Positions 1 through 54,619 of a stretch of DNA of 54,619 nucleotides are shown one piece after another. Within the stretch, counting starts at the first letter, position 1; each line of letters starts with the position of its first letter. The notes under the pieces were generated by a model. That model had not been told where the DNA came from, searched no databases, and saw only the letters and a program-made list of their open reading frames with translations. The translations under genes were made by a program, and so were the position numbers. The stretch covers positions 6,492 through 61,110 of the forward strand of contig PBJO01000003.1 of assembly GCA_002720745.1 (NCBI GenBank), written 5' to 3'. The stretch comes from Balneola sp. (GTDB lineage: Bacteria; Bacteroidota; Rhodothermia; Balneolales; Balneolaceae).

Positions 1-566
1 AGAACAGATATAAAGGCACTCACTTTAAGAGGAATATTAGTGGACTGAATATTACTCTCGACACCTGTTAGCCAACTAAGCAAGGGTATTTGAATAAAAC
101 CTAATACAGTACCCGCAATCATGAATCCTGCAACTATCCATCCAATGGTTCCCCAAACCCGGATTCGGGGGAATTCTGAATCTGGATCATCAATATTGGC
201 AAATGCAATAGCATTAACTAAGGCTAAGGATGGCATATACAGCATAAAATAGGCAAGCATTACCCATATAAAGGTGCTAGGCTCGGTAATTCCAGCAGCA
301 GTCCATAAAAGGACTGCTCCCACAAGATGAGAGATTCCATTTACCTTTTCAGCATTAAAATACCGATCGGCTAACAAGCCAACAAACACAGGAGCTAGTA
401 AACCTGCCCAGTTGTGAGTAGCATATGCGCTACCAATTATAGTATTTAAACTCTCTTCTCCTTCAAACACCTGCAAGAGATAGGCGCCCATAGTCACAAA
501 AAATGCTCCCCAAATAAAAAATTGAAGGAACATCATAAGACTCAAACGAAACCGTAATGACTGCAT
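1..566 (-). CDS. MFS transporter, nucleoside permease (NupG/XapB-like), 3' part cut by window edge
   Basis: The reverse strand is open from an ATG at 566 to the left edge, giving about 188 N-terminal residues of a polytopic inner-membrane protein. It starts MQSLRFRLSLMMFLQFFIWG and carries the cytoplasmic loop LLADRYFNAEKVNG after the second helix, followed by FPRIRVWGTIGWIVAG. These match the nucleoside:proton symporter branch of the major facilitator superfamily (NupG/XapB). The family takes up nucleosides by proton symport; the substrate here is inferred from family only. The stop codon lies outside the window. The 274 bp to the next gene, on the other strand, hold its promoter. Confidence 0.8.
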   Translation of the reverse strand, partial: MQSLRFRLSLMMFLQFFIWGAFFVTMGAYLLQVFEGEESLNTIIGSAYATHNWAGLLAPVFVGLLADRYFNAEKVNGISHLVGAVLLWTAAGITEPSTFIWVMLAYFMLYMPSLALVNAIAFANIDDPDSEFPRIRVWGTIGWIVAGFMIAGTVLGFIQIPLLSWLTGVESNIQSTNIPLKVSAFISV

Positions 567-840
567 AATTTAATTGAATTGATTAAATTTTCTCACATGC
601 AAATAAAGAAATCTACCCCATAATTGAAAGTATTATTATTAATAACGTTTAGGCCAATTGGGACAGATTTTATAAGGATGACTAAGAAGTTTAATTTCAC
701 TTAGCTATCAAAATAGCTAGACTATACAATGTCTAATCTCATGCATTGCTAATTTTATTTGTATCTTTAATTAAATAAAAAACATTTCAACCGCCGCCTT
801 TTCCCTCTGATTAATTTAACGCAAAAATAAACATTAATAG
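567..840. other. Divergent intergenic region with a small inverted repeat
   Basis: AT-rich spacer between the leftward permease and the rightward GroES-like gene, so it should hold two divergent promoters. At 702-719 there is a perfect 7-bp inverted repeat (TAGCTAT, loop CAAA, ATAGCTA) that could be an operator or a chance palindrome. No gene is seen in it. Confidence 0.4.
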
Positions 841-1212
841 ATGATCCAAGAATATCTTAATTCAATTGACAATTTTATTATAGTGGGTGACCGTGTACTC
901 ATTAAACCCCGCGAGATGGAAACACACACTCGAAGTGGATTAGTCTTACCTGCCTCGGTAAAAGAAAAAGAGGAAATCCAAAGTGGATATATCTTAAAAA
1001 CGGGACCTGGTTATCCTATTCCTAACACTGATGTGGAAGAAGTTTGGAAGGCAACAGACGATACAAAATATATTGGAATGCAAGCCACAGAGGGTGATTT
1101 GGCTATTTTTCTTAAAAGTCGTGCTCATGAAATTGAGTTTGAAAATGAAAAATATATCATAGTTCCACATTCATCAATCTTGTTGCTCATTCGTGACGAA
1201 CTAGAAATATGA
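841..1212 (+). CDS. GroES-like (cpn10) co-chaperone family protein, orphan
   Basis: A 123-residue protein of the chaperonin-10 fold. Recognisable parts are the first strand (NFIIVGDRVLIKPRE), the mobile-loop region (RSGLVLPASVKEKEEIQ), the following GYILKTGPG, and the C-terminal strand ending in SSILLLIRDE. It is longer than the usual 95-100 residues because of an insertion around residues 58-85, where canonical GroES has its roof loop. No groEL lies nearby, so this is probably not the housekeeping groES but one of the divergent GroES-like proteins found in Bacteroidota. Whether it caps GroEL is unknown. The stop overlaps the next start by 4 bp (ATGA), so it was probably co-transcribed with the decayed YitT gene. 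Confidence 0.75.
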   Translation: MIQEYLNSIDNFIIVGDRVLIKPREMETHTRSGLVLPASVKEKEEIQSGYILKTGPGYPIPNTDVEEVWKATDDTKYIGMQATEGDLAIFLKSRAHEIEFENEKYIIVPHSSILLLIRDELEI

Positions 1213-1842
1213 TAAGTAATAATATAATATCAGCTAATACAATCAAGGAAAAAAACAACGAGAATGCCTCTTTTAAAAGTGTTGGACATAGTTTATTTGT
1301 GTCGTTTAGGGTTGCATTGTTTATCCAGCAAGAATTCTTAATTGGAGGGACAGCTGGAGTTGCATTTTTAGGTTCTTATGCAAATTCATGGAGTTTTGGT
1401 CAACTTTTTTTGTCATTAATATCCCTTTTTATGCCTTGGCAGTTTGGCGTTTGGGTTAGTTTTTCAGCATAAAACATCCTTTATTGTTGGTCTAGTATCC
1501 ATACTTTCAGACTGGATTTTACAGTGAATCGCAATCGATTCCTCCATACCACTATTTTCTGCAGTGTTTTGTGGGTCCTTGATGGGAGCAGGCTTATTAA
1601 TGCTGTTTCGTCACAAGGTGTCCTTGGGTGGTTTAAATATTATGTCACTGTACCTGAGTAATTACCACAATGTGAATGCTGGACGCTTTCAGATGATTGT
1701 AGACATAATTATAATTATAATGGCTGTTTATATTATCGATATATGGGCTACAATATACTCTGTAATTGCCGCTATGTTCATGAATGCAGTATTTGCCATC
1801 AATTTTAATAAAGGTGGATACCTTGCTTCTTTAGACTCTTGA
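1209..1842 (+). pseudogene. YitT/DUF161-family membrane protein, broken by frameshifts and stops
   Basis: Two ORFs in different frames together make one YitT-like protein. The first (1209-1474) has the N-terminal block with FLIGGTAGVAFL and NSWSFGQLF. The second, open from before 1564 to 1842, has the block FCGSLMGAGLLMLFRHKVSLGG and the C-terminal domain. Between them the homology jumps frames: a -1 frame at about 1424 reads PFYALAVWRLG before a TAG, then another frame reads LVFQHKTSFIVGLVSILSDW before a stop. At least two indels are needed, so this is a pseudogene unless the assembly is wrong here. Intact YitT proteins are inner-membrane proteins with five or so helices and a C-terminal soluble domain; their role is poorly defined. 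Confidence 0.8.
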
Positions 1843-1921
1843 ATTTAAAGAGAGTACTTAAGCCTACCTTCATATCATATTCCTATATTATATCGACAAA
1901 AGTTCCTAATCACCAGCATAA

Positions 1922-2026
1922 GAGGACCTCGATACACCTGGATGGAAACTATCCTTATCCAATAACCTAAATTTTGTCTATGACAGATTGCTTACTGAAT
2001 CTCGACAAGTATTTTATCGATATAGT
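1922..2026 (+). pseudogene. Possible coding remnant, 35 codons without a start
   Basis: An open stretch bounded by TAA at 1919 and TAA at 2027 reads EDLDTPGWKLSLSNN then LNFVYDRLLTESRQVF. Its composition is protein-like, but it has no start codon in frame and I do not recognise a family. It lies directly after the decayed YitT gene, so a remnant of another dead gene is plausible; chance is not excluded. Confidence 0.2.
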
Positions 2027-2030
2027 TAAT

Positions 2031-2051
2031 CAGTCTAAAGTATTTAGACTG
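2031..2051. other. Perfect 9-bp inverted repeat
   Basis: CAGTCTAAA, loop GTA, TTTAGACTG. It lies 57 bp past the stop of the leftward gene at 2109. No T-run follows on either strand, so it is not a classical terminator, but it may still act as a 3' end hairpin or a protein site. Confidence 0.4.
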
Positions 2052-2108
2052 GACAAATAACAAGTTAGTTTGCTTCTTATATAAATCACTGACAACAGAC
2101 GTACCCAA

Positions 2109-2627
2109 TCAGTAATCTATTCTATATTGTAGATCAATACCTTCTCTGGCTTCTCCTGACTGAGTAATAATCAGATCCCAATATGGTTTTATCGTCGTTT
2201 GTAAAAGAAAAAATGTATTTGGGGATCGTCCAGCCAATTCGTTTACAATAAAAAATTGCGACCGGTCAGAAAATATCCAGCCCGTTTTTAGTGTTGGTCC
2301 ACGGCCATCAAACCCACTTTGATCTATTTCTATAATATCCATGCCTAAACCTTCTAATGCCAAATCTTCAACTTCACTTCGTAATAACTCCTCCCACAAA
2401 TATGAATCCTGACTTACATAGCTAAAATAATTGGCATACCAAATAGAGCTTGTATCGATCGGAGAAAAAAATTGGGGCTCTACCATCCTACTTTGAACAG
2501 GTAAGGGACCAATATATAATCCATCGCTGGTAATTCCCTGAAAAGCGCCATAATTAACACAACCAGTACAATAGCTAGCTACCAAAAAGAGTATAAAAAT
2601 TATTAAGTTACTACGTCCTTTATTCAT
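2109..2627 (-). CDS. Exported protein of unknown function, possible lipoprotein
   Basis: A 172-residue protein that I do not recognise. The N-terminus (MNKGRSNLIIFILFLVASYC) is a signal sequence followed by TGC at residues 21-23; either C20 or C23 could be a lipidated cysteine, but neither has a textbook lipobox. The mature part has aromatic-rich segments such as SIWYANYFSYVSQDSYLWEE and no repeats or transmembrane helices. It follows the Omp85 gene on the same strand after 55 bp, so the two may be co-expressed and the protein may act at the outer membrane; that is inference from position. Confidence 0.6.
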   Translation of the reverse strand: MNKGRSNLIIFILFLVASYCTGCVNYGAFQGITSDGLYIGPLPVQSRMVEPQFFSPIDTSSIWYANYFSYVSQDSYLWEELLRSEVEDLALEGLGMDIIEIDQSGFDGRGPTLKTGWIFSDRSQFFIVNELAGRSPNTFFLLQTTIKPYWDLIITQSGEAREGIDLQYRIDY

Positions 2628-2682
2628 GTTATAGGATGTGTTGTCAATATTGAATGTTTAAAAATATCAAAATAATTCCACC

Positions 2683-4875
2683 TTAAAATGCCTCTCCAAT
2701 GGATAAATACAAAACCCACCTTGCCCATGGTTTCTTATCTCTTACTCCAGGTATAGCTCCTAAATCTTGGATACTGGGGTTTAGCTTGTAGGCTATATCT
2801 ATTCGTATCGGACCAAATGGTGCTCGATATCTTATCCCTGCACCTAAAGCCCATTGTATATCTTTCATTGCAACACTTTCGGTATTCTTCCAAACTTGGC
2901 CTCCATCTAAAAATAGAACACCATAACCACCTTTCCAGTTTTTAAACTGCTCTCGCCATTCTAGGTTTAAGGTTAGTGACGCTTTACCGCCCGTTGGGAC
3001 AAAACTATAACGACTAACCGTATTGTCTGATGAGCTATCTACCCGCTCAACCCATTCTTTAGGGCCTAAATTATGCCTAGCCCAACCCCGTACCAGTGTA
3101 CTTCCACCATTATAAAACCGAACATCTGATGGTAGACTATCCCTATTTTGTTCGAATATCCATCCTCCACGAACTCGACCTGCAACAACGGATCCTCCCC
3201 TAACTGGAGTATATTTTCGCAGATCCAGTGAAAGACGTTGATAGCTAAAATCGCCTTCCCCAAATAGTCCAGAAAATTCTAACGTCGGCTGAATCAAAAA
3301 AGTATTATAGCCTATAATTCCTTTAGAATGATATCTGGAACTAATATTAAAAACCGAAAGATTATAGGTTAAAAGACTATCAGGTATACCTTGCCCAGCT
3401 TCAATATTTGACTCATCGTTCAGCGCAAAGCGATATGAAATGGACCCTGTTAATCGGTTATTCAAAACATAACTAAATGCTGTCTCAACTCCATTCGAGT
3501 TTATATTATAGGCTCTTTCGTCTCGGTATTGGCTAAACGGATGAATGCGAATACTGCTATTGGTATTAAAGACAAATGGAAAAAGATAGTCCGCCTCAAC
3601 ATACCGCTCGAAGTATGAAAGTTTTAAGTTAGTTGAAAACTGTTGTCCTCCGCCCCCTAAATTTCTATGTACCCAAGACCCTTGAGTCCGAAATAATTGA
3701 TATCCCTCTAGGATATTTACAGGTCGCTCTAGTCGGTCAAAATAGCCTAATCCAACTCTCCACTGATAAGAACGCATCTCCTCTTCAATAACTCTTACCT
3801 TCAAAGTTAAAGAGGCTGTGTCTGGCTGTTCACAAATTTGTATTTCAGCTTCATCAAATAAAGGGTGAGCAAATAACTGAGTAAGGGAGTTTCTCCTTGC
3901 AGATTCACTATAATATTGACCAATCTTGAGTGTGAGTTCTCTCTGAACAATATCCTTTGATACCGTTTGTTCACCCTCCACTATTATATCTTTGATGGTC
4001 GGTCTTTGACCAAGAATAATATCAAAAAATACTATTTTATTCTTGGACAAAACATTGATATTTTGGCCTTTATTGTTCCCAGTATGGGTTTTAAAAATTA
4101 TTTCTGCGTATATGTATCCATTTTCTAGTGCCACTCCGCCTAATCTGTTTTGCTCTCTGAATATGTCTAGTTCGATATAGTTGGTATTGCTTAGCTGTCT
4201 CGCCAAGCTTAATTGCTCGATGAAAGACAAATCCAGTCCTTTCCTTCGAAATTCTTGCTGAGCTTCTTGACTTAGATCTACTCCCATGACTCTAACCCAA
4301 TTCTGCTGCTCAACATCATCGAGCTCTTCCTCCGAGGCTACGATACGTACTTTAACCTCGGATATAACAGTTGGGGCGCCTAAGTTGATGTGAAACCAAA
4401 CATCCCAAAACACCTTGTTTTCAACAGGTACAACATGCGCATGTACTTCCGCATCCTCATACCCTTGAGTATTCAAAAAGCGCCTTAATTGCTGTATTTG
4501 TTGCTTTATAATAATTGAATCCCAAAGAGGTAAGGCACTATTACCAAAGTCTGGCAAAATATAACTCAAATTATAGAGGGTCCAAGCTTGTGCGACGGCC
4601 CATTTCTGTTTCCACAAAGCTGGGAGTTCAGCGTTTATTTGATTACGGAGTATGGGCTCTGTGAAACGCTTCTGACCCCCAAACCGAATCGCTCTCACCG
4701 GTATCTCATATGGAACATCAATTGGCCAATCTACAGTATTCTCTCTAAAAACAAACTCACTGGTAGCGTACTCTTCTTGCCCGAAAACATCTTCGAGTAG
4801 GCATAACTTTAGTATAACCATAAAAATCAGTGAATACTTCAGTAATAAACTTGTATCTATGAAATTGAATACCAT
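2683..4875 (-). CDS. Omp85-family outer-membrane protein (BamA/TamA-like)
   Basis: A 730-residue protein with a signal sequence ending near FGQ (residues 31-33), about three POTRA-like domains (roughly 60-165, 168-288 and 291-366, the last with the clear IKDIIVEGEQTVSKDIVQRELTLKIG pattern shortened here to its core) and a C-terminal 16-strand-type barrel from about 370. STLVRGWARHNLG carries the conserved RG(Y/F/W) of the Omp85 L6 loop. GAGIRYRAPFGPIRIDIAY and the terminal phenylalanine fit the barrel end and beta-signal. Family members insert proteins into, or move them across, the outer membrane. With three rather than five POTRA domains and no skp/ompH or lpx neighbours, this is more likely a TamA-like paralogue than the housekeeping BamA. 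Confidence 0.85.
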   Translation of the reverse strand: MVFNFIDTSLLLKYSLIFMVILKLCLLEDVFGQEEYATSEFVFRENTVDWPIDVPYEIPVRAIRFGGQKRFTEPILRNQINAELPALWKQKWAVAQAWTLYNLSYILPDFGNSALPLWDSIIIKQQIQQLRRFLNTQGYEDAEVHAHVVPVENKVFWDVWFHINLGAPTVISEVKVRIVASEEELDDVEQQNWVRVMGVDLSQEAQQEFRRKGLDLSFIEQLSLARQLSNTNYIELDIFREQNRLGGVALENGYIYAEIIFKTHTGNNKGQNINVLSKNKIVFFDIILGQRPTIKDIIVEGEQTVSKDIVQRELTLKIGQYYSESARRNSLTQLFAHPLFDEAEIQICEQPDTASLTLKVRVIEEEMRSYQWRVGLGYFDRLERPVNILEGYQLFRTQGSWVHRNLGGGGQQFSTNLKLSYFERYVEADYLFPFVFNTNSSIRIHPFSQYRDERAYNINSNGVETAFSYVLNNRLTGSISYRFALNDESNIEAGQGIPDSLLTYNLSVFNISSRYHSKGIIGYNTFLIQPTLEFSGLFGEGDFSYQRLSLDLRKYTPVRGGSVVAGRVRGGWIFEQNRDSLPSDVRFYNGGSTLVRGWARHNLGPKEWVERVDSSSDNTVSRYSFVPTGGKASLTLNLEWREQFKNWKGGYGVLFLDGGQVWKNTESVAMKDIQWALGAGIRYRAPFGPIRIDIAYKLNPSIQDLGAIPGVRDKKPWARWVLYLSIGEAF

Positions 4876-4957
4876 TTCAATATCTACTTAATCATTTTAT
4901 AATATAGTATCTTAATCAGAAGCAAAAATAGTTTTAGTCTTTATATACCATATCATT
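4876..4957. promoter_or_regulatory. Divergent promoter region
   Basis: 82 bp, very AT-rich, separating the leftward Omp85 gene from the rightward carboxypeptidase gene. It must contain both promoters. I cannot assign -33/-7 boxes with confidence. Confidence 0.35.
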
Positions 4958-6274
4958 ATGAATCATTTCAAAGGTTTAAATCAAATAGACGCAGCCAACC
5001 ATTTTTCACAACTTCTGCCATTACTACTTTTTGCAGTACTTTTCCTATACAATTGTTCGTCTACTGAGCCTTTCAGTGGATATTCATACGATCCGCCTGA
5101 TGTAACGGATACCCAAAACAAAGCAATTATTTATCAAAAAAAACGCATTATTGGCATTGGTGAGCCAAAAATATGGATTAGTAATGAATTTAATGGCGCT
5201 CGAGTCTCCAATGCCTGGTTAGCCACAGGGTCTGGTCAAGACACCGTAATTATCGAAATAGAACCTGAAAATGCACCCATCAATAATTCACCCTGGTATG
5301 CTTTTCAAATTTGGAGTGATCGGGAACAAAAAATTCTCATTCGTTTATCGTATGAAAACGGACTTCACCGGTACATACCCAAAATAGGTGAGTCTGCAGA
5401 CCTCACGAGCTGGAAACTATTACCAGATAGTATATTCAGTTCAATAGGTGGAGATCTACTATTGAGCATTCAGATTGGTATCCAAAAGCAATGGATTGCT
5501 GCTCATCCTGTGCAGGCGAATAGTCTAGAATCTTTAATAAACTATCCCGAGTATAGCGGCTTTGCCTCTAAAATTACAGTAGATACCGTTGGCTATTCAC
5601 ATAATAATAGAGCCATTCTGCAGTGGCAAAGCCTAGGTAATTTAGGGAGCGAAAAAGAGGGCTTGTTAATCCTTTTTTCACGGCAACATCCCCCAGAAGT
5701 TTCCGGTTATCGGAGTTTTCTATATTTCTTTAGCAGGTTGATGGATACCGATGAACTTGCACAAACCTTTAGATCCAACTTCCGCATTATTGCCTATCCA
5801 ATGTTGAATCCAGATGGAGTTGAACAAGGACATTGGCGACATAATTCGAGTGGAATTGATTTGAACAGAGATTGGGAATATTTTCGCCAACCTGAAACAA
5901 GATCCGTCCGAGATGCATTATCTCCCTTAGCAGATGGGCGTTATAGGGTAGTGTATGGCATAGATTTTCATTCCACAAACGAAAACGTTTTCTACCCTAT
6001 CAATGAAGCAGTAATCACCGGCATAGATAACTTCACGCAACGATGGTTTCCCTTTGTTTCCGAAGCAAATCCTGAACTAAATTTTCGAAGCGAAGAATTT
6101 GAACCCAATTCACCCATTGCAAAAAATTGGATTTATAAGACCTTCAAGACCGATGCCCTGACCTTCGAAGTCGAGGATGAGCTTAATGAAAAAGAAATAC
6201 AAAGCTTAGGGCGTTCGGCGGCAGAATCTCTAATGAAACTACTGCTAAATGAAGTAGAAACTACAAAGGAGTAG
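4958..6274 (+). CDS. M14-family zinc carboxypeptidase-like protein, exported
   Basis: A 438-residue protein with an N-terminal hydrophobic segment (residues 18-31) ending LYNCSS, so a possible lipoprotein with Cys33 although the lipobox is atypical. A beta-rich N-terminal domain (about 75-200) precedes the peptidase domain. Zinc ligands fit HPPE (H244, E247) and the histidine of DFHST (H338). HNSSGIDLNRDW supplies the substrate-binding N/R pair, and FEVEDE near the C-terminus is placed for the general-base glutamate. The arrangement resembles M14 peptidases of the cytosolic-carboxypeptidase-like subgroup with an N-terminal M14_N domain. It should trim peptides in the periplasm or outside. It starts the rightward run that continues into the copper genes. 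Confidence 0.8.
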   Translation: MNHFKGLNQIDAANHFSQLLPLLLFAVLFLYNCSSTEPFSGYSYDPPDVTDTQNKAIIYQKKRIIGIGEPKIWISNEFNGARVSNAWLATGSGQDTVIIEIEPENAPINNSPWYAFQIWSDREQKILIRLSYENGLHRYIPKIGESADLTSWKLLPDSIFSSIGGDLLLSIQIGIQKQWIAAHPVQANSLESLINYPEYSGFASKITVDTVGYSHNNRAILQWQSLGNLGSEKEGLLILFSRQHPPEVSGYRSFLYFFSRLMDTDELAQTFRSNFRIIAYPMLNPDGVEQGHWRHNSSGIDLNRDWEYFRQPETRSVRDALSPLADGRYRVVYGIDFHSTNENVFYPINEAVITGIDNFTQRWFPFVSEANPELNFRSEEFEPNSPIAKNWIYKTFKTDALTFEVEDELNEKEIQSLGRSAAESLMKLLLNEVETTKE

Positions 6275-6392
6275 CGCAAGCACCTGTGTGAAGTTCACAT
6301 TACAAAACAACGAACATTGGTACAAACATGAACCCAAGGAATACTATTTGCAATCACACTCACGACCACATTCTATAGATAGACCCAACAAT

Positions 6393-7010
6393 ATGAATAC
6401 GCCTATAAAGACCCTAAAAATATCATCAGCCATACTATTATTTCTTGTGCTATCACTAGTTATTACTCAAAGTACCTGCGTGAATGACTACAAAGTTATT
6501 GACAATATGAATGACACTTCATTCGAGTTGGTAAATCAAGACAGTATAAGGGTTCAATTTCCAGAAGATTTTCATGGACAATATGTAGTCTTAGGATTTA
6601 TATACACTAATTGCCCAGATATTTGTCCTTTAATCACCCAGAATCTGATTAAAATTCAAAAGGAGTTAGGCTATCCTGCTAATGTGCAGTTTTTAGGGGT
6701 AAGTTTTGATCCAAAAAGAGATACCCCTGATGTGCTACATCGCTATAAGGAAGTGTTTAAAGTAAATGAAAATATCAACTTTCTTACTGGTGAACCAATA
6801 ATAGTTCAAAATTTTATGGATAGTGTACGAGTTCGGACCCAAGTATCTATGCGTACAAACACCGAAAGCGGAAAGGAAATCTACTTCCTTAATCATTCTG
6901 ATAAAATTATGGTGATGAATCCAAAAGGTGAAATTATTATTGAATATGGAGGCAGTATGCCTTCTATTCCATCCCTTATTGTTCAAGATCTACAATCGCT
7001 AATCCAATAG
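6393..7010 (+). CDS. SCO1/SenC-family copper chaperone
   Basis: From the ATG at 6393 the protein has 205 residues and begins with a signal sequence or membrane anchor (ISSAILLFLVLSLVITQSTC). A GTG at 6288 would add 35 polar residues and hide this signal, so I prefer 6393. The thioredoxin-like domain has the copper-binding TNCPDICP motif (C74, C78) and the third ligand His168 in FLNHSD. FDPKRDTP is also typical. SCO proteins deliver copper to, or reduce, the CuA site of cytochrome c oxidase subunit II in the periplasm. It lies 11 bp before the PCuAC gene, its usual functional partner. No oxidase genes are in the window. Confidence 0.9.
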   Translation: MNTPIKTLKISSAILLFLVLSLVITQSTCVNDYKVIDNMNDTSFELVNQDSIRVQFPEDFHGQYVVLGFIYTNCPDICPLITQNLIKIQKELGYPANVQFLGVSFDPKRDTPDVLHRYKEVFKVNENINFLTGEPIIVQNFMDSVRVRTQVSMRTNTESGKEIYFLNHSDKIMVMNPKGEIIIEYGGSMPSIPSLIVQDLQSLIQ

Positions 7011-7021
7011 ACATTAGATTT

Positions 7022-7570
7022 ATGTATAACCAAACATTTCTCTTAAGCTCTGTTTCTGTTCGTACAGAAATACACCTCCTAATTATGTTACTTATATCCA
7101 TTATTTCGCCGCTAATGGTTGGATGTAACAACAAATTGGATCATTCCAAATTAGTCTTTGAGAAGCAAAATATCTTAGCCGACTCATCCATGGATAACAT
7201 GGAATGGAACATTAACGTAGATAACGCATGGGCTCGACCAACCAAGGCGGATATGATGAGTGCTGCTTATTTCAAATTGGAAAATTATGGATCTGTGCCT
7301 GATAGCCTTATTCGAGTTTCGTCAAATTCTTCTAAGGATGTCCAAATACATCTGAGTTATTTGAATGATGGCATTATGGTGATGGAAGAGCAGCCATTTG
7401 TTCCTATTCAACCGACTGAGCAAATCTTTTTCGAACCGGGCGGGTATCATATCATGATTATTCAACCAATTAACGATATGAACGTAGGAGACAGCATTAG
7501 CTTTTTACTGCATTTTAATTCCGGAAAGCTCATTGAAAAAACCATTCAGGTTGGAAACCCGGATTTATAA
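7022..7570 (+). CDS. PCu(A)C-family periplasmic copper chaperone
   Basis: 182 residues with a lipoprotein signal (LMVGC, Cys35) and a single PCuAC (DUF461) domain. The domain shows WARPTKADMMSAAYFKLEN near the start and the copper site H110-x10-M121-x21-H143-x-M145, which fits the family consensus HxnMx21HxM exactly. These proteins bind Cu(I) and work with SCO1 to load the CuA centre of cytochrome c oxidase. The coding sequence follows the SCO gene by 11 bp and ends in a shared hairpin terminator, so the two form a unit. Confidence 0.88.
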   Translation: MYNQTFLLSSVSVRTEIHLLIMLLISIISPLMVGCNNKLDHSKLVFEKQNILADSSMDNMEWNINVDNAWARPTKADMMSAAYFKLENYGSVPDSLIRVSSNSSKDVQIHLSYLNDGIMVMEEQPFVPIQPTEQIFFEPGGYHIMIIQPINDMNVGDSISFLLHFNSGKLIEKTIQVGNPDL

Positions 7571-7587
7571 GCTAAATTTAAGCCATA

Positions 7588-7620
7588 AAAAACCCCCAGA
7601 CCTGTCAGGATCGGGGGTTT
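7588..7620. terminator. Bidirectional intrinsic terminator
   Basis: AACCCCC at 7591-7597 pairs with GGGGGTT at 7613-7619, with an inner CCTG/CAGG pair around a single T. Read leftward it is followed by six T (TTTTTT), so it is strongest for the leftward DUF411 gene; it also sits 17 bp after the rightward PCuAC stop. It lies between convergent genes and probably serves both. Confidence 0.75.
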
Positions 7621-7701
7621 AAGTCGGTTTGAGTTATTCGGAGTATGAATCTACAATATGTCTTATTAACATCGTAGAACTCGAAAATGGTTCCCAAAAA
7701 T

Positions 7702-8226
7702 TTATTTGTACGAGCTAAATACGGAAGTGCTTCCGTCCGAACTAATTAAGAGAACATCATAGGGATCTGGATTAGGACCTTCCATCCCAGGTGACCCCTC
7801 AGGCATGCCAGGAACTGAGAGTCCAATAGCATCGGGGCGTTCCTCCAATAAGCGTTTAACATCGACAGAGGGAACATGTCCTTCTACAACATATCCATCG
7901 ATCATGGCTGTATGGCAAGAGGCTAATTCATTCGAAATGCCCTGTTCGGATTTAATCACTCCTAATTGTCTAGTCACCTTTTCAGTAACATAAAACCCTT
8001 CATTTTTCATTTGCTCGGCCCAACGTGTACAGCACATACAACCCTCGTTCTTATACATGGTAACTAAAATAGCACCTTCCGAAGTATGCGCTATTGAATT
8101 AGAAGATTCCATAATTGTTGAAGCTGCAGCTTGAGGCTTTTCGATATCGCTAGAGGGCCAAAATAGAACTGCCGCTAATGCCACCGTAATAAAAGACCCT
8201 ATAAATAAAATTTGTTGATTGTTCAT
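7702..8226 (-). CDS. DUF411 metal-binding protein (copper-associated, CopG-like)
   Basis: 174 residues. A signal or anchor helix (IGSFITVALAAVLFW) is followed by a linker and a DUF411 domain from about residue 52. GCMCCTRWAEQM (C63, C65, C66) is the family's cysteine cluster, and ELASCHTAMIDGYVVEGHVP, RPDAIGLSVPGMPEGSPGME and the final PYDVLLI block match DUF411 closely. Members are periplasmic and often sit in copper or mercury resistance gene sets. Here it faces the SCO1-PCuAC pair across a shared terminator, which supports a copper role. It has no promoter overlap with the DUF423 gene on its right, which is divergent. Confidence 0.88.
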   Translation of the reverse strand: MNNQQILFIGSFITVALAAVLFWPSSDIEKPQAAASTIMESSNSIAHTSEGAILVTMYKNEGCMCCTRWAEQMKNEGFYVTEKVTRQLGVIKSEQGISNELASCHTAMIDGYVVEGHVPSVDVKRLLEERPDAIGLSVPGMPEGSPGMEGPNPDPYDVLLISSDGSTSVFSSYK

Positions 8227-8356
8227 TGATGTTAGTTATGTGATATATAATTGAATTTTTCGACTGTTACATACAACACTAAATTATTGTGCTCAATTCA
8301 TAATATCTTCATTATTTATGTAAACATTATGACTATTAATTGAACAACTTTTTGTT

Positions 8357-8743
8357 ATGACTTGTCCAATATCTCGTTATAGTGCAATGTCACTTGTATT
8401 TTTAGCCGTCGCTATTGTGTTGGGAGCCATAGGCTCTCATTTTTTAGAAAGTAAATTAACAGGTGGTTTACTTGAAAAATGGGAAATAGCCGTACATTAT
8501 CAATTTTGGAATGCACTAGGATTAATGGGTTTAAGTTTGCTTGAACGTAGTTATCACGTTTCACTTCAACTAGATATGAAATTTATTATAGCTGGGATTT
8601 TACTCTTCTCGGGCAGTATATATATATTATGTTTAGCACCAAATCCATGGATTGTTTATCTCACTCCGCTTGGCGGAATCTCCCAATTAATAGGGTATAT
8701 GGGAGCAGCTATACGACTGGTCCGCATTTCTGATGATTGTTAA
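8357..8743 (+). CDS. DUF423 membrane protein (YgdD/TMEM256 family)
   Basis: 128 residues and four predicted helices. Family features are the early LGAIGSHFLESKL, the EIAVHYQFWNALGLM block, LFSGSIYILCL and LTPLGGISQLIGYMGA. DUF423 proteins are small inner-membrane proteins of unknown biochemical role. It is transcribed away from the DUF411 gene across a 130-bp AT-rich spacer. The broken HmuY-like gene follows on the same strand. Confidence 0.85.
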   Translation: MTCPISRYSAMSLVFLAVAIVLGAIGSHFLESKLTGGLLEKWEIAVHYQFWNALGLMGLSLLERSYHVSLQLDMKFIIAGILLFSGSIYILCLAPNPWIVYLTPLGGISQLIGYMGAAIRLVRISDDC

Positions 8744-8865
8744 GCATTTATAACGCTTCCTTTTATCTTCACATTATCTTCACAATCTATTCTTTTATTT
8801 CTGCTGTTCTAATTAATCAGACTATTTATCAAGGGATTATACTACCTTATATATTTCATAAACGA

Positions 8866-9879
8866 ATGCTGAAAAATGCTATATATCCGTATCGATGTAT
8901 ACATACACTAGTATCTGCATGTATAATACTATCATCGAGAATAAAGAACCTGTTGGAGATATCAATGATTATCCTGATCAGGCAGGTAAATATACCTTTT
9001 ACGATTTAGATCAAGGGGCCACTGTTGCAGATTCAAGCTCAGATTTGTGGGATATCGCCTTTGGAGGCACCACACTTTTAGCCAATGCAGAGCATGACGG
9101 TGGTATACAAGTCATTCAATCAACTTATTCTGAGGTTAAGAATGCCCCAGAGATGGGTTTTAGTGACACCAATGCTTCGTGGTATGTTTACACAGGTGAA
9201 GCACCAAATTTGCCTAAACATGCTGTCTTACCCAAAAGCGACGCGACCATTATTATTAAAACTCCAACGGGTAACTATGCTAAAATGGAAATACTTAGTT
9301 ATTACGAAGGGAACCCAGATGTGACCTCGGCTGAATTTGCTAATTTTATGACTCGCTCATCAGCTGGCTATTTTACCTTTAACTATGTCTTACAGACATC
9401 TGAAAGCACTCAACTTTATCATGTTGACTCATATACATTCTTAGATCTCGACACTGGAACTATTGTCGAGGATACGCTTTCATCACAATGGGATATTGGG
9501 TTTAATGCAACCAATATCATTGCTAATACCGGACACAATGGTGGAATACAACCACTAAACATAGCATTTAATTTGGTAGATGAAGCACCTTTGGATGGTT
9601 ATGGAAGCTTAGAGGCCTCATGGTATACCTACACTATGAATAATACACCTCCACATGCTGTTTTACCTAAGGAAAATTACACCCTTACAGTGAAAACACC
9701 GGATGAATTATATGCTAAATTTAGAGTTATTAGCTATTATATTTAGAGTTATTAGCTATTATAATAAAGGAAATCCAGATGTTAACTCACAGAATTTCAT
9801 CAATTTTATTCGGTCAGCTGCACGCCATTAAGCTATCGAATATGCCCTACAAAAAGATGGCTCACGCTTTTTTAAATAA
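8866..9879 (+). pseudogene. HmuY-family protein with two domains, multiply disrupted
   Basis: The body (8895-9746) contains two copies of a HmuY-like domain. Each has a YTFYDLD or YTFLDLD start, a LWDIAF or QWDIGF block, GGIQ, SWYVYT/SWYTYT, HAVLPK and a YAK...SYY end. Three lesions are visible. A signal-peptide-like segment at 8866-8922 (ending LVSAC, a lipobox) is in a different frame from the body. A perfect 22-bp tandem duplication (9719-9740 and 9741-9762) shifts the frame and creates a stop at 9744. After removing it, the second domain reads on through NKGNPDVNSQNFINF to a TAA at 9829, then EYALQKDGSRFFK to 9879. HmuY proteins are outer-surface haem-binding lipoproteins. Confidence 0.75.
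9719..9762. repeat. Perfect 22-bp tandem duplication
   Basis: Two adjacent identical 22-mers, 9719-9740 and 9741-9762, each running from ATTTAGAG to GCTATTAT. Because 22 is not a multiple of three, the second copy throws the HmuY-like gene out of frame. It looks like a recent slippage event. Confidence 0.95.
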
Positions 9880-9981
9880 CATTAATTTATATTAGATAGG
9901 TTAATCTATTAAGAAGCTCTACTTAATTCATTGTATAATTTAGATACAATGACATCACGATAGTGAGAATCAATGAACTTA

Positions 9982-10012
9982 AAAAAAGCCCTTATTTAAA
10001 AGGGGCTTTTTT
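9982..10012. terminator. Bidirectional intrinsic terminator
   Basis: AAAAAAGCCC pairs with GGGCTTTTTT around a short AT-rich loop. Rightward reading ends in six T and leftward reading also ends in a T-run. It lies 33 bp past the stop of the leftward histidine kinase gene and about 100 bp after the broken HmuY-like gene. Confidence 0.8.
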
Positions 10013-10044
10013 ATGGAAAGTAATTAATGCGAACTACGTTTATA

Positions 10045-11448
10045 TTAGGATATTATCGGTAGCTCAAAATAAAAACGACTACCTATTCCTACTTCACTAC
10101 TTACTAGTATGTCAGTTCCATGTGCCCTTAGAATACCACGTACAATAGCAAGCCCCAATCCTGTGCCACCTTTATCCCTTGAACGGGCTTTATCCGTACG
10201 ATAAAAACGGTCAAAAAGACGATCGAGATGTTCAGATGCAATACCGATACCTGTATCCTGTATCGAAATTTGGATTTGAGCCTCTACTTGTACACAAAGT
10301 ACATTAATACTACCTTCGTTGGTATACTTTAAGGCATTCGTAATAAGATTATCCATCACCTGATCTAACTTATCTCGATCGGCATGTACTCTCATATTAC
10401 TTCTAACTGTTAAAATTAAATCGATATTTTTTTCCTGCGCTAATGGTTTATATGTAATAATTATTTTCTCTAAAAAAGACTTTAATTCTACTACCTCTTT
10501 ATCAATAAAATGTTGATCCATATCATATCTTTGCAGCATTTTTATGTCATTGAATAAACGACTCACGCGTTCCACTTGGTTCTGCATAGTCACCATATAT
10601 TGTAACTTTTTTTCCTGTGACAAATTCTGTAATTGGAGCATTTCAATAGCACCAGATATCGTATGTAATGGATTTCTCACCTCATGAGCAATATCGGCAA
10701 AAAATTGATTTTGCTTTTCGTTCAGCAATTGGAGTTGCCTATTATCTTTTTTAAACCGTTCTGCCATTTTATTGAGTGAGCTCGCAAGGGTTCCAAATTC
10801 ATCATTTCTATCCATTTCAAGGGTTTCATGTATCTGACCGTCAGCAATGGTTAGCGCCGCATCATTAAGCTCTTTAATAGGCGCCGCCATATATTTTGAA
10901 AAAATAAAACTCACCACCATTACTGCGGCTATTGAAAAAAGCATTCCCGCATAGATAATATGACGAATATTATCTACTGCTTCATAGTATTCTTCTTTAT
11001 CCTTACTAATTCGTAAGTAATTTACGCTTGGAAATCCGTCATCTACTTTAGCAAAAGCAACCAATCTTGAATATTCTGGATCGTTCATTATGTATATATG
11101 CTCACTATTCGCTCGCACTGAATCCACTATAAGGTCACTTAAAAATTCTCGTGAATCTATAAAAATTTGCTCTGGTTGCGTGTTATATATGGGTATTCCA
11201 GTTGAATCAAAAAGGGCTAAATCATATTTAAATAAATCCGTTGTTTCTGTAATGAACGGGAAGAAATCGGTATTCTCGTCTGAAGATTCTACGGCTTGTC
11301 GAACAATACGCATATCGTTTTTAAATTCATCAAGCCCTGCTGCAAATAAAAAGAAACGAATACTCAGAATGGCATAGGCACTTATGGTGATTATACCAAT
11401 GATTAGTAATAATATATAGGTTACCGAAAGCTTGGATTGAATATTCAT
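10045..11448 (-). CDS. Two-component sensor histidine kinase
   Basis: 467 residues. Two membrane helices (about 8-34 and 164-185) enclose a periplasmic sensor region of some 130 residues with no recognised domain. A HAMP linker follows (about 186-240), then a HisKA domain with H255 in FFADIAHEVRNPLHT, and an HATPase domain with the N box DNLITNALKYTNEG, DTGIGIASEHLDRLFDRF and GTGLGLAIV. It should autophosphorylate H255 and pass phosphate to the regulator encoded just upstream, with which it overlaps by 4 bp. The signal is unknown. Confidence 0.92.
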   Translation of the reverse strand: MNIQSKLSVTYILLLIIGIITISAYAILSIRFFLFAAGLDEFKNDMRIVRQAVESSDENTDFFPFITETTDLFKYDLALFDSTGIPIYNTQPEQIFIDSREFLSDLIVDSVRANSEHIYIMNDPEYSRLVAFAKVDDGFPSVNYLRISKDKEEYYEAVDNIRHIIYAGMLFSIAAVMVVSFIFSKYMAAPIKELNDAALTIADGQIHETLEMDRNDEFGTLASSLNKMAERFKKDNRQLQLLNEKQNQFFADIAHEVRNPLHTISGAIEMLQLQNLSQEKKLQYMVTMQNQVERVSRLFNDIKMLQRYDMDQHFIDKEVVELKSFLEKIIITYKPLAQEKNIDLILTVRSNMRVHADRDKLDQVMDNLITNALKYTNEGSINVLCVQVEAQIQISIQDTGIGIASEHLDRLFDRFYRTDKARSRDKGGTGLGLAIVRGILRAHGTDILVSSEVGIGSRFYFELPIIS

Positions 11449-12146
11449 GAATGTAGGAACTCTCTATTGAAACCATAGCCGACACCTCTATAGGTTTTTA
11501 TTAATTTACCCTCATCATTCATCTTTAATCGAAGGTTTTTTATGTGCACGTCTACAGTCCGATCATAAATAAATTTTTCTTCATCCGAAATATGCTCCAA
11601 AATATCATGTCTGCTAAATACGACTTTAGGATGAGTAAAAAATAATTCAGCTACAATATACTCCGTATGTGTTAGATCTATTTGCTGGTTACCAATAAAC
11701 ATCTGCTTTGAGTCGGTGTCTAAATAAACATGGCCATACCGTAGCCATTGCTTTTTTTCTGGTTGCATTCTTCGGAGTTGACTTTCTACATGTGCCTTAA
11801 TTAAATGTAAGCCAGCTGGCTTTTTGATGTAATCATCCGCTCCCAGCTCTAGACCTTCAATTTCATCTTTTTCCTCATCTCTAGCCGTTAAGAAAAGAAC
11901 TGGAATATCACATAATACCGGATGCTTCCTAATATATGCACAGATTTCTTTGCCATCCATGGACGGAACCATGATATCTAAAATAGCTAAATCAATTTCA
12001 TCTGCATGTGACTCTATAATAGCTAATGCCTGCTTTCCATCCTTTGCCCAGTGAGTTTTGAATTGATTTATCTCTAAATAATTAGCCAACATTTCACCCG
12101 ATTCTAATTCATCTTCCAGTAGTAATAAAGTATGTTTTATCTCCAC
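11445..12146 (-). CDS. OmpR/PhoB-family response regulator
   Basis: 233 residues. The receiver domain has the acidic pair ED (residues 11-12), phosphoacceptor D57 in LAILDIMVPSMDG, T87 and K109. A winged-helix DNA-binding domain follows from about 135, with LTHTEYIVAELFF, RTVDVHIKNLRLKM and KTYRGVGYGF as typical blocks. First gene of the two-gene operon with the kinase. Its targets are not evident; the divergent oxidoreductase gene is one candidate. Confidence 0.93.
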   Translation of the reverse strand: MEIKHTLLLLEDELESGEMLANYLEINQFKTHWAKDGKQALAIIESHADEIDLAILDIMVPSMDGKEICAYIRKHPVLCDIPVLFLTARDEEKDEIEGLELGADDYIKKPAGLHLIKAHVESQLRRMQPEKKQWLRYGHVYLDTDSKQMFIGNQQIDLTHTEYIVAELFFTHPKVVFSRHDILEHISDEEKFIYDRTVDVHIKNLRLKMNDEGKLIKTYRGVGYGFNREFLHS

Positions 12147-12284
12147 ATTTATGAGGGTTTATTGAAGATTAATGCATGTAATAGAGGCTTGTTTTGACAA
12201 CTCTATATCTTTATTTAGCACTATAGTTACTCTTTTTAATTAATTAAATTATAAACATAACTTTTGTAAATAACACCCAATACT
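12147..12284. promoter_or_regulatory. Divergent promoter region
   Basis: 138-bp AT-rich spacer between the leftward response regulator and the rightward oxidoreductase. A TTGACA occurs at 12194-12199, but no -10 box sits at the right distance, so I make no promoter assignment. Confidence 0.3.
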
Positions 12285-13100
12285 ATGACCGCGCATACCA
12301 CATCTGATCTACCTGTTATTTGGATAACAGGAGCTTCCTCTGGTATAGGCAAAGCTTTTGCACAGCAATATGCAAAGGATGGTGCCCATCTTATTTTATC
12401 TTCCAGACGGGTCGATGAATTAGAAAAAATTAAATCTGAGTTAACAAGCTTTCCCAATGGTGATATACTCGTCATGCCATTAGATCTTTCTGCCGGAGAT
12501 GTATCTCTGCAAAAAAAAACAGAAGAAGCCTGGGCATGGAAGAATAAGGTGGACGTGCTAGTAAATAATGGCGGCATTAGTCAGCGCTCATTATTTCTTG
12601 AAACCGATATGCAAACCATTCGCAGACTCTTAGAGGTTAATTTATTTGGTACACTAGCCCTTAGCCGTTTTATCTTACCCAGCATGGTAAATAAGGGATC
12701 TGGTCATATTATTGTGACTAGCTCAGTAGCTGGAAAGTTTGGTACCAAATACCGATCAGGTTACGCAGCGAGTAAGCATGCAATTCAAGGCGCTTTCGAT
12801 TCCATACGGCAAGAAATGTATGAGCATAATATTGACATTACACTAGTATGCCCTGGACCAATAAAAACAGCCATAACACAAAATTCACTCACCGGTGATG
12901 GAAAAGCTTTTGGAAAAATGGGTGATTTACATACTCATGCAATGAATCCCAATGAAATGCTTCGCCAAATCTGGCCAAAAATTAAGGCTCGAAAAGAAGA
13001 GATTGTAGTTTCTGGACCTAAAGAGCGACTCGCATTGTTGCTCAAAAGAGCGGCTCCGGGGATTCTGAATCACATACTAAAACAATCAAAAGTAGTATGA
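12285..13100 (+). CDS. Short-chain dehydrogenase/reductase (SDR)
   Basis: 271 residues with the classical SDR pattern: cofactor motif TGASSGIG at residues 15-22, RR at 41-42 after the second strand (suggesting NADP preference), NNGG at 94-97, catalytic S146/S147 in VTSSVAG, and Y160-x3-K164 in YAASKHA. ICPGP-like VCPGPIKT follows. The overall pattern resembles DHRS7-like SDRs. Substrate unknown. It is a single gene between a divergent regulator and a convergent DUF58 gene. Confidence 0.88.
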   Translation: MTAHTTSDLPVIWITGASSGIGKAFAQQYAKDGAHLILSSRRVDELEKIKSELTSFPNGDILVMPLDLSAGDVSLQKKTEEAWAWKNKVDVLVNNGGISQRSLFLETDMQTIRRLLEVNLFGTLALSRFILPSMVNKGSGHIIVTSSVAGKFGTKYRSGYAASKHAIQGAFDSIRQEMYEHNIDITLVCPGPIKTAITQNSLTGDGKAFGKMGDLHTHAMNPNEMLRQIWPKIKARKEEIVVSGPKERLALLLKRAAPGILNHILKQSKVV

Positions 13101-13157
13101 ATAAGTATAAGTAACGAACCAGTATTCGCATAACTTATACATCAATTCCTAGCTATA

Positions 13158-14063
13158 CTATCCTAAGCGACTTCTCTTTTTCAAATAATGAATTAAAGCT
13201 TCACTGAAAGGCTGCTCGGTGGAAACGGATTCAAAATCTATTTGAAACTCATTACAAGCCTGCTTAAACCCTTGTAGGTACATAGTCACTTTTGCCCGAT
13301 AATCCTGAGCTACTTGAGCGGGTGAAACTTCGAGTTGCTCACCGCTCTCAAGGTCTTCTAGTAAATAACGCTCATATTCGAGATTTAAGTTCAATTCCGT
13401 GTATTGCTCAGTTACATTGAACAATATAACTTCATGCTTGCGATGGCGTAAATGTTTAAGCGCAGAAATCAATGCATTATGTGCTTCTATGTTTTCAAAT
13501 AGGTCAGTAAAGATTACCACTAAACTTCGTTGATGAATACGTTCAGCTAATTCATGCAAGGCAGCAGCTGAAGCAGTACAATCACCTTTTTTTACCGTCA
13601 AATAAGGCTCTATCTCTAAAAAGATACGCCGTAAATGTTTTCTAGTACCCTTTGCGGGTAGTATACTACGTAGCGTATCAGTAAAAGAAGCAAACCCTAC
13701 CGCGTCTCTTTGACCCTGCATTAGATAACCCATTGCTGCAGCTAGATGTGCAGAGTACTCAAGTTTAGTCCACTTAGCCTTATGCTGGAAATGCATGGAG
13801 GAGCTCGTATCCAATATCAAAAAACATCTTAAATTTGTTTCTTCTTCATATTGCTTGACATACAAACGCTCCTTTTTTCCGTATACCTTCCAATCGATAT
13901 GTTTAAAATCATCGCCTGTATTATAAGGTCTATGTTCCGCGAACTCAACACTAAAACCATGATAGGGGCTTTTATGCAGACCGGCAATAAAGCCCTCTAT
14001 AATTTTTTGGGCTTTTAGCTCTAACCCTTTTATTTGAGATAATATTTCCGGATTAATATTCAT
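13158..14063 (-). CDS. DUF58 domain protein (VWA-like fold)
   Basis: From ATG 14063 the protein has 301 residues. An upstream ATG-like start at 14177 would add 38 residues lying inside the carB coding region, so I reject it. Typical DUF58 features are GLHKSPYHGFSVEFAEHRPYN, the block GDDFKHIDWKVYGKKERLYVKQYEEE, and LILDTSSSM, a MIDAS-like DxSxS. DUF58 proteins usually accompany a MoxR AAA+ ATPase and BatA/BatB. No moxR or bat gene is in the window; instead it follows carB on the same strand after 43 bp. Role unknown, probably a chaperone-like assembly function with a distant MoxR. Confidence 0.87.
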   Translation of the reverse strand: MNINPEILSQIKGLELKAQKIIEGFIAGLHKSPYHGFSVEFAEHRPYNTGDDFKHIDWKVYGKKERLYVKQYEEETNLRCFLILDTSSSMHFQHKAKWTKLEYSAHLAAAMGYLMQGQRDAVGFASFTDTLRSILPAKGTRKHLRRIFLEIEPYLTVKKGDCTASAAALHELAERIHQRSLVVIFTDLFENIEAHNALISALKHLRHRKHEVILFNVTEQYTELNLNLEYERYLLEDLESGEQLEVSPAQVAQDYRAKVTMYLQGFKQACNEFQIDFESVSTEQPFSEALIHYLKKRSRLG

Positions 14064-14106
14064 TATCAACAGTATAATATAGACCCATAAATGCCCAGAA
14101 GAAACA

Positions 14107-16935
14107 CTATTTAGACAAATAAAGACTCTTGAACTCGAAGGGTTTCCTGAAGTGTTCGTCTTTAAAATCTTTAGCAAAATAAATACTCTCCCCTGTTGAC
14201 TTCATTTCAGGGCCTAACTCTTTTTTGACCCCAGGAAATTTGTCAAAAGGAAATACTGGTTCTTTTATAGCCCAAGAGCTTAGCTTTGACTCCAAGTTAA
14301 ACTCACTAAGTTTCGCGCCCAACATTATTTTCACTCCAATCTCTGCCTCTGGTCGCTGTGTTGCTTTAGCAAGGAAGGGGATAGTACGAGTAGTTCGAGG
14401 GTTCGCTTCTAGGACATATACCTTATCGCCTTTTACTGCATATTGCACGTTTAAAAACCCTTGAATACCCATCGCTTTCGCAATACATTCTTGATATTTT
14501 CGTATTGCGGTCTGAACTTCGTCTGACAGGGAATAGGGGGGGATAACAGCTGTTGAGTCGCCGGAATGCACCCCGGCTGGTTCTATATGCTGCATCATTC
14601 CAGCAATATGTAATTGGGTACCATCATACACAGAATCCACATCCACCTCAATGGCGTTTTCCAGATATTTATCAATCAGAAAGGCATTTTCGGGATGAGT
14701 TTTTAAAATATTTGCTACATATCGCTCTAATTCCCCTTGCTTGACAGCAATCCGCATACCTTGACCACCTAATACATAACTCGGTCGAATTAAAACCGGA
14801 TATCCAATTCTATCGGCAATATTTAAGGCACCTTGTACATCAGTTGCTGTGCCATACTCGGGAAAAGGTATATTTAGTCGAATAAGTAAATCAGAAAAAG
14901 CCCCTCTATCTTCGGCAAAGTCTATGCGTTGAAATTCTGTACCAAAAATATTTATGCCTGCTTTCACCAGTCGCTTGCCCAACTTTAGCGCCGTTTGGCC
15001 ACCAACTTGGATTATAACCCCATCAGGTTGTTCATGCTCAATGATGTCAAGTACCCTTTCCCAATAAACAGGCTCAAAATATAGTTTATCTGCAAAATCA
15101 AAATCTGTAGAAACTGTCTCAGGGTTACAATTAATCATAATTGCTTCATAGCCCATTTCTTTTGTGGCTAATACAGCATGTACACAGGAATAATCAAATT
15201 CAATACCTTGTCCAATTCTGTTAGGCCCACTTCCTAAGATAATTACCTTCTTACGATCTGATATAACACTCTCATTTTCACCCTCATAGGCTGAGTAATA
15301 GTATGGGGTTTTTGCAGGAAACTCTGCGGCACAGGTGTCAACTACTTTAAATACAGCCTTTAGACCAAGCACAAGGCGATAGGAGCGAACCTGGTCATCC
15401 ATTACTTTGGTACCAGATTTACTCACTAACCAAGCAATCTGAGCGTCCGAGAAACCAGCCTGTTTAAGTTCATAGAGCTCATCTTTGCTAAGTTCTTCTA
15501 AACCTTTTGCTTCCGTTCGGTTCTCTAGTGAAACCATATATTCAATCTGTTGTAGAAACCATGGATCTACCTTAGTGATATCTGCAATTTCTTCCACAGA
15601 ACTGCCTAGTTTAAACGCATTGCGAATTTGTAAACTGCGATCCCAGTACGGTTTAACTAAACGCTCTCGGACAGTTTTTCTGTTGATTTCGTCGTATCCA
15701 TCTGCTCCTAATCCGTCACGACCCACCTCCATACTTTGCCAAGCTTTATTTAGCGCCTCAGGGAAATTACGGCCTATACTCATTACCTCTCCAACGGCCT
15801 TCATCTGAGTAGAAAGTTCCTCATCTGCTCCGGGAAATTTATCAAAATTAAAACGAGGCACTTTACAAACCACATAATCAATAGAGGGTTCAAAGCAAGC
15901 TGAGGTATTTCCAGTGATTTGATTATTCAACTCATCCAAGGTGTATCCAACTGCCAGTTTTGTTGCCACTTTTGCTATAGGATAGCCAGTAGCCTTTGAT
16001 GCTAAAGCAGAAGATCGACTCACTCTTGGATTTATTTCAATAGCCACAAATCGATCCGAACCTGGCTCCATTGCAAATTGGACATTGCAGCCTCCCGCAA
16101 AGGTGCCTATGGATCTCATCATTTTTATGGCAGCATTTCGCAGAATTTGTAGCTGCTTATCGGTAAGAGTCTGTGTTGGCGCCACTGTAACAGAATCACC
16201 CGTATGCACTCCCATTGGATCCATATTTTCAATAGAACAAATAATTACTACATTATCATTTGCATCCCTTAGAAGTTCTAATTCATATTCTTTCCAACCA
16301 AAAATACTTTCTTCGATAAGAACGGAATGCACTGGACTCATTTCTAGTCCATGAAGTACTTTTTTATCAAATTCTTCCTCTGTCCAGACTATACCACCGC
16401 CAGCACCACCCATAGTAAAAGAAGGACGGATAACAATTGGTAACCCGCCTAATTCTTCTTTGATCTCCTTAGCATCTAGCAGTGAGTGTGCTTGCCGGCT
16501 ACGGCACTGTTCTATGCCTATCTCCTCCATGCGATCCCGAAACAACTGCCTATCTTCGGTCAATTCCACCGCATCGATGTCTACTCCGATAATCTGAATA
16601 CCCTGCTCTTTCCAAAATCCTTCCTTTTCTAAATCTCTAGCCAAATTCAGCCCCGTTTGGCCACCCATAGTTGGAAGTACTGCGTCAGGTTTTTCTTTTG
16701 CAACAATTTCTCTTATAGATTCCGTCGTCATAGGAAGCATATAAATTGCATCCGCCATTATCGGATCAGTCATAATCGTAGCTGGATTGGAATTTATAAG
16801 AACGATTTCATAGCCTTCTTCCTTCAAAGAGCGACAGGATTGAGAACCCGAATAATCAAATTCACAAGCTTGCCCAATGACTATGGGACCAGAACCAATA
16901 ATGAGAATTTTATTAATGTCGTTACGTCTTGGCAT
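14107..16935 (-). CDS. carB: Carbamoyl-phosphate synthase large subunit, without the C-terminal regulatory domain
   Basis: 942 residues with two ATP-grasp synthetase halves. The first begins [24 protein letters not shown], the second [22 protein letters not shown], and the repeated [20 protein letters not shown] and [16 protein letters not shown] blocks mark the active sites. The protein makes carbamoyl phosphate from bicarbonate, ATP and ammonia supplied by CarA, for pyrimidine and arginine synthesis. It ends soon after [18 protein letters not shown], where E. coli CarB has a further 130 or so residues of MGS-like allosteric domain. A similarly short form is known in Bacteroidota. The stop is not a premature one by any visible sign. 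carA lies 74 bp upstream on the same strand. Confidence 0.95.
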
Positions 16936-17009
16936 AGTGCTTTGTAAGAGGGTTAGAGTGGGTTATATTCATTTAATTCTATGACTATAGAGTCTTTGTT
17001 AATACTAAC

Positions 17010-18122
17010 TCAAGACTTATGTTTATCCATAAGTCCCACAAATTGATCGAACAAATAGGCCGAATCATGAGGGCCTGGTGATGCCTCTGGATGATACTGC
17101 ACTGAGAAGCCTGGAAACCGCCTAAAAGTCAGACCTTCCACTGTCTTATCATTCAAATTAATGTGGGTAATTTCAGCAATATTATCAGAAACACTATCCT
17201 CCTTTACTGAAAAACCATGATTCTGTGTTGAAATTTCAACCAGTCCAGTCTTTAGATTTTTCACAGGATGGTTGGCTCCTCGGTGGCCTACAAACATTTT
17301 TTCTACTTTAATCCCCTCACTTAATGCCATTAATTGGTGTCCCAAACATATCCCAAATAATGGCTTGCCTGACGCTTTAGCAAATTCTACCACCTCCAAA
17401 GCATAGTCACTGGTGGGGTTAGGATCTCCTGGTCCATTCGAGAAAAAGAATCCATCCGCGTTCCAGGCTTTAACCTCATCCAATGAGCATTTAGCAGGAA
17501 AAACCCTCAAAGTACAGCCTCGCACTAAAAAACTTTGTATGATATTTCGTTTAATCCCATAATCGAAAGCAGCTATTTTATAGCGAGATTCCCCCTCAGG
17601 CCGGTAGGTTTGTGCTTCCCTTCTAGTAACTCTGGTGGCTAATTCTAATCCCTCCATAGGTTCCCAATCTTTTGCTTTCTCCACCAATTTGTCCGGATCT
17701 GACTCCTCAGACGATATAACAGCATTCATAACTCCTTTTTCTCTAATGTGCCGAACTAACGCCCGTGTATCTACTCCAGTTATACCTACAACTTTATTGT
17801 CAACTAGGTACTGCTGCAGACTACTATCGGCCATTGGATTACTAAATTCGTGAGAGAATGCACGTGTGATTACCCCTGCAACCATTACTTTTCGGTGCTC
17901 ATCGTCTCGATCCATTGTTCCGTAATTACCGATGTGAGGATATGTCATCATCATTAATTGTCCATAATAACTAGGGTCGGTAAAAATTTCTTGATAACCT
18001 GTCATACTGGTATTAAAACACAATTCGCCGCCGGTAATACCCTTATATCCGACAGAGAAGCCATAAACAATTGTTCCATCACTTAATGCTAAAGTTGCTT
18101 TTTCTCGAGGTTGCAAAGCCAT
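17010..18122 (-). CDS. carA: Carbamoyl-phosphate synthase small (glutaminase) subunit
   Basis: 370 residues. The N-terminal CPSase small-chain domain (FNTSMTGYQEIFTDPSYYGQ) is followed by a class I glutamine amidotransferase domain with the catalytic triad C259 (FGICLGHQ), H344 and E346 (QYHPEASPG). It hydrolyses glutamine and channels ammonia to CarB. It precedes carB on the same strand with a 74-bp gap, so a carAB transcript is likely. Confidence 0.96.
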   Translation of the reverse strand: MALQPREKATLALSDGTIVYGFSVGYKGITGGELCFNTSMTGYQEIFTDPSYYGQLMMMTYPHIGNYGTMDRDDEHRKVMVAGVITRAFSHEFSNPMADSSLQQYLVDNKVVGITGVDTRALVRHIREKGVMNAVISSEESDPDKLVEKAKDWEPMEGLELATRVTRREAQTYRPEGESRYKIAAFDYGIKRNIIQSFLVRGCTLRVFPAKCSLDEVKAWNADGFFFSNGPGDPNPTSDYALEVVEFAKASGKPLFGICLGHQLMALSEGIKVEKMFVGHRGANHPVKNLKTGLVEISTQNHGFSVKEDSVSDNIAEITHINLNDKTVEGLTFRRFPGFSVQYHPEASPGPHDSAYLFDQFVGLMDKHKS

Positions 18123-18470
18123 AGTTAAATAATTCTGTTGTTTAGGGGGTCGCGATTATGTTTGATTGAAGATCCTAGAATAGCAGCCGCTGCTTTATGA
18201 GAATTAAATATGCCTCTACATCTTGAACCAATGCTCAAAAAAAATCCGACTACGGGAACCGCGCCGGATTTTAGTGATATAAATATAACATGTAACCTCA
18301 TTAATGCTGTGACCCCTGAACATTAATAAATCGCATTATCAAGGCCACATAAAATAAATAAAATGACCCTATCGGACTCAACTTATATGAAATGAAAAAC
18401 GCTATGATGAACAAGCTTAGATTGCAATTTCACTAAGATAATCAGATAGGCTGATTGCATCAAGACTAAC
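18123..18470. other. Intergenic region upstream of carA
   Basis: 348 bp without a gene. It contains the carA promoter region near 18123-18230 and, further right, an intrinsic terminator that separates carA from the leftward genes upstream of it. I see no riboswitch or PyrR-type leader that I can support. Confidence 0.5.
18237..18272 (-). terminator. Intrinsic terminator between the acylase operon and carA
   Basis: AAAATCCG (18241-18248) pairs with CGGATTTT (18265-18272). Read leftward the stem is followed by eight T. It lies about 200 bp after the stop of the small membrane protein gene and about 115 bp before the carA start, so it ends the upstream transcript. Confidence 0.7.
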
Positions 18471-18833
18471 TTAGTATTTTTTATTTCTACTTTGAGATAA
18501 CAGTGAACTTGTTAGGGTAGCAAAGCCGCTCAACATACCTCCAATTACTGCTGTAATAACAATTAGAATCCAGTCTTGCTTCAAGCCAAATAGTTCTGCA
18601 ATACGCACACTTAAAACACCAGCACTTGCAATATGTATATACAAGGCATGCACACCCCACGCCAAGAATACCGCAAAGAAACCAATTCCAAAAGCCCGAA
18701 TTGGGGTTACATGCATTCTGTAACCAAAAAATAAACCCGGCAACGCTACTGACCACCAAGGGAGGACTAAATTTAAGAAAAAAGCATTTAAAGCAATTAG
18801 AAGAAACAAAATAATCATGGGCGTAAACTCCAT
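18471..18833 (-). CDS. Small membrane protein of unknown function
   Basis: 120 residues with about four hydrophobic helices (6-24, 27-38, 47-70, 88-108) and a basic C-terminus (SQSRNKKY). I do not recognise a family. Its first 19 bp overlap the end of the penicillin acylase gene, so the two are translationally linked and conserved coupling would be expected if the link is functional. Confidence 0.7.
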   Translation of the reverse strand: MEFTPMIILFLLIALNAFFLNLVLPWWSVALPGLFFGYRMHVTPIRAFGIGFFAVFLAWGVHALYIHIASAGVLSVRIAELFGLKQDWILIVITAVIGGMLSGFATLTSSLLSQSRNKKY

Positions 18834-21265
18834 TTAACTAATGACTTCGGTTCCTGACCCGATGATATATCGTAATCAAGTGGGGGCTCTTTATAGAAAC
18901 GCAATTCATATAATTCACCCGTTCTCCAAGATTCAATCATGGAATCATAATTAGGAGAACCAGGATTTCCAGAAGCACCACCAGGATATACGCCCCAAGC
19001 TTTGATTTCCGGTCCAAGCTCAACAATCATTCGCCAAGAGGGCCCCGAACTTCCATGCGTTGCATTCACTGATTCTGTACCTCCACCACTGTATAGATTC
19101 AATGCCCCTAAACCATTGGTTTGAGTTAAGTGAGGAATGTTATTGTTAATTACCCATCCCCAGTCCCAATCGTCACTCCATGGCCCGTAAGACTCGGTTA
19201 AGTCATCAAACGCTTTTTTAAACGATATAGTAGCCTGATCTTGAATCGTCTCAACCCTTTGGGTTGTCTGGTCATCTACCACCCAAAAATTGGGGTTATC
19301 TTTTAGCTGTTGAACCAAACGATCCCTTGCTGGGGCCCTTAGTGGGAAATTGACGTCATACTCATCGCCCAGAATAATTTCATATAATACAATCCACCAA
19401 CTTCGAAAGACACTAGGGGCGCGATAAGGGGCATTGTTAAAGAAATTCCATGCTTGCAAAGAATCTAGTACCTCGATTTGGATTGGGGACAAAGAATCGG
19501 TCTTAACCCACTCCAACATACTAGGTAAAATCTCCGAAGCATGATAGGAATAGTTATCCATTAACAACGCCTGCATATCATCTTTGGTTATTTCATACAT
19601 CTCAGATAGGCGATCATTAATTCTTCGACCACGCTCAAATGGAGCGTATACATCATCCATATAATAGGGGTAATCTGGCGCTGTAGACTCTTGATTAGCT
19701 GAGCTGACAAATCCACGCTCTGGATTTTTAATATGGGGATTATGTTCTCTGGGGATCCAGCCTTGCCAATCGTAAAGCGGGTCTGTCCCATCACTCACCG
19801 TACGCCCTTGACCATCCCATTTATTAGGAAAACGACCATTGACCCATAACGCAATATCTCCTTCGACACTAGCAAACACAAAGTTTTGAGCAGGGGCCTG
19901 GTAATGGGTTAAGGCATCTACATAATCATCGTAATTTTTCGCTCTATTAAGCTGATAGAAAGCTCGTATTTCATTGGATGGCTCATGTGCAATCCATCGA
20001 AGGGCGTGATAAATGGACTCATTTGCACCAACTTGCTCATGCATATCACCGATTTTCACCTCGGAAACAGGACCGTGATGGGTATAAACTACCGTATCGA
20101 CCATAGTTTCCCCTCCTCTTACTTCAATTTCTTCTATTCGCTTAGTTGTTGGCTTCCATTCCCCATCGTGCCAATATCGATCTTTACCCTCATTTTCAAA
20201 TCGGATTTCATACCAATCTAATACATCAGAAGCTACGTTAGTTACCCCCCAAGCAACCTGCTCATTAAACCCGATAACTACACCTGGAGCCCCTAATAAA
20301 CTAACGCCATAAGTATTTACACCTGGGGCACATAACTGAATCTCATACCATATGGACGGAAGAGTTAACCGTAAATGAGGGTCATTACCCAATATTGGGT
20401 ATCCAGATGCTGTTTTATCGCCACTGACAGCCCAATTATTACTCCCTATACCCTCCGGCACGGGAAAAGGCTGTACCCCTCTTACCACTTTCGGTACAAA
20501 AAGAGTATCGGGACGCCTAACCCGTATCCGCTCAAAATCCCATGAGCGGCTTATGGGAATAATAGGATCTAAGAGATTATGGTCTTTGTCAAAAAACTGT
20601 TCAATGAATTCTGGGCCAAAATATGCCAAGGTATTGCTATGAGAGATATCACTGTTTCCTGCCGCCAAAGTGCGTGTCATATTTTTATGTAATAAAGCTG
20701 TTTTCAACGGAGTCCAAGGTTCTGGCGCTATGTCTAGCAGTTTGTACTCAAGAGGATATTGCTCGGATTCTAATGAATTTATATAAGCATTTACCCCTGC
20801 TGAATAGGCCTTAAAAATCGTCCATGAGGGTTCATGTTTCCGAACTTCAGCTAAAGCATGTTCTGCTCCAAACACCATTCCCCATCTACGGCTTTGACGG
20901 TCTCTTTCCACTAAAGATGGCCCTATTAACTCACTCAAGCGCCCAGCTGCATCATAGGTTTGAAGTTCCATCTGAAATAAGCGATCTCTGGCTTGGAGAT
21001 ACCCCTGCATATAGTAAAGGTCATGGTCATTTTGAGCAAACACATGAGGCACACGGCGATCGTCAAAATAGACCTCTACAGAATCTATTACCCCAGGAAG
21101 TTGATCAGTGAAATTCGAAAAAGGTTGCCTTTCTGCTTGCGCCCAAAATCCCTCATCGGGATCCATAAATGGGCCCATTGGAGGTATATTCCCCCAGCGG
21201 GTATTTAAAACCCAAATCAATGCAAGTCCAGTAACCAAACTTAGGCTAAATGGTAGGTATTTCAT
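18815..21265 (-). CDS. Penicillin acylase family (S45) Ntn-hydrolase
   Basis: 816 residues with an N-terminal signal sequence or anchor (LPFSLSLVTGLALIWVL). The alpha-chain region has VPHVFAQNDHDLYYMQGYLQARDR and RLSELIG. The beta chain should start at S275 in the motif IGSNNWAVSG, the self-processing N-terminal nucleophile, followed by GNDPHLRLTLPSIWYE. GNPGSPNYDSMIESWRTGE near the C-terminus also fits the family. Members cleave amide bonds of acylated substrates, such as beta-lactams or acyl-homoserine lactones; the natural substrate here is unknown. It overlaps the small membrane protein gene that follows. Confidence 0.92.
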   Translation of the reverse strand: MKYLPFSLSLVTGLALIWVLNTRWGNIPPMGPFMDPDEGFWAQAERQPFSNFTDQLPGVIDSVEVYFDDRRVPHVFAQNDHDLYYMQGYLQARDRLFQMELQTYDAAGRLSELIGPSLVERDRQSRRWGMVFGAEHALAEVRKHEPSWTIFKAYSAGVNAYINSLESEQYPLEYKLLDIAPEPWTPLKTALLHKNMTRTLAAGNSDISHSNTLAYFGPEFIEQFFDKDHNLLDPIIPISRSWDFERIRVRRPDTLFVPKVVRGVQPFPVPEGIGSNNWAVSGDKTASGYPILGNDPHLRLTLPSIWYEIQLCAPGVNTYGVSLLGAPGVVIGFNEQVAWGVTNVASDVLDWYEIRFENEGKDRYWHDGEWKPTTKRIEEIEVRGGETMVDTVVYTHHGPVSEVKIGDMHEQVGANESIYHALRWIAHEPSNEIRAFYQLNRAKNYDDYVDALTHYQAPAQNFVFASVEGDIALWVNGRFPNKWDGQGRTVSDGTDPLYDWQGWIPREHNPHIKNPERGFVSSANQESTAPDYPYYMDDVYAPFERGRRINDRLSEMYEITKDDMQALLMDNYSYHASEILPSMLEWVKTDSLSPIQIEVLDSLQAWNFFNNAPYRAPSVFRSWWIVLYEIILGDEYDVNFPLRAPARDRLVQQLKDNPNFWVVDDQTTQRVETIQDQATISFKKAFDDLTESYGPWSDDWDWGWVINNNIPHLTQTNGLGALNLYSGGGTESVNATHGSSGPSWRMIVELGPEIKAWGVYPGGASGNPGSPNYDSMIESWRTGELYELRFYKEPPLDYDISSGQEPKSLVKWSLRP

Positions 21266-21341
21266 ACAGTCTTATTATTTTTTAGCTGTAAAAAAGTCTT
21301 AAATCTCATGGCTAATTCAAAACCTATTATCATAAGCTTAT

Positions 21342-22376
21342 CTAAAGTAATGTATGATGGCTCCAAAACAACATTTTCATACAAAAAATACTGCCTCCAC
21401 TTTTCAGAAATTCGTGGGTAGATAGCTCTACAACGGTAAATCCTCTTGATGCAAGAAGCCGAGCAGTTTTAGGGCTATAAGACGGCAGTAATACACGTTT
21501 TCCTGCAACAGCAGTGGCATTACATGCAAATGAGTAAAGGGTTTCTTGCTTATCTATTTCTAGTACCACATCAAAAAAATGATGAATTAGCTCCAAGCCC
21601 ACTTCGTCAAAAGCTCCTGGGTAGATCATCACAGTTTGCTCATCGAGCATGCAAAAACAGGTATCCAGATGATATAGTCGTTCATCTTTCAGATTTAGAG
21701 TAATAATAGGTGTCCCTGTGAATAGAGCCAATGCCTCTAGTGCCGGCATACTGGTTCGAAACCCATGACCCACCCAAATTAGTGAGCGTTCAGGATGCCA
21801 CTGAACATCGCCCATACCCTCAAAAAATAGAGGGGGTAAATCAATATCACCCATTTCAATTTGTGCTCCATCATTTTCTCCTGCTCGGCTTAACTTGTTT
21901 TGGCTTACTTCCTTTCCATGATTTGTTGAGAATAATATATGAGTAGTATATCCTTTATGAGCCAACACCTGATCAAGGTAAGGCACCTCAGAGCGGCGCA
22001 TTGGACTGCGCATAGCCCCCATAAGGAATGAGGCTCCGGTATCTTCTGCACACATTGGAAAGCTTTGATTCGCACAAAAAACCAAATCCGGAAATCCCTT
22101 CATTCCTTGTATGGAATGAACATTTAGCCCCCACTGTTCAAACTGAGATTTTACAGCCGACCACTCTACCCAAGCTTTGTTTTTGTCCACAGAGCCAATC
22201 ATCGACTCCATATGAGGATTGATCACATACTCCACGTCAAAAAACTCCGGTTCTATCATTAAACCCTGATCCGGCCAAGGCATTTTTGGCCTAGAAGCTA
22301 ATGATATATGACTCTCGTGGAGAGTTCGAATTACCCCTGTATTTATTCGTTCCAATCCACCGACCTCCATGCGCAA
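21342..22376 (-). CDS. Amidinotransferase/dimethylargininase-family hydrolase
   Basis: Up to 344 residues. Family blocks are FFDVEYVINPHM, FCANQSF, FEGMGDVQWH (acidic substrate residues), YHLDTCFC with catalytic His236, and SGGSIFCMKM with catalytic Cys332. The fold is the beta/alpha propeller of guanidino-group modifying enzymes. Members hydrolyse dimethylarginine, arginine or related compounds; I cannot choose among them. The start is uncertain: ATG 22376 gives the longest form, but homologous sequence begins near residue 40, so ATG 22283 (MPWPDQ) is also possible. It lies 76 bp before the acylase gene on the same strand. Confidence 0.82.
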   Translation of the reverse strand: MRMEVGGLERINTGVIRTLHESHISLASRPKMPWPDQGLMIEPEFFDVEYVINPHMESMIGSVDKNKAWVEWSAVKSQFEQWGLNVHSIQGMKGFPDLVFCANQSFPMCAEDTGASFLMGAMRSPMRRSEVPYLDQVLAHKGYTTHILFSTNHGKEVSQNKLSRAGENDGAQIEMGDIDLPPLFFEGMGDVQWHPERSLIWVGHGFRTSMPALEALALFTGTPIITLNLKDERLYHLDTCFCMLDEQTVMIYPGAFDEVGLELIHHFFDVVLEIDKQETLYSFACNATAVAGKRVLLPSYSPKTARLLASRGFTVVELSTHEFLKSGGSIFCMKMLFWSHHTLL

Positions 22377-22491
22377 TTATGTCTATATTATTCGTTGTTG
22401 TACAATAGTAACAATTGACCACAACATCTGCTATTTTCTGGATGATATCTAGTAGAATGTTAAGATAAACTCGATCTATAAATTTCTTTTC
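22377..22491. promoter_or_regulatory. Divergent promoter region
   Basis: 115-bp spacer between the leftward amidinotransferase-like gene and the rightward ddl gene. It must hold both promoters; boxes are not clear. Confidence 0.3.
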
Positions 22492-23673
22492 ATGACAGAG
22501 CAGACACCCCATCTAGTCGTCGCTTTTGGCGGAGTTTCACCAGAACACGAGGTTTCGGTGCTAACCGCTATGCAGGTGATGAGCACACTATCGAGCTCTA
22601 AATACACCATTCTCCCCCTCTACATTAGTAAATCAGGGCAATGGCTTACCGGAGATATACTCAAAGATTTAGAACAATACGGAGATTTAGACACCCTCAC
22701 CCAACAAGCTAGCCCTTGCTATTTTAATCGAGATCAACTAGGACGAGTAGTATTTGAATATACTAAGAAAGGGCTCTTTTCCAAGCCCATACAAAAGCCT
22801 ATTTATGCCGTAGTGATCTCTTTCCATGGAGGAGCCGGTGAGAACGGATCATTTCAAGGTATTTGTGAACAATATAACCTTCCTTATACAGGTAGTGGAG
22901 TTTTAGCATCCTCTCTAGGCATGGACAAAGTCAAAGCCAAACAGCTGTGTGAGGCAAACCATATACCGGTTACTTCTTCTCTTAATTTTTATGAAGAGGA
23001 TTGGGACCGGCATATTGATACTATACTTAAAGAAGTTGAACAACTTGGATATCCGGTGATTGTAAAACCCTCATCATTGGGAAGTAGCATTGGAGTAAAA
23101 AAAGTGGAAAGCCAATCAGTCTTAATAAAAGCGGTAGAAACCGCGTTTCGATATGACGCGCAAATCCTCATAGAAGAAGCTATTGCCCCCTTAATTGAAA
23201 TTAATTGCGCAGTATTAGGCACTCCTGAGTCTAGTATTTCTAGCGTTTGTGAACGACCTGTAGGTAGAGATGAAGCACTCTCATTTGCTGATAAATATCA
23301 GCGTGGTGGTGGTGAAAAAGGTATAGCCTCAGCAGATCGTGTTATTCCTGCTGATATATCGGAAGAATTAAGCCAGAATATACGGGCATTGTCCGAGCAA
23401 ATATTTAGAATATTCCAGGCAACTGGGGTTGCAAGAATTGACTATTTAGTACAGAAAGACACCCAGAAAGTTTACTTCAATGAAATTAATACGATCCCAG
23501 GATCTTTTTCCTACTATTTATGGGAGTATTCCAAACTTAATTTTAACGATTTACTAGACCAGCTAATTGAAACGGCCATTATCGTGCATCAACAAAAAAA
23601 TGGGCGGATACTACACTACAAAACCAATCTTCTGAACGATAAAGCAGCCACTGGGCTTAAAGGAATCAAATAA
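22492..23673 (+). CDS. ddl: D-alanine--D-alanine ligase
   Basis: 393 residues of the ATP-grasp ligase that joins two D-alanines for peptidoglycan precursors. Visible blocks are VVAFGGVSPEHEVSVLTA (N-terminal signature), HGGAGENGSFQG, GSGVLASSLGMDK, YPVIVKPSSLGSSIG, and YFNEINTIPGS with the magnesium-binding residues. It is somewhat longer than the usual 310-370 residues because of a C-terminal extension after the catalytic domain. nadK begins 2 bp after its stop, so the pair is co-transcribed. Confidence 0.95.
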   Translation: MTEQTPHLVVAFGGVSPEHEVSVLTAMQVMSTLSSSKYTILPLYISKSGQWLTGDILKDLEQYGDLDTLTQQASPCYFNRDQLGRVVFEYTKKGLFSKPIQKPIYAVVISFHGGAGENGSFQGICEQYNLPYTGSGVLASSLGMDKVKAKQLCEANHIPVTSSLNFYEEDWDRHIDTILKEVEQLGYPVIVKPSSLGSSIGVKKVESQSVLIKAVETAFRYDAQILIEEAIAPLIEINCAVLGTPESSISSVCERPVGRDEALSFADKYQRGGGEKGIASADRVIPADISEELSQNIRALSEQIFRIFQATGVARIDYLVQKDTQKVYFNEINTIPGSFSYYLWEYSKLNFNDLLDQLIETAIIVHQQKNGRILHYKTNLLNDKAATGLKGIK

Positions 23674-23675
23674 CC

Positions 23676-24545
23676 ATGAAATGTGCCCTAATTACCAACC
23701 CCCAAAAGTATGAAGTACAACAGGTACTGCATCAGACTTTGGTATGGGCACAAGAGAAAGAAATACACTGCTATATTAACCAACAAACCGCCGAATCATT
23801 AACGATAGTCAAGTCCTCTAATCTTCACTTTTGCCAGGGGGATGCCTCTGCAATTGAAGCTTCGGACTTATTAATAGTAATTGGTGGCGATGGAACCATG
23901 CTCTATGCGGCTCGACTCGCACGAGGACTGGAAAAACCAATATTAGGTATAAATAGTGGACACCTAGGGTTCATGAACGATGTGTCCATCGATGAAATGT
24001 ACTCCGCCTTGGACGCACTCATCAAAAAGAATTACACTCTAGACTATCGGTATTTTCTACAAGCAACTGACCAAGAAGGCAATCTTTATTATGCCTTAAA
24101 CGAATGCCTATTCACTCGCCGAGATTCAAGTTCTATGATTAACATAGACGCCGAATACGACGGAGCTCTCATTAATACTTACTGGTCTGATGGTCTCATC
24201 GTAGCCTCTCCAACTGGGTCAACCGCTTACAACCTTTCAGCCGGCGGACCCATCGTGATGCCCGGCTCTGGTATACTCGTTGTTACCCCTGTGAATCCGC
24301 ATACTCTTACTACCCGTCCTCTGGTATTACCTTCTGATAAAGAACTTCGTATTTCCATTCCCGAAGCTAATCCTTCCGTAATTTTTTCTTGTGATGGAGT
24401 GGTTAAACCTGTTTCAGAATATCCTTTCTCCATCTATATCAAAAAATCTACCTCTCGAATTCCTCTCGTACACCTGACCGATCACAGCTATTTCGATACT
24501 CTCCGCAAAAAACTCATGTGGGGGCAAGACTCCCGGCGTACTTAA
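23676..24545 (+). CDS. nadK: NAD kinase
   Basis: 289 residues. The ATP/NAD kinase signature is present in order: IGGDGTMLYAARLA, GINSGHLGFMND, NECLFTRRD, and SPTGSTAYNLSAGGPIV. It phosphorylates NAD to NADP in the cytoplasm. The start follows the ddl stop (TAA CC ATG) directly. Confidence 0.95.
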   Translation: MKCALITNPQKYEVQQVLHQTLVWAQEKEIHCYINQQTAESLTIVKSSNLHFCQGDASAIEASDLLIVIGGDGTMLYAARLARGLEKPILGINSGHLGFMNDVSIDEMYSALDALIKKNYTLDYRYFLQATDQEGNLYYALNECLFTRRDSSSMINIDAEYDGALINTYWSDGLIVASPTGSTAYNLSAGGPIVMPGSGILVVTPVNPHTLTTRPLVLPSDKELRISIPEANPSVIFSCDGVVKPVSEYPFSIYIKKSTSRIPLVHLTDHSYFDTLRKKLMWGQDSRRT

Positions 24546-24704
24546 TCAGATTCCATCTCTTTCTTCTCCATTTTGCATCTGATTCATACCGCTCGAAGTA
24601 TCAAAGGTAATTTTTCAGTTATCGGTGAATAAAATTCTTAATTTATAATGTTCTGAAAAACATAGAATAACCAAACAGAAAACTTAAAAATACGACCCAA
24701 AGTC

Positions 24705-25664
24705 ATGAAAGTTACCGTTATCGGAGCCGGAGGAAATGTTGGTTCTACTGTAACGCTTAGTGTTGCACAAAGAGATTTTGTAAAAGAAGTGATCGCTTTA
24801 GATCTAGAACGAAAACAAGACGATAAAACTTTTTTTCCTTCCAAAGGACGAGCATTAGACCAATGGGAAGCTTCTCCCATTCACCTATTTGATACCCGAA
24901 TAAAAGGAACTGCAGACTATGCTGATACTGCGGGCTCTGATGTGTGTGTAATTACTGCAGGTGTGCCACGGCGTCCAGGCATGAGTAGAGATGATTTATT
25001 GGAGATAAATGCAAATATCGTCCGTAGCGTAACAGCTGAATTGGTGAAATACTCTCCTGACACTATTCTTATTATAGTTTCTAATCCATTAGATGTAATG
25101 GTTAAAGTGGCTAAGGATGAGTCTGGACTACCCTATGAAAAAGTCATGGGCATGGCTGGTATTCTGGATACTGCAAGATATCGCGCTTTTATAGCCGATG
25201 AATTAAATGTTTCACCAAAAGACATTCAAGCTCTACTAATGGGTGGGCATGGTGACACCATGGTTCCATTGCCAAGATTCACTACTCTTTCCGGTATACC
25301 TATCACTCAATTTATCTCTGAAGAACGACTAGATGAAATTGTAGGTCGTGCAAAAAAAGGAGGAGGAGAAATTGTTGGGCTCATGGGAACCTCTGCTTGG
25401 TATGCTCCGGGTGCCGCAGCCGCTCAAATGGTTGAGGCCATTTTACTGGACCAAAATAGAATTTTTCCTGTATGTGCTCACATAGATGGGGAATACGGAA
25501 TTGACGATTTATATATCGGGGTTCCTGTCAAACTTGGTAAAAGTGGAATAAAAGAAGTAATTGAGGTTGAATTAACCAAAAAAGAAAGCGAACTTTTACA
25601 CAAGTCAGCTAAAGCCGTTCGTGGCACTCTAGACGACTTTAAAACACTTATGAACAATAAATAA
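24705..25664 (+). CDS. mdh: Malate dehydrogenase (LDH-like type)
   Basis: 319 residues. A dinucleotide-binding GAGGNVG at 7-13, D33 for NAD specificity, the substrate loop RRPGMSRDD (89-97) whose arginines favour malate/oxaloacetate over lactate, VSNPLDVM, and the catalytic H182 in GGHGDTMVP are all visible. It interconverts malate and oxaloacetate in the citric acid cycle. Monocistronic by appearance: 159 bp separates it from nadK and an intrinsic terminator follows. Confidence 0.95.
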   Translation: MKVTVIGAGGNVGSTVTLSVAQRDFVKEVIALDLERKQDDKTFFPSKGRALDQWEASPIHLFDTRIKGTADYADTAGSDVCVITAGVPRRPGMSRDDLLEINANIVRSVTAELVKYSPDTILIIVSNPLDVMVKVAKDESGLPYEKVMGMAGILDTARYRAFIADELNVSPKDIQALLMGGHGDTMVPLPRFTTLSGIPITQFISEERLDEIVGRAKKGGGEIVGLMGTSAWYAPGAAAAQMVEAILLDQNRIFPVCAHIDGEYGIDDLYIGVPVKLGKSGIKEVIEVELTKKESELLHKSAKAVRGTLDDFKTLMNNK

Positions 25665-25693
25665 CGAGGACAAAGGTTCTCACTACTTGTTTT

Positions 25694-25727
25694 AAAATCC
25701 CGCTAAGTTTCGTTGCGGGATTTTTTT
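25694..25727. terminator. Bidirectional intrinsic terminator
   Basis: AAAATCCCGC (25694-25703) pairs with GCGGGATTTT (25715-25724), followed by T to 25727. It ends mdh 30 bp after its stop and overlaps the last codon of the convergent flippase gene, so it may also serve that gene in reverse. Confidence 0.85.
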
Positions 25728-27219
25728 ATGAATTTATTTTAGCAGATTTTGTATCCATATTAAATATTTGCAGCGGGATTATGACCAACATTGCCAATAC
25801 TAAAATTAAAGAGTAGACAAGCTCTTTAGGTAGGTCTATCCACATTTGAATACTCTGGGCACCCCAAACCGCACTACTTGCGACTGTCATAGTTCCAAAA
25901 GCACGTACTAGCCCAAAAGGTATTTTCATAGCCTTTTGGGCTACCCTAAAAAGAATTACAGCCATAGTTCCATAACTTAGTACGGTGGTAATAGCCGCTC
26001 CTTTCATGCCTAAGACAGGTATTAGAGCAATATTCATTATTATTGTGATGGTTGCACCTAAACCTGTGATCTGAGCCAAGCGTTTTGTTTTTTCTTGTAT
26101 AAAGATACCTACTGAGAAATTTATGTACCAGCCTTGAAACCAATAGGCTAACAAAAGCCACGGTACAATACTTAGACCAGACCAATATGCCTCATCAATA
26201 AGAGTGGTATTCAAAAATGGGATGGGAATGGCAACAATAGACTCCACAAATAATCCGACGGTCAAAAATACCAGTGCAGCTGCGATATTAAAATATTTAA
26301 ATGCCATCCCAAAAAGACTCGGAGCATCTGAATCATCACTATATCGCATAAAAAAAGGCTGCCACGCCATTCGGTACATTTGAACCAGTAATAACATGAA
26401 AACAGCTAATTTATAACACGCATTATATACCCCTACTATATAATCTGCACTCCAGTCTATGCTATAAATTGCATAAATTTGTTCTCCATTTAAACTCTTT
26501 AAAAAAAAGCGGTCCAAGGTTTCGTTAACCACATGTGCCAAACCAGCTGGAATAAAAGGCCATCCAAATTGTACCATTTTTCGGAGCAAATCGCTCGACC
26601 AGGCACCCCTCCAAAGAGGTCCGGTATACCCAAAAACCCCCAATAATGTCACGAGAGATGCAAGCAAATTAGCCATGAATATTGCTTCAATCCCCCAATT
26701 TAAAACTAAGATCAAATAGCCATTTAAACTGATATTTATGGTAACATGTCCTAATTTTAATAAAGCAAATGAGTACGGCCTTTTAGACAGTCTCAGCTCA
26801 GAAAAAGGGACAATAGCTAATGCATCAACCAATAGGATTCCCATCATTAGCAAATAAATGTACTCTGTATTCGACGATGCGGCAGTGAGTGAAAGTAGGC
26901 CAGATAATGGTGCTTGTAAAAGCCATAGTACAAGACTGAAAAATAAGCCCCCAGCTAAAAGTGCGCGCTGTATGGTAGAAAATATACTAGCTACTTGTTT
27001 ACGGTTTTTTCCGTAACGCAGATAAGAGGACTCCATGCCAAAGGAGAAAAATACTTGAAGTAGCCCAATAGCAGCATAGACAAGGCCCACTAAACCATAA
27101 GCTTCAGGATTAAATAAGCCGGTATGAAAGGGAACCAACAAGTAATTGATAAACCGGGCAATGACGCTGCTTATGCCATAGACCAACGTATCAGATAATA
27201 AATATTTAAGTGGTTTCAA
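25726..27219 (-). CDS. Polysaccharide flippase / oligosaccharide transporter (MOP superfamily)
   Basis: 497 residues, about 12-14 hydrophobic helices, with the N-terminal block KYLLSDTLVYGISSVIARF, then LVGLVYAAIGLLQVFFSFGMESSYLRYG. This is typical of Wzx/RfbX-like flippases of the MATE/MOP superfamily, which move lipid-linked oligosaccharides or lipid II across the inner membrane. No glycosyltransferase lies next to it. It follows aroQ by 7 bp on the same strand, in a HIT-aroQ-flippase run. A MurJ-type role cannot be excluded from sequence alone. Confidence 0.85.
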   Translation of the reverse strand: MKPLKYLLSDTLVYGISSVIARFINYLLVPFHTGLFNPEAYGLVGLVYAAIGLLQVFFSFGMESSYLRYGKNRKQVASIFSTIQRALLAGGLFFSLVLWLLQAPLSGLLSLTAASSNTEYIYLLMMGILLVDALAIVPFSELRLSKRPYSFALLKLGHVTINISLNGYLILVLNWGIEAIFMANLLASLVTLLGVFGYTGPLWRGAWSSDLLRKMVQFGWPFIPAGLAHVVNETLDRFFLKSLNGEQIYAIYSIDWSADYIVGVYNACYKLAVFMLLLVQMYRMAWQPFFMRYSDDSDAPSLFGMAFKYFNIAAALVFLTVGLFVESIVAIPIPFLNTTLIDEAYWSGLSIVPWLLLAYWFQGWYINFSVGIFIQEKTKRLAQITGLGATITIIMNIALIPVLGMKGAAITTVLSYGTMAVILFRVAQKAMKIPFGLVRAFGTMTVASSAVWGAQSIQMWIDLPKELVYSLILVLAMLVIIPLQIFNMDTKSAKINS

Positions 27220-27226
27220 CTCTAGA

Positions 27227-27658
27227 TTATTTAGCGGAAATACCTTCTATCGCTCGTATTCCTAACAAGTAACTTTCGGCCCCGAAACCTACGATAATAC
27301 CATTCATTACGGCGCCAGTAATCGAGTGCTCCCGAAATTTTTCTCGAGCATGAATATTCGAAAGATGTACTTCAACCTTAGGAATTGAAACGGGATCTAA
27401 GGCATCTCGCAAGGCCACTGAAGTGTGGGTATACCCCCCCATATTGACTACTAGCCCTTCAGTACCGTCATTGAGTGTTTCTTGAATACGGTCAATTAAT
27501 TCGCCTTCCATATTCGACTGAAAAAAACTAATCTCATGATCTGTGCAAGATGTTCGAATATAATCATTTAACTGCTCCAGTGTCATTGTCCCGTAGATGT
27601 CCGAATCCCGAGTGCCAAGTAGGTTTAAATTTGGTCCATGGATAACAAGTAATTTCAT
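27227..27658 (-). CDS. aroQ: 3-dehydroquinate dehydratase, type II
   Basis: 143 residues, normal for the dodecameric type II enzyme of the shikimate pathway. The N-terminus HGPNLNLLGTRDSDIYG supplies R17 and catalytic Y22; QSNMEGELIDRI, VNMGGYTHTSVALRDAL and EVHLSNIHAREKFREHS (E96, H98, R105) complete the active site. Start and the HIT gene stop share one base (TAATG), so translation is coupled. Confidence 0.95.
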   Translation of the reverse strand: MKLLVIHGPNLNLLGTRDSDIYGTMTLEQLNDYIRTSCTDHEISFFQSNMEGELIDRIQETLNDGTEGLVVNMGGYTHTSVALRDALDPVSIPKVEVHLSNIHAREKFREHSITGAVMNGIIVGFGAESYLLGIRAIEGISAK

Positions 27659-28053
27659 TAATCTAGATGTTTGGCAATTTGTTCTGAAATAGTATACATT
27701 TCTTCTTTCTCGAGTTTTATTGAATGACCCAAGCGAAAAGGGCCAGTCACAGAGTATATCGGTATTAAATGGATATGTGCATGAGGTACTTCAAGCCCTT
27801 CCACCGTCATAGCTATACGAATCGGTTGAAGTGCCTGATCCATCGCCCTTGCCACTTTCCAACAATATCCCATAAGCCCACTATAAGTGTGCTCATTTAA
27901 GTCAAATACATAATCTACTTCCATTTTTGGTATGACCAGGGTGTGCCCTCTGGATACTGGTCGTATGTCCAAAAATGCGAAGAAATTTTCGTTTTCTGCC
28001 ACTTTATAGCAAGGTATTTCCCCTGCAATGATTTTACTAAAAATACTAGCCAT
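27658..28053 (-). CDS. HIT-family nucleotide hydrolase
   Basis: 131 residues. The histidine triad is seen as VPHAHIHLIPI. Other family features are FSKIIAGEIPCYKVAENENFFAFLDI and RGHTLVIPK. The C-terminal part differs from canonical Hint proteins in lacking the usual QSVFHLHFHVIP context, having instead VEGLEVPHAHIHLIPI. Members hydrolyse nucleoside phosphoramidates or dinucleoside polyphosphates. First gene of the leftward HIT-aroQ-flippase operon. Confidence 0.9.
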   Translation of the reverse strand: MASIFSKIIAGEIPCYKVAENENFFAFLDIRPVSRGHTLVIPKMEVDYVFDLNEHTYSGLMGYCWKVARAMDQALQPIRIAMTVEGLEVPHAHIHLIPIYSVTGPFRLGHSIKLEKEEMYTISEQIAKHLD

Positions 28054-28216
28054 TAACTCGAACTAAATCCTCAAATTTCTGCCATCTACATTTTACAATA
28101 GTACGGTATTCTAAGCACTTAGAAAAAAACTCCTACTTGATACTGAACTCTAAATTTAACTTAACAACAATAAATAAGTTTAGCTGATAAACAAATACAC
28201 TTTTATTTTCGTTTTT

Positions 28217-28249
28217 TTTGAAAAAAAGCTATAAAAGATCGTATATTTT
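28217..28249 (+). promoter_or_regulatory. Bacteroidota-type promoter of tRNA-Lys
   Basis: TTTG at 28217-28220, a 21-bp spacer, then TATATTTT at 28242-28249, close to the -33 TTTG / -7 TAnnTTTG consensus of Bacteroidota sigma-70. The predicted start is a few bases before the mature tRNA 5' end at 28262. Confidence 0.5.
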
Positions 28250-28261
28250 AGATCTTTGGTT

Positions 28262-28334
28262 GAACCGGTAGCTCAGTTGGTAGAGCAACTGCCTTTTAAG
28301 CCGTGGGTCGTGGGTTCGAGTCCCACCCGGTTCA
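28262..28334 (+). tRNA. tRNA-Lys (anticodon TTT)
   Basis: A 73-nt cloverleaf. Acceptor GAACCGG pairs with CCGGTTC, discriminator A, D arm GCTC/GAGC, anticodon loop CTTTTAA, and T arm GTGGG-TTCGAGT-CCCAC. CCA is not encoded. The anticodon stem ACTGC/GCCGT has a T29-C41 mismatch; all other stems pair fully. Confidence 0.95.
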
Positions 28335-28447
28335 CTTTCATTTGTTCTTGAATATGCAAAATCAGTAATTGCAAAAAAATAGTGCCAAAAGTTAATCAAG
28401 CAAAAGCACTGCTGAATTTTTCAAAACAAACTGACTCTCTCTTGACC

Positions 28448-28482
28448 AACCCCGTTCGCTTGAAACCGGACGGGGTTTTTTT
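28448..28482 (+). terminator. Intrinsic terminator after tRNA-Lys
   Basis: CCCCGTTCG pairs with CGGACGGGG around CTTGAAAC, followed by seven T (28476-28482). It lies about 110 bp past the tRNA and before the FtsB/DivIC gene. Confidence 0.85.
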
Positions 28483-28536
28483 ATGTGTTAAACAATAAAA
28501 TGATGTATTTTACTTGTTGAATTATCATCTTATCCT

Positions 28537-28842
28537 ATGAATGTCGAACTTTTTAATCCACTACGATGGAATAAAAAAATCCTGCTAGGCCTTTTGGGAC
28601 TGGTCATTATAATTTGGTTTTTATTTATCGATGTCTACAGTCTTAAAATACGCTGGGAATTAGCTCAGCAAAAAAAAGAACTTATTCAAAAAACTGAAAA
28701 GCTAAAAAATGAGGCTGAAATATTAGAGCAGAATATTCAAAAGCTTGAAAACAACCCTGATCTTATTGAAAAGATTGCACGAGAAGAATATGGAATGAAG
28801 AAACCAGGGGAAAGGGTGTATATAATTAAAAAGAAAGAGTAA
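28537..28842 (+). CDS. FtsB/DivIC-family septum formation initiator
   Basis: 101 residues: a short cytoplasmic N-terminus, one membrane helix (about 16-36), then a charged coiled coil (38-75, rich in Gln, Lys, Glu) and the conserved tail NPDLIEKIAREEYGMKKPGE. This is the layout of the bitopic divisome protein that bridges FtsQ/DivIB and FtsL. It precedes the ROK kinase gene by 21 bp. Gene name (ftsB or divIC) depends on lineage use. Confidence 0.88.
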   Translation: MNVELFNPLRWNKKILLGLLGLVIIIWFLFIDVYSLKIRWELAQQKKELIQKTEKLKNEAEILEQNIQKLENNPDLIEKIAREEYGMKKPGERVYIIKKKE

Positions 28843-28863
28843 TTATTCGTACAATTTACGCAC

Positions 28864-29808
28864 ATGAAAGCTATAGCAATTGACTTAGGTGGAACTAATA
28901 TTAAAGCAGCCGTTATAGATCAAGATCTCGGTATTATAGAACAAAGCTCAACTCCAACACATGCAGAGTTGGGTAAAGAACATTTACTAGATCGTATTGC
29001 TGGGGTCGTAATGGAGCTACCCAAAAAAGATGAGGTAGTCGGAATAGGAATGGGGCTCCCTGGAATGGTTAGTCTTGATCAAACCACAGTTCACTATCCT
29101 CCCAATCTACCTTATTTGGATGGAGTTAATGCCGCGCAAGAAGTCTATTCCCGAACGCATTTAGCTTGTAAAATCGAAAATGATGCAAATATTGCCGCCC
29201 TTGGCTCCTTACATTTCGGAGAGGGTAAGGGGCATGATAATTTCATCATGCTCACCCTTGGTACAGGCGTTGGCGGCGGAATCATCATTAACCGGCAATT
29301 ATTCAAAGGATCTAAAGGTATGGCAGGAGAATTAGGTCATATCATCCTAGATTATCACGGACCGCTTTCAAACAGCGTTACTCGAGGAACAATTGAGAGC
29401 TACCTAGGCCAGCGCTTTTTAAGCCGGTTTGCTATGGACATGATTACCCAACACCCGAATAATTACCTTTATCAAAAATTTAACAAAGATTTTGATAAGC
29501 TCGAGCCAGTTGACTTGACCCAAGCTGCCAATGGAGGCAATGACTTGGCTATCGAAATCTTAGCAAAAGCAGGCCAGCGACTTGGATATGCCATCATCAA
29601 CTACACCCACATGATGGATATTCGAACTTATGTGCTCAGCGGTGGGGTTTCTAAGGCTGGTGAATGGCTTTTCCAACCCGCAAGAGAGATTGTCAAAAAG
29701 CATATGATGCCCCCCTTTCAAGAGGGCTTTGAAATTATCTATGAAGATCTGGGTAATGATAGCTCACTACTTGGGGCTGCTGCATTAGCTTTTGATTCGT
29801 TCGGTTAG
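28864..29808 (+). CDS. ROK-family sugar kinase (glucokinase-like) lacking the zinc motif
   Basis: 314 residues. The ATP-binding start IDLGGTNIKAAV, GMGLPGMV, ENDANIAALG (catalytic Asp), and TLGTGVGGGIIINRQLF are typical of ROK kinases. ELGHI supplies the histidine that normally binds zinc, but the expected CxCGxxGCxE motif is replaced by GPLSNSVTRGTIESYLG with no cysteine. Other ROK residues, including LSGGV, remain, so it is probably an active sugar kinase without structural zinc. Glucose is the likely substrate by family, not proven. It follows the divisome gene closely and precedes lptD. Confidence 0.87.
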   Translation: MKAIAIDLGGTNIKAAVIDQDLGIIEQSSTPTHAELGKEHLLDRIAGVVMELPKKDEVVGIGMGLPGMVSLDQTTVHYPPNLPYLDGVNAAQEVYSRTHLACKIENDANIAALGSLHFGEGKGHDNFIMLTLGTGVGGGIIINRQLFKGSKGMAGELGHIILDYHGPLSNSVTRGTIESYLGQRFLSRFAMDMITQHPNNYLYQKFNKDFDKLEPVDLTQAANGGNDLAIEILAKAGQRLGYAIINYTHMMDIRTYVLSGGVSKAGEWLFQPAREIVKKHMMPPFQEGFEIIYEDLGNDSSLLGAAALAFDSFG

Positions 29809-29884
29809 TCTAGAGCTTATATGACGGTCTTCGGTGGTTTTCTTCAGATAAATATATTTAAAACTGCCTCTGATATTAATTATT

Positions 29885-29893
29885 AGGAGCCAC
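29885..29893 (+). promoter_or_regulatory. Ribosome binding site deciding the lptD GTG start
   Basis: AGGAG at 29885-29889, four bases before GTG at 29894. It supports the GTG start, which is also the point where the signal peptide begins. Confidence 0.6.
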
Positions 29894-32620
29894 GTGCAAC
29901 TGCTTCTTAAGCGACATAAAACCATTATTTATTTACTCTTAACCTTCCTGCTGTTAGGAATTCAAAATGGCTATAGCCAAATACGAAATTTGCAGCTTCA
30001 AGACCAAGGATCTGGCAGTTCATCCTCCAATACCCTCACCGGACTAAACATGAGCACATCCGAGGGATCAGTACAGGGAGGAAGCACCGAAAATGCAGTT
30101 AAATTTCAAGCGGATGATTCCCTCATTGTTCAACTAAGAAAAGGACGTAAAGCCTTTTTATACGGAATGGCAAAAATTACTCATACATCCGGGACTTTGA
30201 TATCAGGGCAAATTACCATGAATTTAGACTCAACTACAGTAGAAGCTAGGGCTTCGAATTTTAAAGATAGCCTTGGAATGCCTTTGTTACGAATGGGTGA
30301 GGACGAAATAAAAAGTACCCGAATTCTATTTAATTATAATAGTAGTCGAGGAAAATTCGAGGACGCACAAATTAACGTGAGCGATGGCTTACTCATAGGT
30401 TCCAAAATTAAAAATGTAAACGAATCTGAAGTATTCATTCAAGATGGTATTTACTCTACTTGTCCGCCAGATTATTTATACTATTATTTAGAGGCCAAGC
30501 AGATGAAGATAGTGGATGAGGAAGAAATATTTTTTACCAATGCCCGACTCTATGTTTTAGACATACCTTACCCTTTTGTACTGCCATTTGGGTATGTTCC
30601 AGCTCAAATAGATAAAAACCGCTCTGGTATTTTAACACCTACTTATGTATTCGATGCCCAGACTTCTAAGGGTATTGGTTTGCATAATTTGGGTTGGTTT
30701 CAATACATCAATGATTATCTAACCACAACTCTAAGTGCGGATATTTTTACTTCGGGCACCTATTATGCCAATAACTCTACACAATACCGAGTCGGGGATC
30801 GGTTTAATGGGGCTATTACCCTTGGCTATTCTAGAGACCAAGGTTTAGAGCCAACCGATCCAGATTTTACCACCCAAATTAATAAGTCACTTGGAATCCA
30901 ACATCGGCAAACTATTTCACCCTATGCGAGTATTTCGGCCAATGTTAATTTAAGGACTGCAGACTTCTTCTCGCAAAATTCCTTCAACATTGAAGACCGT
31001 GCAAAGACCAGTTCTACCTCCAGGATAGCGTATAACTATCGCGACCCTGAAGGATTATTTACTTTTAGTACAAATGCAAGTATGGTTCAGAATTTTTTCA
31101 ATAATTCAACCAGTTTAGATGGCCCAGGTTTTACATTCTCGACAAAAACACTGAGTCCATTCCAATCCGCACTGAGAAACAATCCAAAATGGTATGAAAG
31201 TATTTCACTACGATACAATAACCGTTTCGATAGTAATTTCGACTATCGCCCAACCAATGCCGATAGCGCAACTATTGGCTTCTTGGATGCATTTTTATCG
31301 CCAAGCAATTATCGCGAAGCGACAGGAAATAATGAGTATATACAGTTGGGTTTAAAACAAAGCGCTAATATTACAGTGGGTAAGATTCTGAACTCACCCT
31401 ATATCAATTCTTCTGTAGGTGTACAGATAAATGAATTTTGGTATCCTAGCTCCACAACAAAGAAATTTGATAAGGAAACAAATAAAGTCATTGAAGAAAA
31501 AAATCAAGGTTTTGTCGCTGGACGTGATTTTTCAGCTTCGCTGAGTTTTTCTACCACATTGTATGGTACATCCCCCCGTAAAATTGGGAACTTTGAAGGT
31601 CTTCGTCATACTTTACGCCCATCCATAAGTTTTGGGTATCGACCCGATTTTAGTAATCCAAGATGGGGATATTTTAAAGAGGTTATTTCCGATACTCTTG
31701 GTAGTACACAGGTATATAGTATTTTTGAGAATGAAATCTACAGAGGCCCTTCTGCTGGGGAGCAAAAAGCTATGAGTATTAGTATTCAAAATATTCTTGA
31801 GACTAAGCTTGTAAAAAGAGATAGCACCGGGGAAATCAGTGTGCGAAAAATAAAACTAATTGATAATCTATCTTTAAATACATCTTACAATTTTGCCGCT
31901 GATAGTTTACATCTAAGTCCCCTTAGTGCTTCGATGAGTTCTAGCAGTTTAAAAGGTGTGCGTCTGAATATTCGCGCTAATTTTTCTTTCTATCAAAGAG
32001 ATTCACTCGGCAGATACTACGATCAATTGTATCTAAAAACTGGTCCTAAATTAGCGCGAATGGAAAATTTTCGATTTACTGCTAGTACTAGCTTTAGAGG
32101 GGGAGGAAACGTTATAGTGCCGATTACTCCCAAATATCAAAAACAATATGATCCATTTGCACAGGGATATTTTAACCCAATCGACGTAGCCTTTGGAGAG
32201 CAGCCTGTGATTCCATTTAATTCGCCATGGAGTTTCAACCTTAATTTTAGCTATTCATGGAGATATAGACATAAAAACGACCCCTTAGAAACAGCCACCC
32301 TCAATGCGCAAAGTATTAGCTTCAATTTAACTCCTAAATGGCGTTTTGGGACCACTCTTGGCTATGATTTTATACAAAAAGAACTTACTCCTTCACAATT
32401 TTCATTATACCGAAACTTGGAGTGTTGGGATTTATCTTTTCAAATTAGTCCTTTTGGAGATTATCAATACTATTTCTTTCGCCTAAGTGTAAATAACTCA
32501 CAGATTCAGTCACTATTCCAGAAATTACCGGTTCTAAAAAACTTAGAACGAAGTTCTTCACCAACAGGACGATCTGGACGTTCGAGTGGGGGTAGATTTC
32601 CTGGCAGTACTAGTTTTTAG
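29894..32620 (+). CDS. lptD: LPS-assembly outer-membrane protein LptD (Bacteroidota type)
   Basis: 908 residues starting at a GTG with a good ribosome binding site. Signal sequence to about residue 28 (GIQNGYSQ), an LptA/OstA-like jellyroll region (about 60-200, KFQADDSLIVQLRKGRKAFLYG and following), then the transition ISTCPPDY-like IYSTCPPDYLYYYLEAKQMK and the block YPFVLPFGYVPAQ that is typical of Bacteroidota LptD. From about 210 an alternating beta-barrel pattern runs to the end, closing with a Gly/Ser/Arg-rich tail. It inserts lipopolysaccharide into the outer leaflet with LptE, which is not seen here. Confidence 0.85.
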   Translation: MQLLLKRHKTIIYLLLTFLLLGIQNGYSQIRNLQLQDQGSGSSSSNTLTGLNMSTSEGSVQGGSTENAVKFQADDSLIVQLRKGRKAFLYGMAKITHTSGTLISGQITMNLDSTTVEARASNFKDSLGMPLLRMGEDEIKSTRILFNYNSSRGKFEDAQINVSDGLLIGSKIKNVNESEVFIQDGIYSTCPPDYLYYYLEAKQMKIVDEEEIFFTNARLYVLDIPYPFVLPFGYVPAQIDKNRSGILTPTYVFDAQTSKGIGLHNLGWFQYINDYLTTTLSADIFTSGTYYANNSTQYRVGDRFNGAITLGYSRDQGLEPTDPDFTTQINKSLGIQHRQTISPYASISANVNLRTADFFSQNSFNIEDRAKTSSTSRIAYNYRDPEGLFTFSTNASMVQNFFNNSTSLDGPGFTFSTKTLSPFQSALRNNPKWYESISLRYNNRFDSNFDYRPTNADSATIGFLDAFLSPSNYREATGNNEYIQLGLKQSANITVGKILNSPYINSSVGVQINEFWYPSSTTKKFDKETNKVIEEKNQGFVAGRDFSASLSFSTTLYGTSPRKIGNFEGLRHTLRPSISFGYRPDFSNPRWGYFKEVISDTLGSTQVYSIFENEIYRGPSAGEQKAMSISIQNILETKLVKRDSTGEISVRKIKLIDNLSLNTSYNFAADSLHLSPLSASMSSSSLKGVRLNIRANFSFYQRDSLGRYYDQLYLKTGPKLARMENFRFTASTSFRGGGNVIVPITPKYQKQYDPFAQGYFNPIDVAFGEQPVIPFNSPWSFNLNFSYSWRYRHKNDPLETATLNAQSISFNLTPKWRFGTTLGYDFIQKELTPSQFSLYRNLECWDLSFQISPFGDYQYYFFRLSVNNSQIQSLFQKLPVLKNLERSSSPTGRSGRSSGGRFPGSTSF

Positions 32621-32660
32621 TTTCATTGTTAAAAAAGCCAGCAATGTAGGGTAAGACCGG

Positions 32661-33260
32661 CTACATCTTATGCATTTTGGCTAAATATTTCACTACATAC
32701 TTACCAATTACATCAAACTCTAGATTTACATTATCCCCTTCTCTTTTGATGGATAAATTAGTGTGCTTCCATGTGTATGGGATGATAGCTACACGAAATG
32801 TATCAACCAAGTCTTCCGCTATTGTTAAACTAATCCCATCCACTGTAATACTACCTCGGCCCACAATCATATCCTGGTAGTCTTTATCGAGAGCTATATC
32901 AATTAGCCATCCAGTCTTTTCGGGTACAATGCGAATAATCTTCGCTACTATGTCTACATGTCCTTGAACCAGATGTCCTTCTATGCCTTTTTGTAAAGTC
33001 ATAGAACGTTCTAAATTTACCAAAGTATCTACTTTGAACTCAGAAATTGTAGTCTTTCTCAAGGTTTCTTCTATGCTCTGAATCGTGAAACTATGATCAT
33101 CAAATGCTACTACAGTATGGCACGCTCCATTTATTGAAATACTTTCATCAATATGACAATCACCAGCAAATGAACAGACTATTTTAGTTTCCTGACCTCC
33201 ATTAGGGATATCATGAACAGCACTAATCCGTCCCATTTCTTCAATTATTCCAGTAAACAC
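32661..33260 (-). CDS. ribE: Riboflavin synthase alpha chain
   Basis: 199 residues starting MFTGIIEEMGRI. Two lumazine-binding repeats are visible: SISINGACHTVVAFDDHSFTI in the first and GRGSITVDGISLTIAEDL in the second. It converts two molecules of dimethylribityllumazine to riboflavin. It follows ribD on the same strand after 89 bp. No FMN riboswitch is seen upstream of either gene. Confidence 0.95.
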   Translation of the reverse strand: MFTGIIEEMGRISAVHDIPNGGQETKIVCSFAGDCHIDESISINGACHTVVAFDDHSFTIQSIEETLRKTTISEFKVDTLVNLERSMTLQKGIEGHLVQGHVDIVAKIIRIVPEKTGWLIDIALDKDYQDMIVGRGSITVDGISLTIAEDLVDTFRVAIIPYTWKHTNLSIKREGDNVNLEFDVIGKYVVKYLAKMHKM

Positions 33261-33349
33261 AGTTGTAATTTAAATTGTAATGTTAAATTTTTCTTTTTGG
33301 TAATCAGAGCGCAGATGCTTTGCTAAAATAAAATATCTTATAAATAGTT

Positions 33350-34501
33350 CTATCTGTACCCAGTTAACAGCATATCTTCACCTATTTGTTGCCATGTTAC
33401 CTCTTTCAATACACATATATCACGCATAGCAAATATGTCAAGATTAATAATAGATCGAATACCATTACCTAACAGTTTAGGAGCCAGAAACAATTCCACC
33501 TTATCTACTAAACCTTCGCGTAAAAGTGCCGAACCAAGCTGTTGTCCTGCTTCTACCAAGATGGACTGTACTCCGATGGAATCAAGAGCAGAAATAGCTT
33601 CTCTTAAGTCTACATGTCCCTCTTTTTTGGCAACCTGAATAATATTACCTCTGAAATAATTATGCTTCATAAGTTTTATCATCGGATCTGTATAGTCTAA
33701 GGAAGCCTCTTTATTCCAAGTTATGACAGTTGTTTTCGCCTCATGTTTATCGGAAAAAAGATGCAGTTCTCTTGGTAAGCTAAAAGGGCCATCTAAGACT
33801 ACTCGCATAGGTTGGCGGCCACGTACATGACGAACGGTTAGTTTTGGGTTATCGGCCATGGCTGTTTGACGGCCAATCATTATGGCATCATAATAAGAGC
33901 GCCACTCATGTACTTTCTTTCTAGCGGCTTTACCTGTAATCCATTGAGAATCTCCATTGGCAGCTGCCATAAAGCCATCCACTGTTTGAGCAATTTTTAG
34001 CGTTACAAATGGCCGCCCAAATCGTTGGGCATGATTAAAAAACTCATTTAGCTGTTCCGCCTCTTGCTCAAGTACACCTAGTCTAACATCAATACCATGG
34101 GCTCTAAGTTTTTCAATACCACTTCCATTAACCAGAGGATTAGGATCTTTCTGCGCAATAACCACTCGCTTTATAGGAAGGGAAGCAAGTAAATCCGCGC
34201 AAGGTGGTGTTTTACCATGATGTGAACAGGGTTCTAAGGTAACATATACCGTTGCATCTTTTAATGCGTCAGGTGTCTCTACTGAATGTACTGCCTCAAC
34301 TTCAGCATGCGCACCACCATATTTTTTATGATATCCTGCGCCTACTCGATGCCCATGTACATCTACAATAACACAACCTACCAGAGGATTTGGTGAAACT
34401 TTACCCCTTCCCTTTAATGCTAAATCGAGTGCATGTTGCATAAAAAAAGAATCTCGTTCTCGCGAGTCTTCCTGCGACGGTATATTCCTTTTCTTTGTCA
34501 T
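33350..34501 (-). CDS. ribD: Bifunctional riboflavin deaminase/reductase
   Basis: 383 residues. The N-terminal zinc deaminase has GGAHAEVEAV and LEPCSHHGKTPPCADLL, supplying H, E and two C ligands. The C-terminal reductase domain has KIAQTVDGFMAAANGDSQWITG and LVEAGQQLGSALL. It carries out the second and third steps of riboflavin synthesis from GTP. The first 20 or so residues (MTKKRNIPSQEDSRERDS) are an unusual charged leader; MQHALDLALKGRGK would be a typical start, so an internal ATG is possible. Confidence 0.95.
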   Translation of the reverse strand: MTKKRNIPSQEDSRERDSFFMQHALDLALKGRGKVSPNPLVGCVIVDVHGHRVGAGYHKKYGGAHAEVEAVHSVETPDALKDATVYVTLEPCSHHGKTPPCADLLASLPIKRVVIAQKDPNPLVNGSGIEKLRAHGIDVRLGVLEQEAEQLNEFFNHAQRFGRPFVTLKIAQTVDGFMAAANGDSQWITGKAARKKVHEWRSYYDAIMIGRQTAMADNPKLTVRHVRGRQPMRVVLDGPFSLPRELHLFSDKHEAKTTVITWNKEASLDYTDPMIKLMKHNYFRGNIIQVAKKEGHVDLREAISALDSIGVQSILVEAGQQLGSALLREGLVDKVELFLAPKLLGNGIRSIINLDIFAMRDICVLKEVTWQQIGEDMLLTGYR

Positions 34502-34565
34502 CTCAATTATTAGAAAAGGGGTGAAAATGTAGTCCTCATCCCTTTACATAAAAATAATAATAGAG

Positions 34566-36335
34566 TTACTGCAATAGAACAAATCGATTATCGATGATGT
34601 CAGCTTCGTCCTTTAGTTGCGTAATCCATACACTTAAATATTCATTATTTAATTCTTGCTCGAGTTGCTGACGAATATTTTCAAAGGTATCTGGGGTAGT
34701 AGCTGCCAAATTAGGATTCGTCTTGTTAGTTAAATGCAGTACATACACGGCACTTTCACCTGCAATCGGTCCAGAGCGTTCATCCACATCCATGCTAAAT
34801 GCATAACCAATAACTTCTGGCTCTCTACCAGCTCCTCTTAAAACTGTATTATTCGCTGATACATTGGGTACCGACTCTAAAGTTTTACCTGTTGCTTCGC
34901 TCAATGAAATCATATCATTATGTTGAGTAAGCCATTCTTGAATCTGTGCCTTCAGAACTTCTTTTCGTTTTTCAGTGCGCACAGCCGCCTCCAGTTGCGA
35001 ACGAACATCCTCAAAAGGTCGAAAACCTTCTTCAGTTACTTCAATCAATTCTAAAATAATTAATTCATTACTTAGCTCTATAGGCGAAGAGATATCTCCC
35101 GCGTCAGAACGAGACAAAAAATCTAAAACTTGTTGAGAGTTTCCTAATCCAGAAATAAAGGTATTCCCGTCCGTGGCGAATATACTCCCAATTGAAAGTT
35201 CTGCTCTATTTGCTTCTTCAATGAAATCATTTTCCTCAGCAAAATACTGAAATTCGTCGGCTTTCTCACCTGCTTCGTTCAATGTCGCAGGAAGAGCTTC
35301 ATAAATTCGAGACATTACCGCGAACTGAATTTTATTTCTGTCTTCGCTAATATTTTTTATTATAGCAGCATAAGTACCTAAATCAAGTACCTCAGTAACT
35401 TCACCCACAGCAACAGATAAAACAGCTTCATATTCTTCCCGAAGCTCATCTTTGTCAACTAGAACCCCATTGAAAGGAGTACTAGACTGCTGCAAAACCA
35501 AGAATATAGAATCGCTTTCAGCGATTGCAAAGTCAGTACGTAGATTTTCTAACTCTTCGCGAATGATTGCTGAGTCCTCTGAAGTAGGTAATGTGCTGAA
35601 TCGAACATAATTGGCACGATAGGATTTTTCTTGTGTAAACAGCTCTTTATTTGCGTTGTAATAAGAATACAAGTCCATGTCTGGTATTTTAATGGTGCTA
35701 TCATTCACATCACTATAAGGAAAACGCAGATATTCTAATTCTGCAAAAGTATTACGCCACACAAATTCTCGTTCTATCTCGGTTTGAGTAACCTGTAGAC
35801 CAGAAGTAATGTAATTACTTAGCTTTTCTTGACGCCTTTTTTGTCGCAGCTGCAATTCAATAGCAATTGCTTCTTGAGAATATTGTTCATCCGATAATAC
35901 ATTTTGAATCATAAAGGGATCGATGGTTCCATCTTCCCGTTGAAAATACTGACGTATTAAAGGATCAGGATTTTCTCCATATACCATATCTAACAATTCA
36001 TCATCGGTAACCGTTATTCCAAGCTCGTCCATTTTTTGATCGAGCAGCTTAGCACTAACTATTTCTTCCCAAACTTGCGACTCATATGCCGCCCTTAATT
36101 CAGAATTCATACTTTGGCCTGTTTGCTGACTATATGCATTTGAATAGTATTGAACTCGACCATTATACTCCTCATAACTTATGGGCTCACCATTAACCGA
36201 ACCAAGGGAGCTAGGCCCCTTCATTAAGGCATTTGGATCAAATACGTCCATAACTACCCATAAAAGTCCAAAAGATCCTATTAGAATCCACAAAATAATA
36301 CCGGTGTTATCTCTAAATTTAGTCATTACACCCAT
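34566..36335 (-). CDS. PpiD/SurA-like periplasmic folding factor, membrane-anchored
   Basis: 589 residues with an N-terminal membrane anchor (TGIILWILIGSFGLLWVVM) and then a SurA-N/PpiD-like chaperone region (GSVNGEPISYEEYNGRVQYY, ELLDMVYGENPDPLIRQYF). The PpiD layout is clear. The central part does not show the parvulin signature (no recognisable GGDLG-type motif), although SRSDAGDISSPIELSNELIILELIE resembles a parvulin C-terminal strand. It probably helps fold outer-membrane and exported proteins in the periplasm. A PPIase activity should not be assumed. Confidence 0.82.
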   Translation of the reverse strand: MGVMTKFRDNTGIILWILIGSFGLLWVVMDVFDPNALMKGPSSLGSVNGEPISYEEYNGRVQYYSNAYSQQTGQSMNSELRAAYESQVWEEIVSAKLLDQKMDELGITVTDDELLDMVYGENPDPLIRQYFQREDGTIDPFMIQNVLSDEQYSQEAIAIELQLRQKRRQEKLSNYITSGLQVTQTEIEREFVWRNTFAELEYLRFPYSDVNDSTIKIPDMDLYSYYNANKELFTQEKSYRANYVRFSTLPTSEDSAIIREELENLRTDFAIAESDSIFLVLQQSSTPFNGVLVDKDELREEYEAVLSVAVGEVTEVLDLGTYAAIIKNISEDRNKIQFAVMSRIYEALPATLNEAGEKADEFQYFAEENDFIEEANRAELSIGSIFATDGNTFISGLGNSQQVLDFLSRSDAGDISSPIELSNELIILELIEVTEEGFRPFEDVRSQLEAAVRTEKRKEVLKAQIQEWLTQHNDMISLSEATGKTLESVPNVSANNTVLRGAGREPEVIGYAFSMDVDERSGPIAGESAVYVLHLTNKTNPNLAATTPDTFENIRQQLEQELNNEYLSVWITQLKDEADIIDNRFVLLQ

Positions 36336-36495
36336 GGCATGTTTCCTCTTTGTTGAACGATTAAATTGATGTTTATATCAACCGAAGTTTAATTGTAAAG
36401 CTATGTACCAGAAAAATACAATAACAAGACTAAAAATATACGCCAATACCACGGTAATTAAAAGTTAATCCAAACATATCCATCTAAGATTAAAC

Positions 36496-37428
36496 TTAAA
36501 ACACCTCGATGAATCGCAAGTGTTTTAGATATCGTTCAGGATTCTCATCAATTGCCTTAATTAACTTGTTCAAACTGTAGGAAAGCGAATCCACATTTTT
36601 ATAAAATGACCGGTCATTTAAAAATAAACCCAGACTACCCTCACCCTGATCGATTTTTTTTAATACCGAATTCAGCGTGACAGATATTGTCGATAACTCT
36701 GTTGTTAAACGACTCATTTCTACACTTAAAACTTCTAAGTTTTTAATACTTTGCTCAATAGAGGTCCTAGAATTATCACTCAAATCCTCAATGGTTTCCA
36801 AACTTCGTTTAGCCGAACCAATCATATCATTTAAATCATCGCTATTGGATTTAACAGCATCGAGCAGATAATCACTTGTTTGTTTCACATTAGATACTGC
36901 AATACCTACATCTGAAGATGACTGTTTATTTAAAAAATCAAGTGCTCGTAATTTTTCATTAAGCAAGGTAATAGTTACTGCGACCGAGTCACTAATTGCC
37001 GTGCCTCGATTAGTGAATGTATTTAAAAGACCCTCTTTTTGAATACCTTTCAAAAAAGAACCCCATTTTAGAAACTCTGAGGAATTTGATCTAATTATCC
37101 GAATAGTTGAGGAACCTAAAAAATCCGGTGATGCTAACTGTGCCATAGACCCTATAGGTAACTGGATATCTTCAGTAATATTCAAAGTGATTAAGGCACT
37201 GTCTTCTTGAACTAAATATTGCATTTCCCGAACCGTTCCAATCTTAAACCCGTTTAAATAAACATTACTCCCTCTTATCAATCCCTCAACGCTATCAAAT
37301 TTTGTATACAAGACCTTCACTTGAGAAAAAATGGGCTCATCTTTCATAATCCTAAAACCCATATACCCGACGATTAGGGCTAGTAGTACCACTAATCCAA
37401 TTTTTAATTCATTACTAACTTTTCCCAC
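36496..37428 (-). CDS. MlaD/Mce-family lipid transport protein
   Basis: From GTG 37428 the protein has 310 residues and begins GKVSNELKIGLVVLLALIVGYMGF, the usual MlaD anchor. A TTG at 37467 in the same frame would add 13 residues and is less likely. The MCE domain follows (VKVLYTKFDSVEGLIRGSNVYLNGFKIGTV), then a long helical region (about 150-290) with heptad-like spacing. In Mla systems MlaD forms a hexamer that binds phospholipid in the periplasm with the MlaFE transporter. Third gene of the leftward mlaE-mlaF-mlaD set; a 167-bp gap precedes it. Confidence 0.87.
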   Translation of the reverse strand: MGKVSNELKIGLVVLLALIVGYMGFRIMKDEPIFSQVKVLYTKFDSVEGLIRGSNVYLNGFKIGTVREMQYLVQEDSALITLNITEDIQLPIGSMAQLASPDFLGSSTIRIIRSNSSEFLKWGSFLKGIQKEGLLNTFTNRGTAISDSVAVTITLLNEKLRALDFLNKQSSSDVGIAVSNVKQTSDYLLDAVKSNSDDLNDMIGSAKRSLETIEDLSDNSRTSIEQSIKNLEVLSVEMSRLTTELSTISVTLNSVLKKIDQGEGSLGLFLNDRSFYKNVDSLSYSLNKLIKAIDENPERYLKHLRFIEVF

Positions 37429-37595
37429 AATAATAATGCATTTTTTTGAAATCGTTATCTTTAACAATCATTATGTAAAAGATACAAGTAAAAATATACC
37501 ATCAAAGAAATAGCTTACATTAAACAAAGAATTTTAAACTGTAAACATAGAAAACTTGGTACATCGTTCAATGCTTATTCGACAAATTAAAACAA

Positions 37596-38330
37596 CTAGA
37601 TCTGATATTCACTTGCCTTAATAAAATCCAATAACGATTCATCCGTACTGCTTTTCATTTCCTCTATAGTCCCATGCCAACTTAATTTTTTCTGATCCAA
37701 AAACATGACTTTTTCTGCAATCTGTAAAACGCTATGCATATCATGAGTGATTACAATAGATGTTATCTCCAATTGTTCAGACATGTAGATAATTAGATCG
37801 TTGATCTCCTCGGAGGTTTGAGGATCTAAGCCAGATGTAGGCTCATCATACAGTACATACTCCGGCTCTAAAATAATCGCGCGCGCAAGACCAACTCTTT
37901 TTCGCATTCCACCAGATAACGCAGATGTTGGTTTATCCCCAGATCCAATTAAATTTACCATCTCCAGTGCTTTTTCGACTTTTTTTCGAATTTCCAGTTC
38001 ACCTAAATTGGTAAAATAACGAAGCGGAAAGGCCACATTTTCAAAGGTATTAATTGAGTCAAAAAGGGCTCCACCTTGAAACAAAATGCCGAACTTCTGA
38101 CGGATTTTTCGTAGCTCGGCGTAACTCAATTCAAATAGCTTGTAGCCGTCTATTACAACTTCTCCTTTATCAGGATACAATAGGGCATTTAAATGTTTCA
38201 ATAGCACTGATTTCCCACAGCCAGATTTTCCTATAATAGCTAAGGTCTCTCCATCTGAGATGTCAAATTTTATGTTTTCCCAAACAAGATTTTCCCCAAA
38301 AGATTTTGATAAATTTTTTATTTCAATCAT
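37596..38330 (-). CDS. ABC transporter ATPase of the Mla lipid system
   Basis: 244 residues. Walker A GKSGCGKSVLLKHL, Q-loop FGILFQGGALFDSINTFENVAFPL, ABC signature LSGGMRKRVGLARAI, Walker B YVLYDEPTSGLDP and the H-loop VITHD are all intact. The sequence GGALFDSxxxxENVAFPL is typical of MlaF-type ATPases. It powers lipid movement between inner membrane and MlaD. It follows the permease gene by 63 bp. Confidence 0.92.
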   Translation of the reverse strand: MIEIKNLSKSFGENLVWENIKFDISDGETLAIIGKSGCGKSVLLKHLNALLYPDKGEVVIDGYKLFELSYAELRKIRQKFGILFQGGALFDSINTFENVAFPLRYFTNLGELEIRKKVEKALEMVNLIGSGDKPTSALSGGMRKRVGLARAIILEPEYVLYDEPTSGLDPQTSEEINDLIIYMSEQLEITSIVITHDMHSVLQIAEKVMFLDQKKLSWHGTIEEMKSSTDESLLDFIKASEYQI

Positions 38331-38393
38331 CTATATTTACTTATCCATTTAGTGATTCTCTATCGCAAGCGTCTATTCAATTGATATTAATAT

Positions 38394-39131
38394 TTAAAGT
38401 AATAAAGCTGCTAACACAAAATCGGATAGCAACACATAGATACAACTTAGTACGGTAGCCTGAGTTGTAGCATTACCCACCCCTTCTGCACCCCCGCTGG
38501 CATAATATCCCTTAAAGGAGGATATAGAGGTAATTACAAAGCCAAAAACGAAGGACTTAACCACGCCAAAAACTACATCTTCAGGAAAAAAAAACTCTCT
38601 GGCTCCCTGCATAAATTCTGCTGCGGGCAAAATTCCGTCCAAAGAGCCTGCCAATAAACCACCTAAAATCCCTGTCACTGCCGCTATTACATAAAGTACT
38701 GGGAACATAAATATGCCCGACAAGACTCTAGGTATAACTAAAAAAGTAACCGAATTAAACCCCATAGACTCGAGAGCATCTATTTGTTCACTCACTCGCA
38801 TAGTCCCTATTTCTGTAGAAATTCTAGCACCAACTTTACCCGCCAATACTAGGGCTCCAATTACCGCTGCTAGTTCAATGATAATCGATTGACCTACTAT
38901 GGATCCAACTATTGAAGCTGGATAAAAATCAGTATCTAACTGGTAGGCAGTTTGCAAGGTCAGTACTGCTCCAGTAAATACTCCGGTTAACATAATAATG
39001 GGTATGGATTCATACCCAATTTTCACAAATTCTTGAAATAAATTCTTCCGATAGATACTAAATTCCAAAATGGATCGAAGGGCATGATATAGTAAAGTGG
39101 CATATTGCCCAAGTTGACGTATTGCTTCCAT
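38394..39131 (-). CDS. Mla-type ABC transporter permease
   Basis: 245 residues, about five or six helices. MlaE hallmarks include IPIIMLTGVFTGAVLTLQTAYQL, LAGKVGARISTEIGTMRVSEQIDALESMGFN and VKSFVFGFVITSISSFKGYYASGGAEGVGNATT. It forms the membrane part of the phospholipid transporter that maintains outer-membrane asymmetry. First gene of the set, divergent from porQ over a 61-bp spacer. Confidence 0.93.
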   Translation of the reverse strand: MEAIRQLGQYATLLYHALRSILEFSIYRKNLFQEFVKIGYESIPIIMLTGVFTGAVLTLQTAYQLDTDFYPASIVGSIVGQSIIIELAAVIGALVLAGKVGARISTEIGTMRVSEQIDALESMGFNSVTFLVIPRVLSGIFMFPVLYVIAAVTGILGGLLAGSLDGILPAAEFMQGAREFFFPEDVVFGVVKSFVFGFVITSISSFKGYYASGGAEGVGNATTQATVLSCIYVLLSDFVLAALLL

Positions 39132-39192
39132 AATTCGGTTCTACGGTTAACCATTCAAATAGTTATATTACAAAAGATTTTTGCAAATTGTC

Positions 39193-40218
39193 ATGTTCAT
39201 CACCATGCTTTTGACCTTTATCAGTCGCCGATTATTATCCGTTATACTGCTTTTTTCTTTAGGATGGGCAGTACCAAATTATATTCATGCGCAAGTACTT
39301 TCAAGTGAAATTTTTCGGTTTTTACGAATTTCAACCTCTGCTCAGATGGCCGGCATGGGGGGAAATCATGTGGGGCTATGGAATGCAGACGGTTCAGCAT
39401 TTTTTGCCAATCCAGCCTACTTATCGCCCAGCGATCATGGATCAGCATCCTTAAGTTTTGTGAATTATTTTGCAGATGCGCGCTACAGCAACCTGCATTA
39501 TGCATATGATCTGGAGGAATTAGGTACTATAGCAGCAGGGGTACAATATGCTAGCTATGGAGATATGAGGCGATTCGATGAATTCGGAGTGGATCTTGGC
39601 AGCTTTAATGCTGGTGACTATGTGACACAAATTAGCCTAAGCAGGAGACTTTATCCAACGGTTCATAGTGGCTTTAGTATTCAATGGCTACACTCCTCCT
39701 TAGATCATTTCAACGCTTCTGCTTTTGCATTCTCAGGCGGGCTCATCTATACTCACCCCAAAAGGATATTAGCTGCAGGAATCACTTTTCAACATTTAGG
39801 TTGGGTATATAATAATTACCTGAATTCTGAAGAAAAACTACCCATAAATATTGGTTTAGGCATTTCATTTAAGCCTGAATATTTCCCCTTTCTGTTGGCT
39901 CTTACCTTTAACGATTTACACCGCTGGGAATTACCCGTTTTGGGAGACGAAAATCCTCGAGCAATCAATCATCTCTTTCGTCACCTGCAGCTAGGAGGGG
40001 AGGCTACTATTGGAAAACATACATATTTACGTTGGGGTTATAGTCCCTATCAATATGAGCAAACAGAAACAGGAAGGGCCATTGATTTAGCTGGAACTAG
40101 TATTGGTTTAGGTATTGTAATTCAAGAATATCAATTCGATATCAGCAAACAATCTTACAGTAAAATGGGCGGGATTGTTCAAGTTAGCTTCCAACGTATC
40201 CGAGCTAAAGGCAATTAA
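39193..40218 (+). CDS. porQ: Type IX secretion system protein PorQ
   Basis: About 341 residues. The signal sequence ends near YIHAQ. PorQ features are FRFLRISTSAQMAGMGGNHVGLWNADGSAFFANPAYLS and an alternating barrel pattern to the C-terminus. PorQ/PorV-like proteins are outer-membrane barrels; PorQ is reported with PorU/PorV/PorZ in the attachment complex of type IX secretion. No other T9SS gene lies here. Start is uncertain: TTG 39181, ATG 39193 and ATG 39205 are all in frame, and no clear ribosome binding site decides. Divergent from the Mla permease gene. Confidence 0.82.
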   Translation: MFITMLLTFISRRLLSVILLFSLGWAVPNYIHAQVLSSEIFRFLRISTSAQMAGMGGNHVGLWNADGSAFFANPAYLSPSDHGSASLSFVNYFADARYSNLHYAYDLEELGTIAAGVQYASYGDMRRFDEFGVDLGSFNAGDYVTQISLSRRLYPTVHSGFSIQWLHSSLDHFNASAFAFSGGLIYTHPKRILAAGITFQHLGWVYNNYLNSEEKLPINIGLGISFKPEYFPFLLALTFNDLHRWELPVLGDENPRAINHLFRHLQLGGEATIGKHTYLRWGYSPYQYEQTETGRAIDLAGTSIGLGIVIQEYQFDISKQSYSKMGGIVQVSFQRIRAKGN

Positions 40219-40435
40219 ATTTTTATAGAGATGAATAATTCTGCAAGAAAAAGTAATCGTCTAAACCAGTCAGCACTCAAACGGTATAAAATTTCAAATA
40301 TTGCTATTTTATATTATTAAAGAATATATGCCTACTCTATGGCAATCAAAATAAACCTAAAAAAGAGGTTCTGAGTAAATATTTAGTGTAACATGCCACT
40401 ATTACTCTCAACATTCACTCCACTCATACTCAATT

Positions 40436-41611
40436 ATGATTAGATATTTCACAGCCGGAGAATCACATGGACCAACCCTCACAGGAATAATTGAAGGAGT
40501 GCCCGCAGGCTTACAAATTAAAGAAGCTGATATCGCAGAGCATTTAGCTCGCCGTCAAAAAGGGTATGGTAGAGGTGGAAGGATGGCTTGGGAAAAGGAT
40601 ATAGCACGTATAGATTCGGGAGTTCGTTTTGGTAAAACCATGGGCGGACCAATTGCTATGGTCATTCAAAATAGAGCATTTAAAAAAGATAAAGCAGATT
40701 GGCCTGTAGTCATGAATAAAGAAGTAGAGGCCAAAGGTATAGAAAAAATAACCCTCCCTCGTCCCGGACATGCTGACCTAGTTGGGGCTCAAAAATTTCG
40801 ATTCAATGATATTCGTCCAGTAATAGAACGTTCTAGCGCCCGTGAAACAAGTATGCGAGTGGCTTGTGGATCAGTTGCCCGACAATTTTTAAAACAATTC
40901 GGCATCGAAATCGGAGGACATGTGCTCAGAATAGGAGCGGCTGGATACAACGACTGGGATCAAATCAGAGAAAAAACTGCTAGCTTTATGGAAAGTGGTG
41001 CTGAATCTTTGTACCGAGCTGCCGATTTATCAGAAGTTCGATGCTTAGATGCCAAACTAACAAGACAGATGGTGAACGAAATTAAAACCTATCGCAAAGC
41101 AGGCTCATCACTAGGAGGTGTTTATGAAGTAATTGTTACCGGAGTGCCGGTCGGTTTAGGTAGCTATACTCATTGGGATAGAAAAATCGATGGGAAATTA
41201 GCCCAGGCTGTCCTAAGTACGCAAGCGATGAAAGGAGTTGAAATTGGATTAGGCTTCGAATCGGGAACTCGACCAGGGCACCAAGTCCATGACGAAATAA
41301 TTCATACAGGAACACGTTTTTCTCGAAGCACCAACCGCTCTGGCGGTATTGAAGGCGGAATGACAACTGGTGAGCCCATTATTATTCGAGGTGTCATGAA
41401 ACCAATCCCCACCATGCTCAATCCACTACAAACCGTTGATATGCATAGTCTAGAGCAAACTGAAACCCGCTATGAACGATCCGATGTATGTGCTATACCA
41501 AGAGCGATCATAGTCGCTGAAAGCGTAATTGCACCTGTCATTGCGAATGCATTTCTTAAGAAATTCGGAGGTGATTCTATCAGCGAAATCCAAGAACGTT
41601 ACTCCACCTAA
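40436..41611 (+). CDS. aroC: Chorismate synthase
   Basis: 391 residues, slightly long. Signatures in order: FTAGESHGPTLTGIIEGVPAGL, RRQKGYGRGGRM, RPGHADLVGAQKF, RSSARETSMRVACG, and SGGIEGGMTTGEPI, with RSDVCAIPRA near the C-terminus. It eliminates phosphate from EPSP to give chorismate, needing reduced flavin. The LysM/RlpA-like gene follows within 5 bp. The 217 bp upstream hold its promoter and no recognisable gene. Confidence 0.96.
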   Translation: MIRYFTAGESHGPTLTGIIEGVPAGLQIKEADIAEHLARRQKGYGRGGRMAWEKDIARIDSGVRFGKTMGGPIAMVIQNRAFKKDKADWPVVMNKEVEAKGIEKITLPRPGHADLVGAQKFRFNDIRPVIERSSARETSMRVACGSVARQFLKQFGIEIGGHVLRIGAAGYNDWDQIREKTASFMESGAESLYRAADLSEVRCLDAKLTRQMVNEIKTYRKAGSSLGGVYEVIVTGVPVGLGSYTHWDRKIDGKLAQAVLSTQAMKGVEIGLGFESGTRPGHQVHDEIIHTGTRFSRSTNRSGGIEGGMTTGEPIIIRGVMKPIPTMLNPLQTVDMHSLEQTETRYERSDVCAIPRAIIVAESVIAPVIANAFLKKFGGDSISEIQERYST

Positions 41612-41615
41612 GTTT

Positions 41616-42725
41616 GTGAAAAAAGTATTTTCTACCAATATAATCCGATCCATGGCTGTATCTGCTTCATTAATTTTTACAGGGATTTGGCTCATTTTTC
41701 TTCGGGTCAATGTAGTTTTTGCGCAATCGCAGCAGGGTGGAGAGGAACAAAATATTCAACTCGAACAAAAAACAAGTTATCAGGAGTATGAGGTAGAAGG
41801 AGGAGAAACACTTTATAGTATATCCAAAAGTTTAGGTGTACAAATAGAAGAATTGAAGGATTGGAACGATCTAACTGGCAATATAATTTCTGTTGGGCAG
41901 ATTCTACGCTACAAATCTCTCAATTCACCTTCATCGACCAGTAAAAGAGAAAAGCAAGCGTCAGAAACAGGAACATCGATTATTCGCTCAAATAATATTG
42001 AAACAACTGAGTTTTATATTGTAAAAAGCGGAGACAATCTCATTCGTATAGCTGAAGCACACGATATGAGTGTCAACGAACTAAAGAATTTAAATGAATT
42101 AAATTCTGATTTTATACGGGTTGGACAGCGTCTTACGGTAAAAAAAGTGGTTGACAGTGTTGCTCCGGTAGCAGCAAATTTCGAAGATGGCTCTACACCA
42201 CAAGGCGCTTTTCTCATTTATACCCTACCTCTAAACTTACACATAGATAGTCTACTCATAAACTTTCAAATGAGTAGAAAGGAATTGGCCTATTTGAATC
42301 CAGATGTAGATATCAACCGTCTAAATCCAGGTCAAAAAATTACCATACTAGCCCCTCCTTCCAGAAATTATGATAATCCTTATACTAAATCAGCCTTTAT
42401 CATAGATATTGGCCAAGTGGAAATAAGTGTATATAAAAGGTCCGATAGAGCAAAGACCACTACTACCGGTGAGCTTTATAATCCTGAAGAACTTACCGCT
42501 GCGCATGCAAATATACGCTTAGGACAGGTGTTATATGTTAAAAACCCCATGAATGACCGTGGCATTTATGTTCGCATTAACGACAGAACCACAGAAAATG
42601 TCCTGCAGCTTTCTAACTTAGCGCATCAGTTGCTAGGATATGGTGACCGAATCCCTAACCCAAATACCGAATCGGTTATTTCAAATGCTAAGATGGCTCG
42701 CATTTTCACATTAGAGGAGCTCTAG
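41616..42725 (+). CDS. LysM-domain protein with C-terminal RlpA-like double-psi barrel
   Basis: From GTG 41616 the protein has 369 residues with a signal sequence ending FAQ. A longer reading frame starting at 41529 would overlap aroC and is rejected; ATG 41652 is also possible. Two clear LysM domains follow (YEVEGGETLYSISKSLGV to GQILRYK, and FYIVKSGDNLIRIAEAHDM to GQRLTV), then a weaker third (DSLLINFQMSRKELAYLNPD). The C-terminal domain reads VYKRSDRAKTTTTGELYNPEELTAAH and LYVKNPMNDRGIYVRINDRT, an RlpA-like barrel with the RINDR catalytic-Asp motif. Likely a cell-wall binding, possibly lytic, envelope protein near the septum. Confidence 0.82.
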   Translation: MKKVFSTNIIRSMAVSASLIFTGIWLIFLRVNVVFAQSQQGGEEQNIQLEQKTSYQEYEVEGGETLYSISKSLGVQIEELKDWNDLTGNIISVGQILRYKSLNSPSSTSKREKQASETGTSIIRSNNIETTEFYIVKSGDNLIRIAEAHDMSVNELKNLNELNSDFIRVGQRLTVKKVVDSVAPVAANFEDGSTPQGAFLIYTLPLNLHIDSLLINFQMSRKELAYLNPDVDINRLNPGQKITILAPPSRNYDNPYTKSAFIIDIGQVEISVYKRSDRAKTTTTGELYNPEELTAAHANIRLGQVLYVKNPMNDRGIYVRINDRTTENVLQLSNLAHQLLGYGDRIPNPNTESVISNAKMARIFTLEEL

Positions 42726-43471
42726 TGAAACAAAAAGTGTACACATCGCCCACACATCGCTATCATGAACTGACTAAGGGCCTTTTGTTCAGTTTTTTAG
42801 CTGCTCTTCCTCTGTTCATCATCTATGAGGTACTCATTCTCCTTACAGCACCTACGACTGAGATAATAGTTCGCATTAGTGTCGATTTATGGTTTAAACA
42901 GTTGTTACAACTCATTGGTTTAGATACACTTAATATTAGTCTACTTTTAGTACTGATAGTTGGAATATTTATTTTAATTCACAAACGTGTGGAGTTAAAT
43001 GAACTAAGACTAGGTTACTTTGGTGTAATGTTAGTTGAATCAACCTTATGGGCTATATTAGTAGCTTTAGTAAGCTTATCATTAACTAATTGGATATTAA
43101 CCGGTATAGCGGAACTATCGAGCGAATCGGCTGTACAATTATCATATATTCAAATGCTTACGCTCTCATTAGGTGCCGGTTTATACGAAGAACTTTTTTT
43201 TAGGGTTCTATTAGTGAGTCTATTTATATGGATTTTTAGTAAATGGTTTGGCACTAAATCGTGGGCTAGCTATACTTCAGCCATACTTTTATCTGCAGTA
43301 CTCTTTAGTGCGACACATTATACAGGCAATATGGGCGACCCCTTTACCATAAGCTCATTTTTGTTTAGGTTTCAATTCGGAGTTATTCTTAATGGAATTT
43401 ATGTTTGGCGGGGGTTTGGAGTTGCAGCTTGGACCCATGCTTTATATGATATGATAGTTATTACTTTTTAG
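42725..43471 (+). CDS. CPBP-family intramembrane metalloprotease
   Basis: 248 residues with about eight helices. A GTG start at 42725 overlaps the previous stop by one base and has GAGGAG at 42714-42719 as ribosome binding site. The CPBP (Abi/CAAX protease) motifs are GLYEELFFRVLL (EExxxR) and SATHYTGNM, with a third block WRGFGVAAWTHALYD. Members cleave within membranes; the bacterial substrates are mostly unknown. Coupled to the LysM/RlpA-like gene, which may point to an envelope role. Confidence 0.85.
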   Translation: MKQKVYTSPTHRYHELTKGLLFSFLAALPLFIIYEVLILLTAPTTEIIVRISVDLWFKQLLQLIGLDTLNISLLLVLIVGIFILIHKRVELNELRLGYFGVMLVESTLWAILVALVSLSLTNWILTGIAELSSESAVQLSYIQMLTLSLGAGLYEELFFRVLLVSLFIWIFSKWFGTKSWASYTSAILLSAVLFSATHYTGNMGDPFTISSFLFRFQFGVILNGIYVWRGFGVAAWTHALYDMIVITF

Positions 43472-43610
43472 GGCGCTTAAATTAATTGACATCTCAAAAT
43501 TAATGAAATTAGTACAGTTAGATAAATTAATTTAAGTCAAGAAGAAAAATCCGTAGTTTAATTTATATATTAGAAAAAACAGATATCTAGTAATAGATAA
43601 TGAGGTCGAA

Positions 43611-44177
43611 TTGAGTAAAAGAAAACTTGACAAGCAGCAGGCATTTAACGAGGAAATTCTTCCTCACTTAGATTCTTTGTACAATTTTGCGCTTCGTTTA
43701 ACAACTGATCCTAGTGATTCAGAGGATCTAGTACAAGATACGATTGTTAAAGCTTTTCGATTTTTTGATAGCTATGAGAAAGGAACCAATGCAAAGGCAT
43801 GGTTATTTCGGATACTTAAAAACTCTTTCATTAATAACTATCGCCGAAATTTAAAAAAGCCACAAGAAGTCGACTATGAAGAGGTTGCGGCATTCTACGA
43901 AAATGTTCGTGCTGAGCGTACAGAAACAACTGATTTAGAGCATTTGATTTTTCGTGATAAAATGGATGATCGATTTTCTAAAGCCCTCTCAAAACTTCCT
44001 GAAGATTTCCGTACGGTAGTGCTACTGTGTGATGTAGATGGATTCACCTATGAAGAAATATCCAATATGCTAGATGTACCTATTGGAACTATTCGTTCTC
44101 GATTACATAGGGGTAGAAATTTATTAAAAACAGAATTATACGAGCACGCCAAAAAACACGGATATACTGACGATTAA
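43611..44177 (+). CDS. ECF-type RNA polymerase sigma factor
   Basis: 188 residues from a TTG start with GAGG six bases upstream; ATG at 43600 is out of frame. Region 2 reads LYNFALRLTTDPSDSEDLVQDTIVKAFRFFDSYEKGTNAKAWLFRILKN and region 4 reads DGFTYEEISNMLDVPIGTIRSRLHRGRNLL. This is a SigE/SigR-like extracytoplasmic-function sigma factor. No anti-sigma gene is next to it; the gene to its right is convergent. It may be autoregulated, but I cannot assign its promoter. Confidence 0.92.
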   Translation: MSKRKLDKQQAFNEEILPHLDSLYNFALRLTTDPSDSEDLVQDTIVKAFRFFDSYEKGTNAKAWLFRILKNSFINNYRRNLKKPQEVDYEEVAAFYENVRAERTETTDLEHLIFRDKMDDRFSKALSKLPEDFRTVVLLCDVDGFTYEEISNMLDVPIGTIRSRLHRGRNLLKTELYEHAKKHGYTDD

Positions 44178-44267
44178 TCTCGTCATAGAAGAACACGAGT
44201 ATAAAAGAATGAATAACTCTTTTCAGTCATATACTTTAGTATTTAAATATTTTTGTAGACGGCTAAA

Positions 44268-45617
44268 TCAGTACATATTTAACCGAATTTGCATAGTTGT
44301 ACCCACTCCAACTTCACTTTTAGCGACTATTAACTCTCCCCCATGATATTCATCAATAATTCGCTTTGCCAAATTTAGTCCTAAGCCCCAACCTCTCTTC
44401 TTTGTAGAATAACCGGGTCTAAATATATTCTTCTTAGTAGTTGCATCCATACCAATCCCAGTATCTTCGACTTCAATAAATAATCTATTATTTCCCATAT
44501 AACTACGAACAGTGATTCCTAGCTTTTTAGAATTATGAGCCGTCTGTAAAGCATCCATCGCATTTTTCATAAGATTCTCTATTGCCCACTGCAATAATTC
44601 TGGATTTAATTTTATTAACCCATTTGCCCTTAGATCGGTTTCAATGTGCACTCCCTCAGAAATTTTAGGTAATCTCCTCTCCATGTATTTGATCGCCTCA
44701 TCCAATACAGATGCAAATTCTAGTAACTGTAATTCAGGCTTAGATCCAATTTTTCCAAATCTTTCAGCTACCCCCTTTAGGCGGTATACATCCTTTTCAA
44801 TTTCATTTAAGACTGTATGTTGTTCTAGATGCTTGGGTAAATCGTCGCGAAATAAATGTAGCCAACCGAGTAGACTAGATATAGGAGTTCCTAATTGGTG
44901 GGCGGCCTCTTTTGCCATACCCACCCACAGGTTAGATTGTTCCATTCGGGTAATACTTAACAAACTCGTATACCCAATAAAAAAGAGCAGTAGGATCACC
45001 AAAATTTGAATGGCTGGAACATAACGTAGAACTTGTACAACTGTACTCTCACCATAATATACAAATTGACGAAGAGCGTCTTCTCCTTCACCTACTATTA
45101 TGGGAATGGGGGGGTTCATATTTTTTAATTTATTGATATAATTAAGGCGTTTTTCGTCAGTTTCAATATTCGCACTTCGCACATTTCTAAAGCTATATTC
45201 AAGTACTGCCCCCCCTTTTTCATCAAGTAATATATATTCAAGAGGACGATCGTTATCATCCACCAAAACCGCAGGTAACTTAAAATTACCCCTGTTGTCT
45301 AAAATAAATTCATCAGTAACAAAGTTCTGCATACTACGCATGCCCTCAACTTCTACTAACTTCCAAATTAGGCTGTCGGCTATATCTTCTTGGGATTCTA
45401 ACTCAGCAATCACGTTTAGAAGTAGACGGCTAGACTCCTGATGAATAGGCAGCGCATTAAATTCAAGTGCCTTAGCCCATAATTGTACACTGGCTTTTTC
45501 CTGCTCAAGTATTCTATTTATCAGATACTGATTGTAGACCACTGAACCAAGTCCAAGAAAAACCAGCAGTAATACGAGTAACCACTTTGTGGGACCTGTT
45601 CGATCGAATAACTTCAT
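44268..45617 (-). CDS. Sensor histidine kinase without adjacent regulator
   Basis: 449 residues. Two helices (about 11-30 and 200-221) flank a periplasmic domain of roughly 170 residues with no recognised fold. The dimerisation box is GMAKEAAHQLGTPISSLLGWL (H240), a form common in NtrY-like or orphan kinases. The HATPase domain has ENLMKNAMDALQ, EDTGIGMD and RGWGLGLNLAKRI. No response regulator is in reach. It follows clpX on the same strand after 64 bp, so it may be read from the tig-clpP-clpX transcript. Confidence 0.9.
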   Translation of the reverse strand: MKLFDRTGPTKWLLVLLLVFLGLGSVVYNQYLINRILEQEKASVQLWAKALEFNALPIHQESSRLLLNVIAELESQEDIADSLIWKLVEVEGMRSMQNFVTDEFILDNRGNFKLPAVLVDDNDRPLEYILLDEKGGAVLEYSFRNVRSANIETDEKRLNYINKLKNMNPPIPIIVGEGEDALRQFVYYGESTVVQVLRYVPAIQILVILLLFFIGYTSLLSITRMEQSNLWVGMAKEAAHQLGTPISSLLGWLHLFRDDLPKHLEQHTVLNEIEKDVYRLKGVAERFGKIGSKPELQLLEFASVLDEAIKYMERRLPKISEGVHIETDLRANGLIKLNPELLQWAIENLMKNAMDALQTAHNSKKLGITVRSYMGNNRLFIEVEDTGIGMDATTKKNIFRPGYSTKKRGWGLGLNLAKRIIDEYHGGELIVAKSEVGVGTTMQIRLNMY

Positions 45618-45681
45618 ATAACTTATTTAATGAATACAATAAACAGGCTGAAATAATCTAATAATCTTAGACAGACGGTGT

Positions 45682-46935
45682 TTAAGCCGAGGCTTTTTGT
45701 TTTTCATAAATTGGAGGAGCCTGTTTTTCTATGGTTTCACGAGTTATAATACACCGCTTAACTTGCTTCATTGACGGAAGAGTGAACATAATATCGAGCA
45801 TAGAACTTTCCATAATTGATCGAAGTCCACGAGCTCCTGTTTTTCTATCTTTGGCTCTTTCCACGACAGCTTGTAATGCATCATCTTCAAAATCTAACTC
45901 GACATTTTCTAAACTGAATAGCTTTTTATACTGCTTTACCAAAGCATTCTTAGGAGTACTCAAAATATCCATAAGAGCTTCGTCGGATAGTTCATGAAGG
46001 CCACAAATAACAGGTAGACGTCCGATTAATTCTGGTATTAAGCCAAAATGCTGCAGATCCTCGGGCTCGACATGAGTAAAAATTTCTGGATTATCCTTAT
46101 CAAATTTCACTTGCTCCTCTGACCGAAATCCCATTGCAGAAGTAGAAAGACGACGAGCAATAATTTGCTCAAGACCTGCAAAAGCTCCACCGCATATAAA
46201 AAGAATATTGGCTGTATCTAACTGAATAAAACTCTGTTCAGGATGCTTTCTGCCACCTTTTGGGGGGATATTCGCAATCGTTCCTTCTAATATTTTAAGT
46301 AAAGCCTGCTGTACTCCTTCTCCGCTTACATCTCGAGTGATAGAAGGATTATCACTTTTCCTAGCAACCTTATCCACTTCATCAATATAAACAATTCCCC
46401 GCTTTGCACGCTCGACATCATAATCAGCGGCTTGCAATAAATTACTCAAAATACTTTCAACATCCTCACCTACATAACCTGCTTCGGTTAAAACCGTTGC
46501 ATCTGCAATAGTGAATGGTACATCTATGACTTTAGCAAGAGTACGAGCTAATAAGGTCTTCCCACTACCTGTAGGACCTAACAAAGCGATATTACTTTTT
46601 TCGATAGTAGTATCATCATCTTCAGAAAATTCAGCTCCAATTCGCTTATAGTGATTATAAACCGCAACGCTTAAAGTTTTTTTTGCAAATTCTTGACCAA
46701 TAACATACTCGTCGAGTTTTGCCTTAATTTCAATAGGCTTCAAAACGGGATGAAATGATCTTTCACGGCGCTTAGCAAGGGAGGCTAAATCACTTTTAAT
46801 TATGCTGGATGCATCTTCAACACATCGATCGCAGACATACACTCCGGGTCCCGCAACCATACTATTCACCTCTAGGCTAGAGCGCCCACAAAATGAACAA
46901 TTGACGATATCGTTATTCTTCTCTTTATCGCTCAT
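45682..46935 (-). CDS. clpX: ATP-dependent Clp protease ATP-binding subunit ClpX
   Basis: 417 residues. The N-terminal zinc-binding domain has CSFCGRSS and VCDRCVE. Walker [12 protein letters not shown], Walker [10 protein letters not shown], and the pore and sensor regions follow; [23 protein letters not shown] and [13 protein letters not shown] are standard. ClpX unfolds tagged proteins and feeds them to ClpP. 9 bp after clpP on the same strand. Confidence 0.96.
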
Positions 46936-46944
46936 GAAAAAAAG

Positions 46945-47595
46945 TTATCTTTTAGGATCTAAACGGCTAATTACATTATCAACCAAGCCATAGTTTTTTG
47001 CTTCGTCAGCAGACATCCATTTGTTACGGTCAGAATCTTTGATTACTTCTTCAAGTTTCTTTCCAGAGTGTTCTGCAATGATTTGGCTTAATTCCTGCTT
47101 AATCCGGATTATCTCTTTGGCCTCAATTTCAATATCACTTGCCTGTCCCTGAACTCCACCAAGTGGTTGATGAATCATAACTCTTGCATGCGGTAAACAG
47201 CTACGCTTACTTGCTGTTCCAGCGGTTAACAACACCGCACCCATACTTGCTGCCATTCCCATACATGTGGTAGCCACATCGCATTTTATGTGTTGCATTG
47301 TATCGTAAATTGCTAAACCTGCAGATACAACCCCACCAGGGCTATTGATATACAGATTTATATCTTTTTCTGGGTCTTCTGATTCTAAAAACAAGAGCTG
47401 CGCAACAATAGAGCTGGCAACCATATCATTAATGGGGGAACCTAGAATAATAATCCGATCTTTAAGTAATCGTGAATAAATATCATAAGCCCGCTCTCCT
47501 CTTGAAGTAGTTTCAATAACCATAGGAGCTAAATTGTCTTCAATCGTAGTCATCCCACTATATATAAGTTGTTGATAAATAGGCTGTTTAATCAT
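46945..47595 (-). CDS. clpP: ATP-dependent Clp protease proteolytic subunit
   Basis: 216 residues. Catalytic S117 in [10 protein letters not shown]142 in VMIHQPLGG, and the Asp in the [21 protein letters not shown] region are present, as is [16 protein letters not shown]. It forms the 14-mer peptidase chamber with ClpX. Second gene of tig-clpP-clpX, 9 bp after tig. Confidence 0.96.
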
Positions 47596-47604
47596 GGTTT
47601 ACTT

Positions 47605-48891
47605 CTACTCCTGCTTTTTTTCTTGATACGCTTTATAGTCGTCTTTACTCATCTCCTTAATTTGCACTTCCTCTTTGAGTTTTTCAAACACTTTGTTATC
47701 TCTAATAGTGTTCCGTAAGGTCTCTAGCATATTTGGGTTTTTGGCATAATAGCCTTTTAATTGTTCTGTTGTTAACCCATACCGGGCAGCCTCCATTCCT
47801 AGTTGGGCATCAATATCATCCGCTGTAATTTCAATATCATCATATTTTTCCTGCAGCTGCATGTTAATAAAGTACCACTTAGCTTCCGTTGTCGCTTGAC
47901 TGCTCATCTCTTCTTTGTATGAATCAGTATCAAAACCGCCTGGTAACTGATTACCATATTGTTGCTTTAGACGCTCCACGTAGGATTCTTTAACTTGAGC
48001 AACAAATGCCATAGGTACATCAAATTCGTGTGCATCTACCAATGCTTGAATCACTTCATTTTTGAAAATATCATCAAATGATTGGTCATAGTACTCCTGC
48101 ATTTTACTCTTAATAAAACTTCGATACTCATCTTCTGTTTTAACTTTTTCGTTGGTTTGCTTAGCAATGAATTCTTCATTCATTTCAGCCTTATGCAATA
48201 AATGTACTTTTCTAACCTCAACACGGAAGCGATCGGTTTCACCGTCTTCTTCAAGAGTCATATCTACAACATCCCCCGCTTTTTTTCCCTTTAATGCTTT
48301 TAAAAAGCCTGCGGCTGAATCCTGTCGCATATCAATACTTTGATCAGTATCGGTATCACCATCAACTAGATTACCATCTTTATCTAATGAGCTCACATCT
48401 GCAGTAATTTTTGATTCCTCATTTATTACTGTATCTACATTTTCCCAATTACCTTCACGTTCGATGGTCCGTGCAATTTCTTCGTCAACTTCAATATCGG
48501 ATACATCGTGAACCATAGACTTAACCTCAATTTTACTAAGGTCAGCTAATTCTACCAACGGTTTAGTTCCAATTTTAAAAGTTACCTCTAATTTGTCATT
48601 CTCCCACTGAAAATCGAGCATTTGTGTTTCTCCCACAGGATCATGCTCTTCGACTACCTTGGTTTCAAATAACTCTTGAATATATTTATTGATTTCTTCA
48701 ATTTCGATTTCCTGACCATATCTCTTTTTTATGAGACCAATTGGTGCTCTCCCTGGCCGAAATCCAGGTAAATTTACTTTAGGCCGTATTCCTGCATAGG
48801 CCTTATCAAATTTAGGCTGTAAATCTTCTCTATTTGCTAATATGGTAATTTCTTTATCGACCGAAGTCAGTTCATTTACCTTTATTTCCAC
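47605..48891 (-). CDS. tig: Trigger factor
   Basis: 428 residues. The ribosome-binding tail has GFRPGRAP at 43-50 (consensus GFRxGKxP) followed by IGLIKKRYGQEIE. A central FKBP-like domain (about 155-240) and a helical C-terminal domain with an acidic/basic tail follow. It chaperones nascent chains at the ribosome exit. First gene of tig-clpP-clpX. The PPIase region is divergent, with many acidic residues (DGDTDTDQSIDMRQDSAAG). Confidence 0.93.
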   Translation of the reverse strand: MEIKVNELTSVDKEITILANREDLQPKFDKAYAGIRPKVNLPGFRPGRAPIGLIKKRYGQEIEIEEINKYIQELFETKVVEEHDPVGETQMLDFQWENDKLEVTFKIGTKPLVELADLSKIEVKSMVHDVSDIEVDEEIARTIEREGNWENVDTVINEESKITADVSSLDKDGNLVDGDTDTDQSIDMRQDSAAGFLKALKGKKAGDVVDMTLEEDGETDRFRVEVRKVHLLHKAEMNEEFIAKQTNEKVKTEDEYRSFIKSKMQEYYDQSFDDIFKNEVIQALVDAHEFDVPMAFVAQVKESYVERLKQQYGNQLPGGFDTDSYKEEMSSQATTEAKWYFINMQLQEKYDDIEITADDIDAQLGMEAARYGLTTEQLKGYYAKNPNMLETLRNTIRDNKVFEKLKEEVQIKEMSKDDYKAYQEKKQE

Positions 48892-49466
48892 TTATGCTCC
48901 GCTTAATATGTTTCGCTGTTTTGGGTTGATGGTTAACCTCAATGGGTTACTTATATCAAAACCGCAACTTTTAAATTGATAAAAATTTTAAAGAAAAAAA
49001 AAATATGACTTTAAATTACGGTATTCAAAGTCGATTTATGCCTCCTAAATAATCGACAGACTAATCACTATGGCTTTAAATCGTTTATCCAAGCTACTGC
49101 TATTTGCTCGAATCTCAAAGCTTTATAGACCTAATTTGATCGAGTCAAACAATTTCGAGTTCATCTTATTACTTGTGAACATAAATAAAGTTCTAAGTTC
49201 ATTCTATATGTTCATTATTCATAAACATAAGACTATCGTACTTATATACTAAAAGCTTTACGTCGATATTCTCTTAGCGCATCTGATCACTAAGGACGCT
49301 ATTTCTATCCAATCACTTTAACTTTTTAAAACCAGTAATACAGGCTCCTAAACAACACTAAAGTTTACTTTTAGAAAAGAGTTAACAACTATTTTCTAAT
49401 ATGGTAAATAAGTTAATTTATATCCCCTAATTCTTTACTTTATAACTAACCATTTAAACCACTCTA
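48892..49466. other. Intergenic region between tig and the second flippase
   Basis: 575 bp, very AT-rich, between divergent genes. On the left it holds a probable tig promoter; no gene is supported in the rest. An open frame of 60 codons at 49070-49252 has low-complexity hydrophobic and basic content and no family resemblance. Confidence 0.5.
49002..49029 (-). promoter_or_regulatory. Possible Bacteroidota-type promoter of tig
   Basis: On the reverse strand TTTG (49029-49026), a 20-bp spacer, then TATTTTTT starting at 49005 inside a long T-run. This would give a leader of about 100 nt before tig. Confidence 0.35.
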
Positions 49467-50930
49467 TTGGATACGCCTAGTCAACGACAAACTCTACACA
49501 GCTTCCGGTGGTCGTTCATTGAGAAAGTAGGGAAGGTACTCTTTCAATTAGCTCAAATTGTATTATTGACTCGCTTTCTTGACAAAGATGATTTTGGGTT
49601 GGTGGCTCTTGCATTAGTGAGTATTGAATTTTCCTTTTTATTTGTTGACGCCGGTTTAAATGCTGCTATTTTATATATTCGAAAAGCTACACATAAAGCA
49701 CTTAGTAGTATTTATTGGCTCAGCATTACCATATCAATAGCTTTAGCTGCTTCGATTTGGTTTTTTAGTCCGGTCATTGCCAATTTCTACGAAGAGCCTG
49801 CATTGCTTCGCATACTCCCTATATTAGGGCTTAATATCATATTCTTAGCTATAGGTCGCCAACACAGAACATTTTTACAAAAACAATTTCTATTCAAGCC
49901 AATTGCACTTGTTGAAATAAGCGCATACCTGAGCTCACTTATATTGGCTATCTTTCTTGTACTTAAAGACTACGGAGTCTTCAGTCTTGTTTATTCTATC
50001 CTGTTTGCTTCTCTATTATCAAATATAAGCTATCTCTTTATTCGGCATAAACAAAATCCTATTCATTTACACTTTAAATGGTTAGAGGTAAAACCATTTT
50101 TTGAAATTGGTAAATTTCAAATGGCTGGTCGTTTATTAGATTTTGTATCGAAAGAAACCGACGTGTTAATCGTAGGCAAAATACTTGGCATGGAGGTACT
50201 AGGTTTATATAGCCTAACCAAACAACTCGTTGTACGCTTATATAATGTAATCAATCCCATCATTACCAACGTTTTAAGCCCGTGGCTTGCATCGCTACAG
50301 CAAAAACCTGAAAAACAACGAACTACCTATCTATTAATCACACGATATCTTGCATACTTAAATTTTCCAATATACTTAATCTTTGCCGTTGGATCTTATG
50401 AACTGCTCTATGTTATCTACGGACCAAGTTATGCATCGGGATCCCTTCTTTTATTTACCTTAGCCATATACTATGGGATTCTATCTATAACTAATCCAGT
50501 GGGTAGCTTACAAATAGCAACTGGTCGTACGGACATTGGCTTTTATTGGACATTATTCCGCGCATCAATCACTCCTGCCGCTTTACTTTTTGGCATCTAC
50601 TTTGGCGGAATACAAGGGGTGACTTATAGTTTATTAGCCCTTGCTTTTGGGTTATTGTATCCACTTTGGCGAGTACAAATTAAAATCATGATTAACATAT
50701 CATTTTCCAGATATTTCAAAGAATTTTATCGTCCATTATTTAGTTTTTTACTCTTGGGTGCTGGAATACATTACGGCGTAAAGCCATTACTTGAATCGCC
50801 TAATTTCCTAATAACAAGCTTATGCTTTGTTGTATCGGTCAGCTTACAAATTGGATTGGTTTATCTATATGATTTTAATGCTTTTTCGCGTCTCTACTCC
50901 CTTTTATTGAGACCCAGTAACCAAAAATAA
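49467..50930 (+). CDS. Polysaccharide flippase (MOP superfamily), second copy
   Basis: 487 residues with about 12-14 helices, from a TTG start. Blocks such as FSFLFVDAGLNAAILYIRKA, FYEEPALLRILPILGLN and TDVLIVGKILGMEVLGLYSLTKQL are typical of WzxC/MOP-type exporters that flip lipid-linked sugars. It is distinct from the flippase at 25.7 kb (the two share little obvious sequence). The asparagine-synthase-like gene starts 9 bp after its stop, so the two form an operon. Confidence 0.87.
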   Translation: MDTPSQRQTLHSFRWSFIEKVGKVLFQLAQIVLLTRFLDKDDFGLVALALVSIEFSFLFVDAGLNAAILYIRKATHKALSSIYWLSITISIALAASIWFFSPVIANFYEEPALLRILPILGLNIIFLAIGRQHRTFLQKQFLFKPIALVEISAYLSSLILAIFLVLKDYGVFSLVYSILFASLLSNISYLFIRHKQNPIHLHFKWLEVKPFFEIGKFQMAGRLLDFVSKETDVLIVGKILGMEVLGLYSLTKQLVVRLYNVINPIITNVLSPWLASLQQKPEKQRTTYLLITRYLAYLNFPIYLIFAVGSYELLYVIYGPSYASGSLLLFTLAIYYGILSITNPVGSLQIATGRTDIGFYWTLFRASITPAALLFGIYFGGIQGVTYSLLALAFGLLYPLWRVQIKIMINISFSRYFKEFYRPLFSFLLLGAGIHYGVKPLLESPNFLITSLCFVVSVSLQIGLVYLYDFNAFSRLYSLLLRPSNQK

Positions 50931-50939
50931 ATCAGAAAG

Positions 50940-52568
50940 TTGGCACATTCATTCTATTTACATCTTTCAGAGGCCACTGCTCGAGACAGTAGCTTAGAAC
51001 ATTTACATATTTCAGGATTTGTATTTGTTGAAAAAGGAAACCCTTCCAATGAATATTCGATGATTATAGAGGCCTTAGACAATTTTGGTATATATGCTCC
51101 GCTTCATCTAAGAGGTAGTTATGCAGGAATTTACTGGTCTTCCAAAAATAATCATTGGATCTTATTCAGTGATCCTTTAGGCACAAAACCATTATACTAC
51201 GCGCAACTATATGATGGCTGGCATATCTCCAATGACTACGATTTGCTTGCCCAAACAATAAAGACCATCCAACCCTTAACATTATCATCCTTAGGCTTCT
51301 ATCAGCTTCTGAACTTTGGATTTGTACTCGAAACCGACACCTTATTCAATCCTATCAAACGACTACCAATAGGCTATACTGGAACCATTGATACACTCGA
51401 AAATGAACAAAAACCTATACCAGGAAACACCCTGACTACCCATAAATATTATTCACTACCCGCCATTGGTACTTTCTTCTCTCTGGATGATGCTGCTGCG
51501 CATATGGATACACTATTTAGGGCAGCTATAAAAAGAGCCTTCAAACGCGACACTACCAAGGGAAAAATACCGCTAGTATCTCTCAGTGGCGGCCTTGATT
51601 CACGAATGACAAGCTGGGTTGCTCATGAAATGGGATATACTAATCAACTGAATCTCTGTTTTTCACAAAAAAACTCTTTAGATCATACCATTGCCTGCAA
51701 AATTGCTCAAGACTTAAAGCACATGTGGCATTTTATGCCCTTAGACGGTGGCCAAATGCTCCTGGATTTGGATGAAATTACACAAAACACTGGTGGAAAT
51801 GTGGTGTACTATGGACAGGCACATACCCGACGTATTTTGCATGAAATCATAGACAAAAAATATGATACGCCACTGGGAATGCTCCACACTGGAATGCTAG
51901 GAGATGTTGTAATTGGGAGTTATCTACGAACTACCGATAATCCAACAAATTATTCTGCTTTGAGTGGAGCTACTTCCACCCGCTTCGCTAAAGAACTACT
52001 TAACCATGGTTTCAAACCCGATTACCAAAACCTAGAGCATCATAAAATAATGCTGCGTGGCTTATATGGAATGAATATGGGGCTGATGTCGGTATATGCT
52101 GTAACCGAAAGTTTTTCACCCTTTTATGATTTTGATTTTTTTAATTTCTGCCTTCAACTCCCACTTAAACTACGAGCTGAGCATAAACTGTACATTCACT
52201 GGATAAACCACTACTACCCAAAAGCATCAAACTATATTTGGGAACGAACTCGAACAACTATAACGGCAAAATCACTACGATTAGGCTCAAAATCAATGCC
52301 ACTACGAACTTGGTTTTGGAAGCTTGCTGAAAAGATACAGTTTGGGGAGCCCACGCATAATCCCCGTCATATGACACCATTGGATTATTGGTTTGCAACT
52401 GAAACGAAGTTAAAATCTCATCTTAACAGCTATTTCAACAAGTACCTAGTCCTGATCGATAAACCAGAAATGAGAAATAATATTCACGAGCTATATACAA
52501 GTGGAAACGGAAATGAAAAAGTACAAGCCCTTACAGTCATTGCCGCCGCCAAAAGATATCTAAACTGA
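50940..52568 (+). CDS. Asparagine-synthase-like protein lacking the glutaminase cysteine
   Basis: 542 residues, TTG start. The N-terminal domain (1-150) resembles the glutaminase fold (HLRGSYAGIYW, FSDPLGTKPLYY, WHISNDYDLL) but has no N-terminal Cys: translation begins Met-Ala-His. The synthetase domain has the PPi loop LVSLSGGLDSRMTSWVA and later LGMLHTGMLGDVVIG and SFSPFYDFDFFNFCLQLPLKLR. The enzyme should adenylate a carboxylate and transfer an amine or ammonia, without using glutamine through its own N-domain. Its position behind a flippase suggests modification of a surface glycan, by inference. Confidence 0.82.
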   Translation: MAHSFYLHLSEATARDSSLEHLHISGFVFVEKGNPSNEYSMIIEALDNFGIYAPLHLRGSYAGIYWSSKNNHWILFSDPLGTKPLYYAQLYDGWHISNDYDLLAQTIKTIQPLTLSSLGFYQLLNFGFVLETDTLFNPIKRLPIGYTGTIDTLENEQKPIPGNTLTTHKYYSLPAIGTFFSLDDAAAHMDTLFRAAIKRAFKRDTTKGKIPLVSLSGGLDSRMTSWVAHEMGYTNQLNLCFSQKNSLDHTIACKIAQDLKHMWHFMPLDGGQMLLDLDEITQNTGGNVVYYGQAHTRRILHEIIDKKYDTPLGMLHTGMLGDVVIGSYLRTTDNPTNYSALSGATSTRFAKELLNHGFKPDYQNLEHHKIMLRGLYGMNMGLMSVYAVTESFSPFYDFDFFNFCLQLPLKLRAEHKLYIHWINHYYPKASNYIWERTRTTITAKSLRLGSKSMPLRTWFWKLAEKIQFGEPTHNPRHMTPLDYWFATETKLKSHLNSYFNKYLVLIDKPEMRNNIHELYTSGNGNEKVQALTVIAAAKRYLN

Positions 52569-52581
52569 GGACACGTAGACC

Positions 52582-53265
52582 ATGAATATAGAAGTTTGCT
52601 GCAATAGTTTGTACTCGATTCGAACTGCCGAACAATTAGGAGCTTCACGAGTTGAGCTGTGTCAAAATCTGTTAGAAGAGGGCATAACCCCTGACCTGGA
52701 ATTACTTAAAGAAGCTTGCCAAAAATTTCAGATACCGATTCATGTTCTAATACGTCCTAAAATTGGAGATTTCTTTTATTCTTCTTCCGACCTGAAACAT
52801 ATAGAGGAATCTATACAAAAAGCTCTTCAATTTCCCATAGCAGGGATTGTGGTTGGACACATGAATAAGAAAAACGGAGTCGATCCAGTCCTTCTACGCC
52901 ATTGGCGGGCCTTAACTCCAGGACTTGATCTTACTTTTCACCGAGCATTCGACCAGGCGGCAAAGCCTTTTAACGTATTAGAACAACTCATAGAAGCGGG
53001 TTTTAGCCGATTATTAAGCTCGGGGCAAGAAGGTAGCGCTGAGACTGGTATTCTTTTATTACAAGATCTGCAAAAAGTAGCAGGTAATTCTTTGGAAATA
53101 ATGCCAGGAGGCGGAATAAACGATAATAATGTGTCTCTTTTCATAGACGGTGGCTTCAAAAGTATTCACTTATCAGCAAAATCTAACAATAGTCCTGCTC
53201 ACTTAGAACCTGTTATTGACCCAACTATACTAGAGAATGTCATTGCGCTAAGCTCAAAAATGTAG
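52582..53265 (+). CDS. cutC: CutC-family protein
   Basis: 227 residues beginning IEVCCNSLYSIRTAEQLGASRVELC. Other typical CutC blocks are GITPDLELL, IHVLIRPKIGDFFYS, LTFHRAFDQ and LSSGQEGSAETGILLL, and PGGGINDNNV. CutC has a TIM-barrel fold and was named for copper homeostasis; its biochemical role remains unsettled. Located 13 bp after the asparagine-synthase-like gene on the same strand. Confidence 0.93.
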   Translation: MNIEVCCNSLYSIRTAEQLGASRVELCQNLLEEGITPDLELLKEACQKFQIPIHVLIRPKIGDFFYSSSDLKHIEESIQKALQFPIAGIVVGHMNKKNGVDPVLLRHWRALTPGLDLTFHRAFDQAAKPFNVLEQLIEAGFSRLLSSGQEGSAETGILLLQDLQKVAGNSLEIMPGGGINDNNVSLFIDGGFKSIHLSAKSNNSPAHLEPVIDPTILENVIALSSKM

Positions 53266-53331
53266 CATCTTATATATTGATTTTGGAAAAATTTTAGTGA
53301 TATTGAAGAGGATACAATTATACTATCTTAA

Positions 53332-54240
53332 ATGACAAAAGTAGATTCCCTTTTTAATTTATTTTTTAATGACCAACTAAAAAAACGTCTCGAATCCTGG
53401 GTTATTATCATTGCTTCTGTTGGTTTTGTTGTTCATCTGGGTCTTATCTTACTAGTAAATACAAATGACATAGTAATACTTGCAGGCTTTGAAGATTATT
53501 TAGCAAACCCTATTTCTGCGGTTTATACTCCATTTTCGTTTATACTGATCTATGAAGTATATCTTCTTATCTATTATTTACCCAGATCTTTTGCCATTTC
53601 GATTGGGAAACAATTTGAAATTATTTCTTTAATACTCATCCGTCGCGTATTCAAAGATATTTCAAAAATCAACGTGCGTAGTGAAGTCCTCTTCCAAACT
53701 GAAAACTTAGCACTTTTATATGACATCCTAGGAATTTTAGTGCTCTTCACCCTTATCTTTGTATATCGATACTTTCTCATTAAACGTAAAGTACATAAGA
53801 CATCGGTATCACTCACCAAGTTTAGAGGCTATAAGAAGTTACTTTGTTTATTGTTAGTACCGATATTTATCGGTTTAGCTAGTGTTAGCTTTGTTAAATG
53901 GTCTGTAGATATATACCATATACTTATTTCCGGACAGCAAAAGCTAATGGACTTCAATACGGTATTTTACCATGAATTCTTTGATATTTTGATCATTGTT
54001 GATGTACTCATTTTAGTAGCATCTTTAAAATTCACAGATCGTTATAGTCTTATTATTCGAAACACTGGGTTTGTAATTACCACTGTACTACTTCGTGTAT
54101 CTTTTAATTATATCGGTTTAGAAAACGTAGTATTAATGATCGGTGCCGTACTATTTGGAGTATCTATTTTAGGTGTGCAACTACTGTATGACAAAATTGA
54201 CCTTGGCGATAGTACAAAAGAGAGTTATGGTTATATGTAA
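53332..54240 (+). CDS. Seven-helix membrane protein of unknown function
   Basis: 302 residues; I do not recognise a named family. Hydrophobic helices lie at about 22-42, 62-83, 127-150, 169-189, 212-232, 244-262 and 265-286. Between helices 2 and 3 a cytoplasmic-looking segment (residues 84-112) reads LPRSFAISIGKQFEIISL then ILIRRVFKDIS, a mix of basic and aromatic residues that looks conserved rather than random. A linker of about 18 basic residues follows helix 3 (KRKVHKTSVSLTKFRGYKK). No neighbour gives a functional hint; cutC is 66 bp upstream on the same strand. Confidence 0.7.
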   Translation: MTKVDSLFNLFFNDQLKKRLESWVIIIASVGFVVHLGLILLVNTNDIVILAGFEDYLANPISAVYTPFSFILIYEVYLLIYYLPRSFAISIGKQFEIISLILIRRVFKDISKINVRSEVLFQTENLALLYDILGILVLFTLIFVYRYFLIKRKVHKTSVSLTKFRGYKKLLCLLLVPIFIGLASVSFVKWSVDIYHILISGQQKLMDFNTVFYHEFFDILIIVDVLILVASLKFTDRYSLIIRNTGFVITTVLLRVSFNYIGLENVVLMIGAVLFGVSILGVQLLYDKIDLGDSTKESYGYM

Positions 54241-54410
54241 TCCTGTTTACCTATTCTATAATCACTTTATTTGCACAACTACCAGTGAAACGGCCAAGTT
54301 GAAATTACCTGTACATTTACCACTCTCAATACGTAAGAAACTATTTTTGGAATAAAAAAGAGCTGAAAAAAATAACTCATTGTTTTTCAACACTTAATAT
54401 TATTATCTAG

Positions 54411-54494
54411 TACGAGAGGGGGGACTCGAACCCCCACATCGATTAAGATACTAGATCCTAAATCTAGCGCGTCTACCAATTCCGCCACTCTCGC
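54411..54494 (-). tRNA. tRNA-Leu (anticodon TAG)
   Basis: An 84-nt class II tRNA on the reverse strand. Acceptor GCGAGAG pairs with CTCTCGT (first pair G-T), discriminator A; anticodon stem CTAGA/TCTAG with loop TTTAGGA; T arm GGGGG-TTCGAGT-CCCCC; a variable arm closing ATC with GAT. CCA is not encoded. Downstream (54350-54395, leftward) there is only a weak hairpin before a T-run. Confidence 0.95.
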
Positions 54495-54619
54495 AAATCA
54501 TAAAAATTGTTAATGATGACTTTCAAAAATTAACAAACAATTAACTTACACTTTTATGCACATATAGTCCAATAACGTATAGATCAAAATTGGACCTATA
54601 TTACTTATCTATATTAGTG

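Follow-up and report, generated by a model that had tools for sequence, protein, structure and literature searches.

The locus in Balneola sp.

The window, i.e., the whole stretch of 54,619 nucleotides that was analysed, is part of contig 6 of a 2.17 Mb Balneola sp. genome. The last intact open reading frame at its end, here named X, lies between cutC and a tRNA-Leu gene and codes according to the ORF list and its translation for 302 amino acids with an ATG start. The following features are considered:

52582 to 53265, plus strand: cutC (PF03932), the upstream neighbour (ORF list, Pfam; common to the named contigs L015-L019)
53332 to 54240, plus strand: coding sequence of X, a predicted eight-helix membrane protein, group I of an undescribed family (ORF list, homologues, models)
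53554 to 53556, plus strand: codon of E75 in helix 2 (model helix 60-82), invariant in 112/112 aligned homologues
53581 to 53658, plus strand: residues 84-109, the flagged segment, with S86, K93, Q94, E96, L100 and R104 kept (alignment, model)
53833 to 53835, plus strand: codon of K168, early in helix 5, invariant in 112/112 (alignment, model)
54001 to 54024, plus strand: residues 224-231 in helix 6, D224 and S231 each in 108/112 (alignment, model)
54058 to 54096, plus strand: residues 243-255 in helix 7, R243 in 112/112, T251 in 109, R255 in 95 with K in 17 (alignment, model)
54410 to 54494, minus strand: tRNA-Leu(tag), downstream of X, a tRNA found on the opposite strand

A gap of 66 nt separates cutC from the start of X. 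A terminator-like site was not found after X, and promoter-like sites were at chance level. A conserved cutC-X operon was rejected: the arrangement was seen in L015-L019 only, the five nearest named relatives, which are Balneola or Balneolaceae MAGs with proteins 98-77 % identical to X. Upstream of cutC and X, at 49467-52568, are genes for a polysaccharide flippase and for an asparagine-synthase-like protein that includes a GATase_7 part; this gene order is common to L015-L018. The rhodopsin (C10:57925-58599) and blh of the host genome are located on contig 10, and a linkage to X was not seen. A mobile or viral nature of the gene was rejected as well: X in the window had no match to plasmids and phages, and the family profile none to viral contigs.

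An undescribed protein family

Homologues of X were obtained with peptide seeds in 59 named contigs and by profile search in 94 of 394 Bacteroidota genomes, in 11/145 genomes from the archaeal phylum to which the Poseidoniaceae MAG L044 belongs and in 4/58 genomes from the phylum that includes the MAG L055, titled Pseudobacteriovorax. A FastTree phylogeny of 112 distinct sequences contained one long supported branch (support 1.0, length 1.45), which we call group II; group I comprises all sequences outside of it, including X of the window, and may be paraphyletic. From the 94 Bacteroidota genomes, G040 (broken by a stop codon), G071 (a short piece) as well as G302 and G369 (weak matches) were dropped, leaving 90 genomes, 23 with group I (at least 270 bits, plus G095, placed there by the tree) and 67 with group II. 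The relative in G040 (L014 / G040:C13:12923-13162) is ended early by the stop codon, and the one rhodopsin of this genome has a sodium-pump motif.

The family was not recognized by the databases. Pfam contained no family matching X of the window at E ≤ 10, NCBIfam a single row with E 8, scans of 49 and 45 homologues yielded scattered weak rows only, viral models gave no match at E ≤ 0.001, and no PDB sequence matched the family below E 0.6. Together with the structure searches reported below nothing coherent was obtained, and membership in a known family was rejected. Two statements of a sequence-only reading of this DNA, that X has no known domain and that it is a candidate for an undescribed membrane function, hold on the same results, and the reading frame is as intact as it had been taken to be. 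The microbial rhodopsin profile (PF01036) did not match X in the Pfam scan at E ≤ 10. Microbial rhodopsins have seven helices and bind retinal at a lysine in the last of them, and a rhodopsin identity was rejected on the eight long helices of the model and on the lysines: no lysine is conserved after K169, therefore none in the last two helices. The profile of the Blh/Brp beta-carotene dioxygenases (PF15461) did not match X either, while it does match the neighbouring blh genes. These dioxygenases have conserved iron-binding histidines. X has no invariant histidine, the sole one conserved above 70 % being H35 (80/112), and this identity was rejected too. PDB sequence, Foldseek and VIA-align searches revealed no transporter or channel that matched in fold or sequence. 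None of the tested families or folds fits X. A description of X was not found among the papers listed by literature searches, in which the family is not searchable by name; the supplementary tables of PMC5932025 with 43 orthologue groups may include it.

Structure model and conserved residues

The AlphaFold2 model of X (pLDDT 83.7, pTM 0.83) has eight helices of at least 20 residues, one more than the seven of the sequence-only reading. A green sulfur bacterial homologue was modelled with eight matching helices and an additional N-terminal helix 10-33 (pLDDT 92.1, pTM 0.88); its N-terminal part may not all be real, since the sequence was taken from the preceding stop codon and the true start may differ. 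Judged by hydrophobicity, the helices of X probably span the membrane, and the loop charges suggest that both ends face the cytoplasm. With this topology, the cytoplasmic half would contain E75, K93, Q94, E96, D224 and R243, and K168 would be close to where helix 5 starts on the cytoplasmic side.

The same reading had drawn attention to residues 84-112 as a basic, amphipathic linker under selection between helices 2 and 3. The motifs it named are present (PRS 84-86, GKQ 92-94, EII 96-98, IRR 103-105, FKD 107-109), and the segment is kept beyond chance in a set of 112 distinct homologues, the most divergent of which are 21 % identical to X of the window, so that the absence of conservation that would have spoken against the proposal was not observed. 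Conservation concerns single positions: S86 and R104 are invariant, K93, Q94 and L100 are present in 111 and E96 in 110 of the 112 sequences, whereas R85, R105 and D109 vary and P84 is kept in 92/112. PRS, IRR and FKD are therefore not conserved as written. The linker or loop was rejected: residues 87-110 form helix 3 in the model, the matching stretch 103-128 of the homologue is also a helix, and the near-invariant residues are K, Q, E and R. Nor is the segment unique in its conservation, which is equalled elsewhere by L72, E75, K168 and R243 (with S86 and R104 the invariant residues in 112/112) as well as D224 (108/112, E in the other four), S231 (108/112), T251 (109/112) and R255 (95/112, K in the other 17). 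The near-invariant charged residues are distributed over helices 2, 3, 5, 6 and 7. Because the peptide seed of the named-contig search itself contained GKQ, the counts were repeated on 59 sequences from the whole-genome searches, a set in which some Balneolaceae genomes were also matched by the seed search: E75, S86, R104, K168 and R243 were present in 59, K93 and Q94 in 58 and E96 in 57.

E75, K93, Q94 and R104 on helices 2-3 correspond in their placement to D224, R243, N244 and R255 on helices 6-7, about 149 residues further on. In a hairpin-pairing score, the 12 best of 17205 pairings were all at an offset of 146-153, 11 of them beginning in the loop before helix 2. A comparison of the two halves by hhalign gave no significant repeat, and a duplication of four plus four helices around a central path is suggestive only. 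Foldseek searches of the PDB with both models gave no match at E ≤ 0.001. The best VIA-align rows were 4al0 (Human PS-1; Z 8.1, 123 residues, rmsd 4.1) in one search and 8tm9_B (a designed repeat protein; Z 8.7, 114 residues, rmsd 4.0) in the other, Z values that the tool assigns to its 'common arrangement' range. A missing fold match does not establish a new fold.

Occurrence with rhodopsin and Blh

There is a strong association of group I X with genomes that encode rhodopsin and the retinal-making Blh. Rhodopsin (PF01036) was detected in 60 and Blh (PF15461) in 58 of the 394 sampled Bacteroidota genomes, the latter in 57 above the cut-off. Among the Bacteroidota carriers of group I X, 22 of 23 had a rhodopsin compared to 60/394 overall (Fisher 4.8e-19), among the archaeal carriers 11 of 11 compared to 23/145 above the cut-off (Fisher 1.3e-10), in tests that, like the binomial test below, ignore shared ancestry. 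The Balneola sp. genome and the archaeal centre G427 had been sampled by choice; without them, the counts are 21/22 and 10/10. The rhodopsin of the archaeon G566 consists of two partial hits on two contigs, and the bacterial carrier without rhodopsin is G062. Counted from the genome tables, 16 of 17 genera with group I X have a rhodopsin. A role of X as substitute for Blh was rejected, as none of the 22 Bacteroidota genomes with both group I X and rhodopsin lacks blh. Of the 60 rhodopsin genomes, 29 contain no intact X, be it of group I or II, so X is optional for rhodopsin; within genus g69, rhodopsin occurs with X in G183 and G256 and without X in G119 and G375.

Fifty of the 59 named genomes were tested, and rhodopsin was found in 40, i.e., in 5/5 with group II and 35/45 with group I X, a weaker figure than that of the sampled genomes; the named ones had been selected for carrying X. 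Rhodopsin was not found in the group I genomes L022, L026, L027, L028, L029, L032, L042, L048, L052 and L061. The titles of L026-L029 and L032 read Bacteroidia, Bacteroidales or Proteiniphilum, and four of these five genomes lack a phytoene/squalene synthase; L042, L048 and L052 are archaeal MAGs. Apart from the five Bacteroidia, the rhodopsin-less named genomes may be incomplete MAGs.

Pump types were scored by the helix-C motifs of the rhodopsins. A proton-pump motif was present in 19/22 rhodopsin genomes with group I X and in 15/28 without X (p 0.017), the sodium-pump motif NDQ alone in 3/22 (G042, G341, G353) and 13/28, respectively; the nine genomes that combine rhodopsin with group II X were omitted, as was G286 (motif DTQ), and the stop-broken G040 was counted as without X. 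Within the Balneolaceae, the ratio of proton to sodium pumps was 6/2 with X and 2/8 without X (p 0.054). The test was devised after the data had been seen. Group I X leans to proton pumps, not as a rule, and co-occurs with sodium pumps too.

Gene neighbourhoods

In four of the 22 group I Bacteroidota genomes with both genes, X was located within 2 kb of blh (G018, G029, G222, G081), and the chance of at least four such linkages is 3.9e-7 in a binomial test if the genomes are independent. The gene orders differ: blh and rhodopsin followed by a divergent X in G018; X and blh followed by a convergent rhodopsin in G029; rhodopsin, blh and X in a row in G222, where the end of blh and the GTG start codon of X overlap; and X together with blh in G081, with a lycopene cyclase gene adjoining blh and a divergent rhodopsin. 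The loci belong to different families, except that G018 and G029 are of one family. A linkage of X and blh was not seen in the other 18 of these 22 genomes, including that of Balneola sp. The archaea presented one linkage in 11 genomes: in G566, a truncated blh (positions 127-264 of PF15461) and then an ABA4-like gene come after X, and a photolyase-like gene flanks X on the opposite side. This blh piece (L188:7843-8277, plus strand) covers the C-terminal half of Blh only and reflects either the decay or rearrangement of a retinal gene or a fault in the assembly. In total, blh directly adjoins X in four of the five linked loci, the rhodopsin gene being interposed in G018.

A clustering of 738 neighbouring genes at 91 loci grouped blh from five linked loci and rhodopsin from four; those five loci had been fetched on account of their linkage, and the clustering is not independent evidence. 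The fasciclin cluster covered six loci of three distant groups, and clusters of unrelated genes with three or four loci also crossed lineages. Fasciclin-domain genes are located near group I X in Bacteroidota and archaea at L033:7021-7533, L039:3-2504 and L120:10251-10769. A Pfam tally of 130 of the 138 neighbours at 42 group I loci counted BCD five times, Fasciclin four times, and DPRP, rhodopsin, response regulator and Por secretion tail three times each; L120-L123 and L188 had been included for their known linkage, hence the tally is not independent evidence, and without them BCD and rhodopsin disappeared and two Fasciclin counts were left.

Photolyase-related DPRP genes of one cluster were observed at most two genes from X at L020:8897-10447, L021:4657-6204 and in L043, in Saprospiraceae and a Poseidoniaceae MAG. 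In the archaeon G500, a 770-aa protein encoded two genes from X (L138:4115-6424, minus strand) combines a class II photolyase-like N-terminal part with an FAD oxidoreductase part resembling HpnE/carotenoid desaturases. A B12-binding MerR/HTH_17 regulator is encoded upstream of the G222 cluster.

Group II and green sulfur bacteria

Group II is mostly found in green sulfur bacteria, which live in dim anoxic layers. FMO (PF02327), the antenna protein of these bacteria, was detected in 78/316 Bacteroidota genomes; 43 of the 78 had an intact X and 35 lacked it. Counting as phototroph any genome with rhodopsin, with FMO or of an FMO-containing family, 85 of the 90 X genomes are phototrophs, 11 of the family-counted ones lying outside the FMO sample; the exceptions are G062, G065, G150, G156 and G237. 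Among the genomes with handles up to G353, assumed to be the 316-genome sample, phototrophs account for 68/73 X genomes compared to 127/316 overall. As most group II genomes come from one lineage, this evidence is weaker than that for group I. We know of no retinal pathway in green sulfur bacteria, and Blh was not recorded in their genomes among the matches listed.

The neighbours of group II X vary. In G175 a bchC-like gene (126 bits, below the cut-off of 291) is directly upstream. X of G237 comes after a cobW-type (UreG-like) gene and ureD (L178:4879-7592), a second copy in the Saprospiraceae genome G436 lies between hypA and a cobW-type gene (L187:5579-7969), and X of G150 is found in the company of genes for hydantoinase B and an NCS1-type permease as well as a short gene (L179:4683-8932); the nickel-enzyme neighbourhoods are single loci. 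An ABC-transporter ATPase gene is directly upstream of group II X at L171:5624-7564 and L173:6044-7917, in genomes that are presumably Salinibacter-like. The plasmid NZ_CP114768.1 (378 kb) of Hymenobacter canadensis carries a relative (L269:9809-10726) annotated as hypothetical protein, near CheB and PAS histidine kinase genes, which matches a green sulfur bacterial X with 41 % over 64 % of the latter.

Proposed role and alternative explanations

Rhodopsin phototrophy is usually described as a pump together with retinal and carotenoid synthesis, and why light helps some rhodopsin hosts and not others is an open question. Group I X is mostly present where a rhodopsin is present, while rhodopsin works without X, a pattern that fits an accessory acting on the ion gradient or on the pigment. 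With somewhat less than even confidence we propose that X serves light-driven energy metabolism as an accessory membrane protein, most likely as a conduit for ions or solutes next to the light-driven pumps. The conduit is the part that we infer, and it is the better guess because of the mirrored charges, the tendency towards proton pumps and the carriers that have no retinal (most of group II) or no carotenoid genes. X might act as a channel or secondary transporter alongside the pump, either passing a counter-ion that balances the charge moved or using the light-driven gradient. The path would be lined by E75 of helix 2 and K93, Q94 and E96 of helix 3, mirrored by D224 of helix 6 and R243 and N244 of helix 7; R104 and R255 would be positioned towards its other ends and K168 early in helix 5. 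A wider version we regard as unlikely: X could be a new membrane conduit in a general light-energy module of retinal phototrophs in Bacteria and Archaea and of chlorophyll phototrophs (the green sulfur bacteria), tuning the gradient by a duplicated four-helix unit with a mirrored charged path.

Pigment handling follows closely, because blh, lycopene cyclase, ABA4-like and bchC-like genes adjoin X, although we still consider it rather improbable. X might carry, store or convert retinal or a carotenoid produced by Blh and neighbouring enzymes, in green sulfur bacteria another polyene or a chlorophyll intermediate, and a Schiff base with retinal could form at K93 or K168. The direct contact with blh at four of the five linked loci, with an overlap in G222, the lycopene cyclase gene beside blh in G081, the ABA4-like gene after X and the blh piece in G566, the bchC-like gene in G175 and the occurrence with both proton and sodium pumps agree with this. 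It is less easily reconciled with the X-carrying green sulfur bacteria, which lack the retinal pathway as far as we know and are without Blh among the matches listed, with the four of five rhodopsin-less Bacteroidia without phytoene/squalene synthase, and with the many conserved charged residues, odd for a purely apolar ligand. As 29 of 60 rhodopsin genomes lack X, it is dispensable for making and loading retinal, which also counts against a pigment function.

We give only a small probability to X being a light- or UV-stress membrane protein of sunlit microbes, with habitat and a common control by light, rather than the pump, connecting it to rhodopsin. Left unexplained would be the overlap with blh in G222 and the presence in green sulfur bacteria, while the DPRP genes in L020, L021 and L043, the photolyase-like gene adjoining X in the archaeal L188 and that two genes off in L138, and the B12-binding regulator upstream of the G222 cluster are in line with it, as is the enrichment of photolyase genes in proteorhodopsin genomes described in the available parts of PMC5932025 and PMC2668756. 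Lower still we rate the explanation that X is a general membrane protein whose pattern arose from sampling, shared lineages and a few chance linkages. Carriers without rhodopsin or FMO exist (G062, G065, G150, G156, G237 and the five Bacteroidia), group II X is found by cobW-type and ureD, hypA and cobW-type, or hydantoinase B genes, Balneolaceae and green sulfur bacteria are heavily represented in the Bacteroidota sample, and unrelated neighbour clusters of three or four loci, with fasciclin even six, cross lineages; against it stand the rhodopsins in 16 of 17 group I genera plus a separate archaeal phylum, and linked loci that differ in gene order and come from different families.

If X is the proposed accessory, it would be a testable missing component of phototrophy that is optional, accompanies rhodopsin in bacteria as well as archaea and has green sulfur bacterial relatives. 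It may be an overlooked part of the light-harvesting machinery of bacteria and archaea. The distribution points to a function worth seeking in a protein family of no known kind.

Comparison with known systems

In its proposed role only, balancing light-driven charge movement, X resembles bestrophin-type channels such as the thylakoid VCCN1, which has this function. The bestrophin profile, presumably PF01062, did not match X of the window at E ≤ 10, and bestrophin was not among the Pfam families listed for 49 members (25 of 28) or 45 members (22 of 22). The one bestrophin title among the 50 Foldseek matches listed, the bacterial homologue 6iv2 in the ninth row for the second model (E 0.80, TM 0.15-0.17), was at chance level.

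A second parallel is DUF2237, according to the available text of PMC5932025 a domain without known function that is enriched in proteorhodopsin-bearing Flavobacteriia and common in photosystem-bearing prokaryotes. Like X, it is a gene of no known function shared by rhodopsin and chlorophyll phototrophs; it differs in that X had no DUF2237 match in Pfam and is a predicted eight-helix membrane protein.

A further comparison is with the rhodopsin-blh cassettes (PF01036 and PF15461). In the accessible part of their study, Woyke et al. 2009 (PMC2668756) reported only proteorhodopsin, blh and a photolyase-like gene as shared by six flavobacteria with proteorhodopsin and missing from 13 others, and Kumagai et al. 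2018 (PMC5932025), likewise as far as available, described the 43 orthologue groups as biased to proteorhodopsin genomes. X matches neither family of the cassette, is optional and is not mentioned in the accessible portions of these two papers; it shares with the cassettes that group I X is mostly found in the same genomes, within 2 kb of blh in four Bacteroidota and with the rhodopsin close by in all four.
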